The translations under genes and the position numbers were made by a program. DNA of 64,000 nucleotides from Spirodela intermedia. Its lineage: Eukaryota > Streptophyta > Magnoliopsida > Alismatales > Araceae. The stretch lies in NCBI GenBank assembly GCA_902729315.2, contig LR746265.1, positions 4,568,892 to 4,632,891 of the forward strand. Reading direction: 5' to 3'. Positions 1 through 64,000 of the stretch are shown one piece after another. How positions within the stretch are numbered: position 1 is the stretch's first letter; every line of letters starts with the position of its first letter. The notes under the pieces were generated by a model. It was not told the origin of the DNA, ran no database searches, and was given only the letters and a program-made list of their open reading frames with translations.

Positions 1-1243
1 TCGACATTTTTTAAGGCACTGTTCTAGTGAAAAGTGGGTAAGATGCCTAAAGATCGGGGCTACCTAGACTAGTGGCATGAAAGGTTGCAATGGTGTCAGG
101 ATTTCTGCAAATTCTGAAAACCCTAGTGCAGCCATTGGTTTATGCATTGGATCACGTTGTAAACGAGTGTCATATGTTGTGTTATGATAAATGCCGTACA
201 CATCACATGAGGATTCAATGCACATAACACAATGGGAGTAGTTGAACTATGATTCACTGTGGGGGAAATGGCGTCAATTCCCATTTTTATCAACCTTGTG
301 GCCAAAACGGATGTGCAAACACAGTTTCCGTTATGCACATCACACACTGGCAAAGCAATAGGTGAAAGTTGTTCGAAGTGGGTGCACAAGGCATCTCTCC
401 TGTCCGACTAAGTGAAAGGTGGTGGAGCATTGTCCTGATTGCCTACAAAGCCTTAACCTCCGCGTAAGCTTGAGTCCAACTTGGCACCGTGCAAAAGCGA
501 TATTCAGCATTAGTGCCCAAGATTGTGGAAGGAAAATGATCTCGATGAGTGTCACAAGTGGGAAATCACTTTCAATAGAAATCTCCTTTAATAGTATTAT
601 TTACAACAATAATCTTACAAACTTCAAATATATCTGAAATCTAAGCAAATATCAAATGCACCAAATTGTCCTAAGACTGGTTCCCACTTGTTCTGTCAAT
701 GATTAGAAGTTCTTCATAGGAAAAGTAACTTGAAAGGACATCAATGCTAAATTGATAAATTACAGCAGATAATGTGCCGCATGCTCTGTTTTTATCATCA
801 AATTTTGATCAGAGTAATTATCCAAATTTTATGCGCTACATTAGTTTACCACTTATTCTACGATAGAAAATCTGTGAGGTAATCGTTCTAGAAGGTGTAT
901 CCGCTTTCTTCTTCTAAGATTCATTTTTAGTTCCCAGAAGCTTAGGAACTTCTGTCTGGTCATAACTAAATGACTTTGGTTCGGATCAGTGTTGTTTTGT
1001 CCATGAGAATCTCTTTTTGAGATTTCTATATCCAAATTTATTTTTAAAGGCATGTCACTGGATGCTGTTTCAGGTTTACAATAGCCCTTTAGCATTGTTG
1101 GACGTGTAATGACAACAGTTTTGTGAAATATTTGCCTATAACATGCTTCCTCTTATTTCTATATTTTTTTTTAAGTACACGCAAAGCATCATGATATTTT
1201 CTTCTCAATGATTGATTCTTTCTGCCATATAATGATGGTGCAG
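1..1243. other. No recognisable exon; intron or upstream of the kinase gene
   Basis: The kinase gene begins before or within this stretch, because the first recognisable exon at 1244 starts in mid-codon. I found no exon here resembling the N-terminal part of STY kinases. Positions 123-555 carry two overlapping minus-strand open frames that I do not recognise. The composition is AT-rich and intron-like. Confidence 0.5.
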
Positions 1244-4200
1244 GCCGTTACACGAAATTGCCTTTTCAGCAGATGACAAACCCAAGCTTCTCAATCAGGT
1301 AATCTCTGTTTGTCCCTTTTACTGTCTTAGTTTTCGCGGTGCCACCCAGACATGATCCAATATGAAGTGTAAAAAGTGGTAGGATAGTCCTTTGTCAGAT
1401 TTTGATATAGACTTCGTTCTCTTTTTCTCTTTAGTGCAAATACATTCTGTGAATTAGTTTTATATTTATAATTATAATATAATATTGCTTTATTGAGTGA
1501 TCATTAATGATTAATTGGATACCAATAAAATCATTCAGCTTATCGGTACGGTCATTAGTTTTGGCCTTTGTAGATGCTTATTGAACATTGGTGAGCATGA
1601 CTTATCTTGTCTTCCTACTTCAAAGAAGTAGGAAGACATTAGTCTCCATGGTGAATCTGTTATCGAATATGATATTTAATCCAATTTAAAACCGGACCAT
1701 CTTCATCTCAGATGGTTTACTTTATTGCCTTTGATTTATGATGAATTTATTTCTCCGATCCCTGTTTTTTGACTTTTGAACTAATTATGGGAAGAAGTGT
1801 GTAGAATCTTTGTAGTGCTTCATATAATGTATAATGCATTTTAAATGTGTCCGTAAACTATGAAAGTTCTGTGTTCAGTTGACGTGTCTGCTGTCTGAAC
1901 TTGGTCTAAACATTCAAGAAGCTCATGCCTTCTCGACAAATGATGGCTATTCATTGGATGTGTTTCTTGTCGATGGCTGGCCATATGAGGTAATCCCGCC
2001 TCTTTTTTTCTTTTATCCGTGACTTCATTAAATTATTTGATTGATATTTTACTTTTTCGCTGATTTTTTAGGTGCGTTTTAATTTCTTCATTTATCAATG
2101 AGTTTAAATTTAAATCATGCAACAATTTTGACTCGAATCCTTAATAACTTGCAAGTCAAATATTTCAGGAAACCGAGATGCTTAGACACGCAATAGCAAA
2201 AGAAATTCAAAAGATTGAGGTAATTACTTTAGTTCTTATCTCTTATCTGGTGTATGCTTCTGTTTTGGGTAACTTCATTGATAATATGATCATACAGAAC
2301 GATTTTTCTGTGCTGATTTTTTTCATTTTTTATAAGTGCGTTCATTTTCATTTAATTTATGGGTGTTTGCTATTCTTGTGCATTCATTTATGTTTAGTGT
2401 ATTTATAGTTAAGTTGGTTGCCAAGATTCCCCAGATTTGACTAGTATTTTTTTTTCTCTCTCGAGGAGGTTAATCTAGGTTACAGTCAATAAATGAATAT
2501 AATGGTTAGGAGATCAAGACAAGGATTCCAAGAACTTGTTTCGATTTCCAAGGGTTTTTTCAATAGCATCATTGGATTAGCTTAGATATTTTTGTGTTGT
2601 TTGTCTAGCAGAAGTTTTTAGCTATTGAGGAAACATACTCTGTAGGTTTGCAGTAGAGACTATATATCTCTCGAGAAGCTTGGGTTTATAACGTGTGAAG
2701 GGGGTTGCAAGTTGAGGGGTCGACGTTGAAATGGATTTTAGGCAATTAATCTGGTTGCATTCTATTTTGAGGTGTATCTTTCGACAATTAATCTTTAGTG
2801 GGGTAATTTGTAAATCCCTGTTGTCTGTTATCATTCATGTACTCGTCAGCATTTAATGTTCTGACCTGAAATGATCTTAGCGTGCAAATTTTTCATTTCT
2901 TAAGCTTTGATGAAGATAGTATTCTATTCTTTATCATTTCGGTCATTCATTTATGCCCTTATTCATGTGGAGGACCTCAACCTTCTTGGGTAACAATTTC
3001 TTCAACTCAGATTTAACTTTAGGTCATTGTTTAATGACATCTGGTGCATGTGATCTTGTAAATCATGAGTTATACCTGCATATCTTCGTGGAAAACTAAT
3101 GATTCATGCATTCTGTTGTGAATAATGTGATGTGACATTACAGAACCAATTACCACCAAGGCCTCTTTCGTCATCTCCTATAGCTGATCATGGACAAATT
3201 GGCAATGAAGCGACAATTGATTATCTCCAAATACCTACCGATGGGACTGATGTATGGGAGATTGATGTCAGGCGCCTTAATTTTGAAAACAAAGTAGCAT
3301 CTGGATCATATTGTGACCTGTAAGTATTCCAAATTAGTGTGGATTTTATGTTGAAATGGGTTGATTATTTCGCTGAAATGATGAAAGTCCTTTTCAGTTA
3401 TAGAGGGACATACTGTAGTCAGGATGTAGCGATAAAAGTACTGAAGCCTGAGCGTTTAAATGTGGAAATGCAGCGGGAGTTTGCTCAAGAAGTTTATATT
3501 ATGAGGTTTGAATGAATAAATATATGTTTTTTTCTCTGTGTGATATTTATGGCTCATTGTATAATGTTATGCGATATTCTTCTGTGTGATTTGAATGGTA
3601 CCATTGACTTTTTAATTGCCTTACAGAAGTCAGTAGTCTCATATTTTCCTAAGATGGCTACATGTGGATGAAGTTGATTTTGCTTTCGAACTTAAAAATG
3701 ATATCTTTTGGTTAGATCATTGTCACTGAGCAATGGGTTATTTGAAGGACGCTCATTGGAAGAGAGATTTGGGAAACTGACAGAATAATGTCTGTGAAAC
3801 ATGTGGGAGATGAGAGTTTCGAAATATAATTGGATTTTTTTTGAGGAACGGGAAAATCTGTGCATATTTTGCTCTCGTTGCGTCACTGGAGCAACAGCTC
3901 TTCTTTGCATTCTCCATAATTTTTGAACATTTATCTTCGCATTATGTGAAGATAAGCTGACAGAAGAAAAAAAATAGAATGTGCTTCACATGTTAAAATC
4001 ATGCGTTTTGAAATGCAAACTTGAAGAAAAACAACCTGGAAGATCTCCTTGCTTACCAACTGCATGTTACTGTCATGTAAATACGAAACCATCTTATAAG
4101 GTCGTGTCTCACCTTATCTCATAATATGGAGTCGAATCCTGGTAATCAAAAGTTGTTCAAACCGTGAATTTCGCCAAGAGTCAGCAGATTCTTGTTGATT

Positions 4201-7200
4201 CTTATCCAATTTCTGCCAGTAGACTTTAAACACATGCTTTCCCCTGGCCGGTTCTTTCAATCTAGTTTTGCTGAGTTAGTATTTCTCCTATGAGTCGAAT
4301 CTTCCTGTCAAGATTCTGATTCTTGTTGCATATTTCTCCTATGATCCTATGAGTCGAACCCTAAACATTTCGAGTCGGCTAAAGTTGTTATCCGTATAAC
4401 CAGAGCGTAGGTAGTCTCTCCACAAAAAGTGTTTCCGTCTGTAGTCAACTGAATCTCATATTTTCGGTCTCTTATTTGCAATTATACAGACTTGACTGAA
4501 TTAGACTCAAGTCACGATTCATATCTTTCCTCTTATTCATGGCAAGCAAGAAGGCTGTACCACAGAATCCCAAGTGTTATTGGAAATCAAGAAAGTATCA
4601 TGTATAGTTTTATCGATCTTTGTGATCACAATTGCTCGTCACAACTTTTTTCATTTTCTTTGGGTTCCATGGTGGAAATTTAATTTTCCAGTTATGACTT
4701 GAGATTTCCCTATTGAATTATGACAATCTTTGTCACCATGTATTCATGGACCTGATTATGTAACATTTAAAACCTGTGGTTCGTAAAACTGTTATCATCT
4801 ACTAATTTTAATGCTTGTTACGAAACTGGTGGTTTATTGGCAAGACAATACAATATTGATTTATCCCTTGTTGCATTTTCCAATTTTTCCATAGCTCACT
4901 GTGCAGTTACGATTTTTTTATGCCTTGCTTGAGAAACCGATATATTCCGGTTAAATTATGCCTTCAAGAATGAAAAGATGAAATTTTAAAAAGTGAAAAC
5001 TCGAAATTCTATTATGACGCTGAAAAACATGTCCCCAGTAAGATGTTCGACTTTACTTGAATGGCTCTTCTTCCAAGGACAGACGGATTGATAACCCCGA
5101 GATCTACAAGTTTATTGAACTGTTATCACAATTTGAAACAAAGGAGACGACATAGAGGCTGGAGAAGAATCAACCGATTAATTCTGAAAGAAAAAAATCG
5201 TTGAAGGTATTTTGTTGACCTCATTGCTGCACAATGATTCCAGGAGGCTACTCTTTGGTGTTCATTATATTCATTGTATAAATTTATGATTGAGGGGAGT
5301 GATTCAATGAATGGATATTAGAGTCCCTTGTCGGTCTTAGGCTGATGTTGAATTTATGATCACAATTCTCGATTAGACTGAACAATGAAGGCTATCGATA
5401 ATTTAGTAACTTAGAGTTTGGAGGAAAAGGTTGCAAATAATGAGAATAAATACAATGGGTATGTGAGAACTGTTGAAAATGGATAAACGACCTCTGTCAC
5501 AGAGGACAGAGGGGAGAACGGTGGAAACTGCCTCGAGATTCATTCATCTCTAACCTCCACTATATAGGGAGGAACCTTACACAATTTCTGCAAAACACCC
5601 TCAGTTTTTCACAGAATTGTCTAACGACCTCAGAATTCTAACGACCTAGAATTTTCACAATATCATAAGACTGTTGGAACCTGTTTATGACAGCTATTAT
5701 CTGTCCTAATTAGAAACAAGTCAGATTAGATAGTAGAGAACATGTCTAATACCATATACCAGAATTGTCTTACAAATCCAACTTATTGCTTTGTGTATAT
5801 GGTATTACACATGTTCTCTACTATCTAATCTGACTTGTTTCTGATCAGGAACATGTCTATAATAGCTGTCACAAACAGGTTCCAACAGTCTTATGATATT
5901 GTGACCGAAATTTCGTTTCGGAGTGAATGGAATGCTAGAAAATGTTGGAGGCCTAAATTCCTCCGCCATCTCCTTATTCTAATCTGTCATTCTGAGGGGT
6001 CATTCTGAGTCATCAGCTGGAGTGTTTCGCGAGTTTCTTGGTCCTCTATTCCGGCTAAATCCTTGAGATGGATTATTTGGAGATTAAGTTCTGTTTTATT
6101 TTTTGAAGCCTAGCTGGCCAAGAGCTAGAATTTACTAGCATATCTGGATCGCAGAGCTAGAGGAACAGCTTTGGATTCTGTTTAGTAGACGTGGTAATGT
6201 AAAGTATCTACTATGTTAGTGGTGGTTGCATCTATGTTTGAGGTGATGGAATCACTGTACAATCATTGAGTGAAAGTAGTGACTCCGTAAGCATATAATG
6301 CACTCTTTGCATACAATACAGGCTTCTTCTAATTTACTTTTTGTATAACCCGGCCCAGTGGATTACAGTCTCTTTGTTTTCATTTCTACAGGAAAGTTCG
6401 CCACAGAAATGTAGTACAGTTTATTGGTGCATGCACTAAGCCGCCTAATTTGTGCATTGTAACAGGTATTGTTAAAGGCTAGTGTGTTTTCGAGGCCTAT
6501 TACATCCTCATTATCTTGACACTAATGCACCATTGCAGTTGATGCTGATGATTGTGCTACTTGGCTTTCTGTTCATTGTTAGAGTTCATGTCTAGAGGAA
6601 GTGTGTACGATTTTCTCCACAAACAACGGTGCACGTTTAAACTCCCAGCATTACTCAGAGTAGCGATAGATGTTTCTAAAGGAATGACCTACTTGCACCA
6701 AAATAACATTATCCACCGGGACCTGAAAGCTGCCAACCTATTAATGGATGAAAATGAGGTAATAAATCTTGCTTCGTTTTTCACGTTTTGATACATACCA
6801 AAAGATATGTATTTAGATCCGACTTATGGTTGCCTTAGTGGCAGGGATCGAGATTGCTTATCTCTGTTCCATGATCAGATGTGTTTCCTTTTATCTAATG
6901 ATCACTTGAAAATTTATCTAAATTGATTCTTCAGTCTGGTGTTTCCATTTGTGCCTGTTGCAAACAATTTCCTACCGATGCAAATTTAACTTATTTCTTA
7001 AAGAAGCTTTCTGTTGATGAGTATTCATGCGAAAATTTGTTGTTGTGAAGATCCTCACTGTAATTAGAATGAATCGAACGAATCGCCAATGGAACGATTT
7101 ATAGAACTTTCGTTGAACGTGAATTGACATTTGACTTTCAAAATATCGGGAGAATTTTTTTCTATCGGATCATTTACTTTGTTATTATCCAGGTCGATGC

Positions 7201-10200
7201 CTGATTTGCCGAAAATTTTGTGGTCAGTAACTTTTATATACCCTTCAGGGAACATATAGCAGGAGTCGGGAAAAACAGAAAACCCCTTTCAGTTTTTTAC
7301 TTGGTTTGAGTTGTTTTCGTCACACAAAAATTTCTAATAATGTCTGCTCAATGATGTATACGGAAAGTATTTTACTCAGGGAAGGAATAATGTCTTGCTT
7401 TTTGAATAATCTGGATATAGTCACTTCTGCCGATTCATCCTGCTGTATATTTTTGTTATTTCTTATATAAGGTTGTATTCAGATGGGAAATTTTTTTACC
7501 AGAAGAACTGTGTTTATTTGGGGGGAGTCTTTAGGTTGTCAAAGTTGCTGATTTTGGAGTTGCAAGAGTTAAAGCTCAATCTGGAGTTATGACTGCTGAA
7601 ACAGGAACATACCGTTGGATGGCTCCTGAGGTACATGAAAGACTCTTATATCACAACTATTTTGAGCTTATACAGAATTGCCATCGAAAATTTTAGTCTA
7701 CATGTTTGAGCCTAAGTCAATAAGTGTACGTATATAACCGCAGTTCATCTCTTTCTTCCGCTATGGGGAATTCTAGTAGGTATATGATGGCAGGTATGCG
7801 ATGAGAAATTGTCATGTACACATGAGCACACCCGTCGCATGTTATTTTACATTTATTATATTATCTTTGGTCGCCTGTCATTTCATGGGTACTGATTGAA
7901 AAAGAAATCTGTAATAATTGATGATATTTATCTTTGTGCTGCATCTGGTTTGGACTTCTTGGTATAGAGGCTTGCTGTTATCTGATTTATATGTTGATGA
8001 TGACGGCTGCATACAGTGTAATAGAAGGAAATAGGCTGGGGGTTTGATGTTGTATGGGGAAATTTTGGAGAGGAAACAGACGAGGATGGTGGTGTGGGGA
8101 GGTGAGTTATCTGAGAAATGATGTCATAGGTGTGGGAGGAGATGGGGCACTGGGTGAGGTAAACAAGGCAATGAAATGAAGGGGATAGATTTCTTTTCAC
8201 TCTAGTGATCTTCCAGAACTTCTTCTTTCCGAAATAGGAAATTACAACTCGATTGTTATCCAAACTTGCCCTTTTATTTGATAAGATATCACATTTGGAC
8301 AACGACGGTGGTGGCTCTGGAGGTCAACAATGACTATGAATGTCATACCAATCAAGCCTGTATAAACAGAGCATACTGGCAGAACTTTTCAGCGTGGCCC
8401 CTCCTTTTCTGTTGGTGAGGTGGAGAGGACCTTTCTGTTCGTTGATCTGAAAAGTCTATTCGACGTTTGTCCTATTGGTCCGTCGTGAGGCCCAATGTTT
8501 GTTGATTGTTGATAATAATCATGTTGATAATTTTACGTGTGCGGCCTTCTGGCCCTGAAGCATTCGACCGAGAATTTGAAACGCCATTGAGTGAAATCAG
8601 GAGCACGAAAATAGTAAATACTTGTTCTTGTTATGAGTGAGTGGAGATATGAATTGAATGGCATTTGGTTTTCAAGATATTGAAGCGACACCTAATCTAC
8701 TGGATCTAGAATTCGAGACCCTGGCCATTCCACTTCAGCTGGTTATATTCGAATTTTCGAGACTTTGAGCTATTGGGCCATAAAAACTCTGTATGTACGT
8801 ACGTACAAGAGACCTAGATGCATCTATCGTAACCTAAAGCTGACGTTGGTAACTATTTTCGAAACATAGTTCTAGATTTTGATTTTGATACGGATGGAAA
8901 GGTCATCTGAACATTCAGTGAGGAGTCTGGGTAGCTGTCACATTCAGTGAGGAGTCTCATTCCATTACTGCATTTATGTTTTTGCTGAATTATTTTTTCT
9001 TAAAGAGTTTTTGCTTCTATTCTTGGGTAGGATGTGAAACGCTTACTTGGGTAGTATGAATGCATCGAGAGGCAATTTTATTTATTCTATTAAAATTTAA
9101 TTTACCTTTTTAGGAGCCGCCATTTTTTATTTGGCACTTTTTATGTTACTTGTGATCGCTGAACTCGCAGTGTAACTTCTGAGGTAATATTGCAGCCCAA
9201 CAACATGTACAGGATGTTCTGTTATCTCAATATTTTTGTCCCTCCATCATTCAAAGACATAACTTAATGTTGTTTATTATGAAGGTGATAGAGCACAAAC
9301 CCTATGATCACAAAGCCGATGTTTTCAGTTTCGGAGTCGTCTTGTGGGAGCTACTTACTGCAAAGGTAGATATGATGCAACCACTACTCCATTGTAATCT
9401 GCAGATGCTATGTTCTTCGCAAAATATTTTATTTCCAAAAGAACGATCTATTAATTATTTAAATTCTTATCATGTTAGTTGAAACTTATTCGTGGCAATA
9501 TTCTCAGCTTCCGTACGAGTATTTGACGCCTCTCCAAGCAGCGGTAGGGGTGGTTCAGAAGGTACATTCTCCTTGGTCATTTGTAGTTCAAATCATAAAT
9601 CGTCATTCGCGCTTTGTTTTCTCCGCCTTGCTAGCCTATAGGAGAGTTGTCTTCTTTACGCTAGCCTATGATAATTATTTCGTTATAGAAGAAACGAAAA
9701 TGGAGATTCACTGTAAAACTTTAAAAGACCAAATGAAAAAAAAAACCCGTTGAAAATGTTATCAACCAAAATATTATCAGCAGGGTTGGGTTTCTGGCTT
9801 GGGTTTCCTCTACCACCGCCAGTAGTAGTGCTCCTCCACTTACAGCACGCTAGCTCTTGGTCAACGTGGAAGGAGGTCGGACTATTCGACGAGTTAGATG
9901 GGTGGTGTCGGGGCTCGGGTGATGAGAATGTATCAGCGTCAACTGTTGCTCTGTTGCATATATCCTTCTCCGAATTCCTTTTTCTTTTTCTTTTTCTTCT
10001 TTTTTCCTTAAACTTTCTTGGCTCAGGATCTCGCTTTATCTGCAAACCTTTTGTCTACCTGGTTTAAAAAAATAAATCCGGAGCTCAAAGTTAGCCAAAC
10101 CATAAGGGAAAGCTCCGGAGGAAAGCTCAGACAACTTCTCTATGGGATAGGAAGATGTTCGCTTGGGCCATATTTGCCATCTCTGCAGTTTTTTTCCGAG

Positions 10201-10509
10201 TCAGTAGTCGTCCTTATTTCCAGGGTCTGAGGCCGACCATACCGAAGAACACCGACCCGCGGTTGACAGAGCTCCTGGAACGATGCTGGCGGCAGGACCC
10301 CAACCAGAGGCCGGATTTCTCGCAAATACTGGAGATACTGCAGAATATTGCGAGGGAGGTAATGGTGCACCATACCCTAGCATAAAAATCTGCTAGCCTC
10401 GGATTCTTCCCTCATTTTGACTACTCAGCAGGTGGGAGACGAATCCGAGGACCGCCGCAAGGAGAGGTCAACTGGCAGATTCCTCTCGGTCCTCAGGCGG
10501 GGCCATTGA
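1244..10509 (+). CDS. STY46-like: ACT-domain Raf-like Ser/Thr/Tyr kinase (STY8/STY17/STY46 type), 5' partial
   Basis: Twelve exons are visible: 1244-1298, 1879-1989, 2169-2219, 3144-3319, 3398-3505, 6392-6465, 6583-6758, 7535-7630, 9285-9365, 9508-9561, 10224-10358 and 10432-10509. They join in frame to 397 residues plus stop; the N-terminus is missing. Exons 1-3 encode an ACT domain ([14 protein letters not shown], then [19 protein letters not shown]). The kinase domain follows. The nucleotide loop is degenerate ([13 protein letters not shown]), the catalytic lysine lies in DVAIKVL, the catalytic loop is HRDLKAAN, the Mg loop is DFGVARV and the activation segment ends GTYRWMAPE. The C-lobe closes with [12 protein letters not shown] and a basic tail. 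Known family members are cytosolic and phosphorylate transit peptides of chloroplast precursor proteins; the assignment to this subgroup rests on the ACT-kinase fusion and motif wording. The largest intron (3506-6391) holds a hairpin element. Introns 7631-9284 and 9562-10223 show nothing recognisable beyond pyrimidine tracts. Confidence 0.92.
5656..5903. repeat. Long near-perfect inverted repeat (MITE-like hairpin) in a kinase intron
   Basis: Left arm about 5656-5758 and right arm about 5797-5903 are reverse complements with few mismatches and one small indel; the loop is about 38 bp. The inner element starts TGTTGGAACCTG (5672) and ends CAGGTTCCAACA (5887), so it has TG...CA ends. The complementarity runs 16 bp further on both sides. 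No coding capacity is seen. It is transcribed as part of the intron and would fold into a hairpin with roughly 100-bp arms. Confidence 0.85.
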
Positions 10510-10852
10510 GCCTCCCCCCACCTCCCTTGATGTCTCTTTCTTTTCAAGTCCTAATTTGGTGTCTGTTTCCTTTCTCTTCTCATTTACCCAGATCCGTCCT
10601 CCATTTGCAGCAGAGCACTTTGAGGGTAACGTTTTGTAAATTTGGGTACTTTCCTTTTACTTTTAGGGTAATCGAAAGAAAAAAATAAATTCGAGTCTTG
10701 CCCCAAGCAGGGGGCGCCCTCTTCCTGTCGAAATGGGAAGCGTTTCTCCTTTTGTCTACCTCGGCTCGGTCATCCTTCGTAACCGACGAGAGAAAGAGAG
10801 AGAGACACACACACAGAGGGGACGTACAGACCCTGCCACACTAGGTACAGAG

Positions 10853-10856
<4 letters not shown>
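10510..10856. other. 3' flank of the kinase gene; nothing else seen
   Basis: T-rich 3' untranslated or intergenic sequence following the kinase stop. No conserved frame or RNA gene was found. Confidence 0.5.

Positions 10857-10884
<28 letters not shown>
10857..10884. repeat. (CT)n microsatellite
   Basis: About 14 CT units directly before the MSL-derived pseudogene. The intact paralogue has only a short CT run at the matching place (about 17115-17124). Confidence 0.9.
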
Positions 10885-12500
10885 AGGCAGGCGCCATGAC
10901 TACTGGCCTCGGCTTCTCCGTCCGTCTCCGCCTGGCTCTCTTCCTCAAACTAGCTCGGTGTTGGTTCTTGGCTGGCTGCGGGTGGTGTAATGCTGGTGAC
11001 GGCAAGCATCGACCGAATGCATGCCTTCTGGAGACCATTCATGGCGCCCGGCCCCTACAAGCAGGGGGGCGTTGACTTCGATCACCTGAAGAAGACGACG
11101 ATGCTGTTGCCCCAGCCGGAGACGAGGCGCCCGCAGAGGAGACGATGCGGATGGATGAATTTGAGGAGCATTTCAGAACTTCACCTGCTCCGGCGTCGGA
11201 GGCGGCACCGACCTCCGTTCTCCGGAGGAGGAGAGCAAGCGGCGGCGGAGCACCTCGGTGGAAGGGTTCTTGGAAGGGAATGAGGGACTCTTTTAAGTTG
11301 GCTGATGGTTTCCTGAGTTCCTCCATTTCCATGTCCATGTCCAGACAAACGTCGCCTCCGGTGGCCTTCTGCTTCTAGAGAAATTCCTCGATGAGCTTCG
11401 AAACCGGCTGGTCGCAGCTCCGCCACTGAGAACGGAGGTCAGCGCCGCCTCCGACGACGGAGGAGGTGAAGTTCTGAAATGCTCCTCAAATTTTTCCATC
11501 CACAGAACGGAGCTCCTGGTTCTCTTGCTGGGGCCTCCGCATCTTCGTCTTCTTCAGGTGATCGAAGTCAACATCCCCCTGCTTGTAGGAGCCGGGCGCC
11601 ATGAATGGTCCCAGAAGTCATGCATTCGGTCGATGCTGGAGCCGCCGCCACTAGCATTACACCACCCGCATCGTCTTCTTCTTCCTGCGCAGAACTGCCT
11701 CTGACTGGGTCTCGTCCTCATCGCCTGGAAGCACATCCTCCACCGGAAGGCGGTAATGGATACCAGGAGCATGGTCCTGGCTGCCCTACGTCTCCATAGT
11801 GGGGATCGAAGTAGCGGGCGAGCAACTTTACATCATCATCTCCTCGGCCCAAGCCCATTAATGCATTAGTTTCCTTCTTTAATCGTTTCTATTTATAATC
11901 ATTAATGAGGTTATAAATAACCCCATGCGGCCCCAAGAACGGGCGAAGAAAAGTTTTTCGGCCCCATGAAGGTCAGCGAATCGTGCTCCGTGAAGGAGAA
12001 GTCGTGGAGACCGCTATCTGTCCACCTTATACCGTCGCCGCCTCCTTCTTCCATCCGCTGCCACCGTCCGCTCCGCCACCGCCACCACAGTCCCCTGCTA
12101 CTGTCCGCTGCCACTGCCGCCGCCTTTTCGTGCTACCCTCACCCACCGGTCACGGTTAAAAGGCCCCAGCGGCCCCGAACCGGTCCGGCTCAGAGCGATC
12201 GCCATGGAACGCCTGTACAGGTTGAACCAGAAGAATGTGTCGGCGTGGCGCATGAAGAAGCTGATGAACATCGTGCGGCATGGTTCTCTCTCTACGCTCG
12301 ACGAGCAGATATCTGGTGCGAGTGGGGAGGACAGATCAACTGTGCAGATTCCGACCGAGAACGGGGTGAAGGCCGCCGCCAAGAAGATTTTGGATAATGT
12401 GGCCAAGCCTGGATCCGGGTAAGCTCTACTTCTTTTGTATCTCATCTGTTTTTCTCCGACGTGTCACGAACCTGGTGAACTCAGTGATCAGCGAGATCTC
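10885..12500 (+). pseudogene. Scrambled pseudogene of the MSL10-like channel
   Basis: Blocks match exon 1 and intron 1 of the intact gene at 17253-21417 but are rearranged. Positions 10890-11095 match its leader and N-terminus in sense (MHAF...PYKQ versus MDAF...SYKQ). Positions 11095-11135 match about 18215-18155 in antisense. Positions 11145-11420 match about 17800-17470 in antisense. Positions 11428-11640 repeat the same material in the opposite direction. Positions 11650-11810 match about 18215-18395 in sense with a deletion. Positions 12180-12500 match about 18770-19080 in sense, including the start of intron 1. A 72-codon frame at 12204-12422 keeps exon 1's end (ERLYRLNQKNVSAW), but no start, membrane or pore region is intact and exons 2-5 are absent. 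Positions 11820-12130 are not recognised. Confidence 0.85.
10976..11671. repeat. Large imperfect palindrome inside the MSL pseudogene
   Basis: Left arm about 10976-11222 and right arm about 11428-11671 are reverse complements. For example, the block coding MHAF...PYKQ at 11015-11080 reappears inverted at about 11560-11625, and the GAGGAGCATTTCAGAACTTC block at 11163 reappears inverted near 11470-11490. The spacer 11223-11427 is single copy. Mismatches and small gaps show that the palindrome is not new. Confidence 0.85.
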
Positions 12501-12639
12501 GTTTACCGAGTTGAGTGCCCTTAGGTACGTAATTTTTGGGTCTTTTTTCTCAAGTTTAGTGTGGTTTTGTCACCATTCAACTCAATGTGGTTTTTTGTCG
12601 AGGGAAATAAGAGAACATACATAGTATTGTAATTCCACT

Positions 12640-13080
12640 CATTCAAGGAATTTTAATTACAGATTATAGTAAGAAGGTCATCGATCTCTGGAATGTGCGA
12701 GGAACTTAGGGAAAAAGAAATATAACACATGATGGGTAAGGAACATAGGACTCTAAAGAGTTCTCTAATGGGTCACCTCTTCGAGATGACAGATCTGTAA
12801 AGTCATCTTCCTTAATTGCATCCATTAATCTTTTTCTTTTGTCTTCTTATAATTGAGGACTCAATTCGCATTGAACTACTCTATTGCTTGTGCCTCTCTA
12901 ATCACGTGACGTCTCAATTAGCCCCCTACTGATCATTAGGGAAAGTATTAATAATTATTGGCCTAAGTCGTGAGTGGCCAATTGACTGTCATTTGCCCAT
13001 GATCTATATACTTGATTATCTTCTATGGTTGGATCTAGGATGTTGGCCCATGTGGGTATCTCGTTGAGTCTAATGCCTCA
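12640..13080 (-). repeat. 3' LTR of the Ty3/gypsy element (approximate left edge)
   Basis: It aligns with 15761-16167. Shared blocks are the TCTTCTTATAATT...AGGACT segment, ATGATCTATATACTTGATTA versus the matching GATCTATGTATACTTGATTA, and the CCCATGTGGGTAT...TAATGCCTCA end. In element orientation it begins TGAGGCATTA. Confidence 0.7.
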
Positions 13081-15760
13081 AAAATACTCCCCCTCAATTG
13101 ACACATCTTGTCCTCAAAGTGAAAGTCTAGAAATTACTGGAGGATCATGTGGGCATGCTCTCATGTGTCGTTGGTGGCCGGTAAGCCCTATCAATGCATT
13201 AGGACCTTGCTTCAAGTGGAGCAGTGGTGGACGACACTAACCTCTACCAGTTGAAGAGTCTAGGAGAGGTCATCTACCACTTAGAGAGGCCCACTAGGTT
13301 CAAAACTATTAATTGCCTAGCTCAACCACGACATGTGAAAAATATGGTGGATTTGAACTATGTCAAGAAGTTTTAGGAGATAGGCTACTAGGTCAATCCA
13401 CTATTAGATGTTGAACATCTCATAAAATTACAAAGATAGCTTCCCACATGGCCATCGAGCCACAAATATTGTTGATAAGAAACACTCAATTCAATGTGAA
13501 ACTCTGCATCACACTATTGATGATCTACTTGCTTGTTCATGCACACTTGGGCTCATTCTAGGTAATGTTTCAACTAGATGAAAGTTTGATCTCTCTCTTG
13601 AAGCATTTGGTCTAATGAGTCAACTACAAAAGGAACCTAAAAGATAATAGCGGAGGGGGGAGGGATTTATTCAGTGATATTCAACATCATGTTGAATATT
13701 ACTAAATAAATATGATGCCTAAGTGATATAATAATGACTCCACTACTTGGGATGGTTCCCTAGAAAATATCAAAGATATAATTTGAACCCATGTTTTATC
13801 ACCTTTGACTAATTGCTAGTATGCATATGATATGAGCTTATGCGTTGAAGTGTTGTGACATGTAGTCAGAAGAGCTCGGTCCAAAAATTATTGAGAAAGA
13901 TACAATCTTTGTCGGATAGTATGTATTTCAAAATTCTATGAAGACTGACCACATCTCATAAGAATGTTAGAGACATGTCCTTTGTAGAAAATGGGTGTTT
14001 CAAAAGTAAGAAGTGGACGCATTTATTGAGTCAATCTATGATCAATATTATTACATTAAACTCATTGAATGATGACGACAATCTTTCTACAAAGTGTATG
14101 ATAATATCTACTCAAATTCATTTTAAATGAGAAGTAATTGTAGTCGACTAGCTAGAGACAAATTTTTAGACTTCTTTTGCTAGTAGGCTGAACAATTGGC
14201 AACATATTGTTAAGTTTGACATTTCACCACCCTCCACATAATACTTTGTTAGATTTTTAAATAGGTGTAGTGAAAACCTAAGTGTCTACCTATGCGGGAG
14301 TCATAGAATTCTTGTGGGATCAAAAGAATGAGAGTGAAATGTTTTGAAACTAGTAGACGTCCCTTTTAAAATATTAACCTCTACTATGTTGCATATGCCA
14401 ATCATCTTTCTAACTTTTAGAGAAGTTGTCCATTAGAATTGTGACATGTTCATTTCTAATCTTTTCACAAAATTTAAAAGTCTCATGTTTGTCTATGAGG
14501 AACTACAAATCACCTTCATATTTATGACGGTCTCTTGTATATGAGGGCTCTTCTTAGTAGGTCTTTGAAGCTCTAAGAAATCTATTTTTGTCGGTGTGAA
14601 AAAGATCTAAATTTTCCTACAGCTGCTATGTCTTTGAGAAAAAAATTTAATGCAATAGAAGTACATGTATTTGACTCTCCTTTTTTATATATTTTTGGTC
14701 ATGGAGTTCAATTTCCTCCTCTAGTATGGAGCATTACCTTTATGGGGCTTGTGTTTATCAGAGTGGTCTCAATCATTCAATCTTTCTCCCATCATTTGAT
14801 GATGTTGAGATTTAATCATTTTGATTGTTAGAGTTTTACTGTAATTATTAATTTATTTCGTCAAATTTGAAGGAATAAGACCAAATTGCGATAATCAAAC
14901 ATGAAAGTATGTGTACTTTGCTTCCACAAATTGAGTTGTCTTCATTATTTATTTGAGCCTTCAAGGATCAATCACACAATCTCAACTTAAATTTTATTTT
15001 TGATGTTGTTGAGGAAGGTATTTTCTAACATTGGTCCAAATATTTTGATTGATACTAATAAGGAGCTTGAAGCCCTCAAAGTACTTGGTCATGGTACTGT
15101 GTTGACAAAAACTTAAGAGTTTATCATATAATGAATTGAATTAATGAGAACTATACTTCTCAATAATTGATTGTGAAAGTGTTCTAATTTTGAAATGAAT
15201 GATGCTCCATAACCCATTAAAATTAATACAACATTAACCCATTCATGCTCAGCCTAATTAAGATAAGTTGTTTTGAGAATTGTATAAGTTGAAAAGTACA
15301 ACTATGTCTTGAAGATTTAGCTTTTGAAATTGAGCCAATAGAAGGTTATCAACTTTAACCTCTATCCTTACCATAATTCAGGTCAGATTGTTCCTAAGGA
15401 GGGCTGTGGGCTGATTAGGGTTATAGTATCTTGTAAGCCCTTCATCTTGTGAGGAGGTGGTCTTCTGCACCTAGACTCCTTGAGAATCCATGATTGTAAG
15501 ATTAGATAACTAGAGATTTTATTATAGAATGACCTTAAGAGATTCTAATGTTACAGTGATGTCACTAAGCTACTAGTTCATTGCCATATGTTCCTACCTA
15601 AGGTCATTCAATCATTGCTTGAGTTTAGTTTGATCAATCATGAGTGATTTCTCATTGGTTCTAGTGGTAGCAACATGTTGTTTGAATTCATTCTCTAAAA
15701 ATTCAAATCAGCTATTATTAGGCTTGGGTGACATGGTAGAAGTGGAGGCTCTAATACTAG

Positions 15761-16167
15761 TGTGCCCCACTTTAGGTTGAACATACCTTAAGCCAATAAC
15801 AAAAATAAAGGAGAAAGAAAAAAAATATAGTATGATGATTCTACTAATTCTAAGAACATCAATTATAATAAGAGAGGCATTAACCTCATAAGAGTTTGCT
15901 GATGTGTTGTCTTTTAGAGACAACATCTCTCTAAGGTCTTTGTTCTTCTTGATTGTCTCCCTTCTTCTTCTTCTTCTTCTATCTTCTTATAATTAAGGAC
16001 TTGGTTCATATTGAACTGCTTTCTCGCCAACACATTTAGTTGCTGCCTTCAATCACGAGTGGTTGACTGGTAGTCGTTTACATAGGATCTATGTATACTT
16101 GATTATTTCTTGCAGCCAAATTTGTGATTTTGACCCACATGGGTATTTAGTTGAGGTTAATGCCTCA
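15761..16167 (-). repeat. 5' LTR of the Ty3/gypsy element
   Basis: The direct-repeat partner of 12640-13080, diverged by many substitutions. In element orientation it begins TGAGGCATTA and ends next to the primer-binding site at 15759-15747. Confidence 0.7.
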
Positions 16168-17252
16168 ACACATCGTCTGAGTCCACCACAACACCACCAT
16201 CATCTTCCTCCACTAAGTGACAACTGTTGGAGTCTGCCACAACATCACCGTCATCTCCTCTACTTTGACTATCATCATCATCCAATGTTGACCTTCGTAT
16301 TTTTAGCTCAACATGGAATCTAGATGGCGCTGAAGCCATGCACTACTGTAGAGCATCTTCTAGACGTATATGACTTGTCTCAAAACACTATGAGATGTGG
16401 AATTCATGTAGTCACTAGAATTCTATTCTTTCTCTAAAAACTCTAAAAACTTTTAATTTATGTCAATTTATTTTAATATTTTTGTTCAAATTATTCTTTT
16501 CAATTATCATAATCATTCTTTTGATTTCATTTCTCAATTTGATCCTTCAAATTCAATTTTTTTTTATCAAATTAATAACCAACGGAACTCTTGTTTTTGA
16601 GAGTCATTCTTTGGAGATGATGTCACCGTGATAGATGCCTCTGAATTTCTCTCTATTTCAAATGTTTTCAATTGAATACAAACAACTTCTAAAAAATCGT
16701 AAAAACTCATATTTTTTGAGAAAAACATCAAAACCTTGCTCAAAATTTTGATGGAATTCTTGAGATCAGACCTCTAAAATTCACTATAAATTCTCAAGTA
16801 ATTTTAAATTTGAATTAATATATTTAATTCAAAAATATTTTCTAAAAACTAAAATACAAATATTTTCTTATTTTAAAATTTGAGTGATTTACAACACAAT
16901 GACTGAATCACATCAGAAGGTCAATCAGAACCCGGGGTTTCATCTGAAGGACATTATTCCAGTTATCTTATTTTACTCGAGTTCTCTGCTGAATCCCAAT
17001 CTAATTCGGTCCAATCCGAAGGAAAGGGCCGTCTTAGAGACACGCGTCCAGGAGCGGGAGGCTGCCCAAGGGACATAAAGACCCTGCCACATTTGCAGGA
17101 GTAGCCCCTGGTCTACTCTCTCTCATGCAGGCTGGCCTTTGCCTCCCCCCTCCCTCCGTCTACTCCTGGCTCTTCCCCAAACCATCTCAGTGTTGCTTCT
17201 TGGTTGGCTGCGGCGGTGTAATGCCGGTGAGGCGGCTCCGGTATTCGACCAA
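16168..17252. other. AT-rich spacer and leader of the MSL10-like gene
   Basis: Positions 16168-16900 are AT-rich with a short CAC/CAT-rich stretch near 16185-16290. GC rises from about 16920. The open frame extends upstream of 17253 but contains no ATG, only a TTG at 17139, so the start is put at 17253. The leader has a CT run at 17115-17124. Confidence 0.55.
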
Positions 17253-20200
17253 ATGGACGCCTTCCGGAGGTCATTCATGCCGGCCGACTCCTACAAGCAG
17301 CGGGCTGTTGACTTCGAGCACCTGGAGGAGCAACCCATCCTCTCCCGCCGCCTGAGCTCCCCTGGTGGCGGCGGAAACGAGGGCTACGCCGGTGGACCAT
17401 CGACAGCGTCTAGTTTTAGGCGTCGGAAGGAGGGAGCTGCCGCCGCCGCCGCCGCCGACTTCTGTTCTCAGCGGCAAAGCTGCGAGGATCCGGCTTCGAA
17501 GCTTATCGAGGAATTTCTCCGGAAGCAGAAGGCCAACGGAGGCGACGTTGCTCTGGACATGGACATGGACATGGAGATGGAGGAACTCAGGAAACCATCT
17601 ACCAGCTCCAAGGAGTCCCCCGTCCCTCCCCAGAACCCTTTCACCGAGATGCTCCGCCGCCGCTTGCCCTCCTTCTCCGACAGCGACGGCCGTAGCGAGC
17701 GTAAAAACCCGATAGCTCCTCCCTCCAGCAGAAATCTCACGGGCGGCGCCGCCGACGCCGGAGGAGATGAGGTTTTGAAATGCTCCTCAAATTTGTCCAT
17801 TCACCGGGTCTCAGGCAGGCTGCGGACCAATACAAGGTCGAGGCTGATGGATCCTCCCCAGCTCCCTTCTGTAACTCCGAAGAATCGGTCTGAAATGGTG
17901 TCAAATGCGGAGAGATTAGGGAAGTCCTCGCATCAGTGCGGTGAGGACGTCGACGACGACGACGACGACCCGTTTCTAGACGAGAACATCCCGGAGGAGT
18001 TCAAGCGTTCCAAGGTCAACTCCCTCGGCATGATTCAGTGGGCCAGCCTCTTCCTCGTCATCGTTGCACTGATCTGCAGCCTCACAATTCCCGTCCTCCA
18101 GCGGCAGACCTTCTGGGATCTCCGTCTGTGGAAATGGGAGCTCCTGGCTCTCGTGCTCCTCTGCGGGCGCCTCGTCTCCGGCTGGGGCGTCCGCATCGTC
18201 GTCTTCTTCTTCGAGCGCAACTTCTTTCTGCGCATGCGCGTCCTCTACTTCGTCTATGGGGTGCGGAAGGCGGTGCAGAACTGCCTCTGGCTGGGCCTCG
18301 TCCTCGTCGCCTGGAAGTACATCATCGACCAGAAGGCGGAGGTGGAGACCAGGAGCAAGGTCCTGCCCTACGTCTCCAAGATCCTGGTTTGCCTCCTGGT
18401 GGCGACTCTGCTGCGACTGGTGAAGACCTTCGTAGTCAAAGTTCTGGCATCATCGTTCCACATGAGGACGTATTTTGATCGGATTCAAGAGGCCCTCTTC
18501 CACCAGTATGTGATCCAGACTCTGTCGGGCCCTCGCTCGATCGATCTCCGGGGTCTGAGGGAAGAAGATGAGGAGCAGCAGGTCGTGGCCGAGATGCAGA
18601 AGCTCCAGATGGCCGGGGTGGCGATTCCGGCGGAGCTCAAGCGGGCAACGATGGCGAGCGAGCGCGGAGAGGCCAACTGGAGTTCCTCAGAGCCTGCTGT
18701 AGGCGGCGGCAAGAAGAGAACCGCTCCAGGAGCGGGGCTGAAGAAAGGTTTCAGCCGGCAGCAGAGTGCAGGGATCGCCATGGAACGCCTGCACAGGTTG
18801 AGCCAGAAGAATGTGTCGGCGTGGGGCTTGAAGAAGCTGATGAACATCGTGCGGCATGGCTCTCTGTCTACGCTCGACGAGCAGATATCTGGCGCGAGTG
18901 GGGAGGACGAATCTATCGTGCAGATTCTGACTGAGTACCAGGCAAAGGCCGCCGCCAAGAAGATTTTCGATAATGTGGCCAAGCCTGGATCCAAGTAAGC
19001 TCTGCTTCTTTTCTATCTCATCTGTTCTTCACCCATGAGGCAGGAACCTTATGAACTCGTGGGCATTGAGGTCTCGCTTACCAAGTAGAATGCCCACAAA
19101 TGAACTCGTAGGTGAAGTCTTGGCCTTTTCTCTTAAGTTCAGTATGGTTTCTGTCACCTTCAAATCTATCATATGGTCCTTGGCCTCATATTTAACTAGT
19201 TTCAGCATCGCTATAGTTTGCCCCCGAGAGTCTAGGACGAATTCGTCGAAAATATCATATAATTAGCTCTCCTGCGTGCCCACAGATGGACCATTGAACA
19301 CTCCGACGCCTTTCAAGTCTTTAATTAGGTTTTTGTTTCCGGAGGATGCGACGTGATTGAGCCATGTTTGAGGTTTTGCGAACCTTGATTGCCTTCCATG
19401 AGGCATCTTCGTGATGAGCTTCTTGATGAGAAAATTATGTCATGTAATCGAGAATTTATCAAGCGCAAAGAAAGAATGCGGCAGCTGATCTAGTTGAAGT
19501 GGTCTAATGTGCCAGTCGTCATCTTTCTTATTGCTACTTTCCATGGATCTTCCGGTGGCATTAAATTGTTCATCATGTGAGAATCATAGTTACTAAGCTG
19601 TACATAGAATGTCAAATGCGCTCGGGTTATCCAGAATATTGAAGTTTGTCAACTTTCTTTGGATGAAACATCCAGATATAAATTAAGAAAAAACCAGACC
19701 ATCTAATTAGAAATTAGGACCACAGGTTTGCTTGGAAATTCGATATTCTGACATATTATCGATTTTTCCTCGTATTCTTGCAGTCTTCCGATCCATTTCA
19801 CCAATGCCCTTTGACTTCTTGAATTCTGGCAGAATGGACTCTTGGACCCTATCATGCGACTTTAAAAACCTTTTTTCACTGTACTTTGTCAGAGAAAATT
19901 TTCTTTTCCTTGAGGAGATATTACTATTCATACATTTTTCGTCAACTGTAGATCACGAGAGTGTGTATTGAGTATCAGGGTATGACTTGATATGGTTTCA
20001 AAGTAAGCCAAATGCTATATGGTTCATGTGTCGAAAATGATTCATGAGCACCTGAAAAGTCAACTTAGTTTCAGGAGAACTACACCTCCTTTTCTTCTTC
20101 TTCTTCTTCTTGCACTGCTTGCACAGTCTGCATCGTCTTCCCTCAATTACGAGCTACTGTTTTCTAAATTATGCGTTTTTATTTCAAATCATGAAGCCCT

Positions 20201-21417
20201 CACAGAAATCGACCTCTGTGCCATAAACATCTTCAGGCACATCTATCTCGAGGATTTGATGTGTTTCATGGGGGAAGATGAAGCTCTCAAGGCTATGGGT
20301 CTTTTTGAAGGAGCTCTGCAGAGCAATCGAGTTAGCCGGCGCTCGCTTAAGAACTGGGTGGTGATTGATCCTCCCGCTCTTCCCTTCATCTTTTGAATCA
20401 GGGCCTCATACAAAATCGACAATTTCATCAGCATGAACGCCAGATTTCTTTTGAAGCTTGCTTCATGTTTCTGCAGATTAATGCGTTCAGAGAACGTAGG
20501 GCCCTTTCATTGACGCTCAACGACACCAAAACCGCCGTAAAGAGGCTGCACCAGATGGTCAATGTTGTCATGGCCGTTGTCATCTTTGTTCTCTGGCTTC
20601 TAATTATGGATCTTGCGACCGTTCATCTTCTGGTCCTGGTCAGCTCCCAGCTCCTCCTGCTGGTTTTCGTTTTCGGTAATACCTTGAGGATGGTCTTCGA
20701 AGATCTTATCTTCCTATTTGGGATGCACCCCTTCGATGTTGGTGACCGTTGTGAGGTAGACGGAGTTCAGGTACTAAACACTGCACTGCGCCTTCCTCAA
20801 GGTATCTGACGAGCCGCTAAGACCATGTATCTCCGAGTTTCAGATGATCGTCGAGGAGATGAATATCTTGACGACAGTCTTTCTGAGGTATGACAACCAG
20901 AAGATCGCTTACCCTAACAGCGTGCTTCTGACCAAACCCATCAGCAACTTCTATAGAAGTCCGGATATGTGGGACTTCGTTGACTTCTGCATCGACGTTG
21001 CAACGCCCGAGGAGAAGGTCGCATTGATGAAGGAGAGAATCAAGGCGTGAGTAGCAAAATTAGGCACATTCATCTTCTTCTTATTTTCGGACAGTGCGTT
21101 TAGATTCATTTTTATACTGTAACTTGGGCAGACACATTGAAGAGAAGGAGGACTACTGGTACCCTAACCCTAGTGTGATGCTCAGAGATGTGGAGGACAT
21201 GAACAAGTTGAAGGTTTCGATCTGGTTGCAGCACCGGATGAATCACCAGAACATGGTGGAGAGGTGGACGCGGAGGGAGCTCGTCGTGCAGGCGATGATC
21301 AAGGTCTTCAGGGAGCTTCAGATCGAGTACAGGATGCTGCCCCTCGACGTCAGCGTCAGGAACATCCCTCCTCCATCCTCATCCCGACTGCCTTCTACTT
21401 GGTCAACCTGCGGCTGA
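17253..21417 (+). CDS. MSL10-like: MscS-like mechanosensitive ion channel (MSL10 group)
   Basis: Exons 17253-18994, 20237-20360, 20477-20770, 20844-21046 and 21132-21417 join to 882 residues. Plant MSL8/9/10-type channels sit in the plasma membrane and pass anions when membrane tension rises. The long cytosolic N-terminus is low-complexity and acidic (poly-Asp before PFLDENIPEEF). Transmembrane segments follow, starting near IQWASLFLVIVALICSL. Exon 2 carries IYLEDLMCFM, exon 3 the pore-lining helix and MscS signature (FGMHPFDVGDRCEVDGVQ), exon 4 ILTTVFLRYDNQKIAYPNS, and exon 5 the beta/C-terminal part (WLQHRMNHQNMVERW). The start is the first ATG in the frame (MDAFRRSFM) and matches the start in the damaged copy upstream. 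Exon 1's donor overlaps an in-frame TAA, so intron retention would end the protein there. Intron 1 (18995-20236) is AT-rich with no insert recognised. Confidence 0.93.
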
Positions 21418-21910
21418 AATAGTGCCCTACCTCGCTATCGGGAACCATGAGTCAACTAGTGGTGAGGTCTTGTCCGGATGAATGCTAGTTTTGTCGGCCT
21501 CTGGCCCACGTGTTCTACAGTTTTCCTGGCCATTGGGTGCCTCGGCGGTAAAAAAAACATCTATTTAGAGAAGTCAACGCTACTATCAGTCAGATTCTAT
21601 CAATGCTTCGATGATTCCGATTGAGTTAAGCGAGGGTTAACTAGTGATGAATTTGGAAAAGCTCTCGAGTAATAAGACGGCGCCATAACCGAAGGTAAGT
21701 GTAAGAAATCGCGGTCCACAGCACAAGATCGGAGACAGAGCATAAGTTGACCACTCGTGAACCTTCCCTTCTCAGTGTATGGTGGTGCGCCACCTTATCC
21801 TCTGCCGCGGCTGGTCGCTCTCGTCCTTTCTTCCCTGTCGATCGGAAACTTTCAGAAGCTGTTGGAGTGGAGAAAGGGAGGAGGACGAAGAACAGGTCGC
21901 GTCGAAAGGA
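21418..21910. other. Spacer between the channel gene and GST A
   Basis: 3' flank of the channel gene and promoter/leader of GST A. I saw no clear TATA box and no other gene. Confidence 0.5.
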
Positions 21911-22770
21911 ATGGGGAGCGTGAACGTGTACGGGCCGCCCGCATCGACGGCGGTGGCAAGGGTGCTGGCCTGCCTGCTGGAGAAGGAGGTAAAGTTTCAG
22001 CTCATCCCCGTCAACATGGCCAAGGGGAAGCACAAAGCCCCCGAATACCTCAAGATCCAGGTAGATTCTCCGAGCTCCCCACCCTCGAATGTGAAAAACT
22101 AGAAAGCCCCCTTTCGTTGATGGTAATCTGGGATCTGTCGGACGGTCTGAGTCAATCCCGTGGGTTCTTCTTCTTCTGCAACAGCCCTTCGGCCAGGTAC
22201 CCGCCTTCCAGGATGAGAGTATCACCCTCTTCGGTATGGCCTCCTGTACACCGCAACAATCTGAATCGATGCTCCGAGAATGTGGGGAATCATCTTTGGA
22301 AATCTTTTGCAGAGTCTAGGGCCATAAGCCGGTACCTTTGCGACAAGTTCGCCGACAAGGGCAACAAGGGTTTGTTCGGCAATGGCCTGCTGGAGCGGGC
22401 GTCGATCGAGCAATGGCTGGAAGCGGAGGCGCAGTCCTTCAACCCACCGAGCTCCGTGCTCGTCTTCCAGTTAGCGTTTGCGCCGCGCATGAGGTTGAAG
22501 CAGGACCCGGCCGTCATTGAGCAGAATGAGGGGAAACTGGCGAAGGTGTTGGACGTGTACGAGAATCGGCTGGAGGAAAGCAGGTTCCTGGCCGGGGACG
22601 ACTTCACGCTCGCCGACCTCTCCCACCTCCCCAACGCCCAGTATATCACCGGCACCGACCGGGGGCATCTTCTGACCTCCAGGAAGAACGTGAACAGGTG
22701 GTGGGAGGAGATATCGAGCCGGCCCTCTTGGAAGAAAGTGGTCGAGATGCAGAAGGCTCCCCCTTCTTGA
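21911..22770 (+). CDS. GSTF: Phi-class glutathione S-transferase A (canonical)
   Basis: Exons 21911-22060 (150 nt), 22185-22233 (49 nt) and 22313-22770 give 218 residues, the usual length for this family. The thioredoxin-fold N-terminus has the phi-class catalytic serine context (YGPPASTAVARVL, Ser12), the cis-proline segment (PFGQVPAFQD, Pro56) and the glutathione-binding ESRAISRYL (Glu67-Ser68). The helical C-terminal domain shows LERASIEQWLEAE, FLAGDDFTLADLSHLP and the closing NRWWEEISSRPSWKKV. The enzyme joins glutathione to electrophiles or binds ligands; it is expected to be cytosolic. It is the first of four tandem genes with the same intron positions and the only one with all expected active-site residues. 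Confidence 0.95.
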
Positions 22771-23478
22771 TCGGCTCAGTCGTCCTGTTCGTTGTTCCTT
22801 CTTCCTCTGCATTTTCTCGCTCAAACTTTGACCTTAAAGAGACCCGCTGTCGTCCGAATTTCCCCATCTCTGCATATTAAATCTAAGTGCTTTCCCATCA
22901 ACCAATCCCGGTGAGCAGACTATGAATGGAACGAATCGGAAGCAGTTTCGATTATAATATTTTTCGCCAAAGTGGTTGAATTTCTAGTTTGTTCAGCATC
23001 TATTGGATGCCTCTAGTCCGACCGATTTATCGGTCTTTGATCTCTGTGTGATCGGAGTCGGTCGAGACGGCCGTAACATCTGGTGGGCTGGTGACCCGAT
23101 GACGACTGAGTGATTCGGACTATTGCGAGGGCTCGTCTCCGGAGCCACACGGAATTCTTCTTCCCCGTTCTTGTTGTAGTTCTTGTCGAGCGGACGAAAG
23201 ATGATGCATTGCTTCCTACACAGTGAAAGGGTAAGGTCGTACGGGGAAGGACGAGCAGCAGAAGATTTGATCTTCTACTTTCGGGCTTCACCACGGAAGA
23301 ACCCATCTTCCAGTTCAGGACGCCGAGTAACAACATTCCTTACCCATATCTTGGGAAGAATACTGGACACTTTCCTTTTTTTTTTTCCTTTCTCTTTATC
23401 TTTTTCCTTTCACCGCCATCAGTGGGAGGGGGAGGGGAACCAGTTGTTTCTTGCTACAGCACCTCCGGCGGCGCCACC
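22771..23478. other. Spacer between GST A and GST B
   Basis: 3' flank of GST A and upstream sequence of GST B. The T-rich tract near 23380-23425 has no coding signal. Confidence 0.5.
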
Positions 23479-23485
23479 TTAAATA
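23479..23485 (+). promoter_or_regulatory. Probable TATA box of GST B
   Basis: TTAAATA in a GC-rich setting, 91 bp before the ATG at 23576, which leaves a leader of about 60 nt. Positional inference only. Confidence 0.45.
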
Positions 23486-23575
23486 CGGCACACAGTTATG
23501 TATGCGACGTGGGAGCGGCGATTTTCTGGCGAGTTTGAAGCAGACCCGAGTTTCCTCTGCTCTATAGAGAAATTA

Positions 23576-24494
23576 ATGGCGTCTGTGACCGTTCTTGGTT
23601 CGCCGGCATGCACGGATGTGGCGAGAGTTCTCGCCTGCCTCTTCGAGAAGGAAGTTGATTTCCAGCTAGTGCGACAAGACAACTTCAAGCGTGAACGTAA
23701 ACTGCCCGAGTTCCTCAAGCTCCAGGTTAGTCTACTCTCTCTCTCTCGCTACGTATATTTATATATAAAATTTAGATAGACACCTACTCTATGTTGCTTT
23801 CCCTCTCTCTGTGTCCGTAAAAAAAGGACTTCCCACTGTGAGTATTACTCGTTCTCCCTTGCTTCTTCTTCCCTTATCTTGCAGGATCCTTCCGGCCAAG
23901 TGACTTACAAGGAGGCAGATAGAACTCTCTTCGGTAAGAAACATACCCGGTTAACATCTCACTGATCTACGGGAACCTGTCTAATCCACCATTGCTTGCT
24001 GCTTTACAGACTCGAGGGCGATTTGCCGGCACGTGTCGAGGAAATTCGCGAGGGCACGGAAGAACCAGAACAACCTGCTGGGAACGGGGGCCCTGGAGAA
24101 GGCCTTGGTGGAGCAGTGGCTCCAGGTGGAGGAGCAGCAATTCGAGAAGCCCAGTTCGTTCCTTCTCTTCAACCTGGCCCACGCGCCGCTGATCGATGAA
24201 CACGACGTTGACCCGGAGGAGATCGCGCGTCAGATAGAGAAGCTCTCCGACGTGCTGGACCTCTACGAGAAGAGGCTGGCGTCGTCGGAGTACCTGGCGG
24301 GGGACAAGTTCACGCTGGCGGACCTCACCCACCTCCCCAACTCTCACTACCTCGTGAACAACACAGAGAAAGGGCGCACGCTCTTCAAGTCCAAGGCCAA
24401 TGTCTACCGGTGGTGGGAGGCGATCTCGTCCAGGGAGTCATGGAGGATGGTGCTGCAGTTGCAGGAGGAGCGTCCTGCCCTCCTTGAGAAGTAG
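23576..24494 (+). CDS. GSTF: Phi-class GST-like protein B (Cys at the catalytic Ser site)
   Basis: Exons 23576-23725 (150 nt), 23885-23933 (49 nt) and 24010-24494 give 227 residues. The fold is clearly phi-class: LACLFEKEVDFQLV, DSRAICRHV, ALVEQWLQVEEQQF, YLAGDKFTLADLTHLP and YRWWEAISSRESW. Two active-site changes stand out. The serine position reads SPACTDVARVL (Cys12), and the cis-proline segment reads SGQVTYKEAD, with threonine where proline belongs. A Cys in place of Ser is typical of GST classes that work as thiol transferases or deglutathionylases rather than conjugating enzymes, so an altered activity is likely; this is inference. The C-terminus is about nine residues longer than in A. 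Confidence 0.93.
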
Positions 24495-26372
24495 ATAATC
24501 TGAGGGTCGGGAGCATCATCTCCCGCGCTCCCATCGTCCTTCTGTGGTGTTCATCTCCCGTTGATTCCAGTTGGATTGTCTTCCTTCGGTTCATCTGCCC
24601 TTCCATCGTCCTTAGTAGTGGGGATAAGATCCTTGTGGCAGCTCTAGTCTGGCTAAGCGGCTAGCAAATTATCTGCCTGGATAACATAATCGCGAAACGA
24701 GCAAAGCAGATTATCAAATTATCTCTCACTCCATGCTTCTATTTTCTCGTATCTATCTCTCCCCTCCCCCCTGCCTCTCTCTCTCTCTCCCCCTCCCCCA
24801 ATCTACCTGTATGTCTCTAGCCGTCTATCTTCTTTATATCTCTCCTTCTGTAGCTATCAATTGAGCATTTTAGCTCTCTATCTATGGTCTATCAATCTAT
24901 AATCCAATCTCTCTCTGATTCTTCCCATTTGTCTCACAAAGGGAGCGCACACAACTTAGTAAATGACGGCAAAAGGAAAACATGGAGAGTATCGGATCAC
25001 CATGTTCTTTTCTTTCTCCCCGATCTTTGCCGGCCTTTTCTCCGAGATAATGTAAGAGCAAGCCACGGCCGCCAGCCACCCAACACGTACTACTGAGTCA
25101 TAATTTACAGCCCTGGATGACGTGAGGAAGTTTGCACGGGGACAGCTGAGATCCCCATTGCCTGTGATTCCTCCTGAGCGGCTCAAAAGATAAATCGGAT
25201 GTCATTAAATCGACGTGTTTACAGCAAGCTTCGCCGCCGGCCGCCGCCAGTGAGGAGATCTTCCCTCCTTCCATTCGGTACTACGTCAAATAGGAATGCT
25301 TAGAGAACCTTATTATCTTTTCCGGTTTAGGACTCCCCACCGACTTCTTGTGTTCGACGGGAGCTAACCAGTCATAAAGTCTGGAGAGATCATTCGTTTT
25401 CAGTGTTGAAAGCTGAAGGCTTCATAAGACTGATGGAACGTAGAGGTGACGAGGGGTTCCCCTCTGGATTCATTCGTGCTTTTGATTATATACCATCTCT
25501 CTCTCTCTCTGTGGATGGGGAGGTAAACCTTACGTGAAGCTGAGATGTTTGTGGAGGGATTGAACGCGGAAATTGGTCCGGAGAAAAACCATAGTTCAAC
25601 CCTTCAAAAAAAAATGGTAGCAAGAGTAGAGATAACTGAATCTAATTCATTTCTACTGATTCATTATACGTTGAGAATCAAACAAATTGTATAAACTCCT
25701 GAGAACGCGCACAAGAATTGATTCTCATTGTTCGAATATAATTAGAATGCTTAGAAGAAATTCGTTCGGCCGTGTCCAAGTGCATCAACAACCTTGTCCG
25801 AATCTTAAAACAAAAGGAAATCGAGAAATGCAGAGTGAAGTGGCTGCGTTGAGGGCATCTGGGGAACCCTGGCTATCTATGGATGAGAAGCCCTTTGATA
25901 TGAGGCCGTAGTCTGTAGTCGGGAATGCTTCTGAGTTCGAGCAACCCTTGCAGCCCGAGTCACCGACAGCCCGACTTGCCGAATAGGCGAGGGGGGCTAC
26001 TTCTCTCTTTGCCGTGCTTTTCAATCTTCCATTGAATCCTCGTTGGGTAAATCATTAGCCCGGCATCTTTTCTTTCCCGTTATGAACGAGCCTTCGGGCC
26101 AAGAACTCTCTACCCCCGAGAAAGGGTAACTCATTGGCGATCTTCATGAGGACGCGAAGCGACGGAGGGGGAGCGAGGAAGGGAGCGAGTGCGCGCGCGA
26201 GAGAGAGAGAGAGAGAGCTCTCACGTGAAACACAGCCTTTCTCTTCCCCCGGATTTTTAGTCATCTTTAGCTTTCTTCTTTAATTTCTTTTCCTTTGCCC
26301 ATATTTTGCCATATGGGCAAGCAAGGCACAAAATCCCTGCCCCGTCCTCCCCCCACCTCCTCGAGCCGTAGG
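24495..26372. other. Spacer between GST B and GST C
   Basis: 1.9 kb with no gene seen. It holds CT-rich runs near 24770-24795 and 25495-25512 and a GA run near 26198-26217. Short open frames here have no recognisable motif. Confidence 0.5.
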
Positions 26373-26380
26373 TATATAAA
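26373..26380 (+). promoter_or_regulatory. TATA box of GST C
   Basis: TATATAAA, 113 bp before the ATG at 26493. Transcription would start near 26405, giving a leader of about 85-90 nt. Confidence 0.65.
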
Positions 26381-26492
26381 TCCCGGCTCCCCGGCATGCA
26401 ACGTCCAGTTGTAGTCTGCACACAGAGCCGTCAGGTGAGAGGCGGAGGAAGAGAACACGAAATCTCCAGTTGCATCGCTTCATCCGGGCGCC

Positions 26493-27343
26493 ATGGCGAG
26501 TGTTAAGATTTTCGGTTCTCCCACCTCGACCGACATGGCGAGAGTTCTCACTTGCCTCTTCGAGAAGGAACTCCACTTCCAACTGGTCCGTGTGGACGCC
26601 TTTCACATCAAAGAGCATCAGCTCGAGACGCTCAAGATTCAGGTACACTCTTCTTCTTCTTCAACTATTACTGCCGCCGCTGCTGCTGCTCTTAATATCA
26701 ATTTATGCATATGTTTCCCACGATATCTGTCGTCTGTTTACACTGGCTGGCGTTGCAGCCCAACAGACTAGGAGCTACCTTTGAGCACGGGGACATCACC
26801 CTCACTGGTAAGATGATACGGCCATGAAACATTCTTGGTAGCAGCCAAGTTCTGAATGGATCTAACGTTCTCCTGGGATGGTCCGCAGACTCGAGAGAGA
26901 TTATTCGTTACGTGGCGAAGAATTTCCCCAAGAGGGAGGAGCTTCTGGGGCCGGGGATGCTGGAGAGGGCCTCCGTTGAGTACTGGCTCAAGATGGAGGA
27001 GAACCTGTTCGAGCCTGCGAGCTCGGCCTTGCTCAACCTTGCCTTCCCGGTGAACATGCCATTGGAGCATGATATGGACGAGCTCTACGAGTGCAAGAAG
27101 GACCTGGCCGAAGTGCTCGACATGTACGAGAAGCAGCTGTGGGAGACCAAGTACCTCGCTGGTGACAAGTTTTCGCTGGCCGACCTCTCCCACCTCCCCA
27201 ATACCCAGAAGCTCATGACCACCGAGTGCGCATCCCTCTTCAAATCCAGGAAGAAAGTGAGCCAGTGGTGGACTGACATATCCAGCCGGCCTTCTTGGAA
27301 GAGGGTGATGGCCATGCAAGCGAAGTCACCGGAGGTCGCCTAA
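26493..27343 (+). CDS. GSTF: Phi-class GST-like protein C (cis-Pro lost)
   Basis: Exons 26493-26642 (150 nt), 26759-26807 (49 nt) and 26889-27343 give 217 residues. The catalytic serine is kept (GSPTSTDMARVL, Ser12), but the segment that normally reads QVPAF is NRLGATFEHG, without the cis-proline that shapes the glutathione site. The next motif is DSREIIRYV, with Asp for the usual Glu. The C-terminal domain is ordinary (LERASVEYWLKMEE, YLAGDKFSLADLSHLP, SQWWTDISSRPSWKRV). Intron positions match A and B. The likely role is a diverged GST or ligand-binding protein; catalysis is doubtful. Confidence 0.93.
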
Positions 27344-28203
27344 AAGACCAGCCAGAACAACGTTTGGTGCCGCCGCCGGCAACCGCGAATTCTGTGTCGT
27401 CGACCTTTCTATTTCCATGCCGAATTGAGTCAGCCTCGTGTGTGTGTGAGGGGCTCTCCCTCTATCATCTCTCTCCCCTCTCCTCCCTGTTCGGCCGGCG
27501 ATGTGACCCTCTGGAACGTCGTCTGATTGCTTATTATCCGTACCTTCTTACGTTTCAAATGGTCCACTATCTTTGTCAACAAGAAAATGCGCTTTGATGT
27601 CTTCGTCTCTGTTCAGGTAGCTAATGCCTGCATTGATCTCGAACCAGGCTCCGGGAAAGACAATTAAAACACAAAAAATCTAACTCTTTCGGGCTGAAGA
27701 TGACTTTTCAGTGAACTTGGGAGGCATTTACTGAAAAGATAGATGTTGGCCGCCACCAAAGAAGATGGGCACCTCCGAAGTAGCACTTGTTTGACCGCTA
27801 ATAACGTCTAAGATAGCCGATCCAGACGTTTCTCACGGTGAAAGCTCCAAGGCACCGCAAACTATGACAATAGCAAACGTTTTAGCAGGCAAGAACCAAT
27901 CAGAAAGTATGAATGTCAATCCAAACATACCATGGAACAAGTTAAATGTCAAGCTATTCTTCTGGGCATCGTTCAATTTAGACGCTTATAGTATTTGATT
28001 GTCAATAAGCCGAGTGAGTCTAGAGTCAGATTTTATTTATCTTCAGATGTAAGTCTTAAAAATCAGCTCCATGAAAGAAAAATGGCCAATGCTCTGGTCC
28101 AATCCCCGTCTAAATACGGTCTGGGCTTTTTGATAAAGTTCTCCCAGAACCTTGGAATTTATTTTACTGGCAACCTGACCTCTCTCTCTCTCTCTCTCCA
28201 TGC
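27344..28203. other. Spacer after GST C
   Basis: 3' flank of GST C followed by AT-rich sequence. A CT run lies at 28181-28199. No gene was recognised. Confidence 0.5.
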
Positions 28204-28653
28204 ATGGCTTCGGTGATCGGCTGTGCGGGGCTTAAATCTTCATGGGTGGCTTCCGTAGAGGCTGTTTGTTCCCCAGTATCTCGTGACAACCATGTTAACC
28301 GAGTCTACGGCACCTTGAAAAGACAGACTTCTCTGAAAAGGGTGGCATTAGCCCGACAGACACCAGCTGGTGAAGCGAATGACTTCAGAGTCACGGCCCG
28401 AGCAGCACCTGCTATCCCCGAATTCTGCTACCAGAGGGACAACGCTGCATGGAAAGAGGAGACGACGTGTCTCCTACTTCCGATTGCACCAAAGCGGCCG
28501 GAAGTGATAACACAGGGGGTGTTCTTTATCCTTTTCCTTTGTTCTTTCTCGTTCCGCTGCTTGGTTTCCGTTCCTTCTTTTTCAGGGATCTTATTCCTTC
28601 GCCCGCTGCTCTTTTCCTTTCCTTGTCGAGCGGGATTCGAATGGGAAGACTGA
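28204..28653 (+). CDS. Unidentified ORF, possible plastid-protein N-terminal fragment
   Basis: A 149-codon open frame starting MASVIGCAGLKSSW. The first ~75 residues are rich in Ser, Arg, Ala and Val and poor in acidic residues, as in a chloroplast transit peptide (for example GTLKRQTSLKRVALARQ). Residues after about 100 become hydrophobic and Phe-rich, reading through a pyrimidine tract, and look non-genuine. I do not recognise a family. It may be the remnant of a nuclear gene for a plastid protein, or chance. It lies just upstream of the GST D promoter, and its end is only 8 bp before that TATA-like box. Confidence 0.25.
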   Translation: MASVIGCAGLKSSWVASVEAVCSPVSRDNHVNRVYGTLKRQTSLKRVALARQTPAGEANDFRVTARAAPAIPEFCYQRDNAAWKEETTCLLLPIAPKRPEVITQGVFFILFLCSFSFRCLVSVPSFSGILFLRPLLFSFPCRAGFEWED

Positions 28654-28660
28654 TCTCGGA

Positions 28661-28667
28661 TATAAGC
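28661..28667 (+). promoter_or_regulatory. Probable TATA box of GST D
   Basis: TATAAGC in GGATATAAGCAGAGCC, 109 bp before the ATG at 28770. The spacing is nearly the same as in GST C. Confidence 0.5.
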
Positions 28668-28769
28668 AGAGCCAGACCCTCCTGATATCTCTGTACTTCT
28701 ACTCACACACAGGAGAGACAGAGAAGGGGAGGAGGGGTCGATCTCTGTGCTCGAGGTGAAGACTCTACG

Positions 28770-31270
28770 ATGTCGGCGCCGTCGGTGAATGTGTACTATA
28801 CAAAGCCTATAATGCCGGACGTCTCAAGAGTGCTGGCGTGCCTCTACGAGAAGAAGATCGACTTCGAACACATCGACATCTACGAGGGCCAGCACAGCGT
28901 CTCCGGGGACCTGCTCAAGCTCCGATCCAGGGTAAGCCCAGCACAGCCATCGCCGCCTCCGCCGCCGCCCCCGGCCGGGAACTGACCGGTTTCCCTGCGC
29001 AGGCCTCCAGCCGAATCCACGGTGCCGCCATCGAGGACGGGGACACCAGGCTCTTCGGTAACGCAGTCAACTCTTCGTTCTTCTGCAGGCTCCATTTTTT
29101 GTTCTTGAAGTTTTCGGCCAAACTCCTTGACGAGCGATGCGGGGGGTTACAGAGTCGAGGGCCATATGCCGGTACCTTGCGGAGAAGTACAGCTCGCGGG
29201 GGAGCCGTCTGCTGGGGAGGGACCCGCTGGAGAGGGCGGCCATCGAGCAGTGGCTCAAGTTCGAGGAGCAAAGATTCGATCCGCCGAGCTGGGAGCTGGC
29301 GTTCTACCTGGGCTTCGCGGCGGCGCCGCCGGACCGCGCCGCCATGAGGGACGGCGTGAGGAAGCTGTCGGAGGTGCTGGACGTTTACGAGCAGCGGCTG
29401 GGGGAGAGCGAGTTCCTGGCGGGGGACGAGTTCACCATGGCCGACCTCTTCCACCTCCCCAACTCGCACCACCTAGTGGTTTCCGGCCTCTCCCACTCGG
29501 CCCATCCGGAGGTCTCTGAGCTCTTCTCCTCGAGGAGGAACGTGAGACGGTGGTGGGAGGCCATCTCCGGCCGGCCCTCCTGGAAGAATGTCGTCGACCT
29601 TCTCAACGGGGTCCCCGTTCAGAGGACTTCCCTTCTCGCCGGCGCACCTGATAATGGCCATGGTTGGGGGCCACGCTTCACCGAAGCCACAGCTTCTCCG
29701 TCCGCCAATACTGGGGCAGGATCAGCTTCTCAGCAGCCTCTTCTTCCTCCTCCTTCTCAGCCCAAGAGTACAAAGGTAAGATCCACCAACGGAGGGAATG
29801 ATCCAGCTCGCCCGGCTTCTCAGCAACCTGGTTTCTCTCCAACCCCCCAGGAACGGGCGGAGGCATCTCCTCAAGCTGGTCCCCAAGCTGGGACTCGGAG
29901 TGGAGAAATCCCTGGCACAGACAGCAGCAACCCACCAAAGCGAGATCCTCAACAACGTTCTTCTTCTCTGCCCCCCGAAAAGGCTGAAACGGCTTCCCAA
30001 ACATCGAGAAGACCACAGGTAAATGGGGCTGAACCCACCAACGGAGGGAATGCTCCAGCTCGCCCGGTTTCTCAGCAACCTGGTTTCTCTCCAACCCCCC
30101 AGGAACGGGCGGAGGCATCTCCTCAAGCTGGTCCCCAAGCTGGGACTCGGAGTGGAGAAATCCCTGGCACAGACAGCAGTAACCCAACAACGTTCTTCTT
30201 CTCTGCCCCCCGAAAATAAGGCTGAAACGGCTTCCCAAACATCGAGAAGACCACAGGTAAATGGGGCTGAACCCTCCAATGAAGGGAATGCTCCAGCTCG
30301 CCCGGCTTCTCAGCAACCTGGTTTCTCTCCAACCCCCCAGGAACGGGCGGAGGCATCTCCTCAAGCTGGTCCCCAAGCTGGGACTCGGAGTGGAGAAATC
30401 CCTGGCACAGACAGCAGCAACCCACCAAAGCGAGATCCTCAACAACGTTCTTCTTCTCTGCCCCCCGAAAATAAGGCTGAAACGGCCTCCCAAACATCGA
30501 GAAGACCACAGGTAAATGGGGCTGAACCCTCCAACGGAGGGAATGATCCAGCTCGCCCGGCTTCTCAGCAACCTGGTTTCTCTCCAACCCCCCAGGAACG
30601 GGCGGAGGCATCTCCTCAAGCTGGTCCCCAAGCTGGGACTCGGAGTGGAGAAATCCCTGGCACAGACAGCAGTAACCCACCAAAGCGAGATCCTCAACAA
30701 CGTTCTTCTTCTCTGCCCCCCGAAAATAAGGCTGAAACGGCCTCCCAAACATCGAGAAGACCACAGGTAAATGGGGCTGAACCCTCCAATGAAGGGAATG
30801 CTCCAGCTCGCCCGGCTTCTCAGCAACCTGGTTTCTCTCCAACCCCCCAGGAACGGGCGGAGGCATCTCCTCAAGCTGGTCCCCAAGCTGGGACTCGGAG
30901 TGGAGAAATCCCTGGCACAGACAGCAGCAACCCACCAAAGCGAGATCCTCAACAACGTTCTTCTTCTCTGCCCCCCGAAAATAAGGCTGAAACGGCTTCC
31001 CAAACATCGAGAAGACCACAGGTAAATGGGGCGGAAGCGGCTCCTCAAGCTGGTAATAACCGGTCTATTCAGGGCACAGCAGCCAATGGAGCAACACTTT
31101 CCAGCCCAGAAACTGCTGGTGGCGGTGCTGCTGAGTCGAAAACTAATCAGACTGGTGGCGCTTCTGCAACTCAAGATGGGAAAGGAGACGATTCCCGTAA
31201 GCCAACCACAGAGACAGATCCTAGCGGCTCAACACGGACAGGACCTGTCCCAGAGGCTCCATCATCCTGA
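28770..31270 (+). CDS. Phi-class GST-like protein D with a repetitive C-terminal extension (frame interrupted)
   Basis: Exons 28770-28931, 29003-29057 and 29153 onward. The GST part covers about residues 1-227. The serine position reads KPIMPDVSRVL (Met15, with one residue inserted before it), and the cis-Pro segment is RIHGAAIEDG, so neither active-site feature survives. ESRAICRYL and the C-terminal domain are intact (LERAAIEQWLKFEEQ, FLAGDEFTMADLFHLP, RRWWEAISGRPSWKNV). A Pro/Ser/Gln-rich, probably disordered extension follows, built from five tandem units. Read straight through, the frame stops at 30219 (427 residues) because unit 2 has lost 17 nt. The same repeat then continues open in another frame to a stop at 31270. 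Splicing at intron-like sites within the repeats could restore the frame. A role as a binding or scaffold protein is more likely than an enzyme; this is inference. Confidence 0.8.
29776..31021 (+). repeat. Five tandem ~255-bp units with intron-like ends in GST D
   Basis: Unit starts (GTAA) are at 29776, 30019, 30257, 30512 and 30767, ending before 31022; spacings are 243, 238, 255, 255 and 255. Each unit begins with a donor-like GTAAG/GTAAAT and has a pyrimidine-rich acceptor-like CAACCCCCCAG 84 nt later (75 nt in unit 1), followed by a 171-nt part (154 nt in unit 2, which lacks 17 nt; 168 nt in unit 1). Intron-like and exon-like parts are both multiples of three and in phase 0 except in unit 2. 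Units 3 and 5 share NEGNAP while unit 4 has NGGNDP, suggesting that a two-unit block was copied. Units are nearly identical, so expansion is recent. Confidence 0.95.
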
Positions 31271-32894
31271 ATGACTGGGGCAAAATGCTATAGCCCTTGA
31301 TCAATTCCCACTGGCCCAAATTTCCTACGGTAGAAATTCTGGGCGATGCTTGATTCAGAGTTCCCTTCTGGCATATTGAATGTAACCCTCAGCTGGTCGC
31401 CATTGCGTTGTGTCTAATTTCCCAAGATTGCTGTTCCAGATGCTCAGCGTGCCTCTTAATTGAACCTCTTGGTGCTTCTGCTTTCCGATCTAATATAAAG
31501 AATGTGCGGCTTTTCAGTGGTTGATCGGAATGAACCACCCAGAGATCTAGTAAGCTATAAACTAGGATGCTGCACTCAGAGAGAAGAGCTTGTTTCTGAG
31601 GAAATGGACGGCCAGAAGGTGCTATTATGGCATCGGAAGCCCAAAAAATGCAGCAAACCATAAGCCACACTCATTGAACACACTGCTAACATGTTTCCAA
31701 TGTGCATTATGGGCAGCGCTATGTGCCAAGTGGGAATCTAACCCGTTCATAGCTTGCATTTTTTCTCTAAATTTTCAGCAGAGTCGGGAGCTGCTCTGGA
31801 ACATGTTCTACATAGAAAGAGGAGCATCTGGAGATGGTTAATCTATAACTTTCCATCCCTAATAACTCGGTGACTTTTGAACCCCTTCTGCCGGTGCCAC
31901 TCTTATCTCTCCCTGTGCCCCCAAGACTGTTAGAAGCCAGCATGTGGCACAAATCAAACCTCGGACTGGACTACATGAACCGTGGTAACACTGACCTCTG
32001 AAATTGGAAGACAACCACAAGCTAATCAACACATTGCAGAGAGTGTAACTTATAGTAATGCTCACCTCAGCTTTGTCCTCGTCCTTCACGTACCATCTGG
32101 CCACTGCTCGGCCCATGAAACCTTATGACCTGTCTTTGTTTGAGAGCAATCCTGGCTCCTGAAGTATGACACGCACAATTGCTTTCACTCTGCTAATTTA
32201 CGCCATCCTTTCTAAACAAGAGGGGAAAAAAGATTTTTAATGACTCCTAAAGTGATCCTTATCTCTCCCACTGCCGGGTTTGAATGGCGATGCTCCTCAA
32301 ACATGCATCCGAAACTTGTGTGATCTGGAGGGTCAATAAACCCATGAAAATATTGCAAGAAAATCATCACTCATAGGAAATTAGGTTTTTCTGTCCTTAG
32401 GACTGTGTCTAGCAAGACCACGACAAGATCACATGTTCAGCAGTACCACTGAGCTGATCCGTGTCTGAAGAGTTGCGCAAATGGAGATTATTGACAAGGT
32501 AGCAGCTCTTATCGTTTCATCAGGCGAAGTAACTCTCAGATGGATTTCAGATGTTCAGGTATATACCAACCACGGATTGGGGAGGATAATTAGCACAGAA
32601 AAGGACATTTATAGTCATAAACCCCAAAAAAAAAGTTATTCTCATCAGCCAGTACAACGTCTAACCCTTAGTGTTAGATGGTACCGTTGTATATTTTTCT
32701 CCCTGTGCCATGGCTTCTGACGTACTTGAGCATGTCATGTAGGAAAAAGAAAAAGAAGAAAGAGGAGCGTAGTGTTGTGAGGCAATTGATCATAAGAGGA
32801 CGGACAGATGGTAACATGGTGACATGAGGGTTGAGGGAACGTTCATCATTCACGAAAGTAAAAGGTGCCTCCGCATGCTTACTTAGGAGCTTAT
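31271..32894. other. Convergent spacer between GST D and the rhodanese gene
   Basis: 1.6 kb of 3' flanks from both sides. I found no conserved frame, RNA gene or element. Confidence 0.5.
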
Positions 32895-34363
32895 CTACAA
32901 TTCCGAAGGCAGTTCATTCTGTACCCACGCAGAGTATCCACCCGCAACATCTGTGACGCCCGTAAAACCCTGAATACAAAGAAGAAGAAGAAAAAATCAG
33001 TTAATCTGGCTTAATTATTGAGAAGAAGAAATTTAGCCTTTGAGAAAAAAAATGAATAGGCATGCTGCCGATCAGTCGTGATTCTTGTTTCTGTCAGAAC
33101 GCCTCAACTATGGCGATTGAAACTCGTCAAGGCCTTTATATGTTGTCTTGGGAAGGATAAATTCATCAAGGACTAGACAATAATGTGGGATAGTCAATAG
33201 ACTCGCAATTTATCCAAATAATTATAATGCACAGAAAATACAATTTCATCATTTTCCTTCAAGCATCACTTTGATGAAAAATTAAAGCGAAGTATTTTCT
33301 CCACGCTTCAAGGAAAACTTACAGAAGAAGTGAGATCAGTTGCAGCCATGAGAGATCTCTTTCCACTCTGGCATCCCTGAGAAAGAGAGGCATATATCTC
33401 AACTTGAGATACATTAAATGAATTCAAGACAAATTAAACGGGACAAAACGTATATGCACACACCACAATTATTTCGTCATCTTTTCCGAATATAGAAGAG
33501 ACTTCCTCCAGGAACTTGGGATTTTTCGACATTCCTGAACACGTTTCAAAGGGAAAAGACAATTTGGTATAATTAGTAGTTAAAAAAAACCCGCTCAAGA
33601 GTCAACAAAACCAGTCAAGATTGGTAATATTCACTAAGAATATAACCAAAACTAAGGTATGACTCACTTTCTCTGAAAAGTCTATCTACAATCGTCAGAG
33701 TTAGCGTCACTGCTACCACTGGTGCATCACTTTCTTGCTTGAATTCAGGAACATAAGATAAACGCAGTGAAGGGAATTCTATGACCACGAATCATAGAAC
33801 AAGCGCACACATGTGGATACAGACGCTCGAACAAGCTCTATGCTTCCATCACAGCCTATTTCGTAAATGCAGTTAAACTATTGGCCGATTCAGAGATCGG
33901 TCTGATTTAGAAGCAAAGCAGACGATAGTAGATGATAATTCTTTCTGATACATGTGCATATAGAGGAATTTTCAATTTATTTTATGGGGTATGAATATAT
34001 TCCAAGTTAAAATTATAAAACGATTATTTCCAAAACCCATATTCGCCGACTTCGTCGATAGAATATCAGCAGACAATGCGAACCTGATCCGATCCTGAAC
34101 ATGTATGGGATGTTTATGGCCCCGATTGGACGCCCAGCACCGAACTCTTCCGGCGTTCTGAAGGAAAGTTAGAATACCAAAAACTTTAATTCTCTGATAT
34201 TCCAAGCAGGGAAACTCAAGCAACTCCATCATCGTCACTAAGCATTTACGACAATCTACCTGACATCCAGGTAACGATGTCCAGCTTGGAGGAGCTCGTG
34301 AGCCACCCGTACGGGCACTGACCTTGGGACTTCAACTTCTTGCGGACTCCGCTCCGTCCCCAT
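32895..34363 (-). CDS. STR16-like: Single-domain rhodanese / thiosulfate sulfurtransferase (STR16 type)
   Basis: Exons (minus) 34363-34260, 34157-34084, 33534-33464, 33376-33323 and 32969-32895 join to 125 residues. The protein is one rhodanese domain: VPVRVAHELLQAGHRYLDVR, TPEEFGAGRPIGAINIPYMF, then the active-site loop GCQSGKRS with catalytic Cys85, and the end VAGGYSAWVQNELPSEL. Rhodaneses move sulfane sulfur from thiosulfate or mercaptopyruvate to thiol acceptors. The start (MGTERSPQEVEV) leaves no transit peptide; the related plant group includes both plastid (STR15/DIN1) and shorter members, so the location is uncertain. The five short exons and the length match STR16-like proteins. Confidence 0.93.
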
Positions 34364-35458
34364 GGATCTGTTGTATTATTAAAATGAGAAGCAGAGGGGG
34401 GGACGGAAATTGAAATAAGGAAGAACACTCATCCAAGCTTCTTCAGATAATTCATTGCCCGTCAAGAATCAAAACCTGACGCATTGCCGGAAACATCCAG
34501 ACCCAACGGGCGCTCTCAAAAAGCGCCGTTTACTGGAGCCGTACGTCGGACATGAGTTCATCTGTAGCACGACTCTGAAAAAAGGGGCATCGCAATTATT
34601 CCGGATTTCACAAACAAGAAAGAAAACGAGAAGTGTACAGCGGAACAGGAATGCCGACCTCTTGACAGCCGGAGAGGGTAAGATCGGTGTGAGAGAGAAG
34701 CGAAGAGAGGGGCAGTTAGCGGTGGCCATCGCCGCCTATATCGCTCTGGTCTCTGTTGCGGCGTCTCAGGCGCGGATCAAATGAAAAACGGGTGGACCTC
34801 CTCGCTACCTCTCGCTTCGTTCTGATCGCCGCCGGAGATTGAAGCTGCTACCCTTCGGCTTCGTTTATATTACCTCCAACTCCAACGTGCACGCCCGTGG
34901 CAACTCGTCCTCGGGAACGGCGAAAACGAACGGTTACTGACTGGATGGCTTCGACACGTAGGACAACGGACAGGGTAGGCCCAAAAGGCGGCGCCATATC
35001 CGCTCTCTCAAAAAAATCAGGATAAGCCCCGGACCAAGAATGAGCGAGGAGTTGACGAGGAGAGAGAAAACCCCCTGCAGTTTATAGTTTATAGTTCCGG
35101 CTGGTTAACTCTCTGAGGAAATTCATCGGACACCTTGCAGAAGGAGCGATAGTTTGGCCCCCTGCAGTTCCCCCGTCGTCCTCCCCCTCACGACGCCCCT
35201 CTTGGCCGTAATCTTTCCCCCGCAGGCACAGGCTGCGGCACGGGGGTATGCCCGAGAAGCTCGCCGGCGATGGCGATATTTGGCGAGGGTGAAACGAGAG
35301 GCGGCGGAGCAGCGACGACGGAGGCGTGACGTCACGTATTAGGCTACAGACCATTGAAGCATTTGTGGGAAGAGAGTCCATGTGCTAACATCTCCCTCGT
35401 TAAGGAAACATTTAATCAAACAGGCGGCAGGGGAGGATCATTTTCCCGCTGGGCGAGC
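34364..35458. other. Promoter region of the rhodanese gene and 3' flank of the ARID-HMG gene
   Basis: A 109-codon plus-strand frame at 34455-34784 has no recognisable motif and overlaps the expected promoter, so it is not called. A possible minus-strand TATAAAC lies at about 34871-34865. Positions 35140-35340 are GC-rich without clear coding sense. Confidence 0.45.
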
Positions 35459-36070
35459 TCAGCTCTGGGGAGTGACGCAATGCTCTGCTGAAAGCTTTAA
35501 CCTTTCCCTGTACTCCTGCATCTCCCGCTTGTACCTTTCTTTATCCTTCAGCCCGCAGTCCTGGTACACCTGCAACGCCAGAACAGAAGGAGTAAGAAAG
35601 CAGGGGTCGCTATTAATGAGCTCTTTGCCTTGGATTTCCTCCTTCCTCTTCTTGTTCTTCTCTACTCACCATCCTCTCTTCGTCCGTTAGCTTGCTCCAG
35701 GACGCGCCGATCATCTTGCTGAACTCCCTCTCCCTGTGCGGGTAGAGAGTTTTGAGCTTGGAGTGCTTGTCGGCGAAGAAGAAGTTATAAGCGCTCCTGT
35801 TGGGCTTGGGGTGGGCGGGGTCGCGGCTCCTCCACCCCTTCCGTCGCCGGCGGTGCGCTCTCCCCGCGGCGAACCCATCGGCGGCACTGAACCCAGACGC
35901 CGGCGAGGTCGGCGGTGTGCCCGACGGCAGCGCGTGGTAGAGCACTCCGCGGAGGATCTCCGATCCCAGGTTGACCGTCACCAGGTAGCCGTGCTCGAAC
36001 TTGCCGTCTATCGTCCCCGACACCGTGAAACTCGTCGCGGCTGCTTAACAGAGAACGAAGAAGAGACGTA

Positions 36071-36101
<31 letters not shown>

Positions 36102-37030
36102 GAGACAGAGAGAGAGTGGAACGATTACCTTTGCCTTGGAGGGTGGAAAATACTCTCTTCCTGTTCTTGGCCAGCTGCTGTTGACGGGGATCGGAGGAGT
36201 CGAACTTGTAGGGGGAGGTTTTGGCATGTAGCGAGGCTGGATGAGGACAAATTGAATCTGATGAGAGAGAGGGAAGGAAGAGGAAGCAGAGAGGATGATC
36301 GTTCCCTCTGTACCTGGGGGAGGAACCAGGGGGCCTCGCCGGCCATGGAGATGGACCTGCTCGAAGTGGTGGAGGAGGTTCACGTAATACTTCCGGAGCA
36401 CGAAGGAGGCGCTGGTGGTCGTCGGAGGGAATCTGAACACCGCGATGACCTCCCTCCATCGCCTATCCGCCGTGACCTGCGAATTAAACGATGCCCCTTC
36501 AGACGAACCCTGCTCGAAGATCATTAAAAATCGCAGTCGTATCTCCGATGTTGCTCGTCCGGCGAGGAAGGACCTTCTCCAGGCCGCCTCTCTGGGTGAC
36601 CTCCGCGTAGAGGAGATGCAGGTCGAGCTCCTTCCCTCCGATGACAGGAATCCTCCACATCGCAAAGGAAACAGGGTTAGAGGACGAAATCACTAGAACA
36701 GATGTGCGTTGGATGGTCATATGTGTGAGGGGAAGGAACCCAAGAGCAGATGTTCAAGAATGGGCGAAGATGGGGTCGGGCTTACATGAATTTGGTGCCC
36801 ATGATGGAATGGAAGCGTCGGAGACTCTCTCCGAAGAGGACGGGGTTTCCGAGAAGCTCTTCCTGCCGCAGCAGCGGAGAGGGATAGAGCTTCCCCTCGT
36901 CGCCGGCCGCCACCGCGTGTCCCCCATTACCGGCGGGCACAACCACCGGCGCCGAAGCCACCGCCGGGGTCTCCTCTCCCCTTCCGTCGACTTCTCGAGC
37001 TTCCCCCTTCCTCTCCTCTTCCTTCTCCAT
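35459..37030 (-). CDS. HMGB9-like: ARID-HMG DNA-binding protein (HMGB9/10/11/15 type)
   Basis: Exons (minus) 37030-36786, 36652-36574, 36476-36314, 36236-36129, 36043-35670 and 35569-35459 join to 359 residues. A Glu/Ala/Val-rich start is followed by the ARID domain spread over exons 1-3 (FHSIMGTKFM, IPVIGGKELDLHLLYAEVTQ, RRWREVIAVFRFP, TSASFVLRKYYVNLLHHFEQ). Exon 4 gives a basic linker. Exon 5 holds a conserved module (VSGTIDGKFEHGYLVTVNLG, GVLYHALP), a basic stretch (HRRRRKGWRSRD) and the HMG box (PKPNRSAYNFFFADKHSKLK, then EFSKMIGASWSKLTDEERM), which ends in exon 6 (DKERYKREMQEYRERL). Plant ARID-HMG proteins are nuclear, prefer AT-rich DNA and help control transcription, for example in pollen. 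All six exons are in phase without stops. Confidence 0.94.
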
Positions 37031-37195
37031 CGCCGCACCTAATACGACCCGGAGGTGGATTAGACAGACTAATAATAGTTATCTGCAGAAGGGAACCCTC
37101 CTCCGCCCGCCACCGTTTGCAGGAGAAACGCAACAAGTGGCCACCGGGCGACGACGTAAACAACAAAAAACCAACCGAAGCTCAGATATGAGAAC

Positions 37196-37198
<3 letters not shown>

Positions 37199-37239
<41 letters not shown>
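37199..37239. repeat. (GA)n microsatellite in the ARID-HMG leader
   Basis: About 20 GA units. In the ARID-HMG transcript it reads as a pyrimidine tract of the 5' leader, between the TATA-like box at 37305-37297 and the ATG at 37030. A second, interrupted GA tract lies at 36070-36118 in intron 4. Confidence 0.9.
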
Positions 37240-37241
<2 letters not shown>

Positions 37242-37296
37242 TCACAGGAAAAAGGGGAAATCAAAAGCTGCCAGAAGACTGGAAGAGTAACGGCTA

Positions 37297-37305
37297 TTTT
37301 TTATA
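37297..37305 (-). promoter_or_regulatory. Probable TATA box of the ARID-HMG gene
   Basis: Minus strand TATAAAAAA. It implies a leader of about 240 nt that includes the CT tract. Confidence 0.4.
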
Positions 37306-38122
37306 CCATCAACATGGGAAAATCTCCTCTCACGTTAGCCATTATTAAATCCGCGTCTCCTCGTCCAAACTCTAGACGTTGCATCGACGGCCACCGCCCC
37401 TGCTGCTACCGCGTAGCCTGACCCGTCTCTTTCTCTCTCTAACGCATCTCCTCCTTCTAACCCTTCCAACGGCGCCTTCTTTATTAGCTGCTGCTAGGGA
37501 AATGAGAACCAGAGCAGAAGCAGAACCCGCTCTGCGAGAACCGGCCAAGGAACGGAGTCAGAGCCCTTAAAGCTTCGCCTCCGCCGCGTCTTCTGGTACG
37601 TCGTCGGGTTGTCGGCGGGGAAGAACCAGGCCGTACCCGGCGGCGTATCTCGCCGGAAGATTAGTTCGAATCCCTGAGGTATCTTTTCACCGCCATCGCA
37701 ATTCATTCCTCGGGATTAATTGCTTCCGGCGGAATTCTGTCTCCTCCGGCGAGTCACATAATTGCCCGATACGGAAGGTCCTCCCAGCCTTCACAGGCCA
37801 CCCGTGACCAGAGAAGAACCCTTCCACCTTTCTCTGCTCGCTGTCCAGGCAGTGAGCAGAGAGAGAGAGAGCCCAATGGGGGAGATGACGTCACTCGAAC
37901 GTTACTCCTTCCCACTTTATCCGAAAGGATGATGATAAACGGCCTAATGGGCCCATACACAGAGCCCATATGATAATGCGCTACCGGGCCGGCCCAATAG
38001 GAAAACGAAAATGAGCTGGCAGGCCTGTGTCAACAAGAGGGGGATTTTTAAGAGGAGGGTAAATACGTAAGTTCAGTTTTAGGAGCTGAATAGTGAATCG
38101 TCTCCACTCCGTTAGAAGACCG
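37306..38122. other. Divergent promoter region between ARID-HMG and LTO1
   Basis: Intergenic, moderately GC-rich, with a short GA run near 37859-37871. No gene is called; open frames here lack motifs. Confidence 0.5.
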
Positions 38123-38165
38123 ATGGCGCGGGGTTCGTAGAAGGGAAACGATGATGGGAAGATGA
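38123..38165 (+). promoter_or_regulatory. Two tiny upstream ORFs before LTO1
   Basis: uORF1 at 38123-38140 encodes MARGS. uORF2 at 38151-38165 encodes MMGR and its stop overlaps the LTO1 start (ATGA at 38162-38165). Both lie in the presumed leader. They may lower initiation at 38162 and favour re-initiation there or at the next in-frame ATG, 38168. Confidence 0.5.
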
Positions 38166-41100
38166 GGATGGCAATCTTCGTGCATCTCTCATCCCTGAGC
38201 CCCTCGACCTCCTTCCATCTGCCGACCTTAACCTTCCCGCTCATCGCCGCGGGGTCAAAGAGGGGGACGGCAGTGCTGCTGTCTCTCTCCTCGAGGTTTA
38301 GATGCTGGTCGGGATCGTCTCCTCCTCCCCCTCCGTCTCCATCTCCATCTCCTCCTCCTCCTCCTCCTCCTCCTCTATTTGACTCCGATGAAGCTTCCTT
38401 CAGGGGGAAGGGCTCCTCGACCGGAGACAATTCGGCATACATCTGGTGTGCAGGCCTGGGAGCCCTGGGATTCGTGGAGACATGCTATCTCACTTTCCTG
38501 AAGGTGACCGATTCGGAAGCCTTCTGCCCCGTCGGGGGGGGGAGCTGCGGCGATGTTCTTAGCAGTGACTATGCTAGCGTCTTTGGTAACTAGCTTCAAC
38601 TCTCTCAGTTAGCTTTGGTACCAATTACGTCTTCCATAGCTTCTTAATCATGCCGTAGCTAAGTTCCTTCCAATACTGAGCGAAATTGAGGAGAGCTCTT
38701 GAACCAAGGGGTAATACTAAAGTCGCACCATATTTTTTTTTATCGAAAGTGAGTGTAATGGAGTTCATATAATCTCAAAGGGCCGTACACATGGACTTCG
38801 AAAATGTATATTTGCCATCTGAGAGTCATATAATAGTTAGTGTAAACTAACCGTCAGAATCATGACATGGATTTCGGACGGACTGCGGTACAGGGCAAAT
38901 CCCAAACTGAGTGTAGAGACACGCTTAGAACATTGTGGACGCTCTCTTTATTATCTTTGAAAACGTCGGTTCAGACGATAATGAAGCACTTATGTTCATT
39001 TTATAATCTGGATATCGAATCGTTTTGTGAAACATTAACAACCAGATTGTGATGTACTACTGAAAATTGACATAAGCTACAGTAAATTTTATGCGACTTG
39101 CGGGACACGAATGCAAATTTTTATCATTAAGTTTACGTTAATTATGTGGAGCCATAGTCTTTTGTCTGTGGTCTCGAGGATAATATACGCATTCTTTCAC
39201 AATGCTGTATGTATTAACCAATCTGAAACGATGCTATGCGATTGTGAATTTGAATCCAAGAAATGTAATTAAAAATCTCCTCAGTAAAATTTGAAGATAA
39301 ATTTATGATTTTTTATTTTATGTTAGCGTCATTATTATTTTTTAGAGTATAGATATTCTTTGAACTCTTGGATTACGTTGAATTTATCAGCCCTTGCTGA
39401 TCCCGTCAATATTTCTATGAAACTTGTCACCAAACTTCATCTCAGTTCAAAATTCCCAAAACATCAAATGTCTGTCATGGTAGAGATCTTGGTTAATGCC
39501 ATCTGTAGCCATGTTTCGACAATGCTTTTGATTAATGGACCAATTCTGTAAATTTCTTCTTTTCGGTTCATTGGTGTTCATAATGGTGCAAAGGTTTTTT
39601 ATCTTGTGACGTTTAGGCAAAAAGTCAATCACTGTGCCTGGTAGTGTCTGCTTGTGTCGAATTGTTTGCTGACCATGTGAGATATATATAGTTTCCATTC
39701 TCGTACAGGTCTGATAACTCCTACTCTTGCATCTTTGAAAGAGAATTTCATTAATTTCTTCTTGCCAGGTATTCCACTTCCATTGTATGGTGCGCTTGCA
39801 TATGGTTTTGTTGCGTTTCTCGGACTGCAGCTTTCTGGAAAGAAAGCTGTTTTTGGGCTCGGAGAAACAGATGCTCGTTTGGCTCTTCTTGGTTCCACAA
39901 CATCGATGGCTACAGCGAGTGCTTATTTTCTTTACCTTCTGAGCACAAAATTCGCTGGGGTATCTTGCCCATACTGTCTTTTTTCAGCTGCTTTGTCCTT
40001 CAGCTTATTCTTTATTACTGTGAAGGTACAGTCTCCTGTGTTTGTTCTTCTCCTGGAATATTTCGTTGAGGGGAAAATTGTAACTTATCCGTAGCTTTTG
40101 ATTTGTGTAGGATTATGGGTTCCAAGAGATCAAAAAACTAGTTGGTGTACAATTAGTAATTGCTGGATTAGTGGTGGCTGCATTAAGCAATTCATACAGT
40201 ACAGCAGACTTACCAGTGTAGGTCCTGATATTTGAAATCTGGTGTCATTATCTATTTGTGATTCGTCTTCGAACCTGTATCATTTGTTAGTTGTGAGTTT
40301 CTTCTGTTTCATAGAACTTGCTAATATTGTTGTTGATTTGTTGGACATATGACTACAGCAAAAGATAGACTCTTTCTCTTTGGTGAAGCTGCATATTTTC
40401 CTGTGTTGGTCAAAGGGATGAATTTTGCATACTGGATGATGTAAAAAAAATTATCAAAAAAGTTTCTCGCTCAATTTTATGTTGTGTGATCTATGTTCAA
40501 GGTATACATTATACATGTACCATCGAATAGACTTTTATCTCTATTTACTCATGACAGTCTGGGATGATATATGAAGGTCCATTAATACCTGTTTCTCAAG
40601 GTTCCTTTGTGTAAACTTGTTTTTCTTAGTTTCCTCGAGATTTCATCGTTCGTATTTCTGTTACATGCCCATTACATTGCGCTGGATCTGATATGCTTCA
40701 GGATACATTTTCCAATACATCCACGCAGTTTCTTATGACACTGAATATGTTTTCTCGTAACTTTCTTAACCTTTTTTATTCAACTCTTCTTATTCCACAG
40801 GATCATCAATCATTTTTCTTAGTTAATGTGGATTGGCTATTTAAGTGACGATCTGCTTCTTAAAAAAAATAGTTTTTATTGTCTTGTTTTAAAAGACATT
40901 GTTTCTTATTTGAACAGCTCAAGTGACATTGACCTGGAACACTTTGAGACTGAGATTACATCGGAATCGACTCCTTTTTCTATTTCTCTCGCAAAACACC
41001 TGCGTGCCATAGGAGCTAAGATGTATGGTGCGTTTTGGTGTTCACATTGTCTAGAACAGAAACAGGTAAATTCTCTTATATACGTATCCCAATAGAAATG

Positions 41101-42008
41101 ATAATTGCGAGAAAAGTGAGTTCTAATAGAGCATTGTTGAACTGGGTTCCACCATTCATAGAAAAAAAATGAAAGTTTGCATAGTTTTTACCTTCTTACA
41201 GGACCTCATCGTCCATTGATCTATGTTTTATACTCTAGTTTTATGTATGCGTAGAACTGGCCATTACCATTACACGGTTGTGTACAGTGTTTTAGGAAGC
41301 TGCCAGTTTGTTTGGTTGCAACTGGGCGATGTGGGACTTGATCATTGGAAAGTATGTAAAAACTTTCAAAAATGTCTAAACCCGCAAGATTTTCAGGGTT
41401 TTTATTTAGAAATATCTCAAGAAAGAGTGCTACTGCTCCGCATTGGTTGAGTGAAATGAAGCATGTTTAATCAGAGGGGGGGGGGATTTGATTCGGAAAA
41501 AAAGGAAAATGACTAGTATTATTGGAGATGCACCTCATTCCAAGACCTCCAATACATCTCCCATGCATCTTTCTTACTGTCTCCATTTCGATCGACATAG
41601 GATTAGTGCGTTTCCTCTTCGCGTTGTGGCTGCAGATGTTTGGGCGTGAAGCCATGAAGATTGTGGACTACGTCGAGTGCTTCCCCGAAGGAGCTGGTAA
41701 GGGAAAGAACATACTCAAGGAATGCACAGATGTGGGCATCGAAGGCTTCCCGACTTGGATTATAAGGGGCCAGGTACAGGGTCCTTGCTTCTTTCGCCTT
41801 TAATGCCCTTTTCGGTCATCTAATTTTCAACTAAGTCTTTGCGAATGCCGTCGGTGTTAGTCGATTTGTGGAGCTTTGAAACAAGTATTATGAGCCCATT
41901 TCGCAGGCTATCAGCGGAGAACAAACGCTTTCCGATCTTGCGGCAGCGTCTGGATTGTCGTCTTCAGACGGGCTTTCTGCTTCCGAACCTGGAAGGACGA
42001 ACAGGTAA
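38162..42008 (+). CDS. LTO1: Thylakoid thiol-disulfide oxidoreductase LTO1 (VKOR-thioredoxin fusion)
   Basis: Exons 38162-38585, 39769-40025, 40111-40217, 40918-41065, 41636-41773 and 41907-42008 join to 391 residues. The first ~85 residues are a Ser/Pro-rich transit region with a Pro/Ser run. The VKOR domain follows, with membrane helices, the loop cysteines CPVGGGSC (Cys122, Cys129) and the redox motif CPYC (Cys208, Cys211). The C-terminal thioredoxin-like domain has FWCSHC (Cys304, Cys307) and a second pair (VECF Cys327, LKEC Cys342). LTO1 forms disulfides in lumenal proteins, including PsbO, and is needed for photosystem II assembly. Intron 1 (38586-39768) is AT-rich with no insert recognised. 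The gene converges on PUS1. Confidence 0.95.
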
Positions 42009-42503
42009 CCCAAGAATTGCCATCGTTGTCCTCCGAAATCTAGCTAAGGCAAAGTACTCTGTCCACAAATCGACACCATCTGTTACTGATAGATTCGCCT
42101 ACGATGTATATGAATTAGCATCTTGGTATTGATAGCATTTTCCATTCCGGATAAGAGATCATTATTTATTTCATGTTCGTGGTGTTTTCTCTCAAGTTTT
42201 TATATTTTTTATATCCCGGATCAACGGGGGAAACCAGAAAATCGGAACTTGCCGTTTACAAGACTCACCGGTCGTTCTTTGTTGTCGAGTTCACCGGAAT
42301 CCCACCGGGACGACCTCCTCGCCGCCGACAGACAGACGGCCCCCATGCTACGGTTCCCCGCGGTTCGGCCGCATTAGGTTAGGGAGCTGGGCGATAAAAG
42401 CTCCTCCGCATCCCAAAGCGCGCTTGAACGAATGAATTACAAGAAACTCACTTGATAATTCAATCAATTTAGAGCCGGAATATGTGCCCGTTGTTGTTTT
42501 CTC
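42009..42503. other. Convergent spacer between LTO1 and PUS1
   Basis: 3' flanks of both genes; nothing else seen. Confidence 0.55.
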
Positions 42504-44175
42504 TCAAGTCGCCGTCTGTTTGGGGTTGCTCTCCGCCACGGCGGAGGCGGTCTCCGTAAAGTGGAAATCAGGGTAGTTGCGGCGATTGAGAGAGTGCAGC
42601 CACAGCGCCACCGCCCCCTCTTTCTCCTCCATGGCAGCGATGTGGGGAAATATAAACTTGGCCTTGAACGCCTCCGCCGCCGCAGCGTAGGCCTCCATGG
42701 ACACCGCCTCGTGCGAATCCTTCCACTTCTGGTTGTACGAGGAGAAGAGGCACTCGTCCAGGTACAGCCCCACTTCCGGCGCCGTCGGCACGTTGACGTT
42801 CACGTCTCTGAAACACACCAACAGTTCAGGTCAGCAATGGTTTTTAAAGATCGAGCAGGGCGATGGAAATTTCAGAGATTGCAGCTCCTCCGCACTTCCT
42901 CAGCGCCGTCTCCATCATCGACTCCGGCGTGCAGTTTCTCATGACGGCGACGGCGAGCCCGATCATCTTCCTAATCTGGTGAAGCATGAAGCTCTGGCCG
43001 ATAACCTCGCACCGCACGAAGTCAATCCCGGCGATGGTGACCACCGCGCCGGCGTCGAAGGAGACAATGTAGCGGCGTGCGGAGGGGTCCTCAGCCTTGG
43101 TTCTCGTCGTGAAGTTGTGGAAGTTGTGCGTGCCCTCGTAGCGCTTGAGGATGGCATTGAACCTCTTCCTCTCCTCCTCCCCGTACCGGAACTCGCTGGT
43201 TCTCCCGGCCATCTGCGGAGCATCTTCTGCCGCTTCTCCCTCCTCGTGGGAGACTCTGATATTTGCTTCCGACTCGTCTCCCACCTTCCGCTCTTCTGTG
43301 GCCGGCTTAGCGTCCTCTGCAGAAATTTTTGGGTTTGGTCCGGTCATAGAGGGATCAATGGATTCAGCGGAGCCCTCTGGTCCATCGCCATGCTCAATTC
43401 TGCCCACCGTCGTTGCAGGAGGTTTGGATTCAGAGTCTGCGGCGGGGTCTTCTTCTACCCGATTGCAGGGCTTCTCCGGCGGCCGGCCCATGAGGCCGGG
43501 GACCTTGCGGCCCCGCTCGGAACACTCAATGCACTTGGCGAGCTCCTTCTCAGAGCCCATGCTCGCCACAACGCTCTCTCTGTCCGGGTGGGCGTTGGGG
43601 TCCAGCGCGAACACCGGGAGGAGGTAGATGTACCGGCGGCGATCGCAGAACTTCTTGGCGTTGAAGGAGGCGGTGACCCGCTTGAACCCGAAGACCCTGA
43701 TCTGCGGGGCGAGGTTGGCGTTGAGGCGGTCGACGAAGCCTGGTGGATCGACATAGAACCTGCCGGAGACGACCTGCCCGGCGGCGCTGACGCCCTTATC
43801 AGTGCGGGCGGCGCGGGCCCAGTCGTAGCGCCGGGGAATCCCCCGGTCTGGCTCGGGAACGCCGCCGGAGAGGAAGAGGGCCTCCTCGAGGTCGCCCTCT
43901 ATGGTCCTCGCGCCGGGATTCTTCTGCATTCCCTGGTACCCTGCGCCGCAGTACCCGAGGACGATGGCCACTTTCCGTCGTTTCAGCCTCCGCTTGGCTC
44001 CGCCGGCGCCGTCGCCGGCAGCGGCGGAAGAGAGGGAAAGGCAGGGCGGCGCCGCCGCGCCACCGTTCTGGTGGTGCTCAGCTTCTTCTTCCTCGTCGGA
44101 GGCGCTCGCGGAGGACATCTTCAGCTTCTTGCCGGGAGGCGGCGGAGAGGAGGCCGGCGGCGGTGAGGAAGCCAT
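42504..44175 (-). CDS. PUS1: tRNA pseudouridine synthase, TruA/PUS1 family
   Basis: Exons (minus) 44175-42896 and 42807-42504 join to 527 residues. The low-complexity acidic start and a basic stretch (KRRLKRRKVA) suggest nuclear entry. The catalytic motif is RAARTDKGVSA with Asp126; VAIVLGYCGAGYQGMQ and NANLAPQIRVFGF are further family blocks. A long, poorly conserved acidic insert (about residues 225-320) separates the two halves. The second half shows GTHNFHNFTTRTKAEDPSAR and SFMLHQIRKMIGLAVAVMR. Exon 2 carries VNVPTAPEVGLYLDECLF. Enzymes of this family turn uridines of tRNA (and of some other RNAs) into pseudouridine. The large opposite-strand open frames over exon 1 are shadows of its high GC. 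Confidence 0.94.
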
Positions 44176-44937
44176 AGTCTATAGCATCGCGGGGGAATGA
44201 CCGCCGGCGACGGAGGAGGAAGACGAGTACACCAACCAGAGAGGTTTTCTGCCACTGCGCTAGGGTTTTACTCCGAGAAAACCCAAATGAATAATCGAAC
44301 GGGGAATGGAAAATCCGTTTGGATGGGAATCACTTCTCCGCGGACAATCAATCACGGGCTATAGCCCATTAAAGGCGGATCCCCAGCAGATGGGTCTGTT
44401 TTTACCCAGTGTAGATCCAAGCCCATTAGGGCGACATCAGAGGCCCAATGACAAACTCGGCCCGTTCACCTCAGCCCACCAGATGAGGTTCAACGTGTAG
44501 TAAAATATCTCCAAAATCGGCGGTCACATCGGAGGCCCCTGTCGAGAAGAGTCATCATTGTCACCAGTGTCCGCCACTCGCCCGCCACCGCCGCCCATCG
44601 TCCACGGCTCCGGTGAACAGTGGGCCGACCAGGGAAGGACAGGGCTCTCTCTCTCCCTGTGTTAGAGAGAGAGAGAGAGATAGAGTGTTAAAGAAGAAAG
44701 CTAAAGATCAGTGAAAAACTGGGGAAGAGAGAGAAGTCTCTCTCACTCTCTCTCTCTTCTGGTGTGGCTCGCAGCGGCCGGCGAAAAGAAAGGCTACGAA
44801 AGCCATCCTGTGCGCCGATCAGTACTCATGCCATCTTCGTTTGACGCGACTACGATCACGTCTGTCGTCGCCTCACCACTCCACCAGGGTCACCGGGGGC
44901 CATTGTTCTCCTCGCCATCTCCGTGGGTCTCTCTCTT

Positions 44938-44973
<36 letters not shown>

Positions 44974-46384
44974 TCTCTCTCTCTCTCTCTCTCTATCTCT
45001 TCACGGCTGCCCCTGAACGCCGCCAGTCTGAGAGGCGACGCTCCAACAGGTGTAGCCCTTTTCTCCCCCACCCCCATAAACTCCTGAGTTTTACTTTTGT
45101 CAACGTCACATGGTCGCGAATGCTTCTTCATCATCGTCCTTGTCGCAGGCACTGTTAGGGTTTACTACAGAGGAATAAGAATAAGACGGACGTCTACTTC
45201 ACTGGAGACATTCAACGTATATTATTAGTCCCGATGACGCTTCTTTTTTAAGGCAGCTCATCGCCAAGCACTTAAAAGACAGATGCTGCAACCGGCTTTA
45301 ATTCTCATCGCCTTCGGCAACTCTTAATGCCAAGAAGAAGATGAAGAAGACCTCGCACTGTTCCTCCGCTTAGACACCCTGTAAATTGTCAACTAATTAT
45401 CAAGAAATAAACTTGAGGAAGATCGGACTTTGATTGGATGAAGTGTCACTCATTTTTCTAGTGCATCAGTAATGGTGCCATCAAATTTCCCGCTTGATAT
45501 AGTACAGTAGTCAGTAGAGCTGCTTTGCTCTTGTACTGCCGGCGGCCCCGCCCCTCGGATTCCATTCCCATGACAGCTGACCTGCGGGCCAGCCGCTGAC
45601 GGTAAAGGACGGGGCACCATTGTTTCAGAAGCGGCGAAAGGCTTGGGAGGTCGATTTGAATCCAGAGGAACTCGCACGGAAAAGATCGGTGCTCGATACA
45701 CTATAATAAAACTCAGAGTTTTAGGTGCTCGAGGTCGTTTGCTAATGATTCCCCAACGTGTGCCTTCATCAATGCGAAGATCTGTGTGACAGACGGGTGG
45801 GTGAGGAGTGGGGTTTAGGGTTTTACATTGACTCGAGGAGAGCGGTGAGGCTCAGGCGGCACCGACGCCATGAATGCTCGGTGCGACAGAAGGAAGGTGT
45901 CATGAAGACTTATCATCCTTCGTGTCTGCTCCGTACATTTGATAAGCATTTTAATAAATAGCGAAGCTCGGTGGAATGAAATAAACCAGAGATGAGTCAT
46001 TAACGATCCTGTCGGAGCTCACTATTAGTCGACGACACAAGGATCCGCTCGCGTGCCCAACGCGATGACGTCTCTAATAATTCCGAGGTGAGGAACCAGC
46101 TGGGATGGCATTTTCCATGACTCCACTAGCCGACTGCAGCTGTCAGTCCTGATCCTCGCGTGAGGCCACAGGGCTTGCTATTTCCTCAGAGAGAGAGAGA
46201 GAGAGAGGCGGTGAACCGAGGACGAAGGGTCTGCTCGTCTATTTTTTTCCTGCGGCGCAACTCTTTCTTTCCCTCTCTCTCGTCTCTCGTAGTTGTCTTC
46301 CGCAGTTCCTGTCCTGCACTCTCCTTCCTGTCTCTATCTTTTCTCCGAGTGTTCTTGTACTTACGAGGCAAAGGGACTGAAGGT
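44176..46384. other. Spacer upstream of PUS1 and MIR394; probable pri-miRNA promoter
   Basis: 2.2 kb without a supported coding gene. It holds GA/CT runs near 44645-44680 and 44730-44760, a TG/TC tract at 44942-44994, and a GA run at 46190-46207 that may lie in the pri-miR394 leader. Confidence 0.5.
44942..44994. repeat. Compound (TG)n(TC)n microsatellite
   Basis: About 15 TG units followed by about 11 TC units. Confidence 0.9.
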
Positions 46385-46615
46385 TGACATCATCGGTGGC
46401 GTTTTCATGTGGATTTGTTTCTCAAAGGGTGTCTCACAGAGCCCATTGGCATTCTGTCCACCTCCATGTTGGAGTGAACTTCTTTAGAACCCCATGGGAG
46501 ACCCTGTGGGAAGACGGAGGTGGACATCCTGCCAACTGGGTTCTGTCGGTTTCTCTTTGCGGAATCCATGTGATGATAGTTTCTCCCTCCGCTGGTCGTC
46601 TTCTTCAATCTGCCC
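46385..46615 (+). ncRNA. MIR394: MIR394 precursor
   Basis: Positions 46446-46465 read UUGGCAUUCUGUCCACCUCC, the known plant miR394. The sequence lies in the 5' arm of an imperfect foldback. The opposite arm holds AGGUGGACAUCCUGCCAACU at 46518-46537, which pairs with it leaving the 2-nt 3' overhangs expected of a Dicer duplex. Pairing continues below the duplex (CACAGAGCCC against GGGTTCTGTC, CATGTGGATT against GAATCCATGT) to roughly 46385 and 46615. The terminal loop is about 50 nt. In other plants miR394 represses the F-box gene LCR and is needed for shoot stem-cell maintenance, leaf shape and stress responses. The outer ends of the precursor are approximate. Confidence 0.95.
46446..46465 (+). 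ncRNA. miR394: Mature miR394
   Basis: Exact 20-nt match to the conserved plant miR394 sequence, as recalled from general knowledge; the predicted star strand is at 46518-46537. Confidence 0.95.
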
Positions 46616-47938
46616 TTGCTGCGTTGTCCCTTCACGGCACCCTTTTCAGGTATTCAATCCCATCAGGTTATCCCCTCGTCTCCTTGTCGATTGTTCGTGG
46701 CTAAATAAATCTCTACTGGATCTTCTTCCCCTTCCTGGTCTGTCCTTCAGGTCGTTTGCGGGATTCCAAGGACACTCAGCCGCTGGGCCCCAACCTCGTC
46801 TCCTTGAGTTGTTGTGCTGTGATCTTTGTGCCCCAACCTTCTTTGTATGCTTCAGTCTTTCGCCTGCGTTGTTGCACCGGCCAGGGGCTCACGCTGTTTC
46901 TTTCTTCATTTCCAGAAAGATTTCCCCGAGCGACGAGGGAAAGAAGTCGCGGTTGTAGATATGGTTCAGACGCCGGGTGAGCTCTTTCCAAGCATCTAGT
47001 TCTTCTCTTCTCTCTCCTCTTCCTCCGGCAGACTGATACGAAGAAATTCGAACACGAACTTTGTTCGTGTTTATGCAGAACGCATGCTCATGTAGGTTTG
47101 CTGAAACCTGTCGTCACCCTGATGCTGTCGGGGCTCCGCCTCCATTGCTCCCCGGTAGTTCGATGAGATGAACAGGCTTTCTGGGTCCGTCCGGCATGCA
47201 CGTTCCTTGGAAGCTCGCGATCCCTGGTATCCATCTCTGCAATACCTAGGGTTAGGGTTCGTTCTTTTCCCCTGCCAGTGTACCTCGCCACTGTATGCAA
47301 TTCTCAAGTTGAAGGTCGGGCGATCGCGCCGGTAAGCAGGAGAGAAGATCCCGTGCGCCGCCTGCGATTCTCCCCCCCCAGCGTGAAGCGCGCGGTAGAC
47401 GGCCTCGTACGAGAGGAAGCTGGAAACGTCGCTCACTTCATCTGCCCGCATACAAAATTTCCTCAGCAGGCAGAATTTTGGAGTCCCCCACCTACCGATC
47501 CTTCCCTCTTTCCAAGATCCTGTCCAAGATCTATCTTGCTTGATTCTTCTAGGATGCAGGAATCTTCCGCAGAAGATCTCCCAAACGGGAAAGGTCCACA
47601 CTGAAAGCGTTTGCATCAGCTTCGACGTGAGCTAAATTTTCAGAGACCGTTTTAGTCAAGAATGAAATAAAATTTCATCGATTTTGGTCAATGTCTACGC
47701 GATACCCATCTGATGGTCAACGCAAGCTTAAGGAGGTTTGTACTAGGGGCTAATGGAAGATGGTTGAGCCAGCTGGCTCGTCACTCGTCTTGCCATAAAT
47801 GACTTGACAAAATGCAAGGATTTGATTAAAGTGATCTAGCAAAGGGCCCCCCGGTGCAAGTGTCAGGGCCTCTTTCTCAGGTCCTTTCTTACATAAAAGG
47901 CCTTCTCCGGCCAGTGCACCCGCCGGTCAACGGCGTCC
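46616..47938. other. Spacer between MIR394 and the RopGEF gene
   Basis: May include the 3' part of pri-miR394. The longest open frame (minus, 47616-47071, 181 codons) shows no motif and is not called. Confidence 0.45.
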
Positions 47939-48895
47939 TCAGTCTCGCTCAGGGGCGGCGCCGCCCCTCGAGTCCTTGCCGGCGGCGCTCAGGTTACCTG
48001 TGTACGACGCCCAGAGCCGCTCCACGTCGGCCGGCACCAGCAACCTTCCGGGCTTCCCCTCCGGCTCGCCCTGGAGGCAGCCGTCTTTGCGCCGCGACAG
48101 CTCCGTGCCGGGGCTACCGGTGACAGGCGTGGAAGAGCAGAAGGCGGGCGTGGCGAACGGCGAGGTGCACGGGGTGTCCTGCCCTGAGAAGGGACTGGGC
48201 GATATCTTCTTCTGGATGGGGAGTCCTCCGAAGCAACCCCCCGCCACGTTGAACAGCGGCGGCGGCGCCGTCTCTGCCGCCGAGCATCTCTTCGTTGCGT
48301 CGTCCACGTAGATCACGTCGTCGATTCTCGCGATGATGTTGAAGGCCAGGCTCTCCATTACCCTCGAGTAACTCTCCAGGATCGACTGCCCCACGTCCTG
48401 CGAGACCACGCTCCACCCATTATATAGGCAACTCCACGACGACTAACTTGCCTTGTTGTATTGAAGCGATCGATCCTCTTCTTTACCTTGTTGTATTGAA
48501 TCTTGTTCATGTCGAGAACGGTCTGGGGGAGGGCGGGGTGTCGTAGTCTCAGCCTCTGCAGGAGGCCCTCGGCGCGCTCCGCAAGGCATTGGTTCTTCTC
48601 TGTGTCGCTCACGAGGCCCTTGATCTTCCCGCTCCATGATTTCTTGGCCTTCCCGTTGTGGGCGTGGTGCCTCTTCCAGTCCTTCTGGCCCCAGACGTGT
48701 ATGGCTGTCTCGATCCTGTTCGCAATCTCCACCGCGTGGTGCTCCGATGATAGGTCCAAGCAGTCCAGCAGGCATTCTGGAGAAAACTGCTCCGCCGTGA
48801 TGTACCGGTAGATGATCTCGCCCAAGCAGGATTTGCCGGTCTGCCACGAGAGAGAACAATGAGATTTTACGACTAAATTTTCGATTCATGCATAC

Positions 48896-48929
<34 letters not shown>

Positions 48930-51900
48930 CAGATTTGCACAAACACTAGAATAAAGCCCGCAGAGATCAGTAGAAAAGGAAAATACTTGGAAAAATGAAG
49001 AAGAGACCAGGCAACAACGACGCAGCATTGTAGAAGGTTTATATGAGTTCATGAAACGGGATTCAGTTCTAGGATATCTAACACAGGGAGCTAAGAGCAT
49101 TTTTCATAGTGAAGTTGAATCTCACATAGGTTAGAAAACCTGAGAACACTTTTGCGGCGCATCTATCAGTCGAATCTTAGTTAAGAAGAGCAGCCGCAAG
49201 TTATTTCGTGAGATCAGTACTCAATAGGATATCAAAATTCGGGAAGCATTTATAATTTACTAAAATCAATATAAAACCAGGCAACAGAACATATGAAACA
49301 ATTCTCAACAAAATAAAGCAACTGGAATAAAAAAGATAACATTTCCCATCGCTTGTCGAGTATCAAAGTCTTCAAGTGAAATAGCCAAGAACGACGATCA
49401 GAGTCCAAAACCTTGCATGCATCCTCCAAGGATGCATGATTAGAAAGGGGCCGTGGGAATGACAATAGGAGCGATTGTGGGTTGGGATCCGCATTTATAA
49501 ATGGATAATTATTGTTCTCCTTTCGCTGCCCAACGGTGAAATGGAGGATGGCAGGACATGAATGTTTACAAGTAGCTCTTTAAACAACTTTTGACTCTGG
49601 ATCGCGTTTTATACTTGAACAGTGAGCCAGGAAAAATAAAAAAGAGAAAAAAATCAGAAGGAAAGTTTGAGAATCACTGCAACCATCCAAATGAAATGTA
49701 TACAGTCAAGTTCTTTAAAAGCTCCAAGAAATCGGCTTCATTGCCCATTTCTACATTCCAAGCCAAGGTATCTAGTAGATCAAAGCGGTCACCCACCACA
49801 GTTCGCAATGACTCGTGAAGAACTCCTATATTCATAGAAAGATAATTGAATAACCTATGCATTCTAAAAACTCTCACTTGGCAACATCGGTTTCTTCACT
49901 CTGTTCCAAAAACATACATTGATGAGCATCTCATACTTTTGGCAGCCAATGATAGAAATTAAAATATCTTCTGTCGCTGATTCATAAAACAGTTGCCGCC
50001 AAGAGAAATTATAACACAGAATATGAACCTTCCCCATTGAAAGAATACGAATCTGCTCACCGTTGTCCTCCTTCCCACACAAGCTTTTCAAAGGAACGCA
50101 TACCGACCGGCCAAAAAGCTTACAACCTCATTGTAGGTAACAGCGACATCTTCCATGCATTAAGATTGTCTGACATGGCCGTTGCACAGATGATCGAATT
50201 CCTCGGGTGAATTAATAGTATGATGCATACATGATAACTCAACAGAGTGTGGCAACAGATTACCCAGAGCTTTGCATGACTCGATTTAGGGAAAACCTAT
50301 GACCGCCCTTTAAATAGAACATCTCTCTCTGGCAAACAAGGAAGGTACAGAAAAGTGTGGAGCATGTCTTGCAGAAACCAATTGGGCTTCGATTGAGTTT
50401 AAACTCACCCAAAATAACCTCGAGAAATGATGACATTTTTAGCTTCTTCTACAGAAACGTTTTCCGCAGCTTCCTGGACAAACTCTAAGTTACCAAAGAA
50501 GCATACATATCATTAAATAGAACCGTAAAACACACAAACTATGTTCAACATGCGAAATTGATGAATAAGGAACACAACATAATCCTAGAATTCTAAGACG
50601 ATTGCCTTAAGGGAATTTTTTGACAAATTCTACCAACAGGGTTTGTGACCAAGTGTGCTGACAGCTTGCCTTTCAGAAAATGAAGATCAGCAAGGATTTA
50701 CGTTTGAAAGATTTTAGGTGACTTTCTTAATTTCCCCAGAAATTCCTGGTTTTCGTACTAGCATTCAATCAAGGCACAGTAGCTTGTAGTTCAGGAAGCA
50801 AGGCTGGTCACATTTAGATTCGTCATAATAAGAAGAAAACCGTTCTATCAAAAGATAAAATGCAGATCCCTAAGAAAAAAAGCGACTAATGGCAGGTGAG
50901 AAACCAAAAATATCACTAAGCACACTCTCATGCCGAGTTTTCGAGAGGCAAATAAAAAGCCCCAGGAAGGGACAGACAGTAATAATTTGCCAAATTTTCT
51001 ACCATTCTAAAAGTTAATGAAATCGGGCACAACAGCAATAACTGCAATCTAATAATCTATGCCCTTAGGAAACCGCCATAAAACCAACCGAATAAGGTGC
51101 AGGGGCTGATACGTCACAATTTTATTGAATAATAATTTCATTTTTCCGCGGAGAAAACCACAATTGTGAATACAAATATAATTACTACTCACTGACGATC
51201 GAATAATCTATCTAAAATCAGAAAAAAGGCCTAGGACCACAAACATTACCGTTTCTACCTTATAAAGCATAAACTTCATCATAAAATTTGCACCAAAGCT
51301 AAACCTAGATATGAATGACACTCAATACAGCATAGCGTCAAATTAACAGGAACATAACCAGATACCAATTACACAACTCAGAAGCACCAAAATCAAAACA
51401 GGCTCGACAACATTCAGCTTGAACATTACCTTGGGCAAAGTTTCCAAGTATACATCAGGGATCTCCATCTCAGCAAGTACCCCACTATTAATTGCCATAG
51501 CTGCCTTGAGAATCTGGTTGGCACAATCTCTACATTGTTGCAATCGTTTCCTGGAATCCTCTGATAGCCCAGTTGGCGGAACCCTGGGGCATGGAAGCCA
51601 CCATTTCTCTTCCTGCCTGGGTGATAGCCTCTCAAAGGAGGATAATGGATATGCAGTGTTCTTACCATCATTAGCATCAGCAACTAAAATCTCCCTGTCA
51701 ACATACGAGAAATCCTTGTCGCAGAAACCGTCCAGTATACTAAGGAGCATAGTATCAAGTTTTTTAAGAGCTGGAAGATTCATGTATAGGTCAGAGCGGG
51801 GACAAGGGACCATCACTTCAAAGGTTCCTCCACCAGGGAACTCCTGAAAAGAAGGAATCAGCTCCACGATATAGTCACACACGCTCAGCAGCCAGCCCAT

Positions 51901-52668
51901 CTCTCTCTGCCACATTGTCTTCTTCTGCGGCGCTAGTGGTTCTAGTCTCCATAGCTCTCCGAACACGGTGGCTGCACCATTTCCAACAGCATGGCAAAAA
52001 TGGGAAACAACAAACTCGATTACTCCCATTTTATCTGGAAATTCCGCAAGGCTAGATCAATAGAACATTGATGATAAAATCCGGTACCCGAGAGATTAGT
52101 GATGGCATTGGAGATGGCAAGAGCGGTGCATACGCCCTTCCCGCCTCCGGACATGTCCTCCCCAAGCAAGAGTTTAGCAAATCGCTCCTTCATCATCTCC
52201 ACTTCTGCAGAATGGAAAATTCTAATTATAACAAAACTGGAGGTCGTCAGAACCAGAGGCACAACAGATCTTCAATCCTCAGAAGTAGCAGAGGACCGTC
52301 CCCTCATCTAAACTAAAAACAAGAAGGTAAGCGAACAAGAGAATAGCAACAGAATGGAATGCACCAGATAAATCTACTTCTGTCTTCTCCGTCTTCCCTT
52401 CCCACACGAGCAACCTTCCCTCGCTGATCCCTGACGTCATCGGGCCTGCTGCCAGAGAGAATGTGGGTGCAGCATTATGGCCAACTGCCGCCGAAACCGG
52501 CGACGATAGCAGGGAGCCCGAAGGTCCAGGGTCGCCGGCGTACTGGCGGGCACAGAAGTCACCGGAGCTCTCGGACTCGCTGACATCGGCACTCAGACTG
52601 TAGCTTCCACACCGTTCACTCTGCTGATCGCTCCCATCCTCGTCCGACACACTCCCCATCGCCGACAT
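47939..52668 (-). CDS. ROPGEF: RopGEF (PRONE-domain Rho-of-plants guanine nucleotide exchange factor)
   Basis: Exons (minus) 52668-52365, 52204-52088, 51971-51430, 48840-48487 and 48397-47939 join to 591 residues. A Ser/Glu/Asp-rich variable N-terminus is followed by the PRONE domain across exons 2-5: [107 protein letters not shown], and [29 protein letters not shown]. The Ser/Pro-rich tail of about 115 residues is the usual variable C-terminus, a place where regulatory receptor kinases act in other members. The protein loads GTP onto ROP GTPases at the plasma membrane and thus steers polar growth and receptor signalling. Intron 3 (48841-51429, 2.6 kb) contains an unexplained peptide-like stretch at 49877-49674. 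Confidence 0.95.
48452..48500 (-). repeat. Duplicated splice-donor sequence at RopGEF exon 4
   Basis: The last 14 nt of exon 4 (minus TTCAATACAACAAG, 48500-48487) recur 35 nt downstream at 48465-48452. The true site is followed by GTAAAG; the copy is followed by GCAAGT, a good GC-type donor. Confidence 0.8.
48892..48930. repeat. (TA)n(GA)n microsatellite in RopGEF intron 3
   Basis: About ten TA units followed by about seven GA units. Confidence 0.85.
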
Positions 52669-53887
52669 CCGCCCGCAGAAGAAAAAACCCTAGTAAATAC
52701 CTCTATTCCCTGCACCAGACGGGAACTAGGACGAAGAAGAGAAACAGGAACGAAATGTGGCCGACATAGAGATCAGGGATCCACTACGCGCGCGTCGGCA
52801 AAGGGCGGCTCCGGCTCTGCAACGGCCCCTTCCATCCCGTTCTCCACAAGTGATCCGTCCTCTATCAACTGGGACCAGACAAAAGCGAACAGGGGATCAG
52901 AAGAGAGAGATGAAGAGGATGTGAGAGAAAGGAAGGAGTATGTGTGTAGAAGGCGAAGAAGGCGCGAGCCACTGACCCTCTCTCTCTCTCTCCTCACTAT
53001 CTGTATATATATTTCCACTGCCGCAGCTGCTGCAAGCGACGGGGAAAAGCAAAAGAAGGACAATCGCCGCCCCCACCACCTTCTTTTTTACTTTCCCGGC
53101 GACGAATCGGGTACAGTTACCCCCCTCCCCCCCCTCTAAGCGCATCCGACGCTGATCTTTCTTTTTTGTCGCGGCCTGTCTTCAGGACAAGAGAGCCTGC
53201 CCGGAAGGTGACCACAGCACGGCGGGCACAACCTCACCTTCCTAGAGATAGAAAAACTCAGACGGAGAGAGAGAGAGAGTAAAGAAGACATTATTACTCT
53301 ATAAAGGGGTAGCTCAACAATACCACATTACTTCGCTGTATAATTTTATCTGCCGGCATTACCACGCCAACTATTCTGTACACGTGGACGGGCACTATCC
53401 GTCGATTAAAAGTCGACGTGGACTGAAAATCCACTTTTTCCCGCCCTTTAAACCCGCTGCTCGGACGGGTCACCTTGCGTGTGTGAGTCCACCCCGCGAT
53501 CGATAGGAGGGCGGTCTTGGGAAGTCTCGACGGTCCGAAACCCCATCCACGTGACAGGTGGCGACCGGCACACGGAAGAGCCCCATCCATTTGACAGGTG
53601 GGCTGGGAGCTGAGCTGTCATCTCAAAGAAAGCGGCCTTGGAAACTGTCAACCTCACAATTTCGTAATTGCGTCACCGATAATTTTACTAAAAATAAATT
53701 CCCGTCAATCAAAGGATTGATGGTGCTCTTCTAATCAGGACCGTTGGATAGGTGGGCCTTTTGGATTACTGAGGCACGTGGGTCTAGTGGCCATGTCATC
53801 ACGCTTATCACACATGTATCCCGAAATGATCGACAGCTGGCATTTTTCATGATCATCGAGAGGCTCCCCCCCCCCCTCCCAGATGAG
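52669..53887. other. Divergent promoter region between RopGEF and the CCDC124-like gene
   Basis: A minus-strand TATATATA at about 53017-53009 could serve RopGEF, though it lies about 340 bp from its ATG. Two copies of a CCCATCCA..TGACAGGTGG motif lie at about 53543 and 53583. No gene is called. Confidence 0.5.
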
Positions 53888-53895
53888 TATAAATA
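53888..53895 (+). promoter_or_regulatory. TATA box of the CCDC124-like gene
   Basis: TATAAATA, 112 bp before the ATG at 54000, giving a leader of about 80 nt. Confidence 0.65.
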
Positions 53896-53999
53896 TCGTA
53901 TTTGTGCGATGAGGGGGAATTTCTGGAGAATAGGCGCTCGTCTCTTCTCCGCTCCGGAGGGGTATCAGCGGGAGCGGAGGCAGAGAAGGGGGAGCGAAG

Positions 54000-56714
54000 A
54001 TGCCGAAGAAGATGGGGATCAATAGCAAGGCGGAAGCTGCCAGAACGCGGAGGAGCGAGGCGGAGTCCGATAGGAAGGAGAAGGTAACCCGCGAGAAGGA
54101 GGAACAGTACTGGAAGGAGGCGGAGGGATCCAAGTCCCGCGCCGCGAAGAAGCGCGAGGATGAGGCGGAGAAGCGCGCTGAGATCGCTGCTCGCAAGGCG
54201 GAGAACCGCAAGCTCGCTGAGATGGAGCAGCAGGAGATCGAGCGGGCTATGAGGAAGCCTGACAAGAAGGTCGGGCGTGTGTCTATACCCGTTCCCAAAG
54301 TTACCGAGGCTGATCTGCGGCGCCTACGGGAGGAGGAGCACCTCCGTCTTCAGAGGGAAGCTGAAGCCGCCAAGAAGAAGCAGATTCGGACGACGGAAGA
54401 AGAGGAATACGAGAGGATGGTTCTGGTGAACAACACCAACAGGGACGACTCATTAATCGAGGCTCACAGTGTGGAGGAAGCTATCGCGAAGATTTCTGTG
54501 GCTGAACCAGCAGTGCTTGCCGATCGGCACCCAGAGAGGAGACTGAAGGCTTCCTTCAAGGTAACTGAAAGCGTACAAGCTTTTTCTTCACGTTCTGCCG
54601 CGGACTTTCCTGCAATCGGAAAAGGACTGGAGCATTTGCCATTCGATTCAGTTACCGTTGATGGATTAGTTTCTCGGGCTGCTGAATTTTTACGTTTTTT
54701 CTCCGTTGACTATATATTAACGTTTGATTGTGAATGCCTTTTATGATGACGTTCTGAGCACTGTGTTTGACAAAAAAATGTTACTGCATCATGGATTTGG
54801 GGACCCAGAATAGGTGGCACATAAGGGAGGTAAGTGTGGCACCCACATTGAATAAGTATTCAGGAAATGAAGTCCTCATGTTCCCATGGGAGGTAAAAAC
54901 ATGAAAGCTTGTTGGGTGGGGAAAAGGAAGATAACTAAAGATGCATTAGCCATATACAAGTTGCTAACTAAGAAGGCGTGTTCCGCTTCCTTGATAAGTT
55001 TAAGAGGTGATTCTTCAATTCTGGGATGAATTTAATGCATCTGATGACTGAGAAGAAGAATCATGTTTCCAAACTTCAATTCAGGTGCTCTTGTAATGCA
55101 CCACATACAAGAGCGCGTTTTAGATGTCATTTTTTGTTTTTCTCAAAAAAAATAGTTCTTAGTTTTATTTTAAATTCCTGGAGTTCAGTGTTTCCCCAGT
55201 GATAAGAATTCCTGACGATTCTCGGACGAATTTATCATTTTTTTGGAAATATATACCTCGTGGATTAGTCGGTGTTTTCTCCATGTGTGAGGCAGGACTC
55301 GCCTCGCTTTCTATTTGCTCCAGTAGAGTCCCAGCTTTTGTTGTTGCTTTGACAGAGAGAATACACTGGTAAAGGATCGATTTATCGCTCTACTCTTTCC
55401 TGGGGGGTTGCCAAAAATGTAAAATGGCAGTAGGACGGTGATTGAGAGGATGTGTTAATCAATTATTGCTATCGTATGTTATCCTGTATATCTACGCCTT
55501 AGTGGTCGTTTCCTTTGGTTGAGGAAGATCCTCGCTGTGTATCAATAGATCACAGTAGGTAGGGACTTGGAAGGAACCATTGGCAATGGAAAAAGAACAG
55601 CCAGCTATAGGGTTCCTGCTGCTCAGTTGGGTATATGAGAGGGAAGATCACAACGGTTGTTGTTGTGCAGACTGGGAACCATCAGATAAGTTAGAATACT
55701 TTTGCCATTGGTGCTGGCCCGCATCGACACAGTTGGATAATTTTGCACTTAAGCACTAAATGACTGCAATTGACAGACAGTGGCCTTTATTGAAGGTCCC
55801 CGTCATTAGTAAGCATTGTACACTGTTGAGGGAATGAGAATAGCCTATCAAAGGGCTGTGGAAAGGTCCTAGCAATTGGGAAGGTGTGTGCGGAGGGAGG
55901 TCCCTGCAGGGATGGTAAAAAAAATGGGGATTGCCACAGAAGGTAGTTTAGCCAGCTACAGCTGGTGTTTATGTCTCTAAGTTCAAATATTTTCTTTAAG
56001 TTATTGCGAAATTTTCATAAACTTGATATTTTTACGTGCGAATGAATGGCCACCGGGGTTTTTCTGCAAATATTTGTGCATGTCATCGATGGGCGGGGTT
56101 CTTACGTCACTTCTGATAGTTGATTCTTATAATTATAGTTTTGCTAGCTTTTCTTCAACCTCTTTCAGTGTGTAATTCTTGGTTCTTCTGTCATCCTCAC
56201 ATTTGTTGTTATAGTTTTTTATGAGTTATACTCTTTATAGCCATTGAGTGGTTCATTTTTCAATACAAATTACTTATAAGCAGAAGATTTGATTAATTGA
56301 AAATTTCACACAGGCCTTTGAAGAGGCAGAGCTTCCCAAATTGAAGGAAGAGAAACCCGGGCTTACTCTCACCCAGTACAGAGATATGATATGGAAACTA
56401 TGGCAGAGATCTCCAGACAACCCTCTGAATAGACAGGTACCACTAAATTCTACGAGTACCTGTCCATCCTTGCATTTTTCTCAAATTCAGCTCTTCTGCT
56501 GGGAAACCCGATTCAGTTACCTTCACAATTCTTTTATTTCAGCCTCGGTTCTTGTGTGTATTGAATCTATTAACAGCTCTTTCTTTATTTTTCTTTCCTC
56601 TGCTGTTGATTCTGTTTGTTGCCTTCCTACTCCTTCAAGAGGGGCTATTTGTTGCACAGTTGATAAGATACTTAGGGGAGTTCTCATTGGCTGTGTTCAC
56701 AGGTTGCGGACTGA
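54000..56714 (+). CDS. CCDC124-like: CCDC124/Lso2-like ribosome-associated coiled-coil protein
   Basis: Exons 54000-54560, 56314-56436 and a 12-nt final coding exon 56703-56714 (VAD and stop) join to 231 residues. The protein starts MPKKMGINSKAEAARTR, then a long highly charged helix rich in Lys, Glu, Arg and Ala (about residues 15-135, for example KRAEIAARKAENRKLAEMEQ). The conserved C-terminal part follows (LIEAHSVEEAIAKIS, AFEEAELPKLKEEKPGLTLT, YRDMIWKLWQRSPDNPLNRQ). Yeast Lso2 and human CCDC124 bind idle 80S ribosomes and help them restart; the same role in plants is inferred from family membership. Intron 1 (54561-56313, 1.75 kb) shows no recognised insert. Confidence 0.93.
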
Positions 56715-57139
56715 TTCGTCATAAAGAGTAAAGTTGGGCTTGTTCTCAGAGGCAAGTACACGTGGTTTTCTACGCGATCTGTATGTGTGTGGCAGCTATT
56801 TATCTTCACTAAGATGGATCCCGGGTGCTGAAAAGTTCTATTCGTTCGTACTGGTGGAGGTATTAAATCAGAAGAGTTGCTACGTGAAACTTCAGCCTGT
56901 AACCTCCCTCAAGGCAACCAAACTTTGTCGTCATTTTGGTGAATTCCCCAGCAACAACATGCAGTATAATCAGCAAGGATGTCTCAAAAAACATAACTTC
57001 TCATCCACGTGCTGTGGTACAACTTTGTAGGCCATCATCCTCCTCTTAGATATCGACTGCAGAGTGTTTGAATAAGGAAAAAAACTATGCGTACATTGCA
57101 GAACATCAATGCTTGCTCTGAGGTTTTCTCTTAACAGTT
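56715..57139. other. Convergent spacer
   Basis: 3' untranslated sequences of the CCDC124-like and DUF1990 genes; nothing else seen. Confidence 0.55.
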
Positions 57140-58592
57140 TCATTCGGTTGGCTTCTCACTGGCCAGGTGCTTCAGGATCGCTCGTCCAGACTCCTGAGCA
57201 AAGTGCTTCTGCCTGAGCCGTACATAGGGGTACCCAATTGCTGAGAGCATGTGAGCTGGTTTTGAGAAGGAGAAGATCTCGTAGAAGACCTGGTCATTGT
57301 CGTCCCACTCTACCGAGAACCGTTCTTCTCCGGCCTGCATCAATCATACATGGGGAAAAGGTTAGGTTTTGGCCACTCAAACTGTAGAGAGCCCACAAGG
57401 AGGAAAATATAGCAGAATAAATTGAATAGAGCGGGGTTTTTTTAAAATATCGGATCTTTAGTTTGAAGAGATGGCACTTAAAAGGGGAGAAGGAAGACTA
57501 GGAAGAATTTATGCTTTGGCGCTGCCATGATCATCCTCAATATCCTCTTCTTAGTTCTTGTTCTTCATCTGCGATTAATTGGGATCAAATAGTATTTTAA
57601 TGCCGAGAGCTTGGATCCATGTGAATGGAGGAGAGTAGGGCGAGGCCCTGCCAGAACAAGAAAAAATGGGGTTTTTCTTGGCAGGCTGCTCATCGAACTA
57701 GAGCAATCGCGACTGATCGACCGATCCTTGAGAGATTTGGCTCATAATCTCGCAGGATTACCCATTGCCTCCCCAAAATCAGAGTCTCGGCTCATAGTAG
57801 GAGCTCACTAATCAGACCTTCACCGCTCTGTGATTCGTTTGATGTGAGGTGGGGAGGAGCCGAATACCAGCAAGTGGCCGCGGAGGGTGCCGCTGCCGAA
57901 GCTGAAGGAGGCCTTGGAGTTGCCAGATGGGCGGCGGAGCTCTCCTGTTCCGCTGGCCAACCCGGCGGACTCGCCGCCGCTGGAGGCGTCGGCAACGTAG
58001 GCGATCTGCAGCGGCATCGCCATCCACGGAAGGATCTCCTTCACGCAGACGCAGAACTTGGTGCCCTTCTCTACTGGCGTCTCCTCCTCCACGAAGGCCC
58101 ACCCGAGACGGAAGTGCCTGTAGAGTAAGAAGGAACTGCAGATGAAGAAAGTGGCAAAGAACGAAGACAGAAGGGAGGACGAAGAAGAAGATAGAATTGC
58201 AGACGAAGAAAAGGGCAAATAACGAGGACAGAAGGGATGATGAAGAAGAGAGAGAAAGAAAATGATAGAATTGCAGACGAAGAAAAGGGGAAAATAACGA
58301 AGGCAGACAGAAAGGAGGATGAAAAAGAAGAGGGGCTGGTGATTCTATCGGACCTCCAAGCGCAGAGCGCGCTCTTGGCGCGGCGGAAGGTGTCGGCACC
58401 GGAGCCCAGGAGGACGCGCGCCCGGTTGACGTGGAAGCCGCCCCTCGCGAGGGCGGCCTCCGCTTCGTCCGACGCTGCCCCTTCGGAGGCGCCGCGGTAG
58501 TGGGCGTCGTAGTTGAAGGCGCCACCGCTGGCGTCGACGCAGGCTTTCTGCCGCTGCGGCGACGGCGGCCTCCAGCTTAAGAAAAGGACCAT
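57140..58592 (-). CDS. DUF1990 / UPF0548 family protein
   Basis: Exons (minus) 58592-58354, 58117-57868 and 57334-57140 join to 227 residues. Visible family blocks are FLSWRPPSPQRQKAC, AFNYDAHYRGAS, FHVNRARVLLGSG, EKGTKFCVCVKEILPWMAMP, FSFGSGTLRGHLL, AGEERFSVEWD and the end YPYVRLRQKHFAQESGRAIL. Plant members (for example Arabidopsis At2g17695) have been annotated as outer-envelope-related, but the biochemical role is unknown. The start is the ATG of MVLFLSW; a longer upstream frame with another ATG exists but lacks conservation. Intron 1 contains three imperfect purine-rich repeats. Confidence 0.92.
58137..58320. repeat. Three imperfect 60-75-bp repeats in DUF1990 intron 1
   Basis: The motif GCAGA(C/T)GAAGAAA begins at 58138, 58199 and 58273, each followed by GGCAAA/GGGAAA, a CGA(A/G)GACAG-like block and more GA-rich sequence. 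On the transcribed strand they are pyrimidine-rich. The copy nearest the acceptor also provides a CTGCAG that mimics an acceptor 24 nt before the true one. Confidence 0.7.
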
Positions 58593-59421
58593 CTTCTTTC
58601 CCGCCGAAAACTTTCGGGATGCGAGTGAGATTTCAAGCACCACTCTTCCCCTACCTTTTTCCTCTTCCTCCCTCTTCCAAACGTCTATCACCACCTCCGA
58701 TTCTTCAACGTGGGAAGAACAAGAGAAGAGGACGAAGACTTTGGGCAAGACCCTCACTTTCCTCCACTTCTGCCAATATTATCTCGTAAAAAGCTGGTTT
58801 TACTCCATTAGTGGAGTTAAAAACTAAAGAGCTTTACTGCTCCTTGTTGAGGCCTCCATTTATTAGGACTCGTGGGTACCGTGTCCCCTGCAAGATTCAC
58901 ATTCATGCTTTCTTCCCTAGGGGTGGACTAAAGCTGGAATCTCTAATGACGCACTTCACAGGTCTACGCGCCCAATATAATGACCCAATGGGCATAGAAC
59001 GGCGTATCCCAAACCAGGGCGGGATGTGACAGCTTTCTGTGTAACAGCTGCTCAAAACATCACACTAATCGCCAAGAACATAAAGGAGATGGTAATCGTC
59101 CCGCGACAGCAATTTCATGATAAATGATCGAGCGACGAAGAATGGGGCCCGGATGACGTAACCCGGGAGATGAAAGCATCTTACCCACATACAAACTGCA
59201 TAAGAAGATTTAGCGTACTTTGATCCTATGCCTAATTCTGGCTCAGAAGAAGAGGGCTCTCCAAGAAAAAGTCAATGCCGTCCACCAACGAGCTCTGGCT
59301 TTCGATGGAGACAGACAGGTTGGGGAGACCAAAAAAGAGGTGGGCTGGGTTAGAATTTCCTCGCCATTCACCAGAAGACGACTGGTTGGGATTTGTGCGG
59401 CTGCATATCCCAGTCGGCAAC
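58593..59421. other. Spacer between the DUF1990 gene and PUS10
   Basis: Promoter side of DUF1990 and 3' flank of PUS10; no further gene seen. Open frames on the plus strand at 59220-59680 overlap PUS10 exons and are shadows. Confidence 0.5.
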
Positions 59422-62400
59422 TCAATCAAAGCAGTCCATCTTCACGTCGGTGACATCAAGCTGCAGTATCTCCGCTCGGCAGCCCAGAATGGAACCAATG
59501 CTGCAGAACGTAAGTCCAGAACGTCAGTCGAGTTGGGCGGGGGGGAAGCTACTGAGAGAGAGAACACTTCGAGCCGGAGAGGCAGCTCCACGAAGAAGAG
59601 AGGGAAAAAAGAAACGAAGTTGGAGTACTCTTACTTCGGATGAGTACGCCCAAAATCTCCGTGCACAAATTCCTTGATATAAGTCCCTGCCTGTGATCCG
59701 GTTCGAGGTGATGCCGCACACGTTTCACGGATGCAGAAACATTCGTTGGTCAGCGAAAATCGAACTGAGTGGACAAGACAGGACTCAAAGAGGAAGACTA
59801 TAAAATCTACGAGAGAATACGACACAACAGGAACGAAGCCAACTAAAGAATCACTCGCGAGTATAGACCAGCCTGCATTGGGATAGATGATATAGTGTTC
59901 CACTGAACTGCCAAAGGAACTATTTGGATTCACAAAGGAAACATGAAAAATGCCCGGGAAAGAGAAAAAATGGAGAGAAGACCACCTGCATCAGAACACA
60001 AGTTTACAAGTACTCAACGTCTGTTCTTTCAGTTCATCACATCTACTATGAGCCCATTTAGCACCAATTTTAGCTTTTCACATGCAACCAAAAAAATCCT
60101 GGCACTAAGTCTCTTCTAGTCTCTTTCTCATCATATGATCATCAAAGTTTAAACACCTTCCTCGGGATTATTTCTTTAAAATCTTACAATTGCTATTCTT
60201 GTTTATAATATTTTTTCCAAGATTGTTCTAAAAGATCCTTATAATCTTTATGTGATTTTTTTCCGAACAAAAACTGCATTATGACCAACAGTGAACCAAT
60301 CACAAGGGAACATGTAAACCTGTAGCACAGGATGGTATGGAATCCTTAGCCGATACCTTGTTAGTTGTGAGAAGAATAAGTTTCCACACAAAAATTCCTA
60401 ACCTTACATTTGAATGCTAGAAGCGTACCAAAATAACCCATAAGATGAATTAACATCTCCATTCTCACCAATCGGATATGAGTTGGATGATCTAACAGAT
60501 GTTAAAAACGTGTTGCCAGTCTATACACCAGTTGCCATCTTGTTGAAAGAAAGCAACATGAAACTCCCTCGTTTAATCGAAACTATGAGCATGTAGCAAA
60601 AGGAAGTACCTGAGTACACAGATGAAGCAAAAAATACTGAGAGCTGCCGGCAATTTTTTCTGCGGTCATCCTAATATCAACCATGGAAAATGCAATGGAG
60701 TGTTACCAAGTTAGGAAAAAGATGAATATCAGGACGTATATCAACATAAATCGAAAATGAATTGACGTATTTCCTACCAATGTATCATCCGTTTCCGATC
60801 CATTGGACTTCGACGATGAAGCACTCTAATTGGAGTTCTTTGTGTGATTTCCTGCACAAAAATCAGAAACGTAGCATGCCTCTCCTGAAAGTTGGGCCTA
60901 ACATTCAACTCAAACAGAATGAAGGAAAATGAAACCACATTCTCAGCAGAGAAAGTAGTTGTTGCTATCGAGCTGCTACATCAGAAGAGCCCTGACCACT
61001 TTTGCGGTATCATAATACCATGTATCAAGGAGAAAAACTCAATATTTAAATGAAAGAGAACTGTCTACTTTGTTTCCATCAACAACCCTAGAAATTTCTG
61101 GATACCAGATGTCTAATTGATCATCTTAGAAGTATTCACACCACATGTAATATCCACGTTTGGTTTTCTAGAATTTTTCCTCCAACTACAGGAAGTTACT
61201 AGAGAGAAACTTAACATCAGAAGAACCTCCTCACAATCTTTTTCATTTTTTGGCTTAATTTATCATTTTCTGCATTTAAAGAAAAAGAAGATAAAAGCTT
61301 TTCTTTCATTCGAAAACCAGATAAGGTACGCATAATTCATATTTAGAACCAATTTATCGATTATAGGTTGTACACTTCATTTGTATTTATACTGTCCTTT
61401 ATAAATGCCACACAATTGTAGTCATTTGGTCCAGCAGCGTGGCCACAGGATTTTCAGCGAGGAACCACTTGTACAATATGACCATTTAGAAAGTACCATA
61501 AATCCACTACTCTCAGAGCATTTAAAGGAGCCTATGTTTCTAACGCTCTACGAGCACCAGTATCACATACGAATCGTCATGTTTTCCACTTATAGGCCAT
61601 CAAGATGTGAGGCCTTTCTCTTATGCAGATTTTAGCAGTATTCACTGTGTTTCATCAGTAGAGATGGATAAACTTACAGTGACATTCATATAACATCCTC
61701 CCAAAAGATGAAGCTAGAAGGCGCTCAATCGGTGTAGAATGACACATTGATTTGGTTCCGGAAATGATCAGTTAAAGAGTATGATGAGGAAAGAAAAAAA
61801 CCTTGTAGAGTGTTCCATTGCATTCAATTTTTATCTAAAAGAGACATCTTTAATAAATGCTATCACTCATCTATTCTGTATCTTATCCAGTGTAATTTAT
61901 AATTTCGCAAGCACGGTGTTAAATATGCTTCATTCTCATCTTTTGTATAAAAACTGAACTCGAAAAAGTACTTTGATTCCGAGTACAAGAGCCTAGCCTT
62001 AAACTTTATAAAAATCGATGTCGCATTAAAAACGTAAGTCTAGACACATCTAGACAAACGTAAGAATCATTCTGTTGATAGAAACCAGGAGAAAACCATC
62101 TGGCCCTTCGAACTTATAGGGTCCCATGGTGAACACAATGTCCTTGACTTCCTCCTTCGAAAGGCTGTAATTGAGAAGTCAGCATTATCGAATGACTATT
62201 TTAGGAAAGGTTCAATCTCCATGTAGCTTGCATATTTCTTCTTCTTCAACGAGTTTTGTAAGGTTTAAATGAAAGTATTGATTTCAGAGAAGCTAGTTGG
62301 TGAAAATACTTGGAAACGTTGACAAAGTAAAACGCATGAGTCACTAGGACAATGGCAAATCATGAAAGATTATAACAGCTTACCATGTTTTCAGTTGAAT

Positions 62401-63534
62401 TTATCTTACGTTCATCTTCCTCCGTAAGTGGCCGAGAAATCCAAACCACAGCTGCATATTGTTTCTATACGAAAATAAATGTTCATATTTAATCATCCAA
62501 CAGTTCCCCAACAACAATTGACCGACGTAGTCAGGAACATCATAAAGAATAAAAGTAGGATAAGAATGGCATGCAAGGAAATAAACAACCTGTTTCTCTG
62601 CTTCCCCCTCATGCATGAGGCTCCATGCCTCGCTCCCAATCAACTTGAGATTTCTCACTTTAATCTGCTCAGAAGAATGTAAATGATAGTTAACAAATAG
62701 ACGTAAAAAAAAATGGCCACCTCTACCACCAAAATTGAATCAGTAGATCCATCATATGAAGATTACTCACAAAGTCTACGGGATATAACTTTCTGATATC
62801 GTGGCACTTAATGCTCTAAATTATGCAGAAGTTTCCTCCATAAGAATGACACTTTTACAGACGTAATTTCTGTAGCACACGCAGCATGCAAAAAATTTGT
62901 TTTATACCTGTGTTCATGGACCTATTTTGTGACTATTTGACACATTTTTTCATGATGCCACTTATAATTTGACGTTTAATCCACAGCTTCTGAATGTTTT
63001 CTCCTCTATCAACATGACATGATTGATTTCAAAAAGTAATCTAGAGCATTACACATATATTTCACAATAGGGGACTTACATATCTATTTTCGGAAGCATT
63101 TATTTTTTCAGCCATTTCACAAATATCATTGGAAGATGGCACAGATCGTGCATTTGAAACTTCAACAAGAAAAGGACGACCAGATCCCAACATCCGGACC
63201 TGAGAACCATCGTTATTAGTAGCTCATCAGAAGAGGACTAGAATAATAATGTTTCATCATAGAGATCGCATGTACGTCAATGTCTTCTCTCCCCGCAGCG
63301 TGAAACTTGTAGCTGTCGCCTTTGCAAACAAGAAGAATATTGCTCCCAAGTATCTCCTGGCAAAGAGAACTGATCAATCAGAAGCACAGGGATAGCACCT
63401 GGAATAGGGCGAAGATAAATGACAGGCCCACAGCAAATAATATTTTAGATGATACAAAAAACTACCTCAACAGACGCCTCTCCCATTCTTTCATCATCTA
63501 TTATCCAGCGTGTCTGGCTGACCTTTCTTGAAAA
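59422..63534 (-). CDS. PUS10: tRNA pseudouridine synthase PUS10, 5' partial
   Basis: Nine exons (minus) are visible: 63534-63466, 63356-63276, 63199-63080, 62664-62590, 62464-62384, 60851-60778, 60670-60610, 59690-59635 and 59500-59422, giving 231 residues and the stop. The catalytic half is intact: SQTRWIIDDERMGEASVE, AAGREDID joined to VRMLGSGRPF (this contains the catalytic aspartate segment), IKVRNLKLIGSEAWSLMHEG, YAAVVWISRPLTEED, TPIRVLHRRSP, SQYFLLHLCTQ, AGTYIKEFVHGDFGRTHP and GSILGCRAEILQLDVTDVK. PUS10 makes pseudouridine 54/55 in the T-arm of tRNAs in archaea and animals. The N-terminal part, with the zinc-binding region, lies beyond the window. The 5' edge of the first visible exon is a best guess, because an upstream stop closes the frame and no strong acceptor is seen. 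Intron 5 (60852-62383) carries a LINE fragment. Confidence 0.93.
62074..62166 (-). mobile_element. LINE reverse-transcriptase fragment
   Basis: The minus strand reads LSKEEVKDIVFTMGPYKFEG then PDGFLL, close to the plant LINE motif in which an E(E/A)(V/I)..AVF.M. block leads to KAPGPDGF at the start of the reverse-transcriptase domain. Only about 30 codons are recognisable. It lies in the sense direction within PUS10 intron 5. Confidence 0.7.
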
Positions 63535-64000
63535 CTTTCCGGCATACGTTTTAGAAACCAGATATGGCACACCAAAAAGCATTGGCAGAGAAGCAAACAT
63601 AATGACATGAAAGGATCCAACCATTAGTCAATGGAAAATTATCAGGTAGTACTGCAAATAAATGACAATGTTACTCGGCTGGTAAAGAAAAAAAGATATT
63701 TGAAATGGGAATTTGAATTTGGTGGATCATATTTATGCCCCTTATCGGAGTAACAGGGCATAACATCGCATTTGATGAACTGGGAAAAGTAAAATGAGCG
63801 TTTGAACAGAGTAGATTGCATGATATATTAGTTGGCAATCATTGTAAAACAAATATTCTGTGGGTGTAAAACTCCAAATAGAGGTTCATGAATGGTTACC
63901 AATGTTAAAACTGAAAAGATTCTTCCATATTAAAGGGACATCAGAATAAATTTAACCACAGATAGAAAACATTCGTTGATCATTTTCTTCTTCAAATATC
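63535..64000. other. PUS10 intron or upstream exon region
   Basis: AT-rich. A minus-strand frame just upstream of the first called exon (LPMLFGVPYL, about 63590-63560) could be part of a longer exon, but an in-frame stop at about 63633 and the lack of an AG acceptor between argue against a simple extension. Confidence 0.4.

Follow-up and report, generated by a model that had tools for sequence, protein, structure and literature searches.

The phi-class GSTs (GSTFs) are homodimers, and some GSTF groups are set apart by C- or N-terminal extensions, as stated in the accessible passages of Pegeot et al. 2014 (PMC4274894). According to the part of PMC6540824 at hand, loss of the catalytic serine alone does not end conjugation in GSTFs, and exceptions are known. 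Among Arabidopsis exitrons, as presented in the available sections of Marquez et al. 2015 (PMC4484396), lengths that are multiples of three are over-represented (45.8%), the GC content is lower than that of exons and the splice sites are weaker than those of other introns.

The locus analyzed here lies in a window of 64,000 nucleotides of Spirodela intermedia DNA; it contains a GST gene, GST D, which runs into a tandem array with splice-like sites in each unit. A first-pass annotation had described GST D as a GST with a splice-tunable, modular tail. The repeated C-terminal extension and the in-frame splice-like signals stood, whereas the frame neutrality did not, owing to unit 2; the observation was correct for the most part, apart from one consequential error, and the splice-module interpretation is possible, not favoured. 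We consider it probable that the array is a coding minisatellite, that it lies in the tail, itself probably disordered, of a phi-like GST from a monocot clade, and that this tail is truncated in the assembly.

GST D has a phi-like GST head

Exons 1–3 of GST D are all open in translation (Table 1). The GST domain of the gene starting at 28770 equals that of two database models, P0002 and P0003, both named Spirodela intermedia. With P0003 as the query, GST_N and GST_C matches were both above the cut-off, and the best PDB sequence match was the phi-class structure 5ey6 (GSTF2), with an E value of 3e-51. Judged by sequence, GST D is a phi-like GST, with N- and C-terminal domains and with phi structures as the nearest ones. 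GST D reads MPDVSRVL where helix 1 begins, without the usual catalytic serine, and the exon 1 residues at the Ser-signature position are identical in P0003. At third codon positions, the GC content is 0.89 in the GST body but 0.33–0.47 in the tail (29155–31267), an abrupt drop inside a single exon. Three more GST-like copies are located upstream, in 21917–27310, with exon-3 matches at 22.3, 24.0 and 26.8 kb.

Table 1. Features of the GST D locus, in window positions; each unit begins with its GTAA, and CAG is the end of the acceptor-like site.
Feature	Position	Strand	Content
GST D exon 1	28770..28931	+	ATG at 28770; phi-GST Ser signature position = MPDV
GST D exon 2	29003..29057	+	RIHGAAI against QV-PAF in the best PDB match
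GST D exon 3	29153..29775	+	remaining GST domain, then S/P/Q-rich pre-tail ending at 29775
Unit 1	29776..30018	+	intron-like 29776–29850 (to CAG), 75 nt (AAG/GTAAGA), + 168 nt
Unit 2	30019..30256	+	intron-like 30019–30102 (to CAG), 84 nt, + 154 nt with 17-nt deletion (frameshift)
Stop codon	30217..30219	+	ends the GST D frame if the unit 2 kept part is included
Unit 3	30257..30511	+	84 + 171 nt; CAG ends at 30340
Unit 4	30512..30766	+	84 + 171 nt; CAG ends at 30595
Unit 5	30767..31021	+	84 + 171 nt; CAG ends at 30850; 1 substitution against unit 3
Post-array tail	31022..31270	+	stop 31268–31270, in the frame of units 3–5

Five tandem units with one deletion

TRF reported a tandem array at 29786–31036 with a period of 255, 5.0 copies and 94% matches. 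Together with the coordinates, this confirms the five GTAA-started units (29776–31021; typical unit 255 nt) with an acceptor 84 nt on, or 75 nt in unit 1, that had been annotated before. Each unit contains the acceptor-like site CAACCCCCCAG. The intron-like segments (75, 84, 84, 84 and 84 nt in units 1–5) are multiples of three, in phase 0 and free of stops. The remainder of each unit, here called the kept part, had been given as 171 nt and a multiple of three throughout; this was wrong, as the lengths are 168, 154, 171, 171 and 171 nt. The kept part of unit 2 has 154 nt, not 171, because of a 17-nt deletion. The units are tandem, longer than 10 nt and located within a reading frame, as in a minisatellite, with the frame broken in unit 2.

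A further GTAAATG, from a sixth copy, is present at 31022. The start of the post-array part resembles a diverged sixth unit in which 81 nt are missing across the intron-like part (score 41.6, compared to a shuffle maximum of 33, n = 300). That unit 5 was copied from units 3–4, as proposed earlier, agrees with the single substitution between units 3 and 5; other origins fit too. We also considered the array as a dispersed repeat, which it does not appear to be, as all three unit-DNA matches in its own genome are at the array locus, the repeat counts being lower bounds. Elsewhere in the window, imperfect overlapping tandem repeats with periods of 24, 37, 61 and 74 are located at 58133–58332. At gathering scores, Rfam yields a single match for the window, a MIR394 precursor (46433–46549, + strand; 77.7 bits, gathering score 60), and the tRNA scan of the window gave 0.

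The deletion in unit 2 separates the tail from the GST frame

Since 17 is not divisible by three, the deletion in unit 2 shifts the frame. In the assembly, the unspliced translation of GST D is 427 aa long and ends at 30219, which bears out the stop named by the first-pass annotation; units 3–5 and the end, up to 31270, are open in another frame. We enumerated 89 splice sets, the unspliced one included. None of the 65 that keep 30103–30256 reads to 31270; all 24 that skip it do, with proteins of 419 to 670 aa. Single removal of all five segments gives 374 aa and the same end, and was rejected as a route to the full tail. Therefore, the claim that every segment can be kept or spliced with the frame intact does not hold: unit 2 has lost the frame beforehand. 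In the enumeration, the tail is restored only by skipping 30103–30256.

The frameshifting deletion, together with the atypical residues of the active-site signature, might also mean that the gene or its tail is decaying, either as a pseudogene or because the tail is no longer selected. This explanation, which overlaps our main reading, appears improbable to us: the three GST exons are open, units 3–5 and the end are open in one frame, both kept-half substitutions are synonymous (by eye), and the atypical signature is common to those members of the clade described below whose motif is readable.

The frame of units 3–5 is probably coding

Counted in the tail frame that applies to each part, the GC contents at codon positions 1/2/3 are 0.65/0.67/0.47 upstream of the array and 0.63/0.70/0.33 downstream. 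The values are 0.67/0.66/0.39 for unit 3 and 0.71/0.64/0.39 for its intron-like part, where the coding-like codon-position signal has a P of 0.02 over 28 codons.

The tail was also compared to that of one relative, P0004. P0004 is 577 aa long, and its residues before ESRAIC look like the end of an intron; its exon 3 and tail appear as if they formed one open frame. Unit 5 with the post-array part, in the frame of units 3–5, gave a score of 121 against the P0004 tail, reached by 0/500 shuffles; frames +1 and +2 gave no match (162/500 and 323/500 shuffles as high). The 171-nt part alone scored 83 (0/500 shuffles as high) and the pre-tail 57 (2/500). The post-array part alone is weakly similar (score 62; 56/500), and the intron-like part alone has no similarity to P0004 (score 33; 222/500). 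On sequence comparison, the codon-position composition, the one-frame similarity to P0004 and the tails of the relatives all say that the frame of units 3–5 is probably coding.

Several observations count against our favoured reading. The intron-like part has no P0004 similarity and is more variable, and the sixth unit lacks 81 nt at this very place. In addition, conjugation in GSTFs can survive the loss of the serine (PMC6540824). Among the units, 5 sites in 84 nt vary in the intron-like part and 2 in 171 nt in the kept part (P = 0.04); these are few sites, and the units are not independent. By eye, the intron-like part has four nonsynonymous and one synonymous substitutions, compared to zero and two in the kept part (P = 0.14). 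Both counts leave out five further differences and a 9-nt gap at the start of unit 1, which are in the intron-like part as well.

The peptide AEASPQAGPQAGTR is encoded in the kept part of the units; VNGAEPSNEGNAPAR would occur in peptides only if the segments stay in the transcript and translation follows the frame of units 3–5. In the predicted structure of P0002, which was built from a 25-row alignment and has a mean pLDDT of 57, blocks from residue 231 onward have pLDDT values of 30–49. The modelled tail is that of the gene model, not that of the window's frame; the prediction suggests that the tail may be disordered.

Gene models give two different tails

The two S. intermedia models, P0002 and P0003, differ in their tails. 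Exon 3 of P0003 is identical to the window at 208/208 positions, and all pieces of P0003 map at 100%. P0002 joins unit-1 to last-unit sequence and from there on fits the window only with one base removed (by eye). Because of this junction and the one-base difference, P0002 may stem from a different assembly in which there is an indel or the array is shorter; for the join by itself, a shorter array and a gene-model junction both fit. As described in the accessible part of PMC7645714, the published S. intermedia models are GeMoMa homology projections, and no RNA-seq is named there. Neither P0002 nor P0003 counts as splicing evidence.

P0003 follows a path in which one intron, from 29776 to 31037, takes up the whole array and a different frame is used for the tail. 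The donor of this intron, AAG/GTAAGA, matches the consensus at 8/9 positions, and the pieces fit the window as given above. We nevertheless hold such an intron to be highly improbable. The model is a homology projection, P0002 has different junctions, and the P0003 tail is unlike the P0004 tail (score 26; 168/500 shuffles as high), while the other frame is similar. It was rejected as the main reading, as the similarity to the P0004 tail is in the other frame only.

Splice-like sites of the units

In each unit, the donor matches 8/9 positions of the consensus and the acceptor has 12/14 pyrimidines, the consensus not being trained on the S. intermedia genome. Against the same consensus, the donors of the two introns of GST D itself match at 7/9 and 5/9 positions (by eye), below those of the units; this, too, counts against our favoured reading. 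Between 29605 and 31270, no donors other than those of the units and of the sixth copy (31022) reach 7/9 matches.

The chance of such a pair was estimated for donors of at least 8/9 and acceptors of at least 11/14 pyrimidines, 60–200 nt apart and in frame. Pairs occurred in 21/5000 codon-order shuffles of unit 3, and in 332/5000 and 218/5000 synonymous recodings with the codon usage of the tail and of the GST body, respectively. At the observed 12/14, the corresponding numbers were 5/5000, 179/5000 and 79/5000. No pair was present in 61 chunks of 255 nt from other stop-free ORFs of at least 170 aa in the window, which are not known genes. An in-frame pair is unusual by chance, and less so given the protein sequence (2–7%). 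The five pairs are one observation, not five, because the units are copies of one ancestor; the genome offers very many stretches where such a pair could arise.

The segments may be working exitrons, in which case splicing would remove some of them, or join a unit-1 or unit-2 donor to an acceptor further on, in one of units 3–5; tail length would be tuned and the broken unit 2 bypassed. Several features agree with this. The site scores are high in every unit, the in-frame pair is uncommon by chance, all five segments are canonical GT-AG and carry no stop when retained, and their lengths belong to the class over-represented in Arabidopsis. The 24 splice sets that skip 30103–30256 reach 31270, the intron-like part is less conserved than the kept part, and some Musa and wheat models lack in-frame pieces of the tail, as given below. 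We consider it unlikely all the same. Different from the Arabidopsis exitrons in the passages of PMC4484396 cited above, the segments are not lowered in GC (0.583–0.595, compared to 0.558–0.571 in the kept parts). The segment lengths are divisible by three, yet translation still ends at 30219 after single removal. The five site pairs amount to one duplicated observation, the intron-like part has a coding-like codon-position signal, and what is compared for Musa and wheat are gene models from different records.

A clade of tailed GSTs in monocots

Relatives were taken from searches that scored 7,995 and 7,988 candidates, with queries all from the GST D family. At least 50 rows, the window's own included, have a tail of at least 60 aa; four of these 50 are the GST D gene (P0001, SiD, P0002 and P0003). 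In a tree of 172 GST domains, from which P0001, P0005 and P0019 were left out, GST D falls in a clade of 54 rows with a support of 0.946, three rows being the GST D gene itself. Of the 50 tailed rows, 48 are in the clade, one was omitted as a duplicate of GST D, and P0147 is outside. The six short-tailed clade rows include P0026, labelled partial, and a fragment from the window. Wherever a clade row carries an organism name, it is that of a monocot, the range extending from Acorus to grasses. The GST piece at 26.8 kb is inside the clade of 54 and outside the inner 52; the frame preceding it has a stop and may be an intron.

The catalytic-serine position differs between short-tailed and tailed rows. 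It is S in 94/96 rows with a tail below 30 aa and a readable motif, and the two exceptions, P0026 and P0030, belong to the clade. It is L, M or V in 44 of the 46 tailed rows with a readable motif (4/50 have none). As for the remaining two, the motif search matched an upstream stretch in P0127, whose sequence has LPDVSRVL, and P0147, outside the clade, has a further Pfam domain.

The longest tail among the relatives is 843 aa. In twelve sampled tails, hydrophobic and aromatic residues make up 7–15%, with either S/T/P/Q at 20–56% or charged residues at 17–45%. In Musa, seven records that represent several species and loci contain 2 to 5 TPEVKTSP motifs in a repeat of ∼28 aa. The Musa isoform X2 models P0012 and P0013, from two loci, lack the same 29 aa that are present in P0010 and P0011, and P0008 lacks 32 aa overlapping this piece; in wheat, a stretch of 148 aa found in P0123 is missing from the models P0036 and P0040. 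Because of the Musa repeats and the X2 models, repeat growth, and possibly in-frame splicing, appear to recur in the tail. The extension is not peculiar to GST D: 48/54 clade rows are tailed and the Musa tails have tandem repeats of their own. P0126 (1047 aa; longest contig 3,454 nt) joins the three GST exons with the tail, as would be expected of a cDNA record.

Tailed relatives are filed under names such as 'serine/arginine repetitive matrix protein 2' (sorghum) and 'cylicin-1-like' (Phalaenopsis). The Spirodela unit itself was not found in the tailed monocot GSTF11-like proteins; 2/386 scored candidates matched the tail query (E 0.001), both from S. intermedia. Among the matches listed (2 of 2, the best 120 of 320, and 78 of 78), none is named Spirodela polyrhiza. 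Among the open PMC papers listed, no title deals with such GST tails or with an exitron array.

Discussion

According to the coding-minisatellite reading, units were added by in-frame tandem duplication, as seen in the sequence, and would lengthen an S/T/P/Q-rich tail that is also present in relatives and is built from repeats in the Musa records too. Because the usual catalytic serine is absent, the GST head is probably a binding or dimerising one, carrying a flexible, modifiable tail. A dimeric head with two flexible tails could act as a binding or scaffolding protein, and both the reach of the tail and the number of modifiable S/T sites would scale with repeat number. The splice-like sites would for the most part be incidental to the coding repeat, with little or no use in splicing.

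If the tail is translated, the locus draws attention to a monocot clade that has been little described, whose GST-headed proteins lack the usual catalytic serine; here an enzyme fold would have become the head of a protein that is probably disordered. The wider tailed family is a more lasting result than the splicing idea. If the splice sites are used, tandem duplication would multiply splice choices, and the growth of splice-tunable tails would be testable in a fast-growing clonal plant. A junction behind a stop is expected to favour transcript decay; if pairs downstream of 30219 were spliced, truncated transcripts could be coupled to decay. A tandem exitron array of this kind, in which each duplication adds an in-frame donor/acceptor pair and combinatorial tail lengths and splicing over unit 2 rescues the frameshift, seems quite unlikely to us.

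Compared to phi-class GSTs such as 5ey6, GST D has the GST_N and GST_C domains in common and differs in having Met for the catalytic Ser and a tail of ∼200 aa or more; the available passages of PMC4274894 on GSTF extensions contain no description of tails of this type. Like the exitrons in the accessible sections of PMC4484396, the segments lie inside a coding exon, are GT-AG, stop-free and multiples of three; different from them, they are tandem copies with no drop in GC, and their splicing is putative. Tandem repeats in long exons encoding disordered regions, as covered by the passages of PMC12457776 at hand, share with GST D the long exon, the tandem units and the predicted disorder. The GST D units, however, hold splice-like pairs, and the array exon is probably the last exon, whereas that source treats internal exons. 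The tailed GSTF11-like proteins of monocots (Musa, Dioscorea, Typha and grasses) belong to the same clade as GST D, with the serine replaced and with an S/T/P/Q- or charge-rich tail.
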